Shown here: positions 1 to 46,498 of the stretch, one piece after another | Position numbering within the stretch: the first letter of the stretch is position 1 | How the letters are laid out: every line of letters begins with the position of its first letter | Source: Candidatus Fermentibacterota bacterium | GTDB lineage: Bacteria > Fermentibacterota > Fermentibacteria > Fermentibacterales > JCC-6 | Reading direction: 5' to 3' | Assembly (NCBI GenBank): GCA_030592645.1 | Contig: JAUVIR010000022.1 | Span: 1 to 46,498 of the forward strand | Length of the DNA stretch: 46,498 bases | Notes under the pieces: generated by a model | Told to the model about the DNA's origin: nothing | Database searches by the model: none | Seen by the model: the letters and a program-made list of their open reading frames with translations, nothing else | Translations under genes and position numbers: made by a program

Positions 1-1
1 T

Positions 2-157
2 ATGGTACTTTACAGGGGAGAGCAATTTTACCCCACTCTTGCCAGGGACTTTGACATTTCAGATCATCTTGAATGGATACGCCTTCCGGGAAGCAGCATA
101 TGTGTCTTTGAGCTCCATTCCATTTCCAATTCCGGTAAAGCGTTCATAATTGCGTAG
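2..157 (+). CDS. 3' end of an unknown protein-coding gene (partial)
   Basis: An open frame enters from the left edge and runs about 51 codons to a TAG stop at 155-157. The fragment (reading ...RDFDISDHLEWIR...) has ordinary codon use but carries no motif I recognise. It is probably the C-terminus of a gene whose body lies outside the window. It is followed within 15 bases by a plausible promoter for the next gene, which supports a gene end here. The ATG at position 2 could by chance be a start, but no ribosome binding site can be seen because the sequence begins there. Confidence 0.45.
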   Translation: MVLYRGEQFYPTLARDFDISDHLEWIRLPGSSICVFELHSISNSGKAFIIA

Positions 158-168
158 AATAACTGAAT

Positions 169-196
169 TTGAGTTGAAATAATACAGAGTTATATA
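169..196 (+). promoter_or_regulatory. Sigma70-like promoter for the DNA polymerase gene
   Basis: TTGAGT (169-174), a 16-base spacer and TATATA (191-196) make a near-consensus promoter. Transcription would begin near 203, a short distance ahead of the polymerase start codon. Confidence 0.5.
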
Positions 197-229
197 TGTC
201 AGAACACATATTCAGGATTGGTTTATGCA

Positions 230-1972
230 ATGGGAAAATGGTTGCTGATTGAAACCGTAGATCAAGTTGAAGCAGTATCTGAAAGGCTGTTATCAGCAAA
301 GGTAATGGCAGTGGATACTGAAACAACAGGGCTGGATCCTCACACATCCAGGCTCAGATTAATTCAGATAGCTGTTGAAGGCTCCAAGACGGTGATCTTC
401 GACTGTTTCAAGCTGTTGCCGGAGGCGGCAGAGGAGATTACAGCGATACTGACATCGCCATCGATAAAGATATTCCAGAATGCCAGGTTTGATCTGCAGT
501 TCTTAAGATCGGAAATGATTTCAGTATCCGGGTGGATCTTTGATACGATGCTTGCGGCAAAACTCCTGAGAACATCCGGCGGTCCGCGAAAGGTTGGATT
601 GGCTTCTCTTGCAGAGCACTACTTAAACCGGACCTTATCTAAAGAGGAACAAAAAAGTGATTTCTCCTCGCAATTAACCACAAGGCAGCTGGATTACGCA
701 GCGGATGATGCCGGGATACTATTGGAGTTGAGACGTAAACTACTGGATGAGATTAAGAAACATCATTTGATCGAAGCTGCCCGCCTGGAGTTTGCATGTG
801 TATATGCAGTGGCGTCAATAGAGTATGACGGGATCTACCTGGACAGGGAGAAATGGTCAGCCCTGCGCGAGGAAACAGAGAAGATGAAGGCAGATGCCCT
901 GGCCGAACTGTATCCTTTTATCGGTTTTCCCACAGTTCAATTAGACATGTTTGATAACCACCTGAGCTATGGTCATAATGCAAACAGCAGCAAACAGGTC
1001 ATGAAGATGCTCAATGATAATGGTATACATGTTGAGAATACTTCGAAACACAGTCTGGCTCATTACAGTCAGCATCCGATTGTTGTTTCGCTATTGAAAT
1101 ACAGACAGGCATCCAAGGCTCTATCGAGTTTTTTGTGTTCGATACCGAAACAGATCAATGTATCCACTGGAAGACTGCACCCTCAGTACAGCCAGATAGG
1201 TGCATGGAGCGGGCGGATGAGTTGCAGCCGGCCGAACATTCAGCAAATTCCCAGAGGACAGGCTTTTCGTCAATGCTTTGCAGCACCGCTCTGGAGGAAA
1301 TTAGTCATTGCGGATTATTCGCAAATTGAGTTACGGGTTATCGCTCAGGTATCAGGTGATCATAGAATGATCGAGGCGTACAAAAACGGTGAGGACCTGC
1401 ATAAACTGACAGCATCCCTGATTCTTCAGAAACAGATCAGTATGATCACGAAGAAAGAGAGACAGGCTGCAAAAGCAGTGAATTTCGGGCTTGTATTCGG
1501 GATGGGTGCTTCAGGGCTGAAAGCTTACGCGCTGGAAACGTACGGTGTAGAAATGTCTTTGAATGAAGCAGAGGTGTTCAAGAAAAGATTCTTTCTGGGA
1601 TACAAAGGGGTTGAGGCATGGCACAGAGAGCTGCAGAGGAAGAAACCCGGTACTTCCAGAACCCTGGCAGGCAGAAAACACATTTACAGTAAGGATTCGG
1701 GAATGTCCGGCCGTTACAACACCCCGGTACAAGGCACAGCTGCTGATATACTGAAAAACGCACTTGGTATGCTGTATGCGGTACTGAAGGATACAAATAC
1801 ATCTATTGTGGCTGTGATACATGATGAGATAGTACTTGAGTGTGATGAAATTGCTGCACAGAAAACCGCGCTGATACTTAAAAATACAATGGAAGAAGCT
1901 GGCTCCAGGTACATGAAGGATGTTCCAGTTGCCGCTGAGGCTGCTATTGCGGACAGCTGGGCTGGAAAATAG
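230..1972 (+). CDS. polA: Family A DNA polymerase (PolA-like) with 3'-5' exonuclease, lacking the 5'-3' exonuclease domain
   Basis: Template-directed DNA polymerase for repair and gap filling. The N-terminal third is a DnaQ/RNase D-type 3'-5' exonuclease: Exo I DTETTGLD, Exo II QNARFD and Exo III YAADD are all intact, so proofreading is expected. The C-terminal half has polymerase motif A (DYSQIELRV), motif B (RQAAKAVNFGLVFGMG) and motif C (VIHDEIV), with both catalytic aspartates. At about 580 residues it lacks the roughly 300-residue FEN-type nuclease domain of E. coli Pol I. The O-helix position equivalent to E. coli Tyr766 is Phe here (LVFG rather than LVYG). I place the start at ATG 230, with AGGA at 214-217 as a weakly spaced binding site. 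An in-frame TTG at 218 is the alternative. Whether the cell has another Pol I with a 5' nuclease cannot be seen here. Confidence 0.93.
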   Translation: MGKWLLIETVDQVEAVSERLLSAKVMAVDTETTGLDPHTSRLRLIQIAVEGSKTVIFDCFKLLPEAAEEITAILTSPSIKIFQNARFDLQFLRSEMISVSGWIFDTMLAAKLLRTSGGPRKVGLASLAEHYLNRTLSKEEQKSDFSSQLTTRQLDYAADDAGILLELRRKLLDEIKKHHLIEAARLEFACVYAVASIEYDGIYLDREKWSALREETEKMKADALAELYPFIGFPTVQLDMFDNHLSYGHNANSSKQVMKMLNDNGIHVENTSKHSLAHYSQHPIVVSLLKYRQASKALSSFLCSIPKQINVSTGRLHPQYSQIGAWSGRMSCSRPNIQQIPRGQAFRQCFAAPLWRKLVIADYSQIELRVIAQVSGDHRMIEAYKNGEDLHKLTASLILQKQISMITKKERQAAKAVNFGLVFGMGASGLKAYALETYGVEMSLNEAEVFKKRFFLGYKGVEAWHRELQRKKPGTSRTLAGRKHIYSKDSGMSGRYNTPVQGTAADILKNALGMLYAVLKDTNTSIVAVIHDEIVLECDEIAAQKTALILKNTMEEAGSRYMKDVPVAAEAAIADSWAGK

Positions 1973-2043
1973 CCCCGGATCGCTTCAGAAAGTATATATC
2001 TGCATCCCGAACCGATGAACCGATTTCTGCGAAGGAGAATATT

Positions 2044-2865
2044 ATGACGAAGCTGATGACCTGGCTGCTGCTCACCTCGCTTGCTGTGGGGATTTCTCTG
2101 GCGGATAGCTACTACGGTATGATCACTGAAGACAGGGCTCTTGTTTTCAGGGAAGATGCAGCCCTCTTTGAAGAACCCAGCGAATCCTCCCATATAGTCT
2201 GCACACTCCCTATCGGAGATGAGCTGTTCCGGCTGGCCGCTATTGATATTCAGTACGAGGGGGATGGCATGTTATGCACATGGATGGAGGCCTTCTACGA
2301 AATGGATGGTGACACCTGCAGGGGCTACATCCCGCATTCGTGGCTTGCCCTTACCAACCAGACTCTCTCCGGTGATACCCTCTTCTTATTCGGCATAGAC
2401 ACCTACTACCCGGATAATTACAATTTTGTCGGCTCGGCGCGAGCCGTCAGCGGGGGCGAAATACTCTGGGAATCCGTCTTCTACCCGCCCGGCGGTTCTT
2501 TCGGGGGGAACGATTACAGGTACGGGGCCTCCAGCAGGCAGATCGATGCAGAGGATTACCCGTTCGGCAATCTGGTCATGCTCTCGTTCATATACGAGGC
2601 ATGCGGCTATGAGAATCGTGATGTTCTCTTCGTCTGGACAGGCAGCTATCTTGTGCGCGGCATATCCGCAAGCACCGTATCTGAAGCGGGGGTGTTCCAC
2701 TATACGGAGGAATTCATCTTCCCGGAACAGGAGGCTCCCTTGAGCGCCCGTATCATGCTGGTCACTACATCAGAGGAGTTCGACGACGATATCATGGACT
2801 ACTTCGTCACTTCTCAAGACACGGCCAACTACTTCTGGAATGGACTGGAGTTCGTCACCTTTTAG
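2044..2865 (+). CDS. Secreted protein with SH3-like N-terminal region, function unknown
   Basis: A 273-residue protein with a typical signal peptide (MTKLMTWLLLTSLAVGISLA) and a good GAAGGAG binding site six bases before the ATG. After cleavage, residues of about 30-110 look like a bacterial SH3 fold: a pattern of LVFREDAALFEEP, CTLPIGDEL and GYIPHSWLAL, ending in the usual tryptophan-binding-strand motif. The remainder is rich in aromatic and acidic residues and has no recognised domain. It probably acts in the periplasm or outside the cell, perhaps binding peptidoglycan or a partner protein, but that is inference from the SH3-like part only. The 3' half looks more GC-rich than its neighbours. 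Confidence 0.7.
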   Translation: MTKLMTWLLLTSLAVGISLADSYYGMITEDRALVFREDAALFEEPSESSHIVCTLPIGDELFRLAAIDIQYEGDGMLCTWMEAFYEMDGDTCRGYIPHSWLALTNQTLSGDTLFLFGIDTYYPDNYNFVGSARAVSGGEILWESVFYPPGGSFGGNDYRYGASSRQIDAEDYPFGNLVMLSFIYEACGYENRDVLFVWTGSYLVRGISASTVSEAGVFHYTEEFIFPEQEAPLSARIMLVTTSEEFDDDIMDYFVTSQDTANYFWNGLEFVTF

Positions 2866-3012
2866 TTGCGGGGGAACACTGACTGCATTCACTTGAACGA
2901 TTATATTTCAGAGGATGTGTTGTATGAACGCTGGAACATACTGATTCGTATTTATCAGTTCTGGGTAGAACTGAAATCATTTATTACAGGTCATATCTAA
3001 AGGAGGGTTACA

Positions 3013-3558
3013 ATGAAATTTACAAAACTACTGGTACTGTTTGCTGTACTGGCTCTATTTGCGGTTGGGGGCTGTTCGGGAAGCGAGAGTGCTGACGATT
3101 CAGAAGAAAGCACTTCGGGCACAGATGCGCAAGAGCGCGACGCGGACATTGAAGTAGCTGCATCTTCGGAGACCGCAACATCCTCGAATGAAGACTCAGA
3201 GTATGATGCTGTTTCAACTGACATCAACTATGATAATTTCGATGCTGGTATTCCAGACGGATTTCCAGATGTGATTCCAGTTTATGATATTGCAAATTCA
3301 ACTGTTATGGGCGGCATGGAACAGGATGCAGGCGGAACCATGGTGTATAGTCTTATTCTCGGCAGTAACGACCAGGTATCTGAGGTATCTGATGTTATCG
3401 TGAGCAGCGTAGAGAACATCAATATGAATATAGAAGTTGAAGGTTCAACCATGCTTATGGGGGATATGGGTGACTGGAATTACACGATCACAATTGATAA
3501 CGGCGAAGCTGATGGATTCGTCACAATCATTACCTACAGCATTGTAGAGAATCGATAA
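3013..3558 (+). CDS. Small lipoprotein, function unknown
   Basis: A 181-residue predicted lipoprotein. It begins MKFTKLLVLF and has a lipobox AVGGC, so Cys20 would be lipidated. A strong binding site (AAAGGAGG) precedes the ATG. A low-complexity Ser/Glu/Asp linker of about 45 residues follows the lipobox, as is common for surface lipoproteins. The C-terminal domain (about 75-181) alternates beta-strand-like stretches and resembles small periplasmic domains with no assigned function. It stands alone between two genes and converges with the diguanylate cyclase gene 17 bases downstream. Confidence 0.75.
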   Translation: MKFTKLLVLFAVLALFAVGGCSGSESADDSEESTSGTDAQERDADIEVAASSETATSSNEDSEYDAVSTDINYDNFDAGIPDGFPDVIPVYDIANSTVMGGMEQDAGGTMVYSLILGSNDQVSEVSDVIVSSVENINMNIEVEGSTMLMGDMGDWNYTITIDNGEADGFVTIITYSIVENR

Positions 3559-3575
3559 CCAGACGAGCTAAAACG

Positions 3576-5414
3576 TCACCGGACTGAACGGGCGGGATGA
3601 GTTCTTCTGAACGCTGATTTAAGTCTGTCAAAAATGACATTCCTGTTGATCGACTGGAAATTCACATTGTTCTTGCCGGTTCGCTTACCCCGGTAAAGAG
3701 CGCTGTCGGACAGTTGAATAGCGTCCTCCACAGGGATCATGCCTCCCTCAGAAACCCCGAATGTCATGGTCAGATTGATAGTAGCACTGTTACATATAAA
3801 GGGAGTGTTTTCGATGAGAGCCTTTGTCTTTTTCGCAACTTTTACGGCACTATGAAGCGATGTTTCAGGAAGAAGGAGAAGAAATTCCTCCCCTCCCCAT
3901 CGAGAAGCAATGTCCTGACTTCTGAGAGCTTTCTCTAACCGCTTCGAAACCTCCATGAGTATTTCATCCCCGCAAGCATGGCCGTAACGGTCGTTCACCT
4001 GCTTGAAATCATCGATATCCGTCATGATCAGCCCGAATCTTCTTCCGGTTCTTGATGAACGGGTCTGCTCAGATGCAAGACTTTTCATCATTGCCCTTCT
4101 GTTGGCAAGTCCGGTAAGAGTATCGATCTTTGACAGCTTCTCGACCCGGGAGTAAGCGTCTGCCAGTTCTCTGTTTACTCTGGCTCGAAAGCGGACATTG
4201 CGATAGACCAGAACAAGAGATATCCCTGTAAATACCAGTCCTGCCACAGCTCCGACCATCATTCTTCGCTGTATTGTTCTTTCTCTTCTAAGCAGTTCGA
4301 TTTCACGTTCTTTCGCTTCAGTTTCGTAGCGGACTCTGAGGATATCAATTTCCCGAACACGCTTTTCGGAAAGAAGGTCCTCAGTGAGCTTCTGAAAAGC
4401 CAGACTGGTTTCCAGAGCTTTTTCGTATTCCTCCATGCTGCTGTAGATAAGAGCTCTCTCGTTCAGGATATTCGCATAGCTTCTTCGGTCTTCCAGGTGC
4501 CCGGCAAGCTGTTCTGCCCGCTCACACTGATCCAGAGCTTCTTGCAGATTTCCCTGCAGCCTGCCCAGTTTAACAAGTTTCAAGGTTGCTGAAAGAATTC
4601 CTCTTTTTCTATCCTGCTTCTCTGCGATATTCATCGATCGGGAAAAATGATCTTCAGCGGCGTCCAGATTATCCCTGGCCATAAACACCGAGCCCAGGCT
4701 GTTTAGAGCCATCGAGGCAAGATAGTCGTCACCGCTTTCCTCAGCCTCTTCAAGAGCCTGGCTGTAGACATTCAGTGCTTCCTCAAGTCGGCCCTGAGAA
4801 TGAAAAATGTTTCCTGTATTGTACAAAATGCCGGGGATACCCGCAGTGAAGCCCTCAAGGATATAAATCGAATGACAGCGATGGTAATATTCCAGCGATG
4901 CGTCAAGGTCACCAGAATCTCTAAGTACATTACCGATGGTGGCCATAAGATGCCCGCAGTTGATCTTTGCCTCAGGCGATCCGTCCTTTTCAGCGGTTTT
5001 CTCAAAGATACTCAGTGAGTTCAGGTAGTGTTTCAACGAGAGGTCGAGATTGTTTACATAGAACTGCACATCTCCCAGCCTGCGAAGGCAGCGTCCCTGC
5101 TGAATTGGGTCGCCAAGTACTTTATAAATGTCCAGAGATAATGCATAATACTCCAGTGCAGCACGGTACTCTTCACCAATCCTGGCAGCATTACCAAGCC
5201 CGAACAATGCAGATGCTTTTCCTCTGCGATACCCAAGGTTACTGGACAGTTCAAGGGCTTCAGAACTTATTTCCTCACCACGTGCCTTATCATTTTCCAC
5301 AACAAGGGTTGCAAGTTTGTTCAGAAGATCTGCTCTTGTTTTTCCGTCAGCCTTCTCAAGAAGATTTTCCACCAAAGGGAGGGAGAGCGGCTCTGCTTTC
5401 CTTGTGGTTTTCAT
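3576..5414 (-). CDS. TPR sensor with membrane segment and GGDEF diguanylate cyclase
   Basis: Makes the second messenger cyclic di-GMP from two GTP. The 612-residue protein starts with seven or so tetratricopeptide repeats (about 25-345; for example the ALEYYALSLDIYKVLGD and EEALNVYSQALEEAEESGD units). A charged coiled-coil stretch and one membrane helix (VGAVAGLVFTGISLVLVY, about 387-404) follow, then a GGDEF domain. The active-site loop is GGEEF, a functional variant. An RSQD inhibitory site lies exactly five residues before it, so product feedback inhibition is expected. No signal peptide is apparent, so the TPR part is probably cytoplasmic or the topology is unusual. The gene is monocistronic and divergent from the C25 peptidase gene. 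A GGTGAG sequence lies before ATG 5414. Confidence 0.92.
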   Translation of the reverse strand: MKTTRKAEPLSLPLVENLLEKADGKTRADLLNKLATLVVENDKARGEEISSEALELSSNLGYRRGKASALFGLGNAARIGEEYRAALEYYALSLDIYKVLGDPIQQGRCLRRLGDVQFYVNNLDLSLKHYLNSLSIFEKTAEKDGSPEAKINCGHLMATIGNVLRDSGDLDASLEYYHRCHSIYILEGFTAGIPGILYNTGNIFHSQGRLEEALNVYSQALEEAEESGDDYLASMALNSLGSVFMARDNLDAAEDHFSRSMNIAEKQDRKRGILSATLKLVKLGRLQGNLQEALDQCERAEQLAGHLEDRRSYANILNERALIYSSMEEYEKALETSLAFQKLTEDLLSEKRVREIDILRVRYETEAKEREIELLRRERTIQRRMMVGAVAGLVFTGISLVLVYRNVRFRARVNRELADAYSRVEKLSKIDTLTGLANRRAMMKSLASEQTRSSRTGRRFGLIMTDIDDFKQVNDRYGHACGDEILMEVSKRLEKALRSQDIASRWGGEEFLLLLPETSLHSAVKVAKKTKALIENTPFICNSATINLTMTFGVSEGGMIPVEDAIQLSDSALYRGKRTGKNNVNFQSINRNVIFDRLKSAFRRTHPARSVR

Positions 5415-5686
5415 TTGGTACTCACCCAGATCTCGCTTCCAGCCGGATACTATTTTTTTACCTCTTCAGGGTAGATATCACTCTTAAAGTCAAAACAGTC
5501 AATACATATGAATAAGTAGAATAATTTGTCTGCAGTTCTTTCATTGCATGGAAGGATTCCCGGCTTAAATCCGCCAGCACTGAAGTTGACCTGAAATGTT
5601 TCCTGCGGTATCCTTAACTTGAGATGAGAACATAAAGGAGAATGTAGCAGAACAGCCATACGAGAGCTGGTGTGATGGGAAGAAAC

Positions 5687-7996
5687 ATGAAAAATACAGA
5701 GTTGATTGCAAGGTGGTGGAGCAGCTCTGGAGTCCTTTTGCAGATGCTTATTCTCATTGCAGCTGTATCGCTTGCTTCCGCTTCAGGGAGCATAGTAGTG
5801 AGTTTGTATCCCGAAGAATATGAACTAATTCAGGGTTTCAATGGTCTGAGAATAGATATGGATAACTTCAGCCAGTTGATGGACCCCGGAAAGCCTCTGC
5901 TTCCAATGAAGAGGTTTCAGGTTCTGCTTCCACCGGGCGCCAGAGCAGTATCTGTAAATGTGATTGGCTCCTGTGCCAATGAGTCAGAGATGATTTACGA
6001 CATTCAGCCGTTCGCGGGATTTCTTCCTCTTCTCAACCCGCTGTATCTGGAGGAAGAGCTGGCCAGACTTGCTGAGGAGTGGCACGCGAATTATGAAGCT
6101 GTTTATCTCAGTGATCAACCTTACCCCGACAGGATTGCCTGGCTTTCCGGAGCGGGAACTCTTCGTAAATATTCTTACGTATCTATTGCTTTCTGCCCGT
6201 TTACATTCCATCCGGTGTCGGGGCGGCTTATCTGCCACGAGCGAGTTGATGTAGCTATTAATTACACGCTACCTGCTGCCGGAAGTGCTGAGGCTGCGCA
6301 TATCGAGCAGCTCCTTACGGACTGCGTTGCCGATGAAAGAGCTGAGCAGCTATTTCTAAACTACCAGGAACTCGCCGGTCAATACACTTCCAGCACGATT
6401 GAAGTATCGTTCGATGATTTGTACGATTTCGTTATCGTAACTACCAGTGATCTGATCGGTTCCATTACATCATCTGCCTTTCCTGCATGGAAGGCGGAAC
6501 TCGGATACAGCCTTAAAACCGTTCTTATAACCGACTCTGAGATTGCAGATCAGCCTGGTTCTGATCTGGAGGAACAGATAAGGAACTTTCTCAGGGAGTA
6601 CTACGGGCTATGGGGAATTGAGTACGTTCTTTTTGTTGGTGACTACGCCACAGTTCCGATGCGTATCTGCTATCCAGATTCGTCTTGCCACGTATATGAT
6701 CCGTCTAATCCCGGTCTATTTGCGCCTGGCACTCCGACCGACCACTATTTCGCAGATTTGTCTTTTCCTGATTCGCTGTCCTGGGATCTGGACGGAGACG
6801 GTTATCCCGGGGAATACAACCAGGATCTTCCGGACTTTCTTCCGGAGGTCTATGTGGGAAGGATTCCCGTGAATGATCCTTATCGCATAACATATACTCT
6901 CAACAAATCCGTTACCTTCGAGCAGGATACCGGAATCTGGAAAAAGAATGTTCTTCATCCGACATCAATTCTGTTTTTTGAGAACCAGAATCACAGCGGA
7001 TATCCGTTTATTGACGGAGCTTCAGTGATAGACTCCATAGAAACCGGTCTTATGGACGGCTGGAGTATCACGCATATGAGTGAACAGTTCGGTATTGTGA
7101 CGTCTCTGTTCGATTGGCCCCCGGTTAGTGAAGGTGTATTCGCCGATCATTGGCGCAACGGTCAGTATGCAGTGGTCAACTGGTCAGGGCATGGCTGGTC
7201 GCACGATGTCTGCCGGGTGGTCTGGGAATGGGATGATGGTGATGGTGTTCCCGAATCGGCTAATGGAGAGCTTTACAATATCTCGCTGATCAACGTTACA
7301 TCAACCAATCTGGATGACGATCATCCGTCGGTTGTATTTGCAATTTCGTGCAATGTGGGCTATCCCGAACCAAACGCATGGGGGAATCTTGGTATTGACC
7401 TTGCAACAGAACCGGGCTGGGGTGCAGCTGTTGGCATGGTGAGTGCTTCAAGACCATCAGCCATCTCCTATGACTGGAAGAATACTCCCGGCGGAGCGGA
7501 GCAGATCTGCTTCGACTTTAACCGCTACCTTGTCAGCGAAGGTGAGCATGTCGGAGTTGCTCTATATGACGGCAAGTTCGATGCTACAACCGTTTACGGC
7601 TGGTCACATTTCTGGGAGTACGCGAATGTATACAATATCAACCTTTACGGTGATCCGTCTCTTGCGGTCGCCGGTTGCCAGACTGGTATCGGAGGGGAGC
7701 AGGCAGGTCAGGGAAATTCAGTCCCGTCTCTTCTCCCAGCATATCCAAACCCGTTCACATCGTTTACGGCATTAAGTCTTAATCTGCCAGCCTCGGGAAA
7801 GGTTATTGCTGTGGTATACGATATCAGCGGTAGACAAGTTGCATCACTGATGGAAGAAATTTGTCCCGCCGGAGAGCTGCTGCTTTCCTGGGATGGCAGA
7901 GATGATGCCGGAGAATCACTTGGCTATGGTATCTATTTTGCCGTTATCACCGCAGGTGATCATCAGATGGTTCAGAGGATGTTGCGGCTGAGGTAA
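5687..7996 (+). CDS. Gingipain-type C25 cysteine peptidase with type IX-like secretion tail
   Basis: Secreted endopeptidase of family C25. An N-terminal signal segment (VLLQMLILIAAVSLASA) is followed by a propeptide-like beta-rich region to about residue 245 and then the caspase-like catalytic domain, beginning DFVIVTTSDL. The catalytic His is in NWSGHGW and the catalytic Cys in FAISCNVG, the two hallmark motifs of gingipains. Several DxDGDGYP-like acidic loops may bind calcium. The last 75 residues (PAYPNPFTSF...YDISGRQV...YGIYFAVI) form the FlgD-like/Por secretion beta-sandwich used as an outer-membrane sorting signal. I choose ATG 5687 because GGGAAG lies just before it; GTG 5672 and ATG 5675 are in-frame alternatives. 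Substrate specificity cannot be read from the sequence. Confidence 0.92.
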   Translation: MKNTELIARWWSSSGVLLQMLILIAAVSLASASGSIVVSLYPEEYELIQGFNGLRIDMDNFSQLMDPGKPLLPMKRFQVLLPPGARAVSVNVIGSCANESEMIYDIQPFAGFLPLLNPLYLEEELARLAEEWHANYEAVYLSDQPYPDRIAWLSGAGTLRKYSYVSIAFCPFTFHPVSGRLICHERVDVAINYTLPAAGSAEAAHIEQLLTDCVADERAEQLFLNYQELAGQYTSSTIEVSFDDLYDFVIVTTSDLIGSITSSAFPAWKAELGYSLKTVLITDSEIADQPGSDLEEQIRNFLREYYGLWGIEYVLFVGDYATVPMRICYPDSSCHVYDPSNPGLFAPGTPTDHYFADLSFPDSLSWDLDGDGYPGEYNQDLPDFLPEVYVGRIPVNDPYRITYTLNKSVTFEQDTGIWKKNVLHPTSILFFENQNHSGYPFIDGASVIDSIETGLMDGWSITHMSEQFGIVTSLFDWPPVSEGVFADHWRNGQYAVVNWSGHGWSHDVCRVVWEWDDGDGVPESANGELYNISLINVTSTNLDDDHPSVVFAISCNVGYPEPNAWGNLGIDLATEPGWGAAVGMVSASRPSAISYDWKNTPGGAEQICFDFNRYLVSEGEHVGVALYDGKFDATTVYGWSHFWEYANVYNINLYGDPSLAVAGCQTGIGGEQAGQGNSVPSLLPAYPNPFTSFTALSLNLPASGKVIAVVYDISGRQVASLMEEICPAGELLLSWDGRDDAGESLGYGIYFAVITAGDHQMVQRMLRLR

Positions 7997-8101
7997 GTTC
8001 CGGCTGGCCTTCCTGGGAAGAACACTTTTCCCGAGAATATGTGTAGTTTATAATTGTTTCGATAAGTATGTAACATTCGAAGAATCCAAGGAGCTGATGG
8101 A

Positions 8102-9463
8102 ATGAGAAGCAGTACCCCGAAAAGCCCTGTGGGACGTTATAGAAAGATAGCAATACTAATCGGGGTTCTGCTGTTCCTGGCAGCATTGTTCGGTAATATC
8201 ATTGGCCTCAGCAGCGGTGAGGGGATAGGTTTCGGTCAGATATTCATGGCTTTGTCAGGCATTCTGATCGTGCTGGCGGGAGCTTTCGGCGGGAAATTTG
8301 TAAGCGGGTACAGATCGGTTGCTATAATGATCCTCAATACAATCATCCTTCTCGCTTTCCTGGAGTTCTCGGCTCTGATTCTTATTAAAACGATTGGAAT
8401 TGAGAATATCCACCAGGTCAATCAGAGAGAGCAGATACAGAACAGGGATGTAAGAGAGAGCGGTTTGATGTTTCCCGATCAGGACTATCATCCTTACGTC
8501 ATGTGGAGATCTGCACCTGTGAACCTGCCTCTTATGAATGTGAATCAGAGCGGTATAAGACTCACATACTGGGTTCCCCGGATTGAGGGAACCAGGATAT
8601 TTGCTCTGGGCGGCTCGGCTATGTGGGGGTGGATGGTACCTGACTCGTCCACAATACCCTCCTGTCTTCAGAAAGAAATCAACTCCATCCCAGGATTCGA
8701 AGCATCTGTGACGAACCTGGCACAGAACGCCTGGGTATCTACTCAGGAGGTTACTGAACTCATGCTCAGACTGAGATCAGGTGATATCCCCGATCTGCTG
8801 ATCTTCTACAATGGCGCAAATGATATCTTCGCTTCATTCGAGAATGGCAGAGCCGGAATGATCATTGGTAACCGGAGTATAGCAGGAAGGCTGTCCGCGC
8901 AGGAAGATCAATCCGTTACTTCCCCGGATGGATTTATTCTGTTTCTGCGGAGTACAAACATTTTCATGCTCATGGATTACCTGATAGGAGTTGACCCTGA
9001 GGTTACAGCCCCGAATGTCCGATTTGTCGCTGCAGCACCCTGTTTCGATGATCCCGAATTCGATATGACTCCACTTGCCGGTGCAACAGCTGCCCTCTAT
9101 CTGGAGAATTACAGGATAGTTGCAGCACTTTCAAAAGAATACGGTTTTCAGTTCTATTTCTTTCTTCAACCGCTGCTCTGTTTCAAAACTGATGCATCCC
9201 GGGCAGCAAGAGAATTATTGGAAACCGAGGATGAGCGGTTTCTTGATTTTCTGGGAATCACCTACAGCATGATCCTCGATCAGCGGGATGATTACCCCCG
9301 GCTGATTCCAGTCCAGGAATTCATTGATAGCGAGGAGATGGATATCTTTATTGATCTTTGCCACCTGAATGCCCTGGGTAACGAGAAAGTAGCTGCGTGG
9401 ATTGCGGAATACCTGTACGCAGGTCTTGTAGTTACCTCCTGTGACACTATGATTATTCAATAA
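8102..9463 (+). CDS. Membrane-anchored SGNH/GDSL-family hydrolase-like protein
   Basis: A 453-residue protein with three N-terminal membrane helices (about 16-38, 42-62 and 72-94) and a large outer domain with the SGNH-hydrolase blocks. Block I is ALGGSAMWGW with the nucleophile Ser, block III is FYNGANDI with the conserved Asn, and block V is DLCHLN with the Asp-His pair. Such proteins remove or transfer acyl (often acetyl) groups on polysaccharides or glycolipids. The membrane anchor suggests action on an envelope glycan, which is inference. AAGGAG at 8088-8093 sits eight bases before the ATG. The neighbouring genes are secreted proteins, and no polysaccharide cluster is adjacent. Confidence 0.8.
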   Translation: MRSSTPKSPVGRYRKIAILIGVLLFLAALFGNIIGLSSGEGIGFGQIFMALSGILIVLAGAFGGKFVSGYRSVAIMILNTIILLAFLEFSALILIKTIGIENIHQVNQREQIQNRDVRESGLMFPDQDYHPYVMWRSAPVNLPLMNVNQSGIRLTYWVPRIEGTRIFALGGSAMWGWMVPDSSTIPSCLQKEINSIPGFEASVTNLAQNAWVSTQEVTELMLRLRSGDIPDLLIFYNGANDIFASFENGRAGMIIGNRSIAGRLSAQEDQSVTSPDGFILFLRSTNIFMLMDYLIGVDPEVTAPNVRFVAAAPCFDDPEFDMTPLAGATAALYLENYRIVAALSKEYGFQFYFFLQPLLCFKTDASRAARELLETEDERFLDFLGITYSMILDQRDDYPRLIPVQEFIDSEEMDIFIDLCHLNALGNEKVAAWIAEYLYAGLVVTSCDTMIIQ

Positions 9464-9511
9464 GAACCGGGTCTTAATCATTCTTGCATTCAGATGTTCT
9501 CCAGAGGGGTA

Positions 9512-9540
9512 TTGCATTATTCCGACCTGATTTGTATTAA
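9512..9540 (+). promoter_or_regulatory. Sigma70-like promoter for the FG-GAP selenoprotein candidate
   Basis: TTGCAT (9512-9517), 17-base spacer, TATTAA (9535-9540). The leader to the ATG would be about 35 bases and would contain the GGGGGTG binding site at 9570. A second possible pair (TTAGAC/TATACA, 9541-9569) lies too close to the start to leave room for that site. Confidence 0.45.
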
Positions 9541-9580
9541 TTAGACGGTATTATGAATATTCATATACAGGGGGTGTTTC

Positions 9581-10738
9581 ATGCTCAAATACTTTATTCT
9601 CGTTCTTTTTCTGTCTGGACTGGCAACGGCATTATCTCCGATCTGGGAAACCGAGTACCAGCTGGAAAGTAACGGAAGCATCATCGATGTTGGCTATTAC
9701 GGCGCACCATGCGTGGTGGATTGGGACGTGGACGGTTTGAAAGACCTGGTGCTCGGTCAGTTTTCCTACGGCTACATCTACTTTTACAAGAACGTTGGCA
9801 CAAATAGTGCTCCAGTGTTCAATGGAGCGGTACTCCTCTACGCGGATGGAAGTCCGATAACCATGGCTTATGGTTGATGCACGGGCTCGACGAATCCACA
9901 GGTTGTGGATTACAACAATGACGGGCTCCTTGACATAGTTGTTGGTGATCGCAACGGCTTTATTCATTACTATAGACGCACTTCGAACATGGATGCGACC
10001 TTGACGGAAGAACCCGACATCACCTGTGGGGGAGTGACCATCGATTGCGGTTACAGCGCGGCTCCTGCAATAGTCGACTGGGACGGCGACGGCAAAATAG
10101 ATATGCTGCTGGGCAGCGAAGCCGGTCAAGTCAGGCTTTATCTGAACGACGGTGCGGATACCCAACCTATCTTCAACAGTTATACTAACATTCAGAGCAA
10201 CGGGACCGATATCAGCCACATCAGGAACTGCCCGCAGGTATACGACCTGAACCAGGACGGTAAAAAGGATCTGATCTGCGGAGCGAACGATTACAACGTT
10301 TACTATTATGAAAACGTTGGTACAAACTCCGCTCCGGTATTCAGTGGATCGGAATCCATTGCGTACAAGTATGCCGGTATGCGCCTCTGGATCGATGACT
10401 GGAATGAGGACGGTCTGCCGGATATGCTGACAAGCGACTATAACGGATACGTCTGGGCCTGGATTCAGCAGTCCACAGGCGTAACTGAAGGCACCGCCCC
10501 CGTCCCTTCACGGTCGCTCTCTGCAAGCTCTAATCCTTTCATGGAACTGGTAACAGTTACCGGAGAAGGTTTCTCTTCCGGAACACTTCAGATCTTCGAT
10601 GTTTCCGGAAGAACAATTCTGGAAGTACCTTTTTCGGGCAGTTTTGCATGGGATGGTTCCGGGACTTCAAACGGAACCTACTTCGTCAGAGTGACAGATG
10701 ACTTCGGATCCTCGTCACTCAGACTTCTGAAGCTTTAA
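9581..10738 (+). CDS. Secreted FG-GAP/VCBS repeat protein, candidate selenoprotein read through an in-frame TGA (Sec99)
   Basis: The 386-codon frame is interrupted only by TGA at 9875-9877; the parts before and after are in the same frame and form one coherent protein. It has a signal peptide (ending near ATALS), then four to five FG-GAP/VCBS beta-propeller repeats with DWDVDG, DYNNDG, DWDGDG, DLNQDG and DWNEDG calcium-type loops, and a C-terminal FlgD-like sorting tail (SSNPF...FDVSGRT...YFVRV). The TGA codon falls in a loop reading AYG-U-CTGST, giving a vicinal Sec-Cys pair, in a loop about five residues longer than the matching loops of the other repeats. A perfect hairpin follows at SECIS distance, and SelD in this window is itself a selenoprotein. 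The alternatives are a nonsense mutation (TGG or TGC to TGA), a sequencing error, or two separate peptides. The second part has no signal peptide of its own, so it would be useless alone. Confidence 0.7.
9893..9911 (+). promoter_or_regulatory. Putative bacterial SECIS element in the FG-GAP gene
   Basis: AATCCACA-GGT-TGTGGATT is a perfect 8-bp stem with a three-base loop. The loop begins 23 bases after the TGA and starts with G, which fits the published description of bacterial SECIS elements (a small hairpin 16-37 bases after the UGA with a G early in the apical loop). The apical sequence CAGGTTG matches CAGGCTG in the selD hairpin. Confidence 0.65.
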
Positions 10739-10760
10739 ACATCGGCAATTGATGCAGATT

Positions 10761-10794
10761 GGAAGGGGAGGCTTCGGCCTCCCCTTTCCATTTT
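10761..10794 (+). terminator. Strong hairpin terminator with TTCG tetraloop
   Basis: GGAAGGGGAGGC (10761-10772), loop TTCG, then GCCTCCCCTT-T-CC (10777-10789) with one bulged T, and ATTTT after it. It lies 22 bases after the FG-GAP stop codon and closes that gene; it may also serve the convergent peptidase gene. Confidence 0.85.
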
Positions 10795-10850
10795 GGATCG
10801 ACGCTATTCGATGATGACCACTCTCAGCTTCCCTGAATGCCCCGCTGAAT

Positions 10851-11918
10851 TCAGGGCTGGAGCTTTATCTTCTCTTTCAGTTTCGCGGCTAGATAGTCAA
10901 GATCACTCCGGGACCGCAGAGATCGTTTGCGGATTCCCATGGATCTCAGCAGAAGTGGAAGCGGCCATCCAATCGCCTTTCTAATCATTCTTATCTCGAA
11001 TTCAGAAGGGTCAATTGATTGTCTTCCCCTGTTCATGGCAGCATCATCCAGCAACCTGATGATCTCAAGCAGGAAATCTAATACTCTTCTTACTCCCCTG
11101 AAATTTATCCAGTCGATATCATCCTCCGGCTGATGGGAATAGCGCCCTCTACCTTTGCTGAGAAAGAGATATGGCTGTCCTCCTGTTCTGAAGGCATGAT
11201 GATCTGACGTGTCACCTATGTACCTGTTCAGAGTGGGAATTATCCTGAGCTGCTTTGCAGCTTTCGCCGCCTGCTCTACAATGGCTGGAAGGTGAATGTG
11301 ACTCTCTGAGCCTAATACGAAAAGCAGGTTACGCAGCTCTGGCAACAGAGTATCCAGCACAGGAATACCCACCTTGAAATCGTGACCGATCATATCGAGG
11401 ATGATAACGCATGCGAAATCCAGCCCCCTGCAGTGATCATCGTAGAACCGAATGGACCCCATGTTCTCTGTCAGAAAGAACGGCTCCTCTTCTGCATCAA
11501 AGAACGCCAGTATCACGTTACGTCTGGGAGTCTTTTTCTTCAGAATTTCAGCAACGCGAAGAAGAAGAGCAATTGAAACCGCATTATCGTCCGAAGATGG
11601 CGCATCGATCGCGCTGTCGTAGTGAGCCCCTATCAGAACCGGCATGGCTGTTCTGTTGGTTCCGGGAATCAAGCCTGCCAGGTTGGTGAATTTGATCCTC
11701 TGTCCGGTGATTGGATGCAGGGCGGTATAGGGGAGGAAGAAATCATAATCAAGAAAATACTCCAGCCCGATCTCTCCCATGCGGCGCCACAGGTATTGAA
11801 GGGCAATGTCATGCCCGGGCTGCCCTACTCGTCTTCCATGGGGTAATGAGAGATTCACTGTATCCTGTTCCAGCATCTTGTCAAGATATTTGCGTGATAC
11901 GCTGGATGGTTTATTCAA
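10851..11918 (-). CDS. M28-family zinc peptidase
   Basis: A 355-residue aminopeptidase-like zinc hydrolase of family M28. The metal-site motifs are in order: GAHYDSA (His and the following Asp region), SSDDNAVS (bridging Asp), FFDAEEEPF (catalytic Glu pair) and DMIGHD, with a final GDTSDHHAFR His. The arrangement resembles glutaminyl-peptide cyclotransferase/aminopeptidase relatives. There is no signal peptide or lipobox, so unlike many M28 enzymes it is probably cytoplasmic unless the annotated start hides an export signal. A C-terminal helical extension (about 300-355) is basic. The substrate is unknown. The gene runs toward the terminator at 10761 and is followed upstream by the HPt gene in the same direction. 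Confidence 0.85.
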   Translation of the reverse strand: MNKPSSVSRKYLDKMLEQDTVNLSLPHGRRVGQPGHDIALQYLWRRMGEIGLEYFLDYDFFLPYTALHPITGQRIKFTNLAGLIPGTNRTAMPVLIGAHYDSAIDAPSSDDNAVSIALLLRVAEILKKKTPRRNVILAFFDAEEEPFFLTENMGSIRFYDDHCRGLDFACVIILDMIGHDFKVGIPVLDTLLPELRNLLFVLGSESHIHLPAIVEQAAKAAKQLRIIPTLNRYIGDTSDHHAFRTGGQPYLFLSKGRGRYSHQPEDDIDWINFRGVRRVLDFLLEIIRLLDDAAMNRGRQSIDPSEFEIRMIRKAIGWPLPLLLRSMGIRKRSLRSRSDLDYLAAKLKEKIKLQP

Positions 11919-11979
11919 GATAGATGATATCCCTTCTGTTTACTTCTCTTCATTTACTGTAATGACAACCCGCAGGTTT

Positions 11980-12276
11980 CTACCTGCCGATCTCAGACTT
12001 CAGCAGGTTGTACTCACCGATAGAATTCCTGACCTTCTCGCCGACCGCTTCCGGATCTTCATCAGCGCAAGCTGCTTCAATATCCCTAATTGACTCCAGT
12101 AAGGCCTTTGCGCCGATATTCGCGGCTGAACCCTTCAATGAATGCGCAACCTGCCTGATAGTTTCAAGGTCGCTTTCGTCAGCAGCTTCTTTAAGGGATT
12201 CGATGAGCTCAGAAGCACTGGTGTCAAATAACTCGAGAATTTCTTCTATCAACTCCCGATCATCTCCAAGGGACAA
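11980..12276 (-). CDS. HPt histidine phosphotransfer protein, apparently missing its proper start
   Basis: A 98-residue protein that is almost entirely an HPt four-helix domain. The phospho-accepting His45 lies in AHSLKGSAANIGA. Such proteins relay phosphate between hybrid sensor kinases and response regulators; no hybrid kinase is in the window. The frame starts at TTG 12276 without any ribosome binding site, and the first helix is cut short. An excellent AGGAGG site lies further upstream (12353-12358) in front of a GTG in the neighbouring frame, so the true N-terminus may lie there, separated by a one-base shift (see the next entry). The domain itself is complete enough to fold. Confidence 0.8.
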   Translation of the reverse strand: MSLGDDRELIEEILELFDTSASELIESLKEAADESDLETIRQVAHSLKGSAANIGAKALLESIRDIEAACADEDPEAVGEKVRNSIGEYNLLKSEIGR

Positions 12277-12347
12277 TTTGAGAACTGATCAATAAGGATG
12301 CTCTCCATTACTGAATTAAGAACTTCCGAGTGAAGCTGTTCCCTCAC
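12249..12347 (-). other. Short frame with strong RBS overlapping the HPt gene start; probable displaced HPt N-terminus
   Basis: GTG at 12347 has AGGAGG with ideal five-base spacing and opens a 32-codon frame that reads ...VMESILIDQFSN before ending at a TGA at 12249-12251. A single-base insertion after the Asn codon would join it to the HPt frame as ...IDQFSN-x-SLGDDRELIEEI, which is what the first helix of an HPt domain usually looks like. This suggests a one-base deletion or sequencing error. I see no slippery heptamer that would support programmed shifting. Confidence 0.5.
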
Positions 12348-12384
12348 GTGGTCCTCCTATTTCTACCATTCACAAAACAGAAAA

Positions 12385-12834
12385 TCAATCTCGGATGAAG
12401 AGGATACAATTCCGATTGATGCAGAGGATCTGCCCGGGCGTAAAGAATGTGAGAAACTGGATATTCTGGTCCAGATAGTCTTTAACACGTTGGAACCCTT
12501 CCGGTAGACTAATAAACAGATCGACTTCAAGGTTCTCAGCAAACAAAGTAGTAATATGCACCTTATACTTCTTACCTATCATGATGGGATCATGGATGCT
12601 CTTCTCGGTCTCTGTCCGGGCAAGCATGATGTTGGCACTGTTCAAAAGTATATATCCCTCAGCCGTTTCAACAGGGATGAAAGAGATCCCCTCATTCAGG
12701 AGTTCGTCAATCCGCTGTGGTGCCATACGATTTGTTGAGTATAACCAGAGATGTATTTCACCAATAATCTCTGTGCCATCGGTAAGGGTGAAGTGAACTT
12801 TCTTCTTCTTTTTGTCAATTCTTTCATCATTCAT
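12385..12834 (-). CDS. PilT-linked protein of two duplicated Sm-like beta-barrel halves, function unknown
   Basis: A 149-residue cytoplasmic protein with a lysine-rich start (DKKKKKV). Its two halves resemble each other: VHFTLTDGTEIIGEIHLWL...RIDELLNEGISFIPV...ILLNSANIMLA and VHITTLFAENLEVDLFISL...RVKDYLDQNIQFLTFF...LCINRNCILFI. This points to an internal duplication of a small beta-barrel of about 65 residues, similar in style to proteins that bind nucleotides or protein tails. Its ATG overlaps the pilT stop (ATGA), so the two are translationally coupled, and a role with the twitching-motility motor is likely. I cannot name the family with certainty. Confidence 0.75.
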   Translation of the reverse strand: MNDERIDKKKKKVHFTLTDGTEIIGEIHLWLYSTNRMAPQRIDELLNEGISFIPVETAEGYILLNSANIMLARTETEKSIHDPIMIGKKYKVHITTLFAENLEVDLFISLPEGFQRVKDYLDQNIQFLTFFTPGQILCINRNCILFIRD

Positions 12835-13901
12835 CGGTATATGACTCCTCCTTCCGGCATCGGGAAAAGACTCTTGTCGACGGCGAATTTATGCGCTTCA
12901 CCAACCGATACTGTTTTTGACTCCACAAGGGCTTTGAGAGCCTGATCCAGAAGCTGCATTCCTTTACTTTTTCCGGTTTGGATCACCGATGGAATCTGAA
13001 ACGTTTTCCCTTCTCTTATCAGGTTAGATACAGCAGAGTTAACAAGTAGTATTTCCAGGGCAGCACAGCGTTTGCCATCAGTTGTTTTAAGAAGCTGCTG
13101 GGCTATTACCCCAACTATGGATTCTGCAAGCATGGTGCGGATCTGCTCCTGCTGATTTGTGGGAAATACGTTGATAATGCGATCGACAGTTTTTGCAGCA
13201 CTACTTGTGTGAAGGGTGCCAAATACAAGATGACCTGTTTCGGCGGCGGTGATTGCCAGCTGAATCGTTTCAAGGTCACGCATCTCACCAACCATGATTA
13301 CATCAGGATCCTCTCGAAGAGATGCTCTTAATGCCGATGAGAAGGATTTTGTGTGGCTTCCCACCTCCCTCTGGTTTATCAGGCATTCCTGGCTGACATG
13401 AACAAACTCGATAGGATCCTCGATAGTGATAATGTGTTCCTTCCGGGTTCTGTTGATGTGATCTATCATAGCTGCCAGGGTTGTTGATTTTCCGCTTCCT
13501 GTTGGTCCGGTTACAAGAACCAGTCCTTTAGAATATCGAGTGAAGTCCAGGACTATAGGGGGAAGCCCAAGTTCTTCTATAGTTAATATTCTGTTTGGAA
13601 TTATACGGAGAACTGCACTGATCCCGTAACGGCCTTGGAAAATATTGACACGAAACCTTGAATGCAGGGATGGAACCTCATAGCCGAAGTCGATATCAAG
13701 GGTAGCCTTGAACTCTTCTTTCTGGAAATCGCTCATTATCTCGTACATCATCGTTTTAGTCTGTTTAGTAGTTATCTTAACATCCCCGACAGGAAACAAT
13801 TCGCCAGAGATTCTTATAAGAGGAGGATTTGATGGTGATATGTGAAGATCGGAGCCATGTTTTTTTTGCAGAACACTCAGCAGTTTGTCAATGTTTGCCA
13901 T
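12831..13901 (-). CDS. pilT: PilT-like type IV pilus retraction ATPase
   Basis: A hexameric secretion-type ATPase that powers pilus retraction and twitching. It has the N-terminal PAS-like domain (KKHGSDLHISPSNPPLIRI), Walker A GPTGSGKST, the Asp box (IITIEDPIEF), Walker B (PDVIMVGEMRD) and the His box (AAETGHLVFGTLHTSSA). The PilT-typical AIRNLIRE-like motif appears as SAVSNLIREGKTFQIPS near the C-terminus. I choose ATG 13901 (MANIDKLLSV), which has GGGAG five bases ahead; the longer frame from 13922 adds seven residues without a binding site. No pilin or other pilus gene is in the window. Confidence 0.93.
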   Translation of the reverse strand: MANIDKLLSVLQKKHGSDLHISPSNPPLIRISGELFPVGDVKITTKQTKTMMYEIMSDFQKEEFKATLDIDFGYEVPSLHSRFRVNIFQGRYGISAVLRIIPNRILTIEELGLPPIVLDFTRYSKGLVLVTGPTGSGKSTTLAAMIDHINRTRKEHIITIEDPIEFVHVSQECLINQREVGSHTKSFSSALRASLREDPDVIMVGEMRDLETIQLAITAAETGHLVFGTLHTSSAAKTVDRIINVFPTNQQEQIRTMLAESIVGVIAQQLLKTTDGKRCAALEILLVNSAVSNLIREGKTFQIPSVIQTGKSKGMQLLDQALKALVESKTVSVGEAHKFAVDKSLFPMPEGGVIYR

Positions 13902-14075
13902 ATTGTTACTCTCCCAACACATCTGACATCTTCATTCTGAAGAATCAGTGGAAACAGGTTGTGTTATTCCCGCTTACTCCACATGTCAGACACAATTACC
14001 TGTCAGAATCGACAATACCAATAACAATATACCTCTGTCAAAGCCCTGTGATCTTAACGCTCCGTTCGCAATAGT

Positions 14076-15206
14076 CTATTCAGGGAGTTCCATTATCCAT
14101 ATCTTATGGAAGAAGTCCGGATTCAGCGAATAGGCTATCATTCCATGCTCGTCGATTATGAAATCCCACCATTGCGCATCATCACCTGTACCTTCAACTT
14201 CAGCTGTGAACAAGAGTTCGCCATCCATATCGTAAACGTCGAATACAGGTATAAGCTCCGTTCCGCGTCTTACCCATATTCTGTTCTGAGAATCGTATCC
14301 GATATCAGTGATCAAGAATCGGTATGGGTTCGGGTCGTAATTGATTATCACTCCCCCGGCACCGATGTTGGTCAGCCAGGCTTCCATCCACCGCTTCTCC
14401 TCGGCTATATCCTCTTCGGATTTTGCTACTCTATCCATTTCACGCTGGAATTCCAGTATTGAATTTCCATCCCGGTCGAACACCTGGACAATGTAGTCTT
14501 CAGTCGACATCGGTGTCAGGTATACATTTCCCTCACGGTCGGCTGTGTACTCAGCACTGAAGAGAGTTTTGTTAAGGAGTTCAGTTAAGTTTTCGGGATC
14601 GAAGGGGAACTCATCTCTGTAATAAAAGGCTGTAGGCTCGTTATCCTCCTCGTACCTTCCGATGGCGAAAACGGTTGTTGGCGGTCCTTCAAAATCAATG
14701 GTGAGTTTCAGTGCTACGAAGGCATTTGAATCAGCACCTGACATTCTCATAGGCGGGTTGTTGTTGAATTCCGCTGAAACACCTTCCCATTGCCCCTCGG
14801 GAGAAAAACTATTTACTCCGCCCTGCATGGGATCACAGACCGCAACTCTTCCGTCGCCCAGCACAGCCATCGCCAGAGGCATCAACAGCTCTCCCGGGCC
14901 GCTGCCCTGGTTTGCTATTCTTCTTATGAACTCACCGGTGGGGGAGTATACAAGTACCGAGTATGCTCCCTGGTCCAGAACATAAATGTTCCCATCCGGT
15001 CCGTATTCTACAGCTACGATATTGGCGAATACGTAATCACTGTCACCAATTTCAAGGCCAATCGAATCAACAATGGCGATGGAAACCCTCTCCTCGGTTT
15101 CCGCAGGAGTGACCTGCGAGATATCGGAGCCGCGCTCTCCGCATGCAGAGAGCATTACTCCAGCCAGAACGATGCAGAATGCGGCCAGTATTGTTCTTTT
15201 CATCAT
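14076..15206 (-). CDS. Beta-propeller (NHL/6-bladed) lipoprotein
   Basis: A 376-residue predicted lipoprotein with lipobox LSAC (Cys22). Blade-like motifs repeat through the chain: GPDGNIYVLDQGAYSVLVYSP, LGDGRVAVCDP, DREGNVYLTP, DSQNRIWVRRGTE. These are typical of 6-bladed beta-propeller outer-membrane or periplasmic proteins of unknown ligand. It is a paralogue of the protein at 35959-37083: both share the sequence GNGPGEL/GSGPGELLMP, the same order of blades, and an ending of WVRRGT...F D-V/I-x-D/N. AAAGGA lies before the double ATG. It stands alone. Confidence 0.8.
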   Translation of the reverse strand: MMKRTILAAFCIVLAGVMLSACGERGSDISQVTPAETEERVSIAIVDSIGLEIGDSDYVFANIVAVEYGPDGNIYVLDQGAYSVLVYSPTGEFIRRIANQGSGPGELLMPLAMAVLGDGRVAVCDPMQGGVNSFSPEGQWEGVSAEFNNNPPMRMSGADSNAFVALKLTIDFEGPPTTVFAIGRYEEDNEPTAFYYRDEFPFDPENLTELLNKTLFSAEYTADREGNVYLTPMSTEDYIVQVFDRDGNSILEFQREMDRVAKSEEDIAEEKRWMEAWLTNIGAGGVIINYDPNPYRFLITDIGYDSQNRIWVRRGTELIPVFDVYDMDGELLFTAEVEGTGDDAQWWDFIIDEHGMIAYSLNPDFFHKIWIMELPE

Positions 15207-15410
15207 CTCGAATCCTTTCCGATTTATTGATAATTCTTAATAATCCTGTTGCACTGTAACCGGTCAATCCATTCTCAGGAAATAGGCATCCTGAACATGA
15301 TGCCCATCGCCGTGAAATTGAATTCTCAGAATTCAAATATACTTACCGATGCCAGAACGCAAGACCTGGCTGCTTGATTAATATGAATGACGTAAAGCAG
15401 ATGATCGCGG

Positions 15411-15938
15411 TTATTGCAGAAAGTCTCCCGTTTCTCCGGCGAGTTCGATATGAACGGCATGTTCCATCTGAGCGATGACCTCTTTTATAACGCTTTCTCT
15501 CTCACGGTCGTGTTCGTTGAAGGTCATGTTTCGAAGTGCAAGATTCACGTCCCTCAGCCTTCTGGTGATCACCCTTGCCAGTGTGAAGATGAAAAGCATT
15601 GCAGTATCAGGGCTGGAAGCGAGAAGATTGTCGAATTCTTTCCTGCCCATTCGAAGGAGTGTGCCGTTTGTTACAGCCTTTACAGATGCCGAGCGGGGAG
15701 TTCCATCGATGAATGACATTTCACCGAAAACGGCTCCTTTATCCAGAATGGCATGAACAAAATCCTCACCCAAAGTGTCATCGTAAACCTTGAAAGAACC
15801 ACTCGTTACTATATACAGATCTACAGAAGGTTCTCCCTTTACTATAAGATCTTTCCCCTTTTCCACTGAAACCTTTACAGACGCTCCTGTGATCCTGGCT
15901 ATGTCTGTGCTTTCCAGCTGCTCTATTCCGGATTCCAT
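15411..15938 (-). CDS. Cyclic-nucleotide-binding domain protein without DNA-binding domain
   Basis: A 175-residue protein consisting of one Crp-like cyclic-nucleotide-binding beta-roll (about 20-135) and a C-terminal helix. The phosphate-binding cassette FGEMSFIDGTPRSASV keeps the Glu and Arg that contact the ribose and cyclic phosphate, so ligand binding is likely. No helix-turn-helix follows; the C-terminus is a helix pair (TLARVITRRLRDVNLALRN, then an acidic tail). It may therefore act as an allosteric partner rather than a transcription factor. It is divergent from the phosphate regulon. A class-II-like cyclic nucleotide phosphodiesterase at 40335 suggests the cell does use cyclic nucleotides. 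Confidence 0.85.
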   Translation of the reverse strand: MESGIEQLESTDIARITGASVKVSVEKGKDLIVKGEPSVDLYIVTSGSFKVYDDTLGEDFVHAILDKGAVFGEMSFIDGTPRSASVKAVTNGTLLRMGRKEFDNLLASSPDTAMLFIFTLARVITRRLRDVNLALRNMTFNEHDRERESVIKEVIAQMEHAVHIELAGETGDFLQ

Positions 15939-16098
15939 TTCTTCAGAACCACCCCTCCAGTATATTGTATCTCATTAGAAACTGATGTGAATATTCTTGA
16001 AGTTCTGTTGATCAGCAAGGATGGACATCAAGGCTTGTTTCTTCTTACATTCATGAGAATGCATATCAACTATTCAAACAGAGAGAGGAGCCGCTGTT

Positions 16099-16446
16099 AT
16101 GCCTTTGATCAGGCTGGAGACCAATATCATCATAAACGGGGAGCAGGAGATTGACCTTGCGGGGAAACTCAGTGAGATAGTAGCAGAGGAGCTCGGCAAA
16201 CCTATAGAGTATGTAATGGCTGCCGTAAGCAACTGCTGCATTCTGCTGTCCTGCGACCCCGGAAGCGCTGCGCTTGTTCAGATCATGAGTATAGGCGGCC
16301 TGAATGCAGCAGTGAACGGTAGTATTGCCGTCGCTGTCTCACGGGTGCTTGAAGAGACGCTTGGGATTTCCTCCGACAGGATATACATTACATTTTCTGA
16401 TATATCCGGTGAGAACTGGGCATGGCAGGGAAGGACTTTCAGATAA
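16099..16446 (+). CDS. MIF-like tautomerase superfamily protein
   Basis: A 115-residue protein of exactly the usual length for the macrophage migration inhibitory factor family. It starts MPLIRLETN, so Pro1 would be exposed as the catalytic base after Met removal. A Lys near position 33 (LGKPIEYVMA) and the C-terminal NWAWQGRTF are also conserved. Family members tautomerise phenylpyruvate or dopachrome in the test tube; their bacterial roles are largely unknown. GAGGAG lies about eight bases before the ATG. The gene stops two bases before the likely phoB start, so it is the first gene of the phosphate regulatory operon, an unusual place for this family. Confidence 0.88.
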   Translation: MPLIRLETNIIINGEQEIDLAGKLSEIVAEELGKPIEYVMAAVSNCCILLSCDPGSAALVQIMSIGGLNAAVNGSIAVAVSRVLEETLGISSDRIYITFSDISGENWAWQGRTFR

Positions 16447-16448
16447 AG

Positions 16449-17144
16449 ATGATCACCCGGAAGCGTATAGCGGTTGTGGATGATGAGGCTGATATCCTTG
16501 AGCTTGTTTCAATACATCTCAATCGAGCTGGTTTCGATGTTCTGGAATTCGGGAATGCAGCAGCATTTCTTGATACACTGAAAAGAGATGTTCCCGATCT
16601 TGTTATACTGGATCTGATGCTTCCCGATATTCACGGTATGGAAGTATGCCGGATGATCCGATCATCGGATTCCGCTGCCGATCTGCCGATTATCATGCTT
16701 ACAGCTATGGTTGATGAATCTGATAGAGTTGCAGGCCTGGAAGTGGGAGCGGATGATTACGTTGCTAAACCATTCTCTCCAAGGGAGCTTGTTGCCAGAG
16801 TGAAAGCCGTACTGAGAAGAAGTATTATGGATAATGTCGACAGTAGCATTATCACTGTAAATGATGCAATGATAATCGATATCGAAAAATTTACAGTTCA
16901 TGTAGAAGGAGTCAAAGTAGACCTTACATCCACCGAGTTCAAGCTTCTGCAAGCCCTGACCCGCGGGAGGGGAAGGGTTTTTTCCCGCAGCAGACTTCTT
17001 GACATTCTGTGGCAGGGCGAGAAGTATGTGACCGAGCGTACGATAGATGTTCACGTTGCTCATCTTAGAAGCAAGCTCGGTGCAATGGGTGATTTGATCG
17101 AAAACGTCAGGGGAATCGGGTACAGATTTACGGAGAACAATTGA
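16449..17144 (+). CDS. phoB: PhoB-type response regulator (phosphate regulon)
   Basis: An OmpR/PhoB-class transcription factor. The receiver domain (about 5-120) has the acidic pair DDE (11-13), phospho-acceptor Asp55 (LVILDLMLPD), the Thr of LTAM and the Lys of VAKPFS. A winged-helix domain follows (about 135-230; FKLLQALTRGRGRVFSRSRLLDILW...TERTIDVHVAHLRSKLG), ending IRGIGYRF-like (VRGIGYRF). The start at ATG 16449 (MITRKRIAVVDDE) matches the family; an in-frame ATG at 16422 inside the MIF gene is the alternative. Its stop overlaps the phoR start. Probable targets are the Pho boxes at 18879-18918. Confidence 0.93.
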   Translation: MITRKRIAVVDDEADILELVSIHLNRAGFDVLEFGNAAAFLDTLKRDVPDLVILDLMLPDIHGMEVCRMIRSSDSAADLPIIMLTAMVDESDRVAGLEVGADDYVAKPFSPRELVARVKAVLRRSIMDNVDSSIITVNDAMIIDIEKFTVHVEGVKVDLTSTEFKLLQALTRGRGRVFSRSRLLDILWQGEKYVTERTIDVHVAHLRSKLGAMGDLIENVRGIGYRFTENN

Positions 17145-18883
17145 AAACCATCTTCAGAAAGTCATTCTCCGGATATCTCATTGTAATCCTGATCCTGGTG
17201 GTTCTTGCTCCAGTTCTTGTTTTCAATACTATAAAATCCAAGTTCAACTCAACAGCAGTGTCGAACCTCACAAGAACCGCCGAATCGCTGGAGTTCATTC
17301 TTGCAGCTGAGCTGGAGGATGATCCGGCTGAACTGGATTCCATTGTTGACGAACTCGGCAGAAGACTGAACCTGCGAATTACTCTGATAGCCCGGAATGG
17401 AACCGTACTTGCAGATTCGGAACAGCAGCCGGACAGCATGGAAAATCATAGAACCAGACCAGAGGTTATCTGTGCTTTCAACGGCACAGTTGGGACATCT
17501 TCGAGACACAGCGTCACACTTGACAGGGATATGCTTTACGTTGCCGTTCCAGTAGAAATAGGTGATTCTATACCTGCGGTTGTAAGAACGAGTCTTTTCG
17601 GCTCGGATCTGAAATCGATTCTGCAGAGAATTATTGCAGATATTGCAATTGTTATGCTGGTGGTACTGATCGCCGGCCTTGTTATCGCCTGGTTCTTTTC
17701 CAGGAGTATTTCGGATACCATAAGAAATATCGCCGATGCGTCGCGCAGAGTTGGCGAAGGTGATTATTCGATAAGAATAGCCCCCTGTTCCATTACTGAG
17801 CTCAACAGATTATCCTCGGATATAAACGGGATGATATCCAGAACTGATGAGCTGGTAGAAGAACTTTCCGGAAAGAATGCCAGTCTGGATGCCATTCTGG
17901 GATCCATAGTGGAAGGCATGCTTGTTGTCAGCTCCGCCGGCACGGTAGTAACCGCCAATATGAGTTTCCGGAGAATGGGTCTGGCCGGTGAGCATGAGGA
18001 AGGATGCGGATATCTTGATTTCATATCGAACAATGAATTCAGGGATTTTGCAGGCAATGTTCTTAATGACGGAATCCTATCCGGTGAAATACACAGTGAT
18101 GGGAGTGTATTTTCAGCAAGAGCAGCAGAAATACCTCAAACCGATCAGTTCGTCATTACATTCAGGGATATAACAGAGATCGCTACAACTGCACGGATAA
18201 AAAGAGAATTTGCAGCCAATGCGTCCCATGAACTAAGAACTCCTCTAACTTCTATAAAAGGTTATGCTGAGACCATTCTTGAAAACCTGTCAGGGGAAGA
18301 CAGGAAGTATATGAGAACCATACTCAGAAACACCGACAGGCTTATCAGAATCGTTGATGATATAAGGATTCTGTCGGAACTGGAGCATCCCGCGACTTCA
18401 CTTGATTTGTCCGATGTGAATCTTGCAGATGCAGTGAACGATACTATTGAGTTCTTTAGCGGAAAGGCTTTCGATAAGGGCCTTGAACTGATAATAGAAA
18501 CAGAAACGAACATTCCGATCATCCAGGCGGACAGGTTTCGAATTGAGCAGGTTCTTACCAATCTTATCGATAATGCCGTCAGGTATACTTCCACAGGATC
18601 TGTTACTGTAAGGATCGGTGCGAGAAGAAATTTTGTCACCATTGTTGTTTCCGATACAGGAATCGGAATAGAGGAAGAACACCTGCCCAGGCTGTTCGAG
18701 AGGTTCTATGTCATTGATAAAGCCAGGTCCAGAAGCCGTGGCGGTACAGGACTCGGTCTTGCAATAGTGAAGCACATAGTCACGCTGCATGGCGGATGGG
18801 TACGTGTTTCCAGCACACCGGGATCGGGAAGCATGTTCACAGTTGGCCTTCCGGTAGAGTCAACAGAGGATACTGCGTCTTAA
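17141..18883 (+). CDS. phoR: PhoR-type membrane sensor histidine kinase
   Basis: A sensor kinase partner of the preceding PhoB. Its order is: membrane helix (about 8-28), a short periplasmic sensor region (30-160), a second helix (about 165-188), HAMP, a PAS-like domain (about 250-335), HisKA with phospho-His363 (ASHELRTPLTSIKGY), and an ATPase domain with N box (QVLTNLIDNAVRYT), G1 (SDTGIGI), F box (LFERFY) and G2 (GGTGLGLAIV). All catalytic motifs are intact. Translation starts at TTG 17141 in a TTGA overlap with the phoB stop, so the two are coupled. The first repeat of the Pho box array overlaps its stop codon. Confidence 0.93.
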   Translation: MKTIFRKSFSGYLIVILILVVLAPVLVFNTIKSKFNSTAVSNLTRTAESLEFILAAELEDDPAELDSIVDELGRRLNLRITLIARNGTVLADSEQQPDSMENHRTRPEVICAFNGTVGTSSRHSVTLDRDMLYVAVPVEIGDSIPAVVRTSLFGSDLKSILQRIIADIAIVMLVVLIAGLVIAWFFSRSISDTIRNIADASRRVGEGDYSIRIAPCSITELNRLSSDINGMISRTDELVEELSGKNASLDAILGSIVEGMLVVSSAGTVVTANMSFRRMGLAGEHEEGCGYLDFISNNEFRDFAGNVLNDGILSGEIHSDGSVFSARAAEIPQTDQFVITFRDITEIATTARIKREFAANASHELRTPLTSIKGYAETILENLSGEDRKYMRTILRNTDRLIRIVDDIRILSELEHPATSLDLSDVNLADAVNDTIEFFSGKAFDKGLELIIETETNIPIIQADRFRIEQVLTNLIDNAVRYTSTGSVTVRIGARRNFVTIVVSDTGIGIEEEHLPRLFERFYVIDKARSRSRGGTGLGLAIVKHIVTLHGGWVRVSSTPGSGSMFTVGLPVESTEDTAS

Positions 18884-18918
18884 CAGAAGCTTAACAAATT
18901 CCAGACATTTCTTTAACA
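18879..18918 (+). promoter_or_regulatory. Four-repeat Pho box (PhoB binding array)
   Basis: Four 7-bp direct repeats at exact 11-bp steps: CTTAACA (18879), CTTAACA (18890), CCAGACA (18901), TTTAACA (18912), separated by 4-bp spacers. The 7+4 geometry is that of known Pho boxes. The array lies 66 bases before the porin gene, with a possible -10 (AATTCT) near 18928, so PhoB would activate the porin-pst-phoU operon from here. Confidence 0.8.
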
Positions 18919-18983
18919 ATCAGAAGCAATTCTACCCCCATGCAATCCGGAACTGTATCGAAAATCTTAAAGGGGGTATTTGA

Positions 18984-20045
18984 ATGAAAGTAACGAAGCT
19001 TGTTCTCATTGTTTTTCTCCTTGCGGGGACAGTATTCGCCTCAGGTGAATTCGCCACCGGTGGAGCTGAACTCCTGAAATTCAAGGGATACCTGATTTCC
19101 GAACTGTACGTCTACGGAGAAGAAGATGCCGATCCCGATATGGGATTCAATGTAGTCGCTTCAATGGAATGGCTGCCGACTCTTAACGACTGGCTTGATG
19201 GCAAAATAGCATTCAAGGCAAAACCAACGAATTACGAAGGTGAAATCGAAGACCTCAGTCTTACTACCGAGGACATCGTTGCAAACCTGCGTTTCAATGA
19301 GAATATCACATTCACCATGGGTCAGTTCAAGAGACCGTTCGGTTACAACTATACGCGTTCGAGCAGCAGTATGTACTTCCTCAGTCGGGCTGTTCTTACC
19401 GGCGGAAGTGAATTCAAGAACTTCGGTAAGCGCGATATAGGCGCCAACCTCAACCTCAGTTTCGATATGGTAAACTTCGATGTAGCTTTCACGAACGGTT
19501 CAGGGGACAACGAACCTGAAGATGACAGTAACAAACAGTTCACAATCCGTGGCGAGATCGAACCTCTTGATGGCATAACAATTGCGGCTGCCTTCGGGCG
19601 CCATACTGTTGATGATCCCGATACAACCAATACCGATACCTGGTCTGCAAATGGAATGGATTTCTACGCTGTCGCAGAGCATCCTCTGAGTGAGACTTCC
19701 ACAGTTAATTTCGTCGGCGAATACCTCATACTCGAACAACCGTCTGCTGATAATTCTGATATGAACGATGCCAGTGCATATGCGTTCACACTGGCTCCCG
19801 AGTTCGAACTTGAGGGTACCGCCATTCAGGCCATCAGACCAGCGATACGTTACGAGAACTACAATCCGGGCTATGCAGGCAGCACCGATCCTCAGAACGA
19901 CTACGGCGCAATTGACTTCTGTCTTAACCTCGATCTTTACAGCGGCAGGAATACTGTGCAGATCGGTGGGCGTAACTACACTTTCCAGAATAGCGACATA
20001 GAGGGTTATACCGATATGTACCTGGGCTGGAGAATGAAATTCTAA
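18984..20045 (+). CDS. Outer-membrane porin, probably for phosphate (OprP/OprO-like)
   Basis: A 353-residue beta-barrel protein with a signal peptide (ending near VFAS) and a C-terminal aromatic residue (GWRMKF), the usual assembly signal for outer-membrane barrels. Alternating hydrophobic strands fill the body. FTMGQFKRPFGYNYTRSSSS resembles the conserved motif of the phosphate-selective porin family (xGxFKxPFG). Its place directly after the Pho box array and ahead of pstS supports phosphate uptake across the outer membrane. Ion selectivity itself cannot be read from the sequence. Confidence 0.82.
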   Translation: MKVTKLVLIVFLLAGTVFASGEFATGGAELLKFKGYLISELYVYGEEDADPDMGFNVVASMEWLPTLNDWLDGKIAFKAKPTNYEGEIEDLSLTTEDIVANLRFNENITFTMGQFKRPFGYNYTRSSSSMYFLSRAVLTGGSEFKNFGKRDIGANLNLSFDMVNFDVAFTNGSGDNEPEDDSNKQFTIRGEIEPLDGITIAAAFGRHTVDDPDTTNTDTWSANGMDFYAVAEHPLSETSTVNFVGEYLILEQPSADNSDMNDASAYAFTLAPEFELEGTAIQAIRPAIRYENYNPGYAGSTDPQNDYGAIDFCLNLDLYSGRNTVQIGGRNYTFQNSDIEGYTDMYLGWRMKF

Positions 20046-20087
20046 GTCTTCTCAGCAAGGCTGATTAATATTGAAGAAAGGAATGTG

Positions 20088-20933
20088 ATGAGAGTATATA
20101 AGAACAGCTTATTGACACTATTCGCAGCTTTTGCTCTGCTGACTGTCTCATGCGGAAGATCAAACGAAGGAACCGGGGCAGTTTCGGATGAAGCACTTGA
20201 AGGAGAGCTCAATATCGCAGGCTCAACTACAGTACAGCCGCTTGCAGAAGTGCTGGCCGAATCCTTTGAAGCGCTTGAACCCGGCGCAGTAGTCTACGTG
20301 CAGGGCGGAGGAAGCAGTGTCGGGGTGAGGTCAGCTGCGGACCGCAGCGCGGATATTGGAATGGCTTCAAGGGAAGTCAAACCTTCCGAATTGAATGAAC
20401 ATCCAGAGCTGGTTGTGCATACTATCGCCAGGGATGGAATTGCAATAGTGACAGAGCCGGCATGCGATATCGAAAATCTTACAGCGGAGCAGGTAAGAGA
20501 TATCTTCGCAGGGGAAATAACCAACTGGAACGAGGTTGGCGGCGGGGATCTGATAATAACAGTAGTTGCTCGCGAAGAAGGCTCAGGAACCCGGGCTGCA
20601 TTTGAAGACATGGTCATGGAAGACGATCTCATCGTCGACAACGCCATCCTTCAGCCTTCAAACGGTGCTGTCAGAACTACCATATCCGTAACGCCGGGCA
20701 CGATCGGATTCCTCTCATTCGGATACCTTGACGACCAGACAAAGGCAATTGCCATTGATGGGGTTCTTCCGACTGAAGAGAACGCTTCATCGGGGGACTA
20801 CTCCGTTGTAAGGTCTCTGAACATGATCACTTACGGGGAACCTGAAGATCTGGCGGGTGCTTTCCTTGACTTCATCTTGAGTGAAGATGGCCAGGCAATA
20901 GTTGCTGAAGAGGGCTATCTTCCGGTCAATTGA
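20088..20933 (+). CDS. pstS: Phosphate-binding lipoprotein PstS of the ABC transporter
   Basis: The periplasmic phosphate receptor. A lipobox (LTVSC) near residue 22 indicates membrane anchoring. The phosphate-binding loops are recognisable: AGSTTVQPL, GGGSSVGVRSAADRSADIGMASRE and REEGSGTRAAFEDMV. At about 280 residues it is the typical length of the PBP-like-2 family. AAAGGA at 20077 serves ATG 20088; GTG 20085 is in frame just before. It is the first pst gene and lies 43 bases after the porin, probably cotranscribed. Confidence 0.92.
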   Translation: MRVYKNSLLTLFAAFALLTVSCGRSNEGTGAVSDEALEGELNIAGSTTVQPLAEVLAESFEALEPGAVVYVQGGGSSVGVRSAADRSADIGMASREVKPSELNEHPELVVHTIARDGIAIVTEPACDIENLTAEQVRDIFAGEITNWNEVGGGDLIITVVAREEGSGTRAAFEDMVMEDDLIVDNAILQPSNGAVRTTISVTPGTIGFLSFGYLDDQTKAIAIDGVLPTEENASSGDYSVVRSLNMITYGEPEDLAGAFLDFILSEDGQAIVAEEGYLPVN

Positions 20934-20945
20934 TAGATTGCTTTC

Positions 20946-21866
20946 ATGGCAACGAAGGCTGGCGCGCGGGATAACAAAAGGCGGTTAGATACCGCCATGA
21001 AGTACTCTCTCCTCTTCGCCGCACTTGCTTCAATTCTGATAGTGATGATGATCGGAATCTTCACTTTCAGAGAAGCATTGCCAGCCTTCCGTGATATCGG
21101 TGTGAAAAATCTCCTTACTGAGTCCGCCTGGAGACCCGGGGAAGGTCAATACGGGATCCTGGCGATGATAGCGGGTTCGGGCCTTGTTACACTTGGCGCG
21201 ATTGTCCTGGGAGTTCCCCTTGCCCTTGGATGTGCGATATTCCTCTCGGAAATCGCTCATCCGAATCTACGCGCTTTCGTAAAACCCTGTGTTGAACTGC
21301 TTGCCGGTATTCCTTCAGTTGTATACGGTCTTTTCGGAATGGTAATCATCGTACCTGTTGTACGAGGGATCGATATACCCGGGAATACCGGTTTCGGGCT
21401 CTTCTCAGCTTCCATTGTGCTTGCTGTAATGATACTTCCCACAATCACGAGCGTAGCAGAGCATGCAATAAGAAGTGTTCCAAAGGAATTCAGGGAAGGC
21501 TCTCTGGCTCTGGGGGCGACTAAATGGGAAACAATACAGAAAGTTATTATCCCGGGCGCAAGGTCAGGCATTATATCCGCAATAGTACTGGGTCTGGGAA
21601 GAGCTCTGGGAGAGACCATCGCCATGATCATGGTTATCGGCAACTCGGTGATAATTCCAGCGGCATCTACAGATAATCCGCTGTCCATATTTCTCAGCAG
21701 GGCAAGAACATTGACGGGGAATATTGCGGTTGAGATCAACTACGCGACAGGTCTTCATGAAAGTGCTCTGTTCGCGACCGGCGTGATCCTTTTCGTGCTG
21801 ATAATCGTAGTAAACAGTTCCGCAAAGTACCTGATGTCCCATGGAAGTCTGGAGAAGATCCGATGA
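20946..21866 (+). CDS. pstC: Phosphate ABC transporter permease PstC
   Basis: An inner-membrane permease with six hydrophobic helices. The cytoplasmic EAA loop that contacts PstB reads EGSLALGATKWETIQKVIIPGARSGI. VELLAGIPSVVYGLFG and GRALGETIAMIMVIGN are family signatures. It starts 12 bases after the pstS stop and overlaps pstA by the ATGA tetranucleotide, so translation is coupled. The length (306) is usual. Confidence 0.94.
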   Translation: MATKAGARDNKRRLDTAMKYSLLFAALASILIVMMIGIFTFREALPAFRDIGVKNLLTESAWRPGEGQYGILAMIAGSGLVTLGAIVLGVPLALGCAIFLSEIAHPNLRAFVKPCVELLAGIPSVVYGLFGMVIIVPVVRGIDIPGNTGFGLFSASIVLAVMILPTITSVAEHAIRSVPKEFREGSLALGATKWETIQKVIIPGARSGIISAIVLGLGRALGETIAMIMVIGNSVIIPAASTDNPLSIFLSRARTLTGNIAVEINYATGLHESALFATGVILFVLIIVVNSSAKYLMSHGSLEKIR

Positions 21867-22708
21867 TATTCAGGAAATTCAAACAGTATTCTGCGTTCTC
21901 GGCCATGTGGCTGGCATGCGGTCTGACTGTGGCGATCCTGCTTGCTGTCATCGGTTACGTTATTATCAGGGGATTCTCACATATCAGTATGGATTTCTTT
22001 TTAACTCCTCCACGTGGAGGGCTGTCGGGAGAAGGAGGAATATCCTCCACCATAATAGCAACTTTGTATCTGGTGGGAACAACACTCTTTTTTGCGACTC
22101 CGCTTGGGGTTGGAGCAGGTATATTCCTTGTGGAATACGCGGACAGCGTCAGGAGCATGTTCGTACAGAAGCTGGTTGTCATAGCGAGATTTGGTGTGGA
22201 GACCCTTGCCGGAGTACCTTCCATTGTATTCGGCCTGTTCGGGTACGCCCTTTTCGTTACGACCCTTCATTTTGGATTCTCAATTCTCTCAGCTGCTCTT
22301 GCAGGCACCTGCCTTGTTATCCCTGTGATTATAAGAACCACTGAGGAAGCGCTTAAGGCTGTTCCAGTTTCCTACAGGGAAGCGTCCCTTGCTATGGGCG
22401 CCGGTAAATGGGAAACGATATGGAAGGTTGTTCTTCCATCCGCGATAACCGGCATATCAACAGGAATCGTACTCAGTGCCGGAAGAATTGTCAGCGAGAC
22501 CGCAATATTTTACGTAACGCTTGGGGGAAGCTACAGAACTCCAACCTCTCTCATGTCCAGTGGAAGAACCATGGCTCTTCACGTTTACTATCTTGCTATG
22601 GAAACCAGGGCGTTTGACAAGGCCCTGGCAACAGGCGCTGTTCTGGTTGTACTGATAATTATCCTCAATCTGGTAATCAATACAATATCAAGGTGGCTTT
22701 CAGCATGA
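21863..22708 (+). CDS. pstA: Phosphate ABC transporter permease PstA
   Basis: The second permease subunit, with six predicted membrane helices. The EAA loop is [26 protein letters not shown], and [20 protein letters not shown] and [15 protein letters not shown] are typical PstA segments. It overlaps both neighbours by four bases (pstC upstream, pstB downstream), as expected for a tightly coupled transporter. It ends in TGA, one of many normal uses of TGA as stop in this genome. Confidence 0.94.
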
Positions 22709-23475
22709 CTGGTAAAACGGTAATGAAAACGAGTAACTTCTCATTGTTTTACGGGAGTTTCAAGGCTCTGCACAGTATTACCATGGATATACCCGTAAAC
22801 AGGATAACTGCGATAATTGGTCCTTCCGGCTGCGGGAAGAGCTCTCTTTTAAGAAGCTTCAACAGAATGAACGATCTTATTTCCAGTATGAGAACGGAGG
22901 GCAGTATTCTCATAGACGGGAAAAATGTCTACTCACAGGATGTTGTTGAACTCCGGAAGAAGGTGGGAATGGTCTTTCAGCGGCCCAATCCGTTTCCTAA
23001 ATCGATTTTTGATAACGTCGCGTACGGTCCCCGTATTCACGGGATCAGGGATAAGTATAAACTGGCCGCGATTGTCGAGCAGAGCATCAGAGACGCGGCT
23101 CTCTGGGATGAAGTGAAGGACGATCTCGGCAAGTCGGCATTCACGCTCTCCGGTGGACAGCAGCAGAGGCTCTGTATAGCGAGGGCACTGGCTGTGGAAC
23201 CGGAAGTAATTCTAATGGATGAGCCGGCATCTGCCCTCGATCCTGTTGCCACTCTGAAAATTGAAGAACTCATGGAGAAGTTGAAAAGCAAGTATACGAT
23301 AGTTGTAGTTACACATAATATGCAGCAGGCCGCGAGGGTTTCGGATTATACGGCATTTCTGCTCACCGATTCGGAAAGATCCGGAAATCTGATTGAATTC
23401 GGCCCCACGACAGAAATGTTTACTAATCCGTCTGATACCAGAACGGAAGACTACATCTGTGGCAGATTCGGATAA
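22705..23475 (+). CDS. pstB: Phosphate ABC transporter ATP-binding protein PstB
   Basis: The ATPase of the Pst importer. It has Walker [11 protein letters not shown]-loop [11 protein letters not shown] (the PNPFP form is characteristic of PstB), signature LSGGQQQRL, Walker [13 protein letters not shown] and the His switch VVVTHNMQQ. Start ATG 22705 overlaps the pstA stop; an in-frame GTG at 22693 is a less likely start. All catalytic residues are present, and the length of about 256 is standard. Confidence 0.95.
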
Positions 23476-23490
23476 AGGAGAGAAAGTACA

Positions 23491-24144
23491 ATGGTCAGAG
23501 AAACGTACGAAGCGGAAATGAACGACCTCAGAGAAGAATTGCTCAGGCTCTCCAGGATGGCGGAAAATGCTCTATGCGAGTCCGTCAGAATACTAGCGGA
23601 AAGACTGTTCAAAGAGGGTGAGGAACTCATTATAAGTGATGAAAAGATCAATCTTCAATGTCATAGTATAGAGGAACAGTGTCTGAACATCATAGCCACG
23701 CAGCAGCCGGTCGCTGGTGATCTGCGCTTTCTACTCGCAACCATGCAGATAGCTATGGAGCTTGAGCGAATCGCTGACTACGCAAAGGGCATAGCGGTAA
23801 TCAACAGCAGGATTCCATCCGGGAGCCATATAAAGCCTCTTATCGATATCCCGAGAATGCAGAAGAAGGCTGGAGAAATGCTTAAGCTCTCCATTGATGC
23901 ATTTCTTCAGCGCGATGTCGCTGCAGCTGAGAAACTGCCTGCGATGGATGTTGAAATAGACCTGCTGTACGAGCAGGTTTATAGAGAACTTGTTACGCAT
24001 GTTATGCAGAATCCGGAAAGAATTGCGGATGCCATGCTGCTGACCTATGCCGCTCATAACCTGGAAAGAGTCGGAGACAGGGTTGTCAATATATGCGAAC
24101 GAGTTGTCTACCTCTGCACCGGTAAAGTGGTGGATATGAGCTGA
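23491..24144 (+). CDS. phoU: Phosphate signalling protein PhoU
   Basis: A 217-residue all-helical protein of two similar three-helix bundles, each with the family's metal-binding E/DxxxD-type pattern (for example ERIADYAKGIAVI and LERVGDRVVNICERVVYL). It links Pst transporter state to PhoR and dampens the phosphate response. AAAGGAG lies ahead of the ATG, 15 bases after pstB. It closes the operon; the 120-base gap after it shows only a weak GACAG...CTGTC inverted repeat, not a convincing terminator. Confidence 0.94.
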   Translation: MVRETYEAEMNDLREELLRLSRMAENALCESVRILAERLFKEGEELIISDEKINLQCHSIEEQCLNIIATQQPVAGDLRFLLATMQIAMELERIADYAKGIAVINSRIPSGSHIKPLIDIPRMQKKAGEMLKLSIDAFLQRDVAAAEKLPAMDVEIDLLYEQVYRELVTHVMQNPERIADAMLLTYAAHNLERVGDRVVNICERVVYLCTGKVVDMS

Positions 24145-24264
24145 AAAGCAGCGTCTCTCCGTGTTTTCTGAACCCCTCCTGACAGTAACCGTTCGCTACC
24201 TGTCTTGAAAACCCTTAGTATATCCTGAATATGATTTTCTGTTTTACCGCAAAGAGGGGGATGT

Positions 24265-25884
24265 ATGATAGGGATATGTATCAAGGCGGGTTTCACCTGC
24301 CCCGAATGCGACAGCTATATACCCATGAATGCTCTGGTTGAAAGTCTCAGGTGCCCTGCATGCGGTACAGAGCACGATCTCACAGTCGACCACTGGAAAA
24401 CCGTTCTGGATGATGCCATTAAGGAAGTGCCTCATAGCGATGAGGGCGAAGGATCCAGCTCTACAGTGTTCGGAAGTTTCAATTACAGGATCGAGTACGG
24501 AAGACTGAAACCCAGATATGCAGGAACGAAGAATGATATTCCAATCGGGGATATCCTGGAGCATCTTGAGGATGGATATGTTCTCCATCCCGAGACTGGA
24601 GAGAAGACGTTCATCCGTAAATTACCTGATATCTACAATGGCGAATTTTCAGGGATCACCGCACTTATCGGTGAAGACGCTTCCTTAATACCCCGAAGGG
24701 GAGAGGGCAGAGAACTTCAGGTAGAAAATTCCAGCAATCCTGTAGCACTGCAATGCCCCAACTGCGGCGGAAGCCTTATCGTACAGGGGGAGAACAGGAC
24801 TGAGACCTGCAGATTCTGTGATACCAAAGTTCACCTTCCCGATGGTCTGTGGAAGATACTTCATCCCACACGAAAAGCGATTCGCTGGTACTTTCTGTTC
24901 GATTACAGCAGCAGACCTTTTACATGGGAGAGCGACATCTTTGGGGGTATTGCCGTTGATGCTGGCGGTATATGTCTGGCAGTCGAGAATGATTACGGAG
25001 ATATGCCGATAACAGCATGCCTCAAAGCGGATAGAGCAGAGGTATGGATGCGGGACGATCTGAAACTGGAATGCGATTCTGAAGGTACAATACCCGGATC
25101 GGTTGCCGATTATGATGGTAACGTCCTGATAATGCATGAGAACAGGATGGACCTTTATTCCATCTCTCTCGAGGATGGTTCAGTTACCAGCGTCATAAAG
25201 GGCACTCAAAAGAATGAGGAAGCAGATCTTGATATCACAGAACCCTTCAATATGGATGAAGTTCAGGGAATGACGGCTTTTCCCGATGGAAGCATCATGC
25301 TCCTGAAATCCTGTGATTCGGATTATGGTTATTACCGGGGATTCCTGCGGTTCGATAAGAAAGGAAATCCCCTTGAGCTGTGGAAGCCCTTAGAAAAGAG
25401 AGAAGAGAAAAAGCCCGGTTTCTTTGCACGGCTTTTCGGAGGGAATTCCGGAACTTCACGGAAGCGTGATATCCCATATTTTGAAAACATTGGAGACCGC
25501 CCTGATAAACTTAAAGATTCCACCGTTGAACTGGCTTCCGGGGCGGATGGCTCGCTTTATTTAATGAGCTGCGAAAAATTAGCTGCCTTCGATACCCATG
25601 GAAACATGAGGTACTCCGTTGAACTTCCATGCAGCCGCACCTGGGGCAGACCCGTTGCAAATAGCGAGGGGGAAGCCTTCGTCCTGACCGAGAAGGAGGA
25701 TGACAGGTACGAGGTTCAGAGGATCTCAGCTGCAGGGGAAATATCCATTTATGCGGCAAGCGTTAAGGACGGCGGTAAGGTTGAGAATAGTGATTTAATC
25801 GTAATGACTTCGGAAGGGAGTATCCACGTTCTCGGTTACGGCGGAGTTTGGATTACCATTGATGAACACCGTTCCACCGGGTAA
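24265..25884 (+). CDS. Double zinc-ribbon protein with a propeller-like C-terminal region, function unknown
   Basis: A 539-residue protein with two rubredoxin-like zinc ribbons. The first is at the N-terminus (CPECDSY...CPACGTEH) and the second near residue 165 (CPNCGGSL...CRFCDTKVHLP). The rest (about 215-535) has repeated strand-turn units with GG/DG turns (VDAGGICLAV, DYDGNVLIMHENRMDLYSI, FPDGSIMLLKSCD, GADGSLYLMSCEKLAAFDTHG, NSEGEAFVLTE), consistent with a beta-propeller. A basic insert rich in Lys and Gly (EEKKPGFFARLFGGNSG) interrupts it. There is no signal peptide, so it is probably cytoplasmic. GAGGGGG precedes the ATG. I do not recognise the family. Confidence 0.72.
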   Translation: MIGICIKAGFTCPECDSYIPMNALVESLRCPACGTEHDLTVDHWKTVLDDAIKEVPHSDEGEGSSSTVFGSFNYRIEYGRLKPRYAGTKNDIPIGDILEHLEDGYVLHPETGEKTFIRKLPDIYNGEFSGITALIGEDASLIPRRGEGRELQVENSSNPVALQCPNCGGSLIVQGENRTETCRFCDTKVHLPDGLWKILHPTRKAIRWYFLFDYSSRPFTWESDIFGGIAVDAGGICLAVENDYGDMPITACLKADRAEVWMRDDLKLECDSEGTIPGSVADYDGNVLIMHENRMDLYSISLEDGSVTSVIKGTQKNEEADLDITEPFNMDEVQGMTAFPDGSIMLLKSCDSDYGYYRGFLRFDKKGNPLELWKPLEKREEKKPGFFARLFGGNSGTSRKRDIPYFENIGDRPDKLKDSTVELASGADGSLYLMSCEKLAAFDTHGNMRYSVELPCSRTWGRPVANSEGEAFVLTEKEDDRYEVQRISAAGEISIYAASVKDGGKVENSDLIVMTSEGSIHVLGYGGVWITIDEHRSTG

Positions 25885-25896
25885 GGTTCTGCTCTT

Positions 25897-27330
25897 TTAC
25901 TCCGGCTTGCGAGGAAAAACTTCGTGAATCGCTTTTCCGCCACCCGAGAACCACCATATCGGTACGAAGATCAACGTTGGTATCAGAAGAGCGGGAAAGA
26001 ATGGTAATCGGCGAGTTAAGGGAATAACGGCGAATGCAGGCAACGAAGCAAGAATGGAAATAAGCGCTTCCCTCCAGATCGGCAGGGAATAGCCTTTCCA
26101 CTTGAGAAAAACCCAATAGCTTACAAGTATCAGTAAGTTACCTGCAACGAAGAAAATTCCTGCTGTTGGTAGTCCGAGCACAGGCATAAGCAGAAGATTA
26201 CCACCTATAACAAGGATCATTGCAGCAGTGGTAACGGGAACAACTATTCTGATCCTGTTCACCGCCAGAAGCGAGGCAAGCAGAATATGCATGAGATATA
26301 CGATTGCGAGACCCGCAAGACATAAATACATACATAACTGCATATCCTCAGAGCTGATGTTTCTCAGGTAGTCGCTTCCCCATACGAGCCTGAGAAATCT
26401 TTCCCCAGTTGATAAGACAGCAAGGGAAAGAACCATAGCAAACGCTGTGAACATTCTGGCCATGTTGCCGATCTGCCGCTGATATCCACCATCCCTGAAT
26501 GCTCTACAGAGAGATGGAAACAGGGCACCGGGTAACAATGTGGGAACGACTATCAGAAGCATTAACTCTATTATTTTAAGGCATTCCTGCCACGCAGCTA
26601 CGGCATTCTCACCGAGGAACTGCCTGATAAGGATATTATCCGCTCTTTGATGAACGACAGTAACCAGACCCATGATCCCAAGGGGCAGTGCAGAAATGAG
26701 AAGTTCTTTCAGTCTACCCTTATCAATGGAGGGTATCGCAGAGAATCCTATCCTTCTGAGGAATAATGTTGCAGCAATGGCAGCGGCAAGAGCTCGCACA
26801 ACGTAAGCTGAAGCAATCGATGTGAGATCCAGTTTATAGTGAATAACAATCATTACAGCAATCAGACCAATCACACCCATCAATATCCTGCAGATAGACT
26901 CGTAAACCATTTTTTCCATAGCCCTGAAAACCGAGTAAAACATCTCAGCGAAGGATTCAAAGAAAACCGAAATGCCGATTATTCCGAGAACAAGCATTTT
27001 CTCTGATGACAGGCTCATGAGTAAACCAGCAATTATCAGAAGAGGGAGACCAAGCAGCGAAAGAATCAGCTTGAGTGTTAGAGAAGTTGATAGCAGTTCC
27101 TGAGTATCGGCAGGACACGTGCTTGAACGCCTGTTTAGGATCAGTGAAACACCCATATCTGAGATGGTAAGGTACAACTGTCCAAGTACTATTACCAGTA
27201 GAAAGCTACCGAAATCCGTATCGGACAGATACCTTGAGAGGAACATAACCGAAACAAAAAGAGAACCTTTTCCGATAAACTGACCAGCCAGCATAAATAC
27301 ACTGTTTGCAGCCTGTGATGATCTTTTCAC
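25897..27330 (-). CDS. Polysaccharide-type flippase (Wzx/MATE-like membrane protein)
   Basis: A 477-residue membrane protein with about 12-14 hydrophobic helices and the N-terminal pattern of oligosaccharide flippases (SVFMLAGQFIGKGSLFVSVMFLSRYLSDTDFG). It probably moves lipid-linked glycans or related lipids across the inner membrane. It ends 12 bases from the convergent zinc-ribbon gene, and its start is 10 bases from the end of the methyltransferase gene, so those two are probably one transcript. No glycosyltransferases are nearby, so its substrate is unknown. Confidence 0.85.
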   Translation of the reverse strand: MKRSSQAANSVFMLAGQFIGKGSLFVSVMFLSRYLSDTDFGSFLLVIVLGQLYLTISDMGVSLILNRRSSTCPADTQELLSTSLTLKLILSLLGLPLLIIAGLLMSLSSEKMLVLGIIGISVFFESFAEMFYSVFRAMEKMVYESICRILMGVIGLIAVMIVIHYKLDLTSIASAYVVRALAAAIAATLFLRRIGFSAIPSIDKGRLKELLISALPLGIMGLVTVVHQRADNILIRQFLGENAVAAWQECLKIIELMLLIVVPTLLPGALFPSLCRAFRDGGYQRQIGNMARMFTAFAMVLSLAVLSTGERFLRLVWGSDYLRNISSEDMQLCMYLCLAGLAIVYLMHILLASLLAVNRIRIVVPVTTAAMILVIGGNLLLMPVLGLPTAGIFFVAGNLLILVSYWVFLKWKGYSLPIWREALISILASLPAFAVIPLTRRLPFFPALLIPTLIFVPIWWFSGGGKAIHEVFPRKPE

Positions 27331-27340
27331 GCCGGCAGAA

Positions 27341-28504
27341 TTACCTTCCGTGCCAGGAGGGAAGTCGCTTCTGAATCCCGATCTGAAGCTTTTCGAGGAA
27401 TTTTACCAGAGAGGGGTATCCTGCCTGAGTGACAGAACCATTTCCAGTCCTTCTAGTGTAGATGATGTAATGAATAAGATAATCAATATCATGCTTTATC
27501 TGGTACTCGGGATCCAGCTTAATGTTTGTGTATTTCCAGGGGATAAGTACAGTATCCAGGCCATGCCTTTCGGCAAGAGGTCTTAGCCTTTCAACAAGCA
27601 TGTCTTCACTGCTGATTATTGGCGAAGCAGCCAGCAGTGCCCCGCAACCTCCTTTATTCAGGTACTGGCCGAAACCATCAAATATTATGAGAGGTTTCTC
27701 CATTCCATGATCAGAACCTCCGAACACATCAATTATTTTAGTGTTTCTTAATTGCTCCGAAACAGGGTAGTAAGGAGGGTTACAAACTATAATATCGAAC
27801 GTTCCGGTAACATTTTCCCATAAGTCACTCTGCACAATACTGAAGGAGTCACTAATACCGTTGGCGTAAAAAGCTGCTTGTGCAAAATCCACAGCTCTGG
27901 GGTTGAATTCTGCTGCGAAGAGTGACCTGCAGTTTGACCTTATGTTGTAACCCTGAAAAGCGGTCCCTGCACAGAGATCAAGTCCCCGCTCGTACTCTCT
28001 GTTCAGCATGGTTTTGGATACGAAATCAGCAAGAACAACGGAATCATTACCAACGTAAACATACTGAACAGTTGTTCTTCTGTTTCCCTGATCGGGATCG
28101 GAGAGGAATATGGAGTCTCCCCATGGTACCAGCCTGTATTCTGACCTTACAATTCCATTGGAATACTTGATCATTCCGGAATCAGTAAGGCTTGAGAACA
28201 TTTCACTTCCAATGATATTCTCGATAGATTTCCTATTCTCGCTCTGATTCAGATAGAAGAATCTATAAAGTACTTTTGTATCCTTATGTCTTTTAAACCA
28301 TTTGATCCCGTACATCGAAGGGAACACAGTCGGGGTGAAAGAACTGGTCCTGCCCTTTAAATAATTCACAAATACATGGGGTTCAATAGGAAACATACGA
28401 GCAGGGCGGCGCAGGGCGGGAAACCTGGCAGTATACAGATAGTCTTTCTCTTTAAGAAGACCTATAAGCTGTTTGAGTATATCTCTGTCCGGGGTCTGAT
28501 TCAT
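27341..28504 (-). CDS. Class I SAM-dependent N-methyltransferase (PrmC/RlmF-like)
   Basis: A 387-residue methyltransferase. The SAM site reads GLDLCAGTAFQGYNI and AEFNPRAVDFAQAAFYANG, and the catalytic NPPY motif (IIVCNPPYYPVSE) marks methylation of an amide or amine nitrogen, as in release-factor glutamine or rRNA adenine methyltransferases. A distinct N-terminal domain of about 160 residues (with RPARMFPIEPHVFVNY) precedes it, as in a group of long PrmC-like proteins. Whether the target is a protein or RNA cannot be decided. AAAGGAG is seven bases before the ATG. The gene is transcribed from the promoter at 28529-28557. Confidence 0.82.
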   Translation of the reverse strand: MNQTPDRDILKQLIGLLKEKDYLYTARFPALRRPARMFPIEPHVFVNYLKGRTSSFTPTVFPSMYGIKWFKRHKDTKVLYRFFYLNQSENRKSIENIIGSEMFSSLTDSGMIKYSNGIVRSEYRLVPWGDSIFLSDPDQGNRRTTVQYVYVGNDSVVLADFVSKTMLNREYERGLDLCAGTAFQGYNIRSNCRSLFAAEFNPRAVDFAQAAFYANGISDSFSIVQSDLWENVTGTFDIIVCNPPYYPVSEQLRNTKIIDVFGGSDHGMEKPLIIFDGFGQYLNKGGCGALLAASPIISSEDMLVERLRPLAERHGLDTVLIPWKYTNIKLDPEYQIKHDIDYLIHYIIYTRRTGNGSVTQAGYPSLVKFLEKLQIGIQKRLPSWHGR

Positions 28505-28528
28505 ATAGCTCCTTTTGGATAATTACCT

Positions 28529-28557
28529 AAAATACGCAACTGCCTGACAAGTTACAA
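28529..28557 (-). promoter_or_regulatory. Sigma70-like promoter for the methyltransferase-flippase pair
   Basis: On the minus strand, TTGTAA (28557-28552), 17-base spacer, TATTTT (28534-28529). Transcription would begin near 28522, leaving a leader of about 18 bases that contains AAAGGAG. The rest of this 285-base divergent region (to 28789) is AT-rich, with a weaker plus-strand pair TTGTCG/TATTGA at 28721-28749. Confidence 0.45.
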
Positions 28558-28789
28558 CACTGTCTTTGACACCAAGTGCGTATACATCAAACCCGAAGAT
28601 CACCTCTTTATTCCATATCAGACGCTATTTGTTGTCTCCAGAAAGTAGTTGAGAGTGCTCTTGATTTAATAGTTACTGACGGGGATAGCCATCCTTTAAT
28701 AAATGCTGTTTAAATAAACCTTGTCGTGGAATTTAGGCTTTATTATTGATACATGATGTGAATCTGGTAGTAAACAGAGAGGGGATAAA

Positions 28790-30526
28790 ATGAAATTACT
28801 ACCTTGCGTGCTTCTTGCTATCTTGCTTGCCGGCTCACTTCAGGGGGATATCTTGACTGAAAGGGTGAGCCCGTCTAGTATGAACGGTTCCATCTTCATC
28901 GGACGCCAGAATTTAAGCGGTCAGCTTGCGGTAACGGAAGCTATCTACAACGAATCTGTGGAAGAACTCATACTGTTAGCTGTGTCCACTGGCAACCAAT
29001 ACATAAAACTCTACTCTTACGATGATGTATGTGGAACAATTTCATGGCTAGACAATATTGATGTTTTATCAGGGATTCCATTTGACATCTCATTCATCGA
29101 TCTGCCTGTGGGGGATAACGGTGAATATCACTGCTGTATTGTGATTCCAAGATGGGACAGGTTCTTTTCGAACATCGATGTTTACGATGTTGTAGACTGT
29201 GAATTGCACAGAAACTGTTGGAATACTTCAATAGAGAATCAAGCATATCATGTAGCAGATCTTGAGAACGGATATTATGGGATAAATGCGGGGGATATCA
29301 TAACTGTTTGTACCTTCGACCCCTTGACAAAGCAGTTCATCAACGCTGACCGTATTCCGGCTGACAATGTGTTTTACGGAGCATCGTCCACATGTCCGCC
29401 TGCAAGAACCTATGAGACTCAGTTGTACGGATACAAAAATTCTTTGTTGATAGGTAACGCATGTATAACGACGATGCATAATGGTGGAATCAGAATATGG
29501 GACCCCCAGACTCATGATATCCTCTCAAGGATTGGTGTCGGACAGCAGGGCGGGTCGGGTTCTCATTATTATGACGAATACGGGAACATGGTAGTGGACG
29601 GTGAACTGGGTGACGTTCACAGAGCTGCCATCCTCAATGGAGCTGACATTCCAACTGATTTCGGTGTCATCGCTTCGCGGTTGCTGTTTTTCACAAATCA
29701 CACGATGGGATTCATGATTTATGACATTTCAATTCCAGATGCGCCACAGTATGTATGGCAATGTGATAACGATGTCAGGCTGGGCTCCGGTACCGGCCAG
29801 TTCGACTGGCACTCTGCGGGTTGTGATGAAATGGAGATTCAGCTCCCCAATAACCCTCCAGGTCTTCTTCCTGGTAATGCCTTTGGTATCGGACTCAGGG
29901 CGGTGGATCTACCGGAGAATGACATCATTCATGTATTCGTAGCAGATGGTAGATATGGGTTGCTCGCCTTTAATTTCGGCAATTTTCTGTCTCCCTTTGG
30001 ATACGACGATGAATGCAACTATCGGTCTGTTATCATAGATGCACCAATTGATAACTATCGGACCCCCGAGGAACATCCTTTCATGGCTTATGATCTTCGT
30101 ACGTTGGACTATGGCAGCTGTACTCTTGTTTTCACATCATGGAAGGAGAACAAGGAACAGGAAGAAGATGGCTTCGTAGGTCTATCCGTGCATCGTGACG
30201 GGGCAGCCGGATTACAGAATGGTTTGACCTCCGTAAATATGAGTTCAGATGCAGGATATTTCATGCTACAGACCATATCACCGAATCCTGCCAGCGGTTC
30301 ACAGCATTTTGTGTTTTCAGGTTGCGCTCAGGAAGTGGAACTGATGATATACGACTCTTCTGGAAGACTGGTTCTGGAGCAGCAGATTCCTGCACATGAA
30401 GGGTTAGCGGAGTACTCCTGGAATTGCTCAGGTTCTTCTGGAGTCAGACTTCAGACTGGAGCCTACTATCTCCGAGCCGAATGTGGAAGTATCAACAGCA
30501 CATCGAAGATCATCATTCTGAATTAG
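28790..30526 (+). CDS. Large secreted protein with type IX-like sorting tail, function unknown
   Basis: A 578-residue exported protein. It has a signal peptide (MKLLPCVLLAILLAGSLQG) and a long body of propeller-like repeats of the kind seen in LVIVD and choice-of-anchor proteins (for example LLFFTNHTMGFMIYDISIPD and IIHVFVADGRYGLLAFNFGN). The C-terminal sorting domain is TISPNPASGSQ...YDSSGRLV...AYYLRAE. It contains many cysteines, so disulphides are likely after export. GAGAGGGG lies before the ATG. It is expected on the cell surface or secreted; no catalytic motif is visible. A hairpin terminator follows 70 bases after the stop. Confidence 0.78.
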   Translation: MKLLPCVLLAILLAGSLQGDILTERVSPSSMNGSIFIGRQNLSGQLAVTEAIYNESVEELILLAVSTGNQYIKLYSYDDVCGTISWLDNIDVLSGIPFDISFIDLPVGDNGEYHCCIVIPRWDRFFSNIDVYDVVDCELHRNCWNTSIENQAYHVADLENGYYGINAGDIITVCTFDPLTKQFINADRIPADNVFYGASSTCPPARTYETQLYGYKNSLLIGNACITTMHNGGIRIWDPQTHDILSRIGVGQQGGSGSHYYDEYGNMVVDGELGDVHRAAILNGADIPTDFGVIASRLLFFTNHTMGFMIYDISIPDAPQYVWQCDNDVRLGSGTGQFDWHSAGCDEMEIQLPNNPPGLLPGNAFGIGLRAVDLPENDIIHVFVADGRYGLLAFNFGNFLSPFGYDDECNYRSVIIDAPIDNYRTPEEHPFMAYDLRTLDYGSCTLVFTSWKENKEQEEDGFVGLSVHRDGAAGLQNGLTSVNMSSDAGYFMLQTISPNPASGSQHFVFSGCAQEVELMIYDSSGRLVLEQQIPAHEGLAEYSWNCSGSSGVRLQTGAYYLRAECGSINSTSKIIILN

Positions 30527-30596
30527 TTGTGTTGTTAGCTTCTCCAACATAGAAGATTCAGGTGAAGGATTGATTAGATTCTACATCTGATACAGA

Positions 30597-30625
30597 GGGG
30601 GAAGAGCCTGCCGAGGCTTTTCCCC
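30597..30625 (+). terminator. Hairpin terminator
   Basis: GGGGAAGAGCCT, loop GCCG, AGGCTTTTCCCC: a 12-bp stem with one G-T wobble. It lacks a clear T tract, so termination efficiency is uncertain. It is placed after the tailed secreted protein and before the TrmB-type gene. Confidence 0.65.
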
Positions 30626-30764
30626 TGGATGCTGCTCCGGGCTGTCCGTAAATTCCGTTCTTGACTATTTCTGCAGGACTTGCTATTTAAGTTTTGAAAA
30701 TGGTAGCATGTAGCACCTGTTTGCTGCATTTAATCATTACCATAAAGATCAGGGAGAGTAAGTT

Positions 30765-31607
30765 TTGAGCAAATCTCTGGAATTCCTGCTGATGGAACTT
30801 GGCCTGTCCGGGCTTGAAGCTGAAGCATATCTGGCCGTACTGGCAGAACCTGACAGTACTGGCTACAGAATTTCGCAGGTACTTGGTAAACCTGCTCCCA
30901 ATACGTATAAAGCCCTTGATTCTCTTGTGAACAAAGGTGCGATCCTTGCCGATGAGGGCAGCAGGAGCAGAACATTCACCGCAATACCGATCAGGGAACA
31001 GGTCATTCAGAGAAGCCGCAGACTCGACATGCTGGCAGATGAAATAGAGAAAGGCCTGGAGAAAATTCATAAACCGCGATCTGTGGAGGGTGTATACAAA
31101 TTCTCAACTGTTCATCAGGTAATGGCCAGGGCAGAAAGAATGATAGAGAATGCCAGTGATACACTTGTCGCAGATGCAGATAACCTTCCTTTGAAGAAAT
31201 TGTCCGATAGCTTCCTTTCTGCAGCTGAACGTGGTGTAAGGGTTCTGCTTCACGGGCGGGAAGCTATGAATATGCCCGGATGTGAATTCATAAGCAGCGT
31301 TACAGAAGGCTGGCAGGGAGATATGCTGGTTTTAATTGCTGACAGCAGTGAATACCTCATAGCGTTCATGTCAGAGGATATGCGATCGCTGATCCAGGGA
31401 GTCTGGAGCAGAAATTTCATTGCGCCCTGCATTTACAGAGGATACATGATCAAGGCTTTATTTTACAGGATAAGCATGATGATCGGCGAAGATGGAAACT
31501 CTCTGAAGGAAATCAGAACGGAACTCCTTCGGCTCTGGGACAGATGGGGCTATAGCGACTCCGGCAAGGAAGCCCTGGAACAGGTTCTTCGAAAACCGGA
31601 AAACTGA
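30765..31607 (+). CDS. TrmB-family transcriptional regulator
   Basis: A 280-residue regulator with an N-terminal winged helix typical of TrmB (GLSGLEAEAYLAVLAEPDSTGYRISQVLGKPAPNTYKAL). A coiled-coil linker (about 90-108) and a C-terminal phospholipase-D-like effector domain follow. In this family the effector domain usually binds a sugar or another small ligand. The TTG start at 30765 has GGGAG about eight bases ahead; no ATG lies in a sensible place. The gene is alone, so its targets are unknown. TrmB regulators are common in archaea and in scattered bacterial groups. Confidence 0.85.
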   Translation: MSKSLEFLLMELGLSGLEAEAYLAVLAEPDSTGYRISQVLGKPAPNTYKALDSLVNKGAILADEGSRSRTFTAIPIREQVIQRSRRLDMLADEIEKGLEKIHKPRSVEGVYKFSTVHQVMARAERMIENASDTLVADADNLPLKKLSDSFLSAAERGVRVLLHGREAMNMPGCEFISSVTEGWQGDMLVLIADSSEYLIAFMSEDMRSLIQGVWSRNFIAPCIYRGYMIKALFYRISMMIGEDGNSLKEIRTELLRLWDRWGYSDSGKEALEQVLRKPEN

Positions 31608-31682
31608 CAACCTCAAATATTCAGGTATTCGTAATAAGCACTGACATTTAACTGCTGAGAGACCTTGCTTCGGATTGAGATT

Positions 31683-31711
31683 TTGACAAAATATATTATT
31701 AGTTATATACA
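31683..31711 (+). promoter_or_regulatory. Consensus sigma70 promoter
   Basis: TTGACA (31683-31688), 17-base AT-rich spacer, TATACA (31706-31711). This is the best match to the housekeeping consensus in the window and drives the small FG-GAP protein that starts about 70 bases later. Confidence 0.75.
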
Positions 31712-31786
31712 AATAATAGAGATGAGCTGTGATATATAAATAAGATATATTGTCTACCACAAAATGTTATTATGAAAGGAGATGCC

Positions 31787-32569
31787 GTGAATAGTATGTG
31801 GATGTCACTACTGGCTGTGCTGTTCGCATGGCCTGCTGTCTCAGAATTATCCGCGGCCTGGCAGGAGCACAATCTTACTTATTCATTCTCAGGGGCGATC
31901 TCATTAAAACTCGCAGATATAGATGACGATGGAGATATGGACATCCTCGGAGCTGCCTGGAACTCCGGGATCTCATGGTGGGAAAACGGAGGCGGCTCGT
32001 TCAGCATGCATACCATCGATGACGGGTTTTCAGGTGCCATATTCGTGGAATCGGAAGATATCGATAGTGATGGTGATATGGATCTTATCGCCGTGTCTTT
32101 TGCCGATGAACTGGTCTGCTGGTTTGAGAACGATGGATCAGAAAACTTCACACAGAGAGTAATCGCGGTTGGAGTAGATGGTCCCTGGACTGCATGTCCT
32201 GGTGATATCGATGGAGACGGCAGGGTTGATGTAGCATCCTGCGCGTACAATCTAAACGCAGTTACATGTTGGGAGAATACCGATTCCACATCAACCGGGG
32301 AAGGTGAAATGACCGGTGACATTACTGCATTTGAAATCGCTCCTAATCCTTCAAATGGATCATTCAAGATTGAATATTCGGTCAGTGAGAATTGTGTTGT
32401 CTCCGCGGGTATCTACGATGTGTCCGGCAGGCTGGCACGGAGCATCATTGAGAATGTGAGCAGAGGCGCTCACAGTATTTCCGTTTCGGAGTTACTCGAA
32501 GGAGTATATCTGATTCAGCTGGAACAAGGTGAGGTTGCCTCAGCCAGGAGAATATCTGTTATCAGGTAG
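31787..32569 (+). CDS. Small FG-GAP/VCBS repeat protein with sorting tail
   Basis: An exported protein of about 260 residues. It has a signal peptide (MWMSLLAVLFAWPAVSELSA region) and three FG-GAP/VCBS repeats with calcium-type loops DIDDDGDMDI, DIDSDGDMDL and DIDGDGRVDV. The C-terminal sorting domain is IAPNPSNGSF...YDVSGRLA...VYLIQLE. It is a shorter relative of the selenoprotein candidate at 9581, but has no TGA codon and no inserted loop. I choose GTG 31787 because AAAGGAG sits five bases before it; ATG 31772 is in frame but would overlap that site. Its strong promoter suggests high expression. Confidence 0.8.
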   Translation: MNSMWMSLLAVLFAWPAVSELSAAWQEHNLTYSFSGAISLKLADIDDDGDMDILGAAWNSGISWWENGGGSFSMHTIDDGFSGAIFVESEDIDSDGDMDLIAVSFADELVCWFENDGSENFTQRVIAVGVDGPWTACPGDIDGDGRVDVASCAYNLNAVTCWENTDSTSTGEGEMTGDITAFEIAPNPSNGSFKIEYSVSENCVVSAGIYDVSGRLARSIIENVSRGAHSISVSELLEGVYLIQLEQGEVASARRISVIR

Positions 32570-32601
32570 GGCTTGCATTACCGAAGGTCTTTCTATTCAG
32601 A

Positions 32602-33339
32602 TCAGCTTTTCAGACGCTTGAACTGCCTGATCAGAAGTAAAAGACCCCATAGAAGAGAAATGAACATTATCAGCTTGCCGCCGGCTGCTGCCAGGTCGGC
32701 GATCAGGTGATCATGTTTGAGCAGATTCAGCTCGGTGAGTATAAAATTCCAGTCATGAAATCCGTAAGGGGACGAGATACCTGTGTTCCCGCCAAGAAGC
32801 TGAAGACTGAGTGATCTAGCATCATCTATATATGGGGCCAGATCCAGTACGCTTTCCCCCATCCACCACAGACCTATGGAGGCGCCGAAGGTGTCACGGG
32901 TTTTGATCAGGAGTACAAGGGTGCAGATCAACGGCATAATGACCTGACCCAGGCTTCCTCCGAGGGAGTGCATAACCCTGCCAAGGGGTCTGAACACTAT
33001 GTGTCCCGTTTCGTGGAAAGGCAGGTTGACAAGGTGCATGAAGGATCTTCCCACATAATTACTTTCGATGGAAGACTGGAAAAACTTTATGCTCCAGATG
33101 AACAGGAAGAGGAAAACGATGAGTCTCCCAACGAAGTACACGATTTCAATCTTATCTTTTGTATGGAACATGTAATCGAAAATGCACATAAGTCCTGATC
33201 GTTCCTCAGTCACGCTGGATGTCTGCCTTTTCAGAAGATGATCGTAATCCAGGGGTTTATATCTGCTGAAGATAAGTCCGCATTTGAGGCATTCCCTGTT
33301 TTCATCATTCTGTTCAAGTCCGCATTTTGGGCAGTTCAT
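32602..33339 (-). CDS. Zinc-ribbon membrane protein with HExxH metalloprotease-like site
   Basis: A 245-residue protein that begins with a zinc ribbon (CPKCGLEQ...CLKCGLIFSRY). Four or five membrane helices follow. Within the second membrane region lies PFHETGHIVF, a HExxH zinc-protease signature, and later SVLDLAPYIDDA supplies an Asp that could be the third ligand, as in the M50 site-2 protease group. It may be a membrane-embedded protease or an inactive relative. The start at ATG 33339 has only a weak binding site. Its product could act on a membrane-bound regulator, but no partner is evident in the neighbourhood. Confidence 0.72.
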   Translation of the reverse strand: MNCPKCGLEQNDENRECLKCGLIFSRYKPLDYDHLLKRQTSSVTEERSGLMCIFDYMFHTKDKIEIVYFVGRLIVFLFLFIWSIKFFQSSIESNYVGRSFMHLVNLPFHETGHIVFRPLGRVMHSLGGSLGQVIMPLICTLVLLIKTRDTFGASIGLWWMGESVLDLAPYIDDARSLSLQLLGGNTGISSPYGFHDWNFILTELNLLKHDHLIADLAAAGGKLIMFISLLWGLLLLIRQFKRLKS

Positions 33340-33388
33340 ATCGCCAGTTTCAAATTTGTGTGCTGTTATGGAAGAGAAGAATATGGAG

Positions 33389-34609
33389 TTAAGTTATCTC
33401 GAGCAGTACTGATGGGTCATCCAGTTCCTCAACACGTCCGATAACGGCTGTTTCGGTATCCCCATGCTCTATGAGCGCTCTGACCAGAGCATCCGCCTGG
33501 TCAGGTCTGACTGTGGCAAGCAGTCCTCCGGAGGTCTGGGCTTCAGCGAACAGGAGATAATATTTTCTATCAACGTCTTCTCCGAATTTCAAATAAGGGT
33601 CGACGTAATCGGAACACTTGCATACACCTTTTGGATTGAATTCATCAAGCAGACCGGGAAGGTCCGGCAGGAGCGGTACATCTTTTGAATTTATCACTAA
33701 CCTGACTCCCGCATTTCTGGCCACAGGAAGTGAATGACCAAGAAGACCGAAACCTGTAACATCAGTCAGGCAGCTCACATCGAATCTCTGGATTATTTCG
33801 GACGCATATTTGTTCAGCCGCTCCATCCAGTATACAAACGTACTGAACTGTTCATCGGTCAGGCCGTCATTCATCATGGCGTCGCAGTAAACTCCCGTAC
33901 CGATGGGTTTTGTCAGGATTATAACATCACCGGGTTTAGCGTTGTCATTCGTCAGAACTGTTTTTGGGCTGGTGATTCCAGTTACACTCATACCAAAACA
34001 GAAATCATCCTGTTCCATAGTGTGTCCGCCCAGGAGGACCACACCTGATTCATGAAGCTTCTCAGCGGCTCCGGTAAGCAGCTCCAGGATAGCTTCGGGC
34101 GGGATCTTTCCAGCCGGGTAAGCCAGGTGATTCATCGCCGTAATAGCTTTGGCGCCCATGGCCCATACATCAGAAAGACTGTTTGCGGCTGCTATCCTTC
34201 CGAAGCTTCGCGGATCGTCAACTATGGGGAAGAAGAAATCGACGGTTTGTACGAGAGCTATCTCGTCGGTGAGTTTGTAGACCCCTGCATCGTCCATCGT
34301 TTGCATCCCGACAATAAGATTAGGAGAATCGGGCAGAGGCAGTTTTTCCAGTATCCCGGCCAGCCTGGTCGGGTTTAGCTTACCTGCTCAACCGGCGCAG
34401 GGGCCGTATTCCGTCAGTCTTATCTCTTTACCCGATGGAAGAGAACGCTGTGGAATACCGTCCCGCTGCAGTTTCTCCAGGAGAAATTCGCAGTATGTCT
34501 GCTGATGCCTGTCATGATGGAATTTTATACATTCCGGACAGTTCCCCCGTCTTTTACAGTCGGAGGGACAGGGGCAGTTTTCTCCGTTATAGAGTTCAGA
34601 TTCTGACAA
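33389..34609 (-). CDS. selD: Selenide, water dikinase SelD, a selenoprotein (Sec74) with Cys-rich N-terminal extension
   Basis: Makes selenophosphate, the selenium donor for Sec-tRNA, from selenide and ATP. The frame runs 407 codons from TTG 34609 with one in-frame TGA at 34390-34388. Read as Sec, the segment is EIRLTEYGPCAG-U-AGKLNP, which matches the SelD N-terminal motif with U at the catalytic Cys17 position of the E. coli enzyme. Downstream motifs include QTVDFFFPIVDDP, AAANSLSDVWAMGA, GGHTMEQ and DVTGFGLLGH. The first 62 residues are extra: a small domain with CPCPSDCKRRGNCPECIKFH, resembling the DUF6485 family, and no ATG, GTG or TTG start lies between it and the Sec codon. Annotation pipelines would split this into two genes. 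Confidence 0.9.
34355..34373 (-). promoter_or_regulatory. Bacterial SECIS-like hairpin of selD
   Basis: On the minus strand, CCCG-A-CCA, loop GGC, TGG-C-CGGG, with one A/C mismatch. The loop starts 22 bases after the TGA with a G, as expected for a bacterial SECIS that recruits SelB. The apical CAGGCTG is shared, apart from one base, with the hairpin at 9893-9911. Confidence 0.7.
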
Positions 34610-34683
34610 ATCATCTCATTTCATAGGATAATGGTGTTAATTTCCTACTGCGGGAATATACAAAAGCAGCAAGTTGGGAACAG

Positions 34684-35115
34684 CTATTCATAATCTTCTT
34701 CTGATGGTTTGTATTTCCTGCTTTTTTTAAGAAGACCACGCTTTTTCTTTTCTGCCAGTCTTTCCCTTTTAGATGTCACTGAAGGCTTTGTCTGTTTTCT
34801 TTCCACCGGAATCTCAGAAGCTTTTCTAATAAGTTCGATCAACCTTTTTACAGCACTTGCCTTGTTTCTTATCGGGGAGCGGAACCGCCTTGCATGAATT
34901 ACGAGAATACCTTCACTGTTCACACGTTTGCCGCCAATTTCCTCAAGGCGGCTCTTTACTTCTTCCGGAAGAGAGGGCGAGTTCCATATATCGAATTTCA
35001 ATACAGCAGCGGATGAGGTTTTGTTAACCTTCTGTCCTCCGGGACCACCCGAACGGACGAATTCAAAATCAAGCTCATCTTCTGCAATGCTTATCGATTC
35101 TGTTATTTCAATCAT
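34684..35115 (-). CDS. arfB: ArfB (YaeJ) peptidyl-tRNA hydrolase, ribosome rescue
   Basis: Releases nascent chains from ribosomes stalled at the end of broken mRNA. The catalytic GGQ lies in FVRSGGPGGQKVNKT. The usual C-terminal basic tail that reads the empty mRNA channel is present (RERLAEKKKRGLLKKSRKYKP). At about 143 residues it is the standard length. I start it at ATG 35115 (MIEITESISI), the usual family N-terminus; TTG 35130 would add five residues. It is followed by selD on the same strand after 74 bases and may share its transcript. Confidence 0.92.
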   Translation of the reverse strand: MIEITESISIAEDELDFEFVRSGGPGGQKVNKTSSAAVLKFDIWNSPSLPEEVKSRLEEIGGKRVNSEGILVIHARRFRSPIRNKASAVKRLIELIRKASEIPVERKQTKPSVTSKRERLAEKKKRGLLKKSRKYKPSEEDYE

Positions 35116-35216
35116 CTTCACATTTTCCAATTGTTGTCATGCTTGACCATCTAATCCCAACGTATCATTGTGTCCTTATCAATAAGTAATGCAGTCTTGA
35201 AAAGAAAGGGATGATT

Positions 35217-35891
35217 ATGAATCCAGTAACTCCGATAATTGCAGTTCTGGCAATCGCCGGCATTATTATATGGATAGCGATAATGACGGGCAGGAAACGG
35301 ACAGCCGCCTGGGAGGGGGTCGCCCAGAGGCTTGGCGCCACGTTCACTCCTAAAGGATCTAACGTATTTGCGACCTTTCCATTCCAGCTTTTCAACGCAG
35401 GGTCGAGCAGGAAAATGAAGAATCACCTTCAGTGGGAATCCGAAGGTGTTACCATTCATCTGGGCGATTATCAGTATACCATACATAGCTATACCGGCAG
35501 GAACAGGACATCAAAGACATTCAGACAAACCATCTGCATTCTGGAAAAGGAAGGACTGGATCTTCCCAGGACGTACCTGAGAAGGCAGATGGCACTGCTG
35601 GATTGGGTTGGAAATAAATTTGGTGCTCAGGACATTAACTTCGAAGAGGATCCGGAGTTTTCAAAAGCTTTCGTTCTCAAGGGTGATGAAGCACGTACAC
35701 CGCAGATCGTGGGGCCTGAACTCAGACAGCATCTGCTTCAAAGCAGGAAAGCCTTCAAGACAATTGAAATGAACGGTAACGCTCTTATGATGAATTTCGG
35801 AAAGAGAAGAAAACCGGAAGAATATTCTGATCTGGTGGCTTGGGTCATGCCTGTCTACTACATGGCGGACAACAAGGGCAGCGCCTGGTAA
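35217..35891 (+). CDS. Single-pass membrane protein, function unknown
   Basis: A protein of about 224 residues with one N-terminal membrane helix (PIIAVLAIAGIIIWIAIM), followed by a soluble domain on the cytoplasmic side (the flanking GRKR suggests inside). The region WEGVAQRLGATFTPKGSNVFATFPFQLFNAGSSRK is similar in style to small membrane proteins described only as hypothetical (DUF3137-like in pattern: weak). GAAAGGG lies seven bases before ATG 35217; the ATG at 35211 directly abuts that site. It ends just ahead of the first palindromic repeat. Confidence 0.65.
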   Translation: MNPVTPIIAVLAIAGIIIWIAIMTGRKRTAAWEGVAQRLGATFTPKGSNVFATFPFQLFNAGSSRKMKNHLQWESEGVTIHLGDYQYTIHSYTGRNRTSKTFRQTICILEKEGLDLPRTYLRRQMALLDWVGNKFGAQDINFEEDPEFSKAFVLKGDEARTPQIVGPELRQHLLQSRKAFKTIEMNGNALMMNFGKRRKPEEYSDLVAWVMPVYYMADNKGSAW

Positions 35892-35897
35892 TTAATC

Positions 35898-35954
35898 AGG
35901 GACGGAGCAGAGGGACGGAGGTAATAAGATTTCTTAATTACCTCCGTCCCTCTG
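35898..35954. repeat. Palindromic repeat copy 1 (REP/MITE-like)
   Basis: CAGAGGGACGGAGGTAAT and its exact complement form an 18-bp stem around AAGATTTCTTA. The left side extends with AGGGACGGAGC, which has no matching right side. A 45-base core (35910-35954) is identical to copy 2 at 37118-37162. It lies between two convergent genes and could also act as a bidirectional terminator. Confidence 0.85.
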
Positions 35955-35958
35955 ACAT

Positions 35959-37083
35959 TTACTCCAGTAAGTACAGTACCTGATATCCCTCTTCCGGATC
36001 TTCCTCCCATGCAAGAATACCTTCCTGCGAGACGCTTGTTTTCCAGCTCCAGCCATCCTGCGGGAAGACTACATGTTGAAGGAGTTCTCCCGATGTATTG
36101 AAGATGTCAAAGAAGGGTATATCCATGGTGCCGCGTCTTACCCAGAGATTACCATCCGGCCCTATATCCACTCCTATAACCATATCCTTAAACGGGTCAG
36201 GTTCGAATTCCATAGAACCCCCTCCTCCTACTCCGCCCATTCTGCTTATGTAGTTGGTTACATAGGTGCTTTCAGCAGCCATTTCTTCTGCGGACTTCTC
36301 TACTGGAATCAGGTCCATTGAAATACTGAGAACTTCCTCTCCCTCGGAATTCCATCCTGTTACTCGATACTCTTGAGCATCCTTGAGCGAGAAATAGATC
36401 ATATCCGAATTGTTTCCGCCTATGCTCAGAGGATCAAGAAGATCGATAAAGAATATGGATGGATTTTCAACAATATCATTCATGCTCATTTCAATTGAAT
36501 CCTGCCACAGGATCAGGTCCCATTCTTCCTTTCCATATGAGTAAAGCGCTACACGGCGGTTTATTAGTATTTTCTCGTCCACCATATCGAAATCAACTTT
36601 GTAAGCTGCAAACTGATTGTCTGAAACCGGAGTTCCCTGGAATGGAGGCTGCTGTGGCCAAAGGCCGACTTCCTCCATGAATTGAAGTGAATCATCAAAC
36701 ACTACGAATCCCTGTTTTCCCAGGTCAAGAATCATGAGCTTTTCATCGGACATCAGAAACATTTCCCAGGGCATGACCAGTTCACCCGGGCCGTTGCCCT
36801 GCCTTGATAACTGCCGAAGATAATTCCCGCTGCTGTCGTAGATTTTTACGCAGAGAGCAACCTGATCCAGAACCATAATCCTGCCGTACTGGTCAATAAC
36901 AGCGCTTATTATGGAACCGAAAGTATTCGTTGAGTCCCCCAGCTCAACTCCAATTTCAAGCACTGCTTCAAGGGTATCCACAGGAAGCACTGGAATGTCC
37001 TGAACGGCTGCTGGCTCGTGTTCGTTCCCACCGCATCCGATGATCAGCAAAAGAGAACTGAGTACAGTTAACAGATATTTCAT
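35959..37083 (-). CDS. Beta-propeller lipoprotein, paralogue of the protein at 14076
   Basis: A 374-residue predicted lipoprotein (lipobox LLIIGC, Cys17). Blade motifs: DQYGRIMVLDQVALCVKIYDSSGNYLRQL, GNGPGELVMPWEMFLMSDEKLMILDLG, GPDGNLWVRRGTMDIPFFDI. It shares the arrangement and several exact words with the lipoprotein at 14076-15206 (VLDQ, GPGEL, WVRRGT), so the two come from one duplication. The gene sits between two copies of a palindromic repeat and stops four bases from copy 1, which suggests that the segment may have been moved or that the repeats target such flanks. AAGGGG lies before ATG 37083. Confidence 0.8.
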   Translation of the reverse strand: MKYLLTVLSSLLLIIGCGGNEHEPAAVQDIPVLPVDTLEAVLEIGVELGDSTNTFGSIISAVIDQYGRIMVLDQVALCVKIYDSSGNYLRQLSRQGNGPGELVMPWEMFLMSDEKLMILDLGKQGFVVFDDSLQFMEEVGLWPQQPPFQGTPVSDNQFAAYKVDFDMVDEKILINRRVALYSYGKEEWDLILWQDSIEMSMNDIVENPSIFFIDLLDPLSIGGNNSDMIYFSLKDAQEYRVTGWNSEGEEVLSISMDLIPVEKSAEEMAAESTYVTNYISRMGGVGGGGSMEFEPDPFKDMVIGVDIGPDGNLWVRRGTMDIPFFDIFNTSGELLQHVVFPQDGWSWKTSVSQEGILAWEEDPEEGYQVLYLLE

Positions 37084-37117
37084 ACAACCCCTTAAGTATA
37101 GTATAAATATAATATAC

Positions 37118-37172
37118 GAGGGACGGAGGTAATAAGATTTCTTAATTACCTCCGTCCCTCTGCTCCGTCCCT
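37118..37172. repeat. Palindromic repeat copy 2 (REP/MITE-like)
   Basis: The 45-base core is identical and in the same orientation as copy 1, but the extra outer arm (CTCCGTCCCT) is on the right instead of the left. A complete ancestral unit would have 28-base arms; each copy has lost one outer end. Positions 37146-37172 encode the last eight residues and stop codon of the EamA transporter. Confidence 0.85.
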
Positions 37173-38024
37173 ATTTCCCCTGCTCCTGTAATTTATCCAG
37201 CCGCCAACTAGTATCAATCCGGCGCCGATGAAAACTGCTGTATCGGGCACAGAATCGAAGAACAATATCTGGAATGACATTGCAAACACTACACTGAGAT
37301 AACTGTATATGGCTACTTCTCCGCCTGGGGCATAGCGGTAAGCCTTCGTCATGAGTAATTGTCCCGCAGTTCCCGATAAACCTATGCACAGAAGGAATAC
37401 AAGCGATTTGATATCGGGCACGACTCCTTCAAGTATTACCGAAGGGAGAAAGAACAGTGTGATGGCAGCCGAGAACCAGAAAACGACAAGCAGCGGTCTG
37501 TCGGTCTTCCGGAGGGCTCTTAAAGTAGTGTAGGCGCTTCCCGCGAACAGAGCTGAAAGGACGGCGAGTCCGGCTGGGAGAGTAAGTGGAATTGAAGCCG
37601 GTCTGAGAATTACAATCACTCCTGTGAACCCAAGGAATACGGCCAGTATCTGGATTTTCTTCAATCGTTCACCCAGGAAGAGCCATGAAAGTATAAGTAC
37701 GAAGAAAGGGCTGAGCCTGTTTATCGTCACTGCCTCCGCAAGAGGCATTCCCTCTACTGCCAGAAAAAAGGTGAGCATTCCCGCCATTCCGAACAGTGAT
37801 CTTGCACCCAGAAGAACCGGATTGCCAGGTTTGAAGGAGATACCTTTCGCTCGAAGTACAACCCCCAGAACAATTGTCGCAATAAGCCCCCTTGCGAAAA
37901 GCTTCTGTGTTGTGAGGATCCCGGAATCCGACGGGATAAGCTTTACAATCAGAGATACTATTGAAAGGAAGAAAGCACCCAGGATCATGTACAACGCCGC
38001 TTTTCTCCCGGGAGTATCAAACAC
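37146..38024 (-). CDS. EamA/DMT-superfamily transporter
   Basis: A 292-residue inner-membrane transporter with ten hydrophobic helices in two EamA halves. The drug/metabolite family's motifs appear as ALYMILGAFFLSIVSLIVKL at the start and AVFLGFTGVIVILRPA midway. Members export amino acids, nucleotides or other metabolites; the substrate cannot be inferred. The final eight residues (RDGAEGRR) and the stop codon come from the palindromic repeat, so the native C-terminus has been replaced. It starts 12 bases after the stop of the DUF362 gene, so the two probably form one transcript. Confidence 0.87.
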   Translation of the reverse strand: MFDTPGRKAALYMILGAFFLSIVSLIVKLIPSDSGILTTQKLFARGLIATIVLGVVLRAKGISFKPGNPVLLGARSLFGMAGMLTFFLAVEGMPLAEAVTINRLSPFFVLILSWLFLGERLKKIQILAVFLGFTGVIVILRPASIPLTLPAGLAVLSALFAGSAYTTLRALRKTDRPLLVVFWFSAAITLFFLPSVILEGVVPDIKSLVFLLCIGLSGTAGQLLMTKAYRYAPGGEVAIYSYLSVVFAMSFQILFFDSVPDTAVFIGAGLILVGGWINYRSRGNRDGAEGRR

Positions 38025-38036
38025 TAGGACGGCCTC

Positions 38037-39119
38037 CTATACTGTTACGAGCTCGTATTCCATGGAACCCAGTCCAAGGGATTCTGCAATGGAGAGGTGA
38101 AGAATTCCGTCTATGTCCGGCCTGTAGGCGCTGAACTTGTCAGCTCCTGCACCGGCACTGACAGGAGAATCCTCTGCAGCGGGAGCAGCCGTGACAAGAT
38201 CAAGTGATGCCATATCAAGGGCAACTGGATCAACCGATGCCAGAATACCAATATCTTCAACAAACGGTGGAGCCATATCCTTCATGCAATCGCAGTCCGG
38301 AACAACCGACGTGATGAAATTAACGTAAAGCAGGGGGTTGGAAACGCTGACAGCCGCATACGCGTATTCGATCATCCTTCTCATGAAAATACTCATGTTC
38401 TGATCCCAGCTTACCTTTACCGCCCCCTCAGGGCAGCGTCCGAGACATTCTCCGCAGCCGGTGCAGATATTGGTATTAATTACAGCATGGTCGCTGATAC
38501 TGATGGCTCTTACATGACAGTGGGCAGCACAGATACCGCAGGCGGTACATTTTTTTGGATTGATAAACGGCTTTACCGATGAATGCTGATACAGCTTGCC
38601 TGCTCTGGAAGCGCAGCCCATGCCAAGGTTTTTCAGAGCTCCTCCGAAACCTGTCAGAAGGTGTCCCTTGAAATGGCTTATTACAATCATCGCATCTGAG
38701 TTCGAGATAATGGAAGCGATATGAGCTTCATCGGTCTGAAAACCTTCAGGCATCTTCACTGATATTTCATCTTCACCTCGAAGACCATCGGCGATTATGA
38801 ACGGGTGTGTCAATGGAAGACCGAATCCATGTTCATAGGTCAGACGAAGGTAATCGGGCGCGGACATTCTCTTTCCCGGATAAAGGACAGTGGTATCTGT
38901 AAGAAAGATTCTGTCCGTTCCCAGAGAGAGGGCTTCGATAACTCTGTTCACATAATCCGGGCTCACATAAGAGGAATTTCCCTCTTCTCCGGGATGTATT
39001 TTCACCGCAACAGTATCCGTCGGGTTCATTATTTTCCCGCTCATTATCTTATCCAGCAGTTTTGAAAACCCACCATCCATTGATGCCTTTTCGATCGGTA
39101 GAAAGAATACTTTTGCCAT
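38037..39119 (-). CDS. DUF362 protein with two [4Fe-4S] ferredoxin sites
   Basis: A 360-residue protein of the DUF362 family. The N-terminal DUF362 region contains VKIHPGEEGNSSYVSPDYVN and later MIVISHFKGHLLTGFGGALKNLGMG, both typical. A ferredoxin domain near residues 190-245 carries two CxxCxxCxxxC clusters (CTACGICAAHC and CTGCGECLGRC). Members are thought to move electrons in anaerobes; the exact reaction is unknown. The C-terminal part continues the DUF362 fold (DPVALDMASLDLV). It is divergent from the alanine racemase operon. Confidence 0.88.
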   Translation of the reverse strand: MAKVFFLPIEKASMDGGFSKLLDKIMSGKIMNPTDTVAVKIHPGEEGNSSYVSPDYVNRVIEALSLGTDRIFLTDTTVLYPGKRMSAPDYLRLTYEHGFGLPLTHPFIIADGLRGEDEISVKMPEGFQTDEAHIASIISNSDAMIVISHFKGHLLTGFGGALKNLGMGCASRAGKLYQHSSVKPFINPKKCTACGICAAHCHVRAISISDHAVINTNICTGCGECLGRCPEGAVKVSWDQNMSIFMRRMIEYAYAAVSVSNPLLYVNFITSVVPDCDCMKDMAPPFVEDIGILASVDPVALDMASLDLVTAAPAAEDSPVSAGAGADKFSAYRPDIDGILHLSIAESLGLGSMEYELVTV

Positions 39120-39159
39120 AATCCTGCTCCTTTCCCGGCATGGTTCCGGATGCTCATCC

Positions 39160-39188
39160 TTGCATAGAAAATATACGATGTTTATAAA
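39160..39188 (+). promoter_or_regulatory. Sigma70-like promoter for the racemase operon
   Basis: TTGCAT (39160-39165), 17-base spacer, TATAAA (39183-39188). The start of transcription would fall at about 39195-39196, right at the ATG chosen for the racemase, which implies a leaderless or nearly leaderless message. Confidence 0.55.
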
Positions 39189-39195
39189 TTATCCT

Positions 39196-40338
39196 ATGGG
39201 ATATCTTAAATGGATAGAAATCGAGGAGTCTGCGCCGAACTGGAACCTTGGACAGCTGCGGTCATGTTCGGATAGTAAAGACCTGCTTATCTGCGCTGTT
39301 GTGAAGTCCAACGCTTACGGACACGGAGCGGAACAGGTCACATCTCTGCTTCCCTCGGCTGACTGGTTTGCAGTCAATTCCCTTGATGAAGGTATAGAAC
39401 TCAGACAATATGGTATTAAAAGACCGATCCTGCTGCTTGGTCATGTGCTTATAGAGAGGCTTCCTGAAGCTGTCAAAGCTGACCTGAGATTAACGGTTTA
39501 CAATATAGAAACACTTGAAAAACTGGAGAAGATCCTGAATCATGGAGTAAACTGCAGGATACATATTAAGATCGAAACAGGTACGGGAAGACAGGGTCTT
39601 CTTCCCCGCAACGTTCCGGAATTCATTCGCATGGCTTCCGGAATTGAAGGACTGGAAATTGAGGGGTTGTCTACCCATTTCGCCAACATAGAGGATACGC
39701 TGAATCATGAATATGCCGAAAGACAGCTGCGGCTTTTCAATGAAGTGGTTGAAACTATCAGGGAATCGGGAGTATCTCCGGCTGTTATTCATACAGCATG
39801 CACCGCCGCAACCATACTATTCCCTGAAACACATTTCAACATGCTCAGAACCGGGATAGGCCTCTATGGACTCTGGCCATCCAGGGAAACGTTCCTGTCT
39901 GCCCAGTCAAACGGAATTCCCGTTCCGGAGCTAAGGCCGGTTCTTTCCTGGAAGACCCGTATTGTCCAGATAAAGGAGCTTCCTTCCGGCAGCTATATTG
40001 GCTACGGCTGCACATACAAAACAAGTAGAAGTACAAGGCTCGGCGTACTGCCTGTGGGCTACGCCGACGGTTACGATAGAAGGTGCGGGAATTCAGCACA
40101 CGTTCTGGTCAGAGGGAAAAGAGCGCCTGTTCTCGGGCGTATTTGTATGAATCTGGTAATGATAGACCTCACCGATATTCCAGAAGCTGCACTTGAGGAT
40201 ACTGCTGTTCTTCTGGGCATAGATCAGAACGAGATTATATCGGCCGAGATGCTGGCTGAATGGACAGGTACGATAAACTACGAAGCTGTTTCGCGAATAA
40301 GCCCCTTCCTTCCCAGGATAATTGTCAGGAGAGGATGA
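39196..40338 (+). CDS. alr: Alanine racemase
   Basis: A PLP enzyme that interconverts L- and D-alanine for peptidoglycan. The PLP lysine is Lys37 in AVVKSNAYGHG. GIGLYGLWP, the catalytic Tyr in YIGYGCTY, LPVGYADGYDR and GRICMNLVMIDLTD are all conserved. I choose ATG 39196 (MGYLKWIEIE), which matches the family's N-terminus; TTG 39160 and ATG 39178 are in frame but upstream of a promoter -10 element, and no candidate has a good binding site. It overlaps the next gene by four bases (ATGA). First gene of a five- or six-gene envelope-related operon. Confidence 0.93.
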   Translation: MGYLKWIEIEESAPNWNLGQLRSCSDSKDLLICAVVKSNAYGHGAEQVTSLLPSADWFAVNSLDEGIELRQYGIKRPILLLGHVLIERLPEAVKADLRLTVYNIETLEKLEKILNHGVNCRIHIKIETGTGRQGLLPRNVPEFIRMASGIEGLEIEGLSTHFANIEDTLNHEYAERQLRLFNEVVETIRESGVSPAVIHTACTAATILFPETHFNMLRTGIGLYGLWPSRETFLSAQSNGIPVPELRPVLSWKTRIVQIKELPSGSYIGYGCTYKTSRSTRLGVLPVGYADGYDRRCGNSAHVLVRGKRAPVLGRICMNLVMIDLTDIPEAALEDTAVLLGIDQNEIISAEMLAEWTGTINYEAVSRISPFLPRIIVRRG

Positions 40339-41108
40339 TAAAAGTGTTCATAGATGTTATTGGTGTTGACGGATCAAAGCAGTGTGGATGCAATCTATGC
40401 TCCATGCTTCTGGGGGAATCGGTGCTGCTGGATGCAGGCTCAGCCTCCATGCTGTCCGGGCAGCAGCAGCGAAATGTAGAGATGGTTCTTCTTACTCACG
40501 CCCACCTCGATCATGTTCTCGAACTTGGTTTCATGATCGACGCAACGGTTGCACTCCGGGATGAACCTCTTCGGGTCATGGGAAGTAAGGCATGCCTCGA
40601 GATAGTGAGAAAACATTACATGAACGATCTCATCTGGCCGGATTTCAGCAGGATAAAAACCTCATGCGGCCCTGCACTGGTTTATGAGACCATTAAAGAT
40701 CGGGAATGGTTCGAACTGCCGGGGGGAATTACCGCATGGGCAGAGCCTGTCTGCCATGGAGCGGGTGCCAGAGGATTCCTGTTCAGGTCGGAAACCGGTT
40801 CTATTCTTCATACCGGGGACACGGGACCAACCTGTTCTATATGGGAGAAGGCTCAGGAGCTGGATGATCTGAGATTGATCATAGCTGAAATATCCTTCCC
40901 CGATGAGAAAACGGACATTGCAATAGCGAGCAACCACCTGACACCCTCTCTTCTCGAACGGGAACTGGATAAACTTAACAGACCTGATGTTCCTGTTTTT
41001 GCTTTTCATCTGAAACCGTGGGAAAGGCATGCGATCGAAAAGGACGTCGCAAGAAGATTCAGTGACAGGATTGTCATGCTCCGGAGCGGAGACAGGCTGG
41101 CATTCTGA
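40335..41108 (+). CDS. Metallo-beta-lactamase-fold cyclic nucleotide phosphodiesterase, class-II-like
   Basis: A 257-residue MBL-fold hydrolase. The metal motif is LTHAHLDHVLEL, matching the HxSHLDH-like signature of class II cyclic nucleotide phosphodiesterases, and NDLIWPDFSRI plus LHTGDTGP, IAEISFPDE and NHLTP fit that family along the whole chain. It would hydrolyse cAMP or cGMP. AGGAGAGG lies directly before ATG 40335, which overlaps the racemase stop. Its role in an otherwise wall-related operon is unexpected. It could alternatively act on another phosphodiester. Confidence 0.85.
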   Translation: MIKVFIDVIGVDGSKQCGCNLCSMLLGESVLLDAGSASMLSGQQQRNVEMVLLTHAHLDHVLELGFMIDATVALRDEPLRVMGSKACLEIVRKHYMNDLIWPDFSRIKTSCGPALVYETIKDREWFELPGGITAWAEPVCHGAGARGFLFRSETGSILHTGDTGPTCSIWEKAQELDDLRLIIAEISFPDEKTDIAIASNHLTPSLLERELDKLNRPDVPVFAFHLKPWERHAIEKDVARRFSDRIVMLRSGDRLAF

Positions 41109-41116
41109 CGGTGATT

Positions 41117-42283
41117 ATGGGGAAGATGATAACAGGCCTTGACAGAATTAGAAGAGAAATGCTTCCCGGCAGCAGGATCGGGTTACTCTCCCACTATGCG
41201 GCTGTGAATTCGGGATACATATCATCACTTGATGTTCTCGCAGTTATGCCGGAAATCGATATTCAGATACTGTTCGGTCCCCAGCATGGCTTCCGCGGTG
41301 AGACTCAGGACAACATGATAGAGTGGGAAGGATACATTCATCCACAATACGGGATACCGGTTTGCAGCCTTTATGGCAGAAACCGAAAACCTTCCCCTGA
41401 AATGCTTGAGGGGCTTGATTGTCTGATTGTGGACCTCCAGGACGTGGGAACAAGATATTACACTTACATTTACACAATGGCTTACTGTATGAGGGCCTGC
41501 AGCAGCGCTGGGGTGCCGGTTGTAGTGCTTGACAGGCCCAACCCGCTTGGTATTTCAATTGTAGAGGGAATGCCGCTCAGAAAAGGGTATGAGTCTTTCG
41601 TGGGACTTTATCCCATTCCGGTCAGGCATGGTCTGACTGTCGGGGAACTGGCGCTTCTTTTTGCCCGGCTTGACAGTCTTCCCCGACCTGAAGTTATCCG
41701 GATGGATGGATGGGACGGAGAGGGTATCCCGGATGATTACCAATGGGTATACCCTTCTCCTAACATGCCAACCGATGAGACAGCATCGGTTTATCCCGGA
41801 ATGTGTCTTCTTGAAGCGACCAACCTCTCCGAAGGGCGAGGGACAACAAGGCCCTTCTCCATTTTCGGAGCTCCATGGATAGATGGTGTTGATCTCTGCA
41901 GCAGACTAAATGGAACAATATTCATGGAAGGTGCCGTTCTCCGGCCGCACGCATTCATTCCGACATTCAACAAGCACGCCCGGGAAATGTGCTACGGCGG
42001 TGAGATTCATGTTCTTGACAGATCGAAATTCAGACCTCTGCGAGCCGGACTGGGCATTCTCCTTGAATCTTTCAGATATTCCCGGACCGGGTGGAACGAT
42101 CCTCCTTACGAATACGAATTCAGGAAAATGCCTGTAGATATTCTGTCCGGTGGACCGCAGGTAAGGAAAGCCGTGAACGAAAGTGATACCGAAAAGCTTA
42201 TTGAGCTGGCGTGCGGCGATCCTGCCGGGCATTACGCGTTTACCCGTGACATACTTTTGTACGAAAGGGAGTTCTGCAGTTGA
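41117..42283 (+). CDS. NamZ-like exo-beta-N-acetylmuramidase (DUF1343, GH171)
   Basis: A protein of about 388 residues of the DUF1343 family, whose characterised member NamZ removes N-acetylmuramic acid from the ends of peptidoglycan fragments. The family motifs are clear: GLLSHYAAVNSGY, FGPQHGFRGE, LIVDLQDVGTRYYTYIYTM, VVLDRPNPLG, RHGLTVGELA, PSPNMPT and EGRGTTRPF. There is no signal peptide, so it would act on wall fragments taken into the cytoplasm. ATG 41117 has GGTGA close before it; GTG 41111 is an alternative. It overlaps the next gene by four bases (TTGA). Confidence 0.9.
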   Translation: MGKMITGLDRIRREMLPGSRIGLLSHYAAVNSGYISSLDVLAVMPEIDIQILFGPQHGFRGETQDNMIEWEGYIHPQYGIPVCSLYGRNRKPSPEMLEGLDCLIVDLQDVGTRYYTYIYTMAYCMRACSSAGVPVVVLDRPNPLGISIVEGMPLRKGYESFVGLYPIPVRHGLTVGELALLFARLDSLPRPEVIRMDGWDGEGIPDDYQWVYPSPNMPTDETASVYPGMCLLEATNLSEGRGTTRPFSIFGAPWIDGVDLCSRLNGTIFMEGAVLRPHAFIPTFNKHAREMCYGGEIHVLDRSKFRPLRAGLGILLESFRYSRTGWNDPPYEYEFRKMPVDILSGGPQVRKAVNESDTEKLIELACGDPAGHYAFTRDILLYEREFCS

Positions 42284-43059
42284 GAATAGGAATAATATCG
42301 GATATTCATGGGAACCTGCCGGGTCTTGAAGCGTGCCTCAGAACGCTTGATGATGAGGGTGTTGATCAGATAGTCTGTCTTGGGGATCTCGTTCAGTTCG
42401 GTCCGTATCCAACGGAAGTGATTGATCTTCTGCAGCGAAGTAACATTGATACAGTTCAGGGAAACTGTGACCGGGCAGTGGCAAAGGGGAGAGATGATAC
42501 TGGAGACTCCTTTGAGAATGTTCACTGGGATAATCTGGCTTCAGAGCTGCTGCAATGGACGAAGGATCAGATAACCCCGGAGCAGAAGAGATATTTGAAG
42601 AAGCTCCCGTCTGAATTGAGGTTCAATGTCGGAAGCCGGCGCATACTGTGCGTGCATGGCCTTCCGGGTAATATCTGCGGGAGCATCCAGCGAAACGTCT
42701 CAAGCGAAGTATACGATTACATGTTTTCGAGGAATTCATGTGATATTCTGATCCTCGGGCATACGCATGAAATGTTTCTTCAGCCGCGTGGCACCCGGAT
42801 GATATTGAATCCAGGAAGCATTGGCGGAGGAACAATTCCCGGAGAAGCAACTATTGCTGTTCTTGATATCAATGAGGAAAATACCACAGCATCCGTCTGC
42901 TGGCACAGGGTTCCATTCGACACAGTATCGTTTGAGAAAAAATACAGCCATGAAGGTCTGCCGGAGACCTTTTTAAAATGTGTTCTCCTTGGCAGGGATC
43001 CAAGGGGGAAGTGGCATACCGATGATTTTACCAGGAGGCAGAAATGGGCAGAACGTTAA
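42280..43059 (+). CDS. Calcineurin-like metallophosphoesterase (YfcE/MJ0936-like)
   Basis: A 259-residue phosphoesterase with the two-metal site motifs in order: ISDIHGNLPGLEA, CLGDLVQFGP, VQGNCDRA (the GNCD/GNHD motif), LCVHG, LILGHTHE and NPGSIGG. It hydrolyses phosphodiesters or phosphomonoesters; the substrate is unknown. The TTG start overlaps the previous stop, and its 3' end overlaps the next gene by 16 bases, so it is fully coupled in the operon. Confidence 0.9.
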   Translation: MRIGIISDIHGNLPGLEACLRTLDDEGVDQIVCLGDLVQFGPYPTEVIDLLQRSNIDTVQGNCDRAVAKGRDDTGDSFENVHWDNLASELLQWTKDQITPEQKRYLKKLPSELRFNVGSRRILCVHGLPGNICGSIQRNVSSEVYDYMFSRNSCDILILGHTHEMFLQPRGTRMILNPGSIGGGTIPGEATIAVLDINEENTTASVCWHRVPFDTVSFEKKYSHEGLPETFLKCVLLGRDPRGKWHTDDFTRRQKWAER

Positions 43060-44294
43060 TAGAAAAGATCATGTCATCGCACGGTGGAGGAAATTGCGGT
43101 CCAGGAGATGTGGTCTGGATAGATATTGACAACAGAACGGCGAGGGATTTCGCGGGAGCCAGTGTAGTGGGCAATCTTGAGAAGTACGGAGGCGACTCCC
43201 CTATAGCTGAAAAATCAAAAACCTTTTTTACTTTCGACTGCAATGTTCCCGCCAACACCATTCCTTACGCCAACAATCAGCAGCGAATCAGGATCTTTGC
43301 CAGAAAGCACGACCTGAAGGTTTACGATGTTGATGCCGGTATTGGTTCTCATGTTGTGATCGAAGAAAAATTCGCCAGGCCAGGAACTACAACGGTTGGG
43401 ACGGACAGTCACCTGAATATCATGGGTTCCGTGGGAGCCTTCGGGCAGGGAATGGGAGACGTGGATATCGCTTACGCCTTCAAGACAGGGAAAGTGTGGT
43501 TTGAAGTTCCAGAATCGATCAGGGTTACCCTTGAGGGACTGCCGGCGGACGGAACGGAAGCCAAGGACATTGCACTGGCCATGCTCCGGCGGTTCAGCAG
43601 CCATGAACTCCTGGGCAAGTCAATTGAGATTTACGGCCCATGGGTGCAAAGCGCTTCTCTTGAAGACTGCGTAACCCTTTCGAGCCTTGCGACTGAAATG
43701 GGAGCCATAATCGCGCTCATACCACCGAATGACAATGTACTGGAATTTTTCGGCATAACCCGCAACGAAGCTGTTTATGCGGATTCGGATGCTGCTTATC
43801 TGGAAGATTACACTCTTGATATAGAAGGTCTGAAGCCTCTGATCGCTGCTCCTCCCAGTCCTACGAATGTTTTTCCGGTATCGGAAAAAACCGATGTTAA
43901 AGTCGATGGAGTTTTTATTGGAAGCTGTACCAATGGAACCTACAAGGATCTGAAGTATGCGGCAGAACTTCTGAAAGGCCGCAAAGTAGCTCCCGGTGTC
44001 ATGCTGAAGGTTGTGCCCGCGACCAGGGCGACCTGGGCCAGGCTTCTAGGAGAAGGGCTTCTGAAGGACATATTCGACGCGGGTGGTATCGTCAGCAACG
44101 CGGGGTGCGGCGGGTGCGCCTCGGGTCAGATCGGTATGACCGGAGAAGGAGAAGTACAGATAAGTACATCCAACAGGAATTTCAAGGGCAAACAGGGCAA
44201 GGGGAATACATACCTGGCAGGGATTGGTACGGCAGTTGCCTCCGCTGTACTTGGCAGAATTGCTTCCGTGCATGATCTGAAGGAGGTATTGTAA
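43044..44294 (+). CDS. LeuC-like aconitase-superfamily large subunit with altered active-site residues
   Basis: A 416-residue large subunit of the 3-isopropylmalate dehydratase/homoaconitase group. The [4Fe-4S] ligands are Cys295 (GSCTNG), Cys355 and Cys358 (NAGCGGC), and GTDSH (118-122) and STSNRNFKGKQG are conserved. Two usual active-site positions differ: the DH pair is DC (FTFDCNVPAN, Cys66) and the GIxHQ motif is GIGSH (Ser102, His103). The substrate may therefore not be isopropylmalate or citrate. AGGAGG lies five bases before the ATG, inside the preceding gene. The next gene encodes the small subunit. No leuA or leuB is nearby. Confidence 0.87.
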   Translation: MGRTLIEKIMSSHGGGNCGPGDVVWIDIDNRTARDFAGASVVGNLEKYGGDSPIAEKSKTFFTFDCNVPANTIPYANNQQRIRIFARKHDLKVYDVDAGIGSHVVIEEKFARPGTTTVGTDSHLNIMGSVGAFGQGMGDVDIAYAFKTGKVWFEVPESIRVTLEGLPADGTEAKDIALAMLRRFSSHELLGKSIEIYGPWVQSASLEDCVTLSSLATEMGAIIALIPPNDNVLEFFGITRNEAVYADSDAAYLEDYTLDIEGLKPLIAAPPSPTNVFPVSEKTDVKVDGVFIGSCTNGTYKDLKYAAELLKGRKVAPGVMLKVVPATRATWARLLGEGLLKDIFDAGGIVSNAGCGGCASGQIGMTGEGEVQISTSNRNFKGKQGKGNTYLAGIGTAVASAVLGRIASVHDLKEVL

Positions 44295-44812
44295 TGGCGC
44301 ACGATATGATTCTCAAAGGAAGGCTCTGGATTCTGAGTGAAAACGGGAAGCTCTTCAGCGATATCGATACGGATATGATATACCACAACGCCCATCTCGC
44401 TGTAACCGATATAGATAAAATGGGTCAGTACGCTTTCGGCAACCTTGAAGGTTACAGGGATTTTTCGTCACAGGCAAGACCGGGTGATCTCGTTCTTGCC
44501 GGTGAGAATTTTGGCTCCGGCAGTTCACGTCAGCACGCGGTAGATTGTTTCAAGGCTCTCGGTGTTCAGGCTGTTATAGCGCGGTCTTTCGGTGCTATAT
44601 ACAAGAGGAACGCCATAAACAGCGGTTTTCCGATTATCGAACTTCCAGATCTGCCTGATGAACCTTTCAATCAGTTTGACCAGATAGAACTGAATCTTGA
44701 AGATGGTACTCTCAGTGCATGGGATAACAGGTATCAGGGTAATCCCATGAGCGAAGTCGCCAGAGATATATACCTTGCTGGAGGGCTCTTTCAATACGCT
44801 GAAAAAATGTAG
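44294..44812 (+). CDS. LeuD-like aconitase-superfamily small subunit
   Basis: A 172-residue swivel-domain subunit. Its substrate-binding loop is GENFGSGSSRQHAVDCFKALGVQAVIARSFGAIYKRNAINSG with conserved serines and Arg; the first part also reads DIDTDMIYHNAHL, the usual D-x-DTD start. It starts at the last base of the LeuC-like stop (TAATG) and would form a heterodimer or heterotetramer with it. The short form resembles the archaeal and homoaconitase-type small subunits. It is the last gene of the operon. Confidence 0.9.
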   Translation: MAHDMILKGRLWILSENGKLFSDIDTDMIYHNAHLAVTDIDKMGQYAFGNLEGYRDFSSQARPGDLVLAGENFGSGSSRQHAVDCFKALGVQAVIARSFGAIYKRNAINSGFPIIELPDLPDEPFNQFDQIELNLEDGTLSAWDNRYQGNPMSEVARDIYLAGGLFQYAEKM

Positions 44813-44840
44813 GCAGTCTCCTGCAGATTGATCGGGATAA

Positions 44841-45239
44841 CTACTTCATATCGGAACGTGTGTACTCTTCGCAGATGTGGAGAGGACCGTTGGAGTTTGA
44901 GGTGATGAAGGGAACGTTCATAGTTGCGCTTTCTTCTTCCTCCAGCTCCATGGCGACTTTCCGGGACGCTTTTACAATCCGATCCATGGTATTTGAATCC
45001 TGTGAAAGATCGATTTCATGCTGTTTTTGAAACCGTTCTACTGTCAGATCGAAGATTATCTGCGCCCAATCCCTGTTGAATTCCATTGCTTCCGTTTCAG
45101 AATTATTACCCTTACCTTTGAGGGTAGAGATCAGGAATGAACTCCCGCAGAAATCACATTGCCCTGTTTTGCTTCCGGGGATAAATTTAAGATTCGCACT
45201 GCAGTTGGGACACTTCTTGAAGATAAAATCAATGCTCAT
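44841..45239 (-). CDS. Small zinc-ribbon protein, function unknown
   Basis: A 132-residue protein with one N-terminal zinc ribbon (CPNCSANLKF...CDFCGSSF), followed by a mostly helical, acidic region (for example MDRIVKASRKVAMELEEEE). There is no membrane segment or signal peptide. GAGG precedes the ATG by five bases. The gene stands alone and converges with the LeuD-like gene. Its zinc ribbon is of the same style as those in the proteins at 24265 and 32602, but they share no other similarity. Confidence 0.7.
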   Translation of the reverse strand: MSIDFIFKKCPNCSANLKFIPGSKTGQCDFCGSSFLISTLKGKGNNSETEAMEFNRDWAQIIFDLTVERFQKQHEIDLSQDSNTMDRIVKASRKVAMELEEEESATMNVPFITSNSNGPLHICEEYTRSDMK

Positions 45240-45444
45240 TGTAACCTCATCTGATTCGGTGATGGAACTGATAGGAATACTCCTATTATTCTATTCTTTC
45301 ATCTGAAACAAATAATAGCCCATAAAGCTCTTAGCCGTCAATGGCATGTCCGGCTGTGAACCACTCGTATCCTTGACCGTGAGTGTATCCGGCAATATGC
45401 ATTGAGGACAAGATTCTCACATCTGACTCAAGGAGGTCACTTGG

Positions 45445-46498
45445 ATGAAAATATTGTTTATTCCGATTCTTCTGCTCAGTGTATCTGTTTCATGGTGTCA
45501 GATTGGATACCAGCCGATTGACGGTTTCTTGCTCTGGTATTTGAACAGCCTGACTGAATCAAGCTCAGCGCACGTAGCGGACGTTTGGGATTTTGATACC
45601 ACCGAACTCCCGAATGATATCAATAAACTTGTTTTGACTTGTGTCGAGGTTTTCGATGATTCGCTGGATATCTATCTTCTTGGTATCTCTCCAGAAAACA
45701 ATACCCCATTTCTAATGGCAATCAGCGGATACAGGGGGGAATACTGCTGTGAAAACGTCAGCGTGCGTTATCATGAAGAAGAAGATGAGTTCGAACTCAA
45801 ATTCTATATACCCGGATGTGCCAGGATATGTGGAGGGTATTATAGATGGAATATTGATAATCAATCCCTGGTACAGTTGCGCTGTTACACAGAAGATACT
45901 GCTCTGGAGGCGCTGACGAAGGCAGACAGCCTTCTGGTTGAAGGGGATATCACCGAAGCAATAGATGAGCTGAGCAGTATCCAGCATATGTTTACCCGCT
46001 ATTATTACGATCCTGATGAAATGATCGCCCGTCTGCTTAGAATCGTCAACAGAACTGCCCTCGAAGAGGCGGATGCAGGCAATTACCAGGAGGCGGTGGC
46101 TCTTTTCGATTATTTATCTAATTACAACCGGATGTCGTTTCAATGGTACACATCCTTTATTGACAGCCTTGACTACATGGAATCCGATCGTTCGATTTAC
46201 ATGAGCTTCAGCGAATATGTCATGATTCTTAATAATTATGCTTTTCCCCTCGAACAGACAGATGGTCTTTTCCTCTCTCAGATGATCCTTAGAATAGTAC
46301 TGGACCTTCAGCCATCCAGAATTGTCGCCCATCTCAATATCGCGGATGTTCTGTGGAAACTGGCTGAATTCGCAGAGGCATCCGAGCATTACAGTATCTA
46401 TCAGGAGATGATGACTGACCGTGATTTAACCGATCAGATTCCCCTTCGTGTTCATGAGAGGCAAACTTCGCTGCTTACAGCATCAGCTGATTCGGTCA
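45445..46498 (+). CDS. Secreted tetratricopeptide-like protein (truncated by the window end)
   Basis: Open from ATG 45445 to the right edge (351 codons without a stop). AGGAGG at 45431-45436 sits eight bases before the ATG. The first 18 residues are a signal peptide (MKILFIPILLLSVSVSWC); the Cys at its end could be a lipidation site, although the lipobox is weak. A beta-rich part with several cysteines (EYCCEN, PGCARICGGYY) follows, then helical repeats of TPR type from about residue 155 (ALTKADSLLVEGDITEAIDEL, ALEEADAGNYQEAVALFDYL, HLNIADVLWKLAEFAEASEHY). Function unknown; it probably holds a protein complex at the cell surface. Confidence 0.75.
   Translation, partial: MKILFIPILLLSVSVSWCQIGYQPIDGFLLWYLNSLTESSSAHVADVWDFDTTELPNDINKLVLTCVEVFDDSLDIYLLGISPENNTPFLMAISGYRGEYCCENVSVRYHEEEDEFELKFYIPGCARICGGYYRWNIDNQSLVQLRCYTEDTALEALTKADSLLVEGDITEAIDELSSIQHMFTRYYYDPDEMIARLLRIVNRTALEEADAGNYQEAVALFDYLSNYNRMSFQWYTSFIDSLDYMESDRSIYMSFSEYVMILNNYAFPLEQTDGLFLSQMILRIVLDLQPSRIVAHLNIADVLWKLAEFAEASEHYSIYQEMMTDRDLTDQIPLRVHERQTSLLTASADSV

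Follow-up and report, generated by a model that had tools for sequence, protein, structure and literature searches.

The locus and its predicted product

We report that the plus strand of the window, i.e., the whole 46,498-nucleotide stretch of Candidatus Fermentibacterota DNA analysed here (GenBank assembly GCA_030592645.1, contig JAUVIR010000022.1), carries at 9581-10738 a gene predicted to encode an exported FG-GAP propeller selenoprotein of 385 residues, with selenocysteine (Sec) at residue 99. Reading of the open reading frames bore out a preliminary description of a single frame whose sole interruption is TGA at 9875-9877, the codon predicted to be read as Sec, followed directly by TGC (9878-9880; Cys100); Cys is the usual, not an invariant, neighbour of this residue. 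The same description had placed one signal peptide, one series of propeller repeats and one sorting tail across the join, and each was recovered. By inspection, residues 1-18 (9581-9634) constitute a signal peptide, which is helical in the structural model. FG-GAP DxDxDG motifs mark blade 1 (residues 47-55; 9719-9745), blade 2 (110-118; 9908-9934), blade 3 (166-174; 10076-10102), blade 4 (222-230; 10244-10270) and blade 5 (273-281; 10397-10423), and the product matches PF13517 (FG-GAP repeats) with 94.6 bits (cut-off 26.9). Residues 318-384 (10532-10732) correspond to a T9SS type A C-terminal sorting domain (TIGR04183, 31.7 bits; cut-off 23).

Beyond the TGA the frame remains open for approximately 286 codons with an unchanged repeat pattern; in the other TGA-ended genes of the window only 0 to 44 open codons follow the stop. 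Given this long continuation with the same repeats, and since the TGA is kept in more than 100 relatives (see below), the interruption is more than a chance event. With respect to export, surface display is plausible, since the genome encodes SprA, a protein of the T9SS translocon (433 bits, with neighbours); together with the sorting domain and the signal peptide (the latter by inspection only) the features of a type A cargo protein are in place. The window also encodes, at 31772-32569 (plus strand), another exported FG-GAP protein, which is short, has a sorting-like tail and lacks a TGA.

Fold and position of the predicted Sec residue

The AlphaFold2 model (mean pLDDT 91.5) consists of repeated four-strand units, and the number of blades, counted from the repeats, is five. 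Fold and sequence searches returned the integrin alpha, BBSome and KICSTOR propellers and CRTAC1, with low TM-scores. The Sec loop runs from blade 1 (outer strand) to blade 2 (innermost strand); between a conserved Ile and the first DxDxDG Asp it counts 17 residues (I93-D110), compared to 12, 12 and 11 residues for the equivalent loops (I35-D47, I154-D166 and I211-D222), in keeping with the earlier estimate of about five extra residues.

In integrin alpha propellers, ligands are carried on the face that matches that of the Sec loop by strand order, and by the same criterion the Sec loop would lie on the equivalent of this ligand-binding face. Outside the repeat core, Arg124, Asn159, Ser160, Arg215 and Arg268 are each conserved in approximately 78-85% of all members, with similar values in the other phyla, and strand order suggests that these five residues share the face of the Sec loop.

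A family with a conserved in-frame TGA

Searches with the read-through protein identified dozens of homologues in 60 related genomes, nearly all with exactly one TGA, and six-frame reading of the homologous loci placed it at one shared column within the motif GUCTGATNPQVVDWNNDG. Among 127 non-redundant full-length members (a count that includes paralogues and shared ancestry, such that members are not independent events) 125 have TGA at the Sec column, one has Cys and one Glu, and none has TAA, TAG or Trp. The alignment of the codon among homologues, which the preliminary description had proposed as a check, thus shows a retained TGA with neither Trp nor scattered stops. That the TGA is a sequencing error or belongs to a decaying pseudogene in one assembly might be considered for a draft genome of 73 contigs; this was ruled out by the homologues, more than 100 of which have the same codon in assemblies independent of this one, and we regard its probability as negligible.

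The 127 members span Fermentibacterota, WOR-3/Stahlbacteria, Calditrichota and one further phylum, and among named GTDB genomes they are found in Candidatus Fermentibacteria, Aegiribacteria, Sabulitectum, WOR-3, Stahlbacteria and a Caldithrix bin; one member is present in a genome (G047) from a small phylum. A bin labelled Desulfuromonas sp. SDB also carries a member, and since this groups with Stahlbacteria in the tree the label may be wrong. In the WOR-3 phylum (147 genomes) one TGA is present in 46 of 46 matches with E < 1e-80, and the next-best match (1e-47) has none. TGA is likewise absent from the remaining FG-GAP proteins that these genomes encode. A covariance model detected five family members in the genome of the window, and by hand count up to about nine TGA members occur per genome (G022). 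The single protein noted initially belongs to a family that has several copies per genome and is spread over at least four phylum-level groups. The searched viral contigs contained no relative of the family.

Cys directly follows Sec in approximately 95% of the members, while other subfamilies have CUP, TUG or DUA contexts. The U-C pair emphasised in the preliminary description is therefore the usual arrangement and not an invariant one; as the adjacent Cys varies, the pair is not essential. In two genomes of the window's genus a TUG-type and a UC-type member form a divergent pair (L062, G000:C34:12300-15300; L049, G012:C3:21700-25000). The genome of the window further contains a short copy (L094, G000:C3:13430-13813) from which the Sec loop is missing and which resembles a decayed or rearranged member of the family.

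The two members without TGA differ in character. L041 (G006:C35:13846-15015) is a tandem duplicate in which TGA-TGT has become GAA, such that both Sec and the neighbouring Cys are lost while the hairpin described below is kept, and it represents a recent Sec loss beside an intact copy. L090 reads DDCPVSGAT at the site, lacks the hairpin and is most readily interpreted as a Cys form. No other Cys at the Sec position was found, with the limit that some phyla were screened only via the pattern PQ[VA]VD, where Cys homologues could be missed.

No gene neighbour conserved across the family was found. At eight Aegiribacteria loci (L118, L122, L123, L153, L160, L162, L165 and L182; probably one syntenic site) a row of DUF362/radical SAM/ATP-grasp-like genes is divergent to the family gene, and at one WOR-3 locus (L134) a DUF362 gene lies upstream of it. 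These genes are possible functional partners of the family.

The SECIS hairpin

The perfect 8-bp hairpin noted previously was confirmed at 9893-9911 (AATCCACA-GGT-TGTGGATT); its first base is the 16th after the TGA, its 3' end overlaps the blade 2 motif and its folding energy is -8.8 kcal/mol. The published model of bacterial SECIS elements specifies a loop of 3-9 nt, a stem of 4-16 bp, G in the first two loop positions, a distance of 16-37 nt from the UGA and an MFE ≤ -7.5 kcal/mol (PMC13188914). The corresponding values here, a 3-nt GGU loop, 8 bp, 23 nt and the energy given above, all fall within these constraints, and the SECIS check suggested at the outset thus gave a positive answer. Scanning the region with Rfam gave sub-threshold chance matches only.

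Codon usage and covariation in the family show that the hairpin is under selection at the RNA level. Specifically, Pro106 is encoded by CCA in 98 of 108 sequences, compared to approximately 11% at other conserved Pro columns, Asn105 by AAT in 81 of 81, with AAC favoured elsewhere, and Val109 by GTG in 103 of 103. Stem pairing amounts to 93%, with slid controls below 44%, and pairs changed on both sides occupy 15 cells, a level reached in 0 of 500 shuffles, although such compensatory counts are inflated by relatedness. In some cases residue and partner change together, e.g. a replacement of Asn by Ser (AAT to AGT) accompanied by GAT to GAC and, in part, CCA to CCG with GTG to GCG (Val to Ala).

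Because relatedness inflates these counts, the best evidence comes from a WOR-3 clade of 20 sequences where PQVVD is replaced by VAVCD. Here the TGA is kept, the old hairpin is gone, and a different 6-7 bp hairpin (GTCGCA-GTT-TGCGAC) with 5-nt loops (AGUUU, GGUCU or CGUGU) is present at nearly the same place and shows covariation of its own (ATC/GAT versus GTC/GAC, p = 0.003).

Sec machinery and the genetic code

The genes sought in the same genome, selA, selB and selC, are all present, as is selD. On contig C29 selA (511 bits) adjoins selB (344 bits), and the tRNA-Sec gene selC is located on C58 (75 bits; gathering score 47). SelD, the selenophosphate synthetase and itself a selenoprotein, is encoded in the window on the minus strand (33389-34615, start codon approximate) and has the motif CAGUAGK with TGA at 34390-34388. 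Ordinary gene callers would start SelD late, at 34306. The hairpin 3' of its TGA is imperfect (CCCGACCA-GGC-TGGCCGGG), and the covariance model of the family hairpin (R1) missed it, as expected since R1 is dominated by FG-GAP coding sequence.

Among the 147 WOR-3 genomes, selA is present in 23 of the 28 that have the family, compared to 37 of the 119 that lack it (Fisher p = 9e-7). Three of the five family-bearing genomes without selA have a full selB; one genome with a very long contig (G142, C1) has selB and a TGA member and no selA match at E 1e-20, which may reflect either missing sequence or another route to Sec-tRNA. Two others (G132 and G158) have neither selA nor a clear selB, perhaps as a result of incomplete assembly.

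TGA is the terminal stop of 14 of the 42 genes in the window; of the 77 family members for which the covered DNA includes the stop, 29 also end in TGA. The code is consequently not reassigned, and genome-wide TGA reassignment was ruled out.

This ordinary use of TGA elsewhere in the genome, together with a GTG start codon at 9905, is what would favour the TGA at 9875-9877 as a real stop, giving the N-terminal 98 residues alone or a restart at the GTG, with the hairpin in a regulatory role. Such a restart would fall inside blade 2, at the very Val109 codon that also forms part of the hairpin, and the stop would have to be TGA, never TAA or TAG, in 125 members. Moreover, the two sides of the join together make up a full propeller with its signals for export and sorting, the relatives without TGA (L041 and L090) are continuous, and the Sec machinery co-occurs with the family; we therefore consider a real stop very improbable. 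The identity of the inserted residue rests on genomic evidence, which leaves room for Trp, Cys or another residue being inserted by a suppressor or near-cognate tRNA, with the hairpin acting as a stimulator of readthrough. Against this, selA, selB, selC and selD are present, the loop and spacing of the hairpin fit the bacterial SECIS model, a GGY loop also follows the known Sec codon of SelD in the window, the family co-occurs with selA, and no relative has Trp at the site; readthrough with an ordinary residue is hence just as improbable.

Taken together, the genomic evidence indicates that UGA 9875-9877 is very probably decoded as Sec and that the gene belongs to a new family. The proposal that UGA is decoded as Sec in an exported protein has thus gained support from TGA conservation, the sel genes, the SECIS fit and selection at the RNA level.

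Possible function of the Sec residue

The data presented above support Sec coding, the SECIS element, the family, the fold and the sorting signal; from these we infer surface location, pocket geometry and chemistry as follows. SelB and tRNA-Sec would read the UGA as Sec, directed by the hairpin at 9893-9911. The signal peptide would export the product, and the sorting tail and the type IX secretion system would move it to the cell surface. The product would fold as a five-bladed FG-GAP propeller with DxDxDG loops that probably bind calcium. The Sec would be positioned in the enlarged loop that leads from blade 1 into blade 2, immediately ahead of the innermost strand of the latter, and would probably serve there as a redox centre or selenolate nucleophile, in most members together with the next Cys, and near Arg124, Asn159, Ser160, Arg215 and Arg268. 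We infer a pocket whose selenolate and arginines would fit a substrate that is anionic or electrophilic. The CUP, TUG and DUA subfamilies indicate that a selenenylsulfide between the neighbours is not a universal mechanism.

Our best guess is that Sec acts as a nucleophile or a ligand on the ligand-binding face of the propeller, near the conserved arginines. Redox or nucleophilic catalysis has, in our view, somewhat less than an even chance of being its role. A less likely role, and one compatible with Sec decoding, is the binding of a metal or metalloid by Sec (with Cys), the exported protein then serving in scavenging or detoxification: the predicted metal-handling selenoproteins SaoC, SaoL, HgcA and MbdU (PMC13188914) also have C and U side by side, multi-copy exported proteins fit scavenging, and the members have on average about six Cys. 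Neither the adjacent Cys nor the others are invariant, with C44 present in about a third and C217 in about a fifth of the members, and the Arg, Asn and Ser of the presumed pocket would better suit an anionic substrate or selenolate stabilisation. A role other than catalysis or metal/metalloid binding appears rather unlikely. As a tentative and broader proposal, which could well be wrong, these proteins may be Sec-dependent, surface-exported propeller enzymes, present in about nine copies in some genomes, where Sec is nearly irreplaceable by Cys, and may hence be a main reason for the retention of the Sec machinery in these phyla.

Comparison with known systems

Apparently, this large family of exported propeller proteins has been undescribed so far. 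A catalogue from 2026 comprises 119 prokaryotic selenoprotein families or subfamilies (PMC13188914), and its Table 1 has no FG-GAP, VCBS or propeller entry. The NCBIfam selenoprotein models gave no match to the protein, and a full-text search of the main texts of largely open-access papers gave nothing relevant that would connect selenoproteins or selenocysteine to FG-GAP, VCBS, Fermentibacter or WOR-3. The family combines a fold without a catalogued Sec member, an extracellular setting and almost no Cys counterparts; the forms found, approximately 125 with Sec to one with Cys, make it a test case. Since Cys forms are almost absent the family is hidden from searches based on Sec/Cys pairs, which exposes a blind spot of that approach, and since standard gene calling splits each member in two the genomes of these phyla are probably misannotated.

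The likeness to T9SS type A sorted surface proteins (TIGR04183) lies in a sorting domain above the curated cut-off and in the presence of SprA in the genome. To our knowledge, there is no catalogued example of such a protein that contains Sec. With FG-GAP/VCBS proteins and the integrin alpha propellers (PF13517 and PF01839) the product shares repeated DxDxDG blades and the propeller fold; it differs in having Sec in a loop that is five residues longer and, with respect to integrins, in having five counted blades instead of seven. A thioredoxin-fold selenoprotein is not what we see, since the fold is a propeller and the motif is UC and not UxxC or CxxU. SELENBP1 (selenium-binding protein 1/methanethiol oxidase) is likewise a selenium-associated propeller, although it is not known to be a UGA-decoded selenoprotein. 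The vicinal C-U selenoproteins SaoL, SaoC, HgcA and MbdU (PMC13188914) also have Sec beside Cys, whereas the present family has a propeller fold, usually places U before C and does not keep the Cys in every member. Finally, as in bacterial selenoproteins with a bSECIS such as formate dehydrogenase and SelD, there is an in-frame UGA, a SelA/SelB/SelC/SelD set and a stem-loop 16-37 nt downstream with G in the first two loop positions; the difference is that the family is uncatalogued and that its Cys counterparts are almost absent. The novelty lies in the family itself, in its export and in the scarcity of Cys forms; the decoding is entirely canonical.

Follow-up and report, generated by a model that had tools for sequence, protein, structure and literature searches.

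The insertion of selenocysteine (Sec) through SECIS elements and SelB is a standard mechanism. A published general model of the bacterial SECIS specifies G in the first two loop positions, a spacing of 16–37 nt, an upper stem of 4–16 bp and a minimum free energy (MFE) at or below −7.5 kcal/mol (PMC13188914). Most characterized selenoproteins combine a thioredoxin-like fold with a redox motif, and several of the CU-motif families, in which Sec and Cys are adjacent, are without known function (PMC13188914). Known Sec forms of SelD/SEPHS carry Sec in an N-terminal glycine-rich loop (PCAGUAGKLNP) and contain AIRS domains. Propellers of the Pfam FG-GAP_3/VCBS type are built from blade repeats with DxDxDG loops and bear secretion signals.

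We analyzed a 46,498-nucleotide stretch of DNA (the window), which is contig C25 of a 2.58-Mb Candidatus Fermentibacterota assembly that is 93% complete. In-frame UGA codons are present in an FG-GAP gene and in selD (Table 1). The SelD of the window shares the Sec loop and the AIRS domains of the known Sec forms, its lineage-specific sequence being the sole difference. Downstream of each UGA lies a hairpin whose triloop (GGT in the FG-GAP gene, GGC in selD) is closed by an A-T pair, at the positions and spacings given in a preliminary description of the window. For the FG-GAP gene and selD, respectively, the spacing is 23 and 22 nt, the stem comprises 8 bp and 3+4 bp (with one A/C mismatch in selD), and the hairpin MFE is −8.8 and −9.1 kcal/mol. 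General bacterial SECIS elements (Escherichia coli fdhF and kin) have the same 3-nt loop starting with G, stem of 7–8 bp, position 17–26 nt after the UGA and location within the coding region. The window has no Rfam match at gathering score, and the Rfam SECIS families gave no match at E values up to 10 around either hairpin; the two otherwise lie inside the published model. Both hairpins are very probably bacterial SECIS elements. SelB loaded with Sec-tRNA(Sec) would bind the mRNA hairpin at its GGY loop and would decode the UGA 22–23 nt upstream of the loop as Sec, both in SelD and in an FG-GAP propeller protein that is probably secreted.

Such sites are rare in the window: 6 of its 2001 TGA triplets have a GGY-triloop hairpin (stem of at least 7 bp, one mismatch allowed, 16–37 nt downstream), and among these six only the FG-GAP and selD sites are followed by at least 280 open codons. 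Folding energy was rejected as proof of the hairpins because the z-scores are too weak, at −1.2 to −2.2 for the FG-GAP stretch and about −0.3 for selD, where a longer stretch folds preferentially into another structure. The case for both hairpins is carried by conservation and covariation, with folding energy as weak evidence.

Table 1 Predicted Sec-encoding genes and SECIS hairpins of the window and its genome, with neighboring genes of the two families in this and other genomes; loop distances are counted from the UGA.
Feature	Position	Strand	Description
FG-GAP selenoprotein gene	9581..10738	+	385 aa; Sec is residue 99
In-frame UGA of FG-GAP gene, read as Sec	9875..9877	+	motif G-U-C-T-G-S-T-N-P-Q
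Probable SECIS hairpin of FG-GAP gene	9893..9911	+	AATCCACA-GGT-TGTGGATT; loop starts 23 nt after UGA
selD (selenophosphate synthetase), Sec codon to stop	33389..34390	−	AIRS and AIRS_C domains
In-frame UGA of selD	34388..34390	−	context PCAG-U-AGKLNP
Probable SECIS hairpin of selD	34355..34373	−	CCCGACCA-GGC-TGGCCGGG; loop starts 22 nt after UGA; loop CAGGCTG
FG-GAP Sec genes	C25, C67		loop CAGGTTG, 23 nt
FG-GAP Sec genes	C42, C34+		loop CAGGCTG, 23 nt
FG-GAP Sec gene	C34−		loop CAGGTTG, 26 nt
Second family, first member	L264:14978-15757 (own genome C34)	+	260 aa, LDCUGSD; GAGGTTA, GGT at 20 nt
Second family, further copy	C3:12461-13198	−	GAGGTTA, GGT at 20 nt
Second family, further copy	C8:481-1191	−	TCGGTGA, 17 nt
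Second family, further copy	C43:21067-21726	−	TCGGTGA, 17 nt
FG-GAP and second-family genes as neighbors	G000 C34, G012 C3, G012 C168, G025 C200, G002 C166, G020 C16		

The frame of the FG-GAP gene is open except at its single TGA and encodes an N-terminal hydrophobic helix, five FG-GAP-type blades and a C-terminal T9SS-type sorting tail. Pfam FG-GAP_3 (PF13517) matches the protein in three stretches with 94.6 bits (gathering cut-off, 26.9), and TIGR04183 matches its tail with 31.7 bits (cut-off, 23). From the signal peptide and the T9SS-type tail we infer that the protein is exported; it is probably secreted. An AlphaFold2 model from an 11-row alignment (mean pLDDT 86.7) has five-bladed GH43/GH32 propellers as its top structural matches (6xn0_B: Z 19.5, rmsd 3.2, 246 residues), whereas integrin alpha, with seven blades, ranks lower (Z about 12.8). 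An integrin-like seven-bladed fold thus does not head the comparison, a ranking that in itself excludes nothing. Sequence profiles match integrin alpha and CRTAC1 via the repeats, and these are remote relatives among the repeat propellers. The model suggests a five-bladed propeller with conserved DxDxDG loops of the calcium-binding type; its likeness to GH43/GH32 is one of fold only, and fold by itself shows no function. DxDxDG loops, blade repeats and secretion signals are shared with the Pfam FG-GAP_3/VCBS-type propellers. Unlike in those, the loop before blade 2 is lengthened and contains a Sec-Cys dipeptide; in the model, Sec99 is placed in the loop preceding the inner strand 104–109 of that blade. 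Together with the DxDxDG loops, the Sec-Cys pair is the most conserved feature of the family alignment. By eye, another FG-GAP/VCBS-like repeat protein without in-frame TGA is encoded at 31772–32569 (+), ~0.8 kb from selD.

Among named genomes, the FG-GAP gene is matched closely by assemblies of Candidatus Fermentibacteria/Aegiribacteria, with 94% identity to MAG B22_G4. Four further paralogs in the same genome as the window each have one TGA at the same site. We searched 99 genomes, mostly metagenome assemblies (the genome itself, its relatives and one each of other groups), and found homologs in 40, most with exactly one TGA. In the genome and its relatives, 96 distinct genes have U at one alignment site. 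The surrounding residues vary (UCTG, UCCG, UATG, CUPKTG, UGHAAT, UCGPS, UCMG, UGVCAG) around a constant U, and the neighboring Cys is absent or shifted in a few members (UATG, CUPKTG, UGHAAT). In an alignment of 145 proteins, 130 have U and 7 have C in this column, and 140 have Cys at the following position. Among the genes read from the genome and its relatives, three aligned rows, from two genes, have no U but Glu (G006) or Asp-Asp-Cys (G019). In the G006 gene (G006:C35:13846-15015, L045/L099), Glu-Thr (GAA ACC) replaces Sec-Cys, the SECIS hairpin is perfectly kept and a Sec copy is adjacent; this paralog has probably lost Sec recently. A member with a TGA in a genome labeled Desulfuromonas sp. 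SDB (LKUE01000035.1, L155) is the top match to the family profile, and misbinning or transfer is the likely explanation. A plasmid search gave no match, and a search of the phylum of G047 returned only that genome's own copy.

The Sec machinery of the genome is complete, with SelA adjoining SelB on C29, tRNA-Sec (anticodon TCA) on C58 and the Sec-type SelD of the window. SelB was not found in one Sec-form relative (G002, 86% complete).

Beyond the Fermentibacterota, a search of named genomes reached two Planctomycetota contigs (L158 and L163) that encode VPTGUC(I/V)GF with an in-frame TGA. Homologs are present in 78 of 392 Planctomycetota genomes, mostly with one TGA; among the 51 that were read, U stands in 44 and Cys (TGT/TGC) in seven, and the hairpin is absent from all seven Cys-form genes. 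Of the 43 Sec-form genomes, 39 contain SelB, as do 12 of 20 genomes in which the FG-GAP gene has no match. Six of the seven Cys-form genomes lack SelB, and as these form one clade they count as one event; the seventh (G293) has SelB. The four Sec-form genomes in which SelB was not found, together with G002 and G105, the latter being the 8.2-Mb Planctomycetota assembly that contains the Sec-form gene of L163, are likely incomplete. For G105 the alternatives are an incomplete genome, a misbinned contig or recent loss of SelB. In a FastTree tree the Cys forms branch, with modest support, at two positions among the Sec forms of Planctomycetota, which suggests that Sec was lost rather than gained. 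Three Planctomycetota members (G472:C1:2632285-2633445, L204; G220:C65, L212; G338:C19, L216) have irregular stop counts, their matched frames containing three TGA or one TGA plus one TAG.

These homologs bear on whether the UGA might be decoded as something other than Sec, by readthrough or by reassignment to another amino acid. The genes with Glu and Asp-Asp-Cys show that the site can dispense with Sec, as such decoding would allow. We nevertheless consider it very unlikely: Planctomycetota substitute Cys at the site, the genome of the window encodes SelB and tRNA-Sec, the hairpins fit the SECIS model and the genome's other genes terminate normally at TGA. Even the Glu gene retains its hairpin intact, a remnant of the kind that loss of Sec would leave.

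The preliminary description held that the match between the two hairpins is not explained by protein sequence. This is half right: in the FG-GAP gene, Gln-(Val/Ala)-Val dictates most bases of the apical CAGGYTG, but an RNA signal is visible at synonymous positions. We compared the codons of N-P-Q-(V/A)-V-D in 81 distinct FG-GAP genes with codon use elsewhere in the same genes. The stem Pro is CCA (72) or CCG (9) in 81/81, against 47% elsewhere, and CCC/CCT, which make up 53% elsewhere, are never used. The second Val is GTG in 77/77 (24% elsewhere), Asn is AAT in 68/68 (41% elsewhere), Gln is CAG in 80/80 (85% elsewhere), and the first Val/Ala codon ends in T or C in all. These choices preserve the stem and the GGY loop. 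As read from codon usage, the freezing of synonymous sites that keeps the stem intact is selection at the RNA level.

Covariation was assessed on stem alignments that were placed by hand on the hairpin, and the slid and shuffled controls therefore outweigh the raw percentages of paired cells, which were 93% for the FG-GAP stem (9 cells changed on both sides; equaled in 0/500 shuffles), 92% for FG-GAP and selD jointly (39; 0/500), 88.5% for a second family described below (54; 0/500) and, more weakly, 79% for Planctomycetota (12; 2/500); sliding the partner by 1–3 columns lowered pairing to 22–52%. Compensatory changes in the FG-GAP stem include CCG...GCG, AGT...GAC and replacement of the closing A-U pair by G-C where Gln becomes Arg, and the selD stem is retained with altered sequence in relatives. 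In both genes the structure is kept by compensatory change, which is a criterion for SECIS elements.

The same data address the reading of the hairpin as a by-product of encoding N-P-Q-V-V-D, with no role as RNA and only a coincidental likeness to selD. Amino acids do fix most FG-GAP stem positions, and half of the pairs are invariant. Third codon positions, however, are frozen far beyond codon usage, compensatory changes extend to the closing pair, and Cys-form genes with a similar peptide lose the hairpin, all of which makes a by-product highly improbable. A plain nonsense mutation, or an error of assembly, in a gene undergoing decay is scarcely credible: a fresh mutation would also split one frame with a single TGA, but this TGA recurs at the same site in ~140 genes from dozens of genomes, nearly all without another stop, and is replaced by Cys in homologs. 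Equally implausible is a division into two genes, with one ORF of 98 aa that stops at the TGA and another of 277 aa that starts at GTG 9905: this is the annotation expected from gene callers without a Sec model, yet the TGA cuts the protein between two blades, the conserved UCTG(A/S)TNPQ motif bridges the interval between the ORFs and codons 9878–9904 are conserved as protein.

We are confident that SECIS-driven Sec insertion takes place in SelD and the FG-GAP protein, and that the FG-GAP gene represents a large, apparently undescribed family. The features by which selenoproteins are recognized are present: a UGA at a conserved site flanked by coding sequence, Sec machinery and Cys homologs. 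At the level of sequence, the conserved UGA, RNA-level selection, Sec/Cys exchange accompanied by SECIS loss and the complete Sec machinery all argue for this reading.

Homologs of selD were found in 27 of 27 genomes tested. Most of those read place U in the same context, and some genomes have two selD genes. The start codon of the window's selD lies upstream of the Sec codon, somewhere in 34391–34615, and the interval in Table 1 excludes the N-terminal part. On the minus strand this upstream region contains, in the same frame, a Cys-rich stretch (NCPCPSDCKRRGNCPECIKFH) that may be a small separate gene or the N-terminal part of selD; a similar stretch is found upstream of the L148 selD. Two divergent selD genes (L143 and L144, in G047 and G005) have a GGC or GGA loop, a C-G closing pair and a different stem.

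It had also been proposed that one SelB with a loop preference reads both hairpins, with CAGGYTG expected 20–25 nt after the UGA, and that Sec genes with a different apex and spacing would speak against this. A single good SelB is encoded in the genome (C29), and a GGY loop is common to the ten Sec genes identified there: selD, five FG-GAP genes and four second-family genes. Ten is a lower bound, from 400 kb in 20 stretches (~15% of the genome) plus targeted loci. The heptamer is present in 6 of the 10 and the spacing ranges from 17 to 26 nt, so that other Sec genes do differ in apex and spacing while sharing GGY. One SelB wanting GGY therefore holds in this genome; a fixed heptamer and spacing does not. 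As the published model covers the GGY loop and the spacing, the two hairpins are expected to look alike, and their similarity is no sign of a special SelB. Among relatives, the closing pair changes from A-T to G-C in the FG-GAP genes L112/L113 (CCGCGGGTCGCGG) and to an A.C mismatch (AGGUC) in about a dozen genes; GUU and AGUUC/AGUUG loops are common in Planctomycetota. A covariance model of the FG-GAP and selD SECIS elements recovered six true sites, with only noise at or below 13.4 bits; it missed the second family and is therefore too specific for counting all Sec genes.

The second family emerged when 446 kb of sequence, made up of the window and 20 stretches, was scanned for coding potential; the other in-frame TGA candidates were mostly ordinary stops followed by a neighboring gene in the same frame. 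It has the motif CUGS / GGUGNP, one conserved in-frame TGA and its own SECIS. The first member adjoins the C34 FG-GAP gene and has a strong hairpin (z about −3). A search of 42 genomes gave homologs in 30, almost always with one TGA, and U lies near the aligned column in all rows read (reading window ±8 residues). Pfam gave weak DUF6923/propeller-type matches only, and NCBIfam nothing useful. By sequence, these proteins appear to be secreted, propeller-like and unrelated to the FG-GAP family. At six loci, a gene of one family is no more than about 1.5 kb away from a gene of the other.

A 2026 catalog of 119 prokaryotic selenoprotein families has no FG-GAP, VCBS or propeller entry (PMC13188914). 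Its CU-motif families share neighboring Sec and Cys with the FG-GAP family, but none of those listed is an FG-GAP or propeller protein. NCBIfam r20 gave no selenoprotein family match, the FG-GAP gene matching repeat and tail models only, and full-text literature searches for a selenoprotein with FG-GAP, DUF6923 or Fermentibacter, or for selenocysteine with VCBS repeat or Hyd24-12, returned nothing relevant. A 2016 Planctomycetes paper places selenoprotein candidates in its supplementary tables (PMC4807772). Within the catalog, NCBIfam and the full texts searched, both families are apparently undescribed; it is the protein families that appear to be new.

In selenoproteins, a selenenylsulfide can form between adjacent Sec and Cys residues. 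Outside the cytoplasm, the Sec-Cys pair could act as a redox-active selenenylsulfide/selenol-thiol pair or bind soft metals, and such a redox or metal-binding role is its most likely reading. Redox is the likelier of the two, with about an even chance of being right. This proposal draws on motif and location; no partner protein of the FG-GAP protein was found.

The FG-GAP selenoprotein family appears to be common to Fermentibacterota and Planctomycetota: roughly one in five of the Planctomycetota genomes sampled, and most Fermentibacterota searched, encode the Sec-Cys propeller. Of the ten Sec genes found in the genome of the window, nine belong to these propeller proteins and the second family, both predicted to be secreted and with several copies per genome. 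Whether Fermentibacterota possess a large extracellular selenium system, made up of two unrelated secreted propeller-like families, one of them common to Planctomycetota, and devoted to extracellular Sec-Cys/Cys-Sec redox or metal chemistry, is in our judgment evenly balanced. Gene callers that cut at UGA have probably hidden such proteins. Fragments now annotated as FG-GAP proteins may in many cases have to be joined, and the genes found form a clear set for testing. With its Sec-Cys pair, the predicted secreted five-bladed propeller points to a selenium chemistry that takes place on the cell surface or outside it.

Follow-up and report, generated by a model that had tools for sequence, protein, structure and literature searches.

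Why should a lipoprotein gene of a Candidatus Fermentibacterota bacterium stand between two identical palindromes? The question is raised by the window, the whole 46,498-nt stretch of DNA analysed here, which is contig C25 of the 2.58-Mb draft genome G000. Sequence comparison within the window confirmed the basic layout described in an earlier, sequence-only reading: a 45-base core is found at 35910-35954 (copy 1) and again at 37118-37162 (copy 2), identical and in the same orientation at both ends of the gene, and an extra outer arm lies on the outer side of each copy, AGGGACGGAGCA to the left of copy 1 (35898..35909) and CTCCGTCCCT, inverted relative to it, to the right of copy 2 (37163..37172). 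The resulting arms, 35898-35925 and 37145-37172, are 28 nt each and 100% reverse-complementary. In copy 1, 35908-35925 and 35937-35954 pair as a perfect 18-nt hairpin with 11 nt between them, and single-stranded DNA folding gives the two copies energies of -21.3 kcal/mol (z -8.66) and -18.6 kcal/mol (z -7.28), each against 200 shuffles. On a uniform-base estimate, ~1e-18 exact direct repeats of 45 bases would be expected by chance in the window.

The gene between the copies (35959..37083, minus strand) encodes a 6-bladed beta-propeller protein (PF17170/DUF5128, E 2.6e-10) whose N-terminus appears lipobox-like by eye. Copy 1 is located between the convergent 3' ends of this gene and of a conserved neighbour (35211..35891, plus strand), which ends 6 bases before the left outer arm and for which a Pfam search gave no family above the cut-off. 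Copy 2 is located between the 3' end of an EamA transporter gene (37146..38024, minus strand) and the start of the lipoprotein gene, and it reaches into the former: the EamA stop codon and last 8 residues (RDGAEGRR, window 37146-37172) fall inside copy 2 and its outer arm, this C-terminus being repeat-encoded. The propeller gene had initially been taken as duplicated; it does have a distant paralogue at 14115-15113 (minus strand, 25% identity, E 2e-32), its sole strong relative in the window, and a recent duplication is rejected. This lipoprotein family has 3 to 28 matches per genome in the 13 genus genomes searched.

The palindromes belong to a dispersed family. Counting copies in the genome and in its relatives, as had been proposed, revealed 24 complete elements in G000, 15 short (39 bp) and 9 long (~100 bp), with ends GGGACGGAGG...CCTCCGTCCC; the count started from exact matches to GGGACGGAGG and leaves out degenerate copies, while an additional match is an isolated motif within an ORF. 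The two window copies contain the 39-bp element at 35912-35950 and 37120-37158. The GGGACGGAGG motif occurs 27 times forward and 25 times in reverse, against 4 and 2 for the reversed control, and the repeat pattern is far above that control in G000 and in most, not all, of the genus; these genome-wide copies rule out a local chance repeat. According to a crude ORF caller that ignores RNA genes, 12 of the 24 complete copies lie at convergent junctions, 10 at tandem and 2 at divergent ones, and some extend into an ORF end, by 82 bases at most. Local pairs are in modest excess (3 within 1.5 kb among 27 positions in G000, the studied pair included, against 0.41 expected; Poisson p 0.008). A second local pair, on contig C15 (L118:1139-1238, 2274-2373), consists of near-identical long elements ~1.1 kb apart with one gene between them. 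Among the matches listed, the short form is found in named genomes of Ca. Aegiribacteria, Fermentibacteria and Sabulitectum, and also in Stenotrophomonas, Luteimonas, Lysobacter, Pseudoxanthomonas and one Elusimicrobia genome; a search of viral_contigs with the exact short pattern gave 0 matches. The arm GGGACGGAGGTAATTA recurs unchanged in Xanthomonadaceae and the Elusimicrobia genome (L153, L171, L191, L209, L213, L223, L226, L199), most of the xanthomonad copies with this arm having GC-richer loops. A literature search with the core letters returned nothing on bacterial repeats among the matches listed, and one for a Fermentibacteria transposase together with a repeat had no match.

A candidate for the enzyme that moves the family is encoded in the same genome. 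G000 has six Y1_Tnp genes, and the one on contig C31 carries a GGGACGGAGG end ~90 bp before its predicted start, the upstream end being the only one close to it. Its 237-aa product matches Pfam Y1_Tnp (E 2.4e-14) and has orthologues at 56-86% identity in ten relatives, nine of the genus and one of the family, that of G005 with one stop. With one mismatch allowed, at least one GGGACGGAGG-type end lies near all 11 clade transposase genes (at least 56% identity to the C31 protein); six of the 11 have such ends on both sides within 200 bp, and in three genomes (G013, G002, G015) a whole short palindrome stands on either side of the gene. Across the 19 genus genomes, repeats exceed the control in all ten with a C31-type transposase (weakly in G004, 38 vs 23), and six of the nine without it are at or near background (G006, G008, G009, G012, G017, G018), giving a Fisher p of 0.003 that is uncorrected for kinship. 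The remaining three (G010, G011, G014) have repeats above control and no transposase detected in drafts that are 61-73% complete; three of the six repeat-poor genomes are also incomplete (67-79%). Beyond the genus, homologues at 34-35% identity with GGGACGGAGG-type inverted ends are present in Lysobacter (L234), Stenotrophomonas (L233) and the Elusimicrobia genome (L241). Such ends were found at 4 of the 21 homologue loci in named genomes outside the genus (L232-L252), the fourth, L236, having them on one side only, and were missing at the other 17, including L235 and the closest homologue, L232 (48% identity). A REP/MITE family mobilised by a transposase, one of the two origins suggested by the sequence-only reading, is supported, as a family with a linked transposase, by the genome-wide copies, the Y1/HUH gene with the same ends and the co-occurrence in the genus; no transposition event was seen, the observations being of presence or absence from species to species.

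The protein carries HVH, Q99 and Y118...NP, conserved without exception in the 14 aligned homologues, and W98, found in 12 of them. The best fold match of its predicted structure (mean pLDDT 77) is 4ER8, a REP-associated transposase bound to a REP hairpin (E 3.9e-8), followed by IS608; at sequence level the match to 4ER8 is weak (E 0.012). Scores fell below the cut-offs of the NCBIfam models REP_Tyr_transpos (60.5 and 63.2 bits, cut-off 80) and IS200 (23.3 bits, cut-off 55), and the C-terminal part has no Pfam match. The search for a REP-associated tyrosine transposase, which had been recommended, thus gave a linked Y1/HUH gene whose product has a REP-associated transposase as best fold match, that falls below the REP_Tyr_transpos cut-off and whose repeats are without the GTAG tag. 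Could the repeats nevertheless be a canonical, GTAG-tagged REP/REPIN family with a standard RAYT? They are palindromic, intergenic and linked to a Y1 transposase with 4ER8 as best fold match, but by eye no GT[AG]G stands at the hairpin foot, directly at the palindrome, in the printed copies, and their ends are inverted repeats common to the transposase unit and the short forms. We rejected the canonical GTAG family on the absence of the tag, and consider it very unlikely.

Judged by the portions of the published descriptions used here, the named kind that comes closest is the TIRtron/TIRYT (PMC3733652), which belongs to the TnpA-Y1 superfamily (PMC6006769), and the family is a well-supported addition to a kind already known. 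As described by Di Nocera et al. 2013 (PMC3733652), a TIRtron has inverted repeats on both sides of a RAYT-related Y1/HUH transposase; in some genomes the TIRs also form a dispersed family, some of them self-complementary, as in S. maltophilia, some carry the motif GGGGWSAS, which is characteristic and not defining, and TIR binding and cleavage are left there as future work. The elements studied here agree and differ as follows: (i) as in TIRtrons, the transposase gene is flanked by inverted ends and the repeats are dispersed, in 24 complete copies; in contrast to GGGGWSAS, the end reads GGGGACGG, which agrees at 7/8 positions, or AGGGACGG, a comparison with the families of PMC3733652 made by text only. 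(ii) As in REPtrons, RAYT-REP systems and REPINs, a transposase gene lies between inverted palindromes and repeat abundance is tied to the cognate transposase (Nunvar 2010, PMC2817692; Bertels 2011, PMC3116915), and long palindromes arise, as described for REPs and REPINs, from deletion inside an inverted pair; unlike RAYT-REP as presented in those papers, our elements have no GTAG foot, have terminal inverted repeats, and number in the tens instead of over 100. (iii) NHVH, WQ, Y...NP and a length of ~240 aa fit TnpA-Y1 class 2, the nearest subclass by eye being 2.1 (or 2.7) (Quentin 2018, PMC6006769, which also treats 'double foot' REPs); the authors found no REP-like repeats adjoining subclass 2.1, whereas here repeats are present, and where 2.1 has a C-terminal HTH, Pfam gives no match. 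(iv) IS200/IS605 elements have a short TnpA, Y...Q and subterminal hairpins, in contrast to the 237 aa and Y...NP seen here. (v) As in MITEs, the repeats have TIRs, no coding capacity, and ends common to a transposase-bearing unit.

Did the repeats bring the propeller gene, or did they arrive around it? In G002, G007, G016, G014, G005, G010, G004 and G001 the lipoprotein gene has the same neighbours on both sides, and in G011 it is on a broken contig. At site 1, the position of copy 1, a short element is present in G000 and G002, a long one in G007, G005, G010, G004 and G001, and none in G014; at site 2, the element is short in G000, G002 and G016, a single end in G007 and G014, and absent from G005, G010, G004 and G001. 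Because the gene is syntenic in relatives without one or both of the repeats, it is older at the locus than the repeat pair. In G016, site 1 holds a 3.2-kb gene (L067:2601-5813; 1070 aa, GGDEF/AAA/TPR-like by eye) beside a degenerate palindrome, and at this position G011 shows a gap of about that length. The G010 draft contains the entire locus twice, in diverged form (C52 and C13), which represents either a duplication or a mixed bin.

In three other relatives (G013, G015, G003) the gene is gone and one short palindrome lies at the junction, which in G013 and G015 consists of the site-1 left flank, the palindrome and the site-2 right flank. In G003 the left breakpoint is inside the neighbour gene and not at site 1; therefore its loss was not a plain copy 1 by copy 2 event. 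No orthologue was found elsewhere in these three drafts (80-94% complete), the best matches having 32-34% identity, whereas a search of four holders gave 76-88%. On a tree of proteins from the same locus (890 columns, several weak forks), the absences require 3 changes, with losers spread among holders, and forcing G013, G015 and G003 into one clade costs 98 log units and is rejected (AU p 0.0014). By these comparisons the absence reads as later loss, and the repeat pair probably marks the place of that loss. A separate clade of four further genomes (G006, G009, G012, G017) has neither gene nor repeat at the locus, although a 51% relative occurs elsewhere in the G017 genome, and in G018 the locus is visible in part only. 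In Neisseria meningitidis, too, a surface-protein gene has been lost through recombination of the palindromic repeats around it, porA having been deleted between REP clusters (van der Ende 1999, known here from its title as cited in PMC3352162), although repeat family and host are different and the loss in our case is deduced from comparing species.

These observations bear on the second origin suggested at the outset, a composite mobile unit with the two palindromes as its ends and the propeller gene as its cargo. Identical direct copies at both ends of the gene, its absence with a single palindrome left in three relatives, and the transposase gene that itself lies between two whole short palindromes in three genomes would all suit such a unit. 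However, in G014, G005, G010, G004 and G001 the gene is in place although a whole element adjoins it on a single side or not at all, losers are scattered among holders, and the bracketed stretch does not recur among the G000 matches listed for a 3.3-kb DNA query. The composite unit is rejected on synteny and retains hardly any likelihood. The sequence-only reading had also asked whether relatives lack the gene at this locus, and had held that a mobile family would be contradicted by repeats confined to this place together with a gene standing there in repeat-free relatives: the gene does stand in such relatives, and is absent instead where one palindrome is left, but the repeats are not only here.

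The elements also change form. Seven further G000 sites were compared with stretches fetched from six relatives, and six of them were matched, the exception, C33_S, having no orthologous match in the regions fetched. The C27 and C33 sites are long in G000 and short in G002, and the C21 site is long in G000 and a 25-bp remnant in G002, all with flanks 91-95% identical; in other species the further sites hold single ends or no element. At the studied locus the two copies are identical within G000 and within G002, yet 3/39 bases differ between the genomes, which points to local gene conversion or re-insertion. As to the outer arms, the whole element with 28-base arms originally envisaged did not survive the comparison: most printed copies are without the outer arm, which is thus an addition to a basic element of 39 bp. 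The left arm is absent from the sister genome G002, and a 13-base outer unit occurs twice at site 1 in G013. Among 99 short copies, with orthologous copies in different species counted separately, 17 have a second element end within 30 bases in matching orientation, against 4 in the opposite one. The outer arms, that on the left included, are most plausibly leftovers of older ends, or else short tandem duplications, and not part of one element with 28-base arms. Palindromic flanks specific to each copy were seen in G000, G011, G013 and G015, as well as in a pooled set of 7 from other phyla; since G002 fails this test (2903/5000 shuffles reach the observed value), flank symmetry is no universal rule.

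Do the palindromes serve mainly as transcription terminators, selected at gene 3' ends and with little or no present mobility? Their distribution has something of this: 22 of the 24 complete G000 copies are at convergent or tandem junctions, and among the 99 short copies a stretch of 6 with 4 or more T follows in 42 cases, and one with 4 or more A precedes in 48. Of the same 99, 20 lie 3 nt past a tRNA-like ACCA end; of 14 such copies scanned, nine are exactly 3 nt from an ARAGORN tRNA and five have no tRNA, and one further copy is 6 nt from a tRNA. The G000 copies on C10 and C42 are behind tRNA-Leu matches, and short palindromes 3 nt behind tRNA genes were seen for several isoacceptors (Arg, Leu; L154, L177, L179, L182, L188, L196, L211, L220, L222, besides C10 and C42). 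Behind tRNA-Leu(cag), eight relatives have by eye an ordinary hairpin, replaced by the palindrome with a T-run in G000, G002 and G013 and by a minimal palindrome without T-run in G007 and G004; the palindrome there is likely used as a terminator. A literature search on REP, tRNA and terminator had no match. Against terminators as the main explanation, the window copies have no T-run and no terminator was called at them, presence and form at one site differ between close relatives, similar ends flank the transposase gene, and use as a terminator is compatible with mobility. A terminator role at the two window copies is not supported, and we regard the general proposal as unlikely. Rather more room, although still on the doubtful side, is left for the idea that the family targets hairpins, inserting into or replacing the apex of existing palindromes such as tRNA and gene terminators or its own older copies, an idea on which the copies past tRNA-like ends, the nested copies and the flank symmetry bear. 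If this were true, new copies would turn into working terminators, and local pairs at both ends of a gene would be a built-in switch for its loss.

Taken together, the repeats are very probably non-autonomous, REP-like, TIR-type MITEs with ends GGGACGGAGG...CCTCCGTCCC, likely mobilised by the C31 Y1/HUH transposase (TnpA-REP/TIRYT kind) and acquired on both sides of a propeller gene that was native there and was later lost in relatives. The transposase, also encoded in relatives, would move the elements as single-strand hairpins, by analogy with IS608 and TnpA-REP and in line with its homology and linkage. Elements would have been gained on both sides of the native gene, at gene 3' ends, the copies of one genome being kept identical by gene conversion or local re-insertion, and the junctions in two of the three losers suggest that the gene may have been removed by recombination or replication slippage between direct copies.

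The locus offers, in an uncultured group, a clear case in which small transposase-linked palindromes mark changes of gene content, one resident surface-protein gene being absent in three separate branches with a palindrome scar left behind. Two side observations are less common: palindromes that stand where tRNA terminators would be, and copies nested in older ones. Since the same core is present in Xanthomonadaceae, as well as in an Elusimicrobia genome, cultured hosts such as Stenotrophomonas and Lysobacter are at hand for studying TIR-type Y1 transposases.
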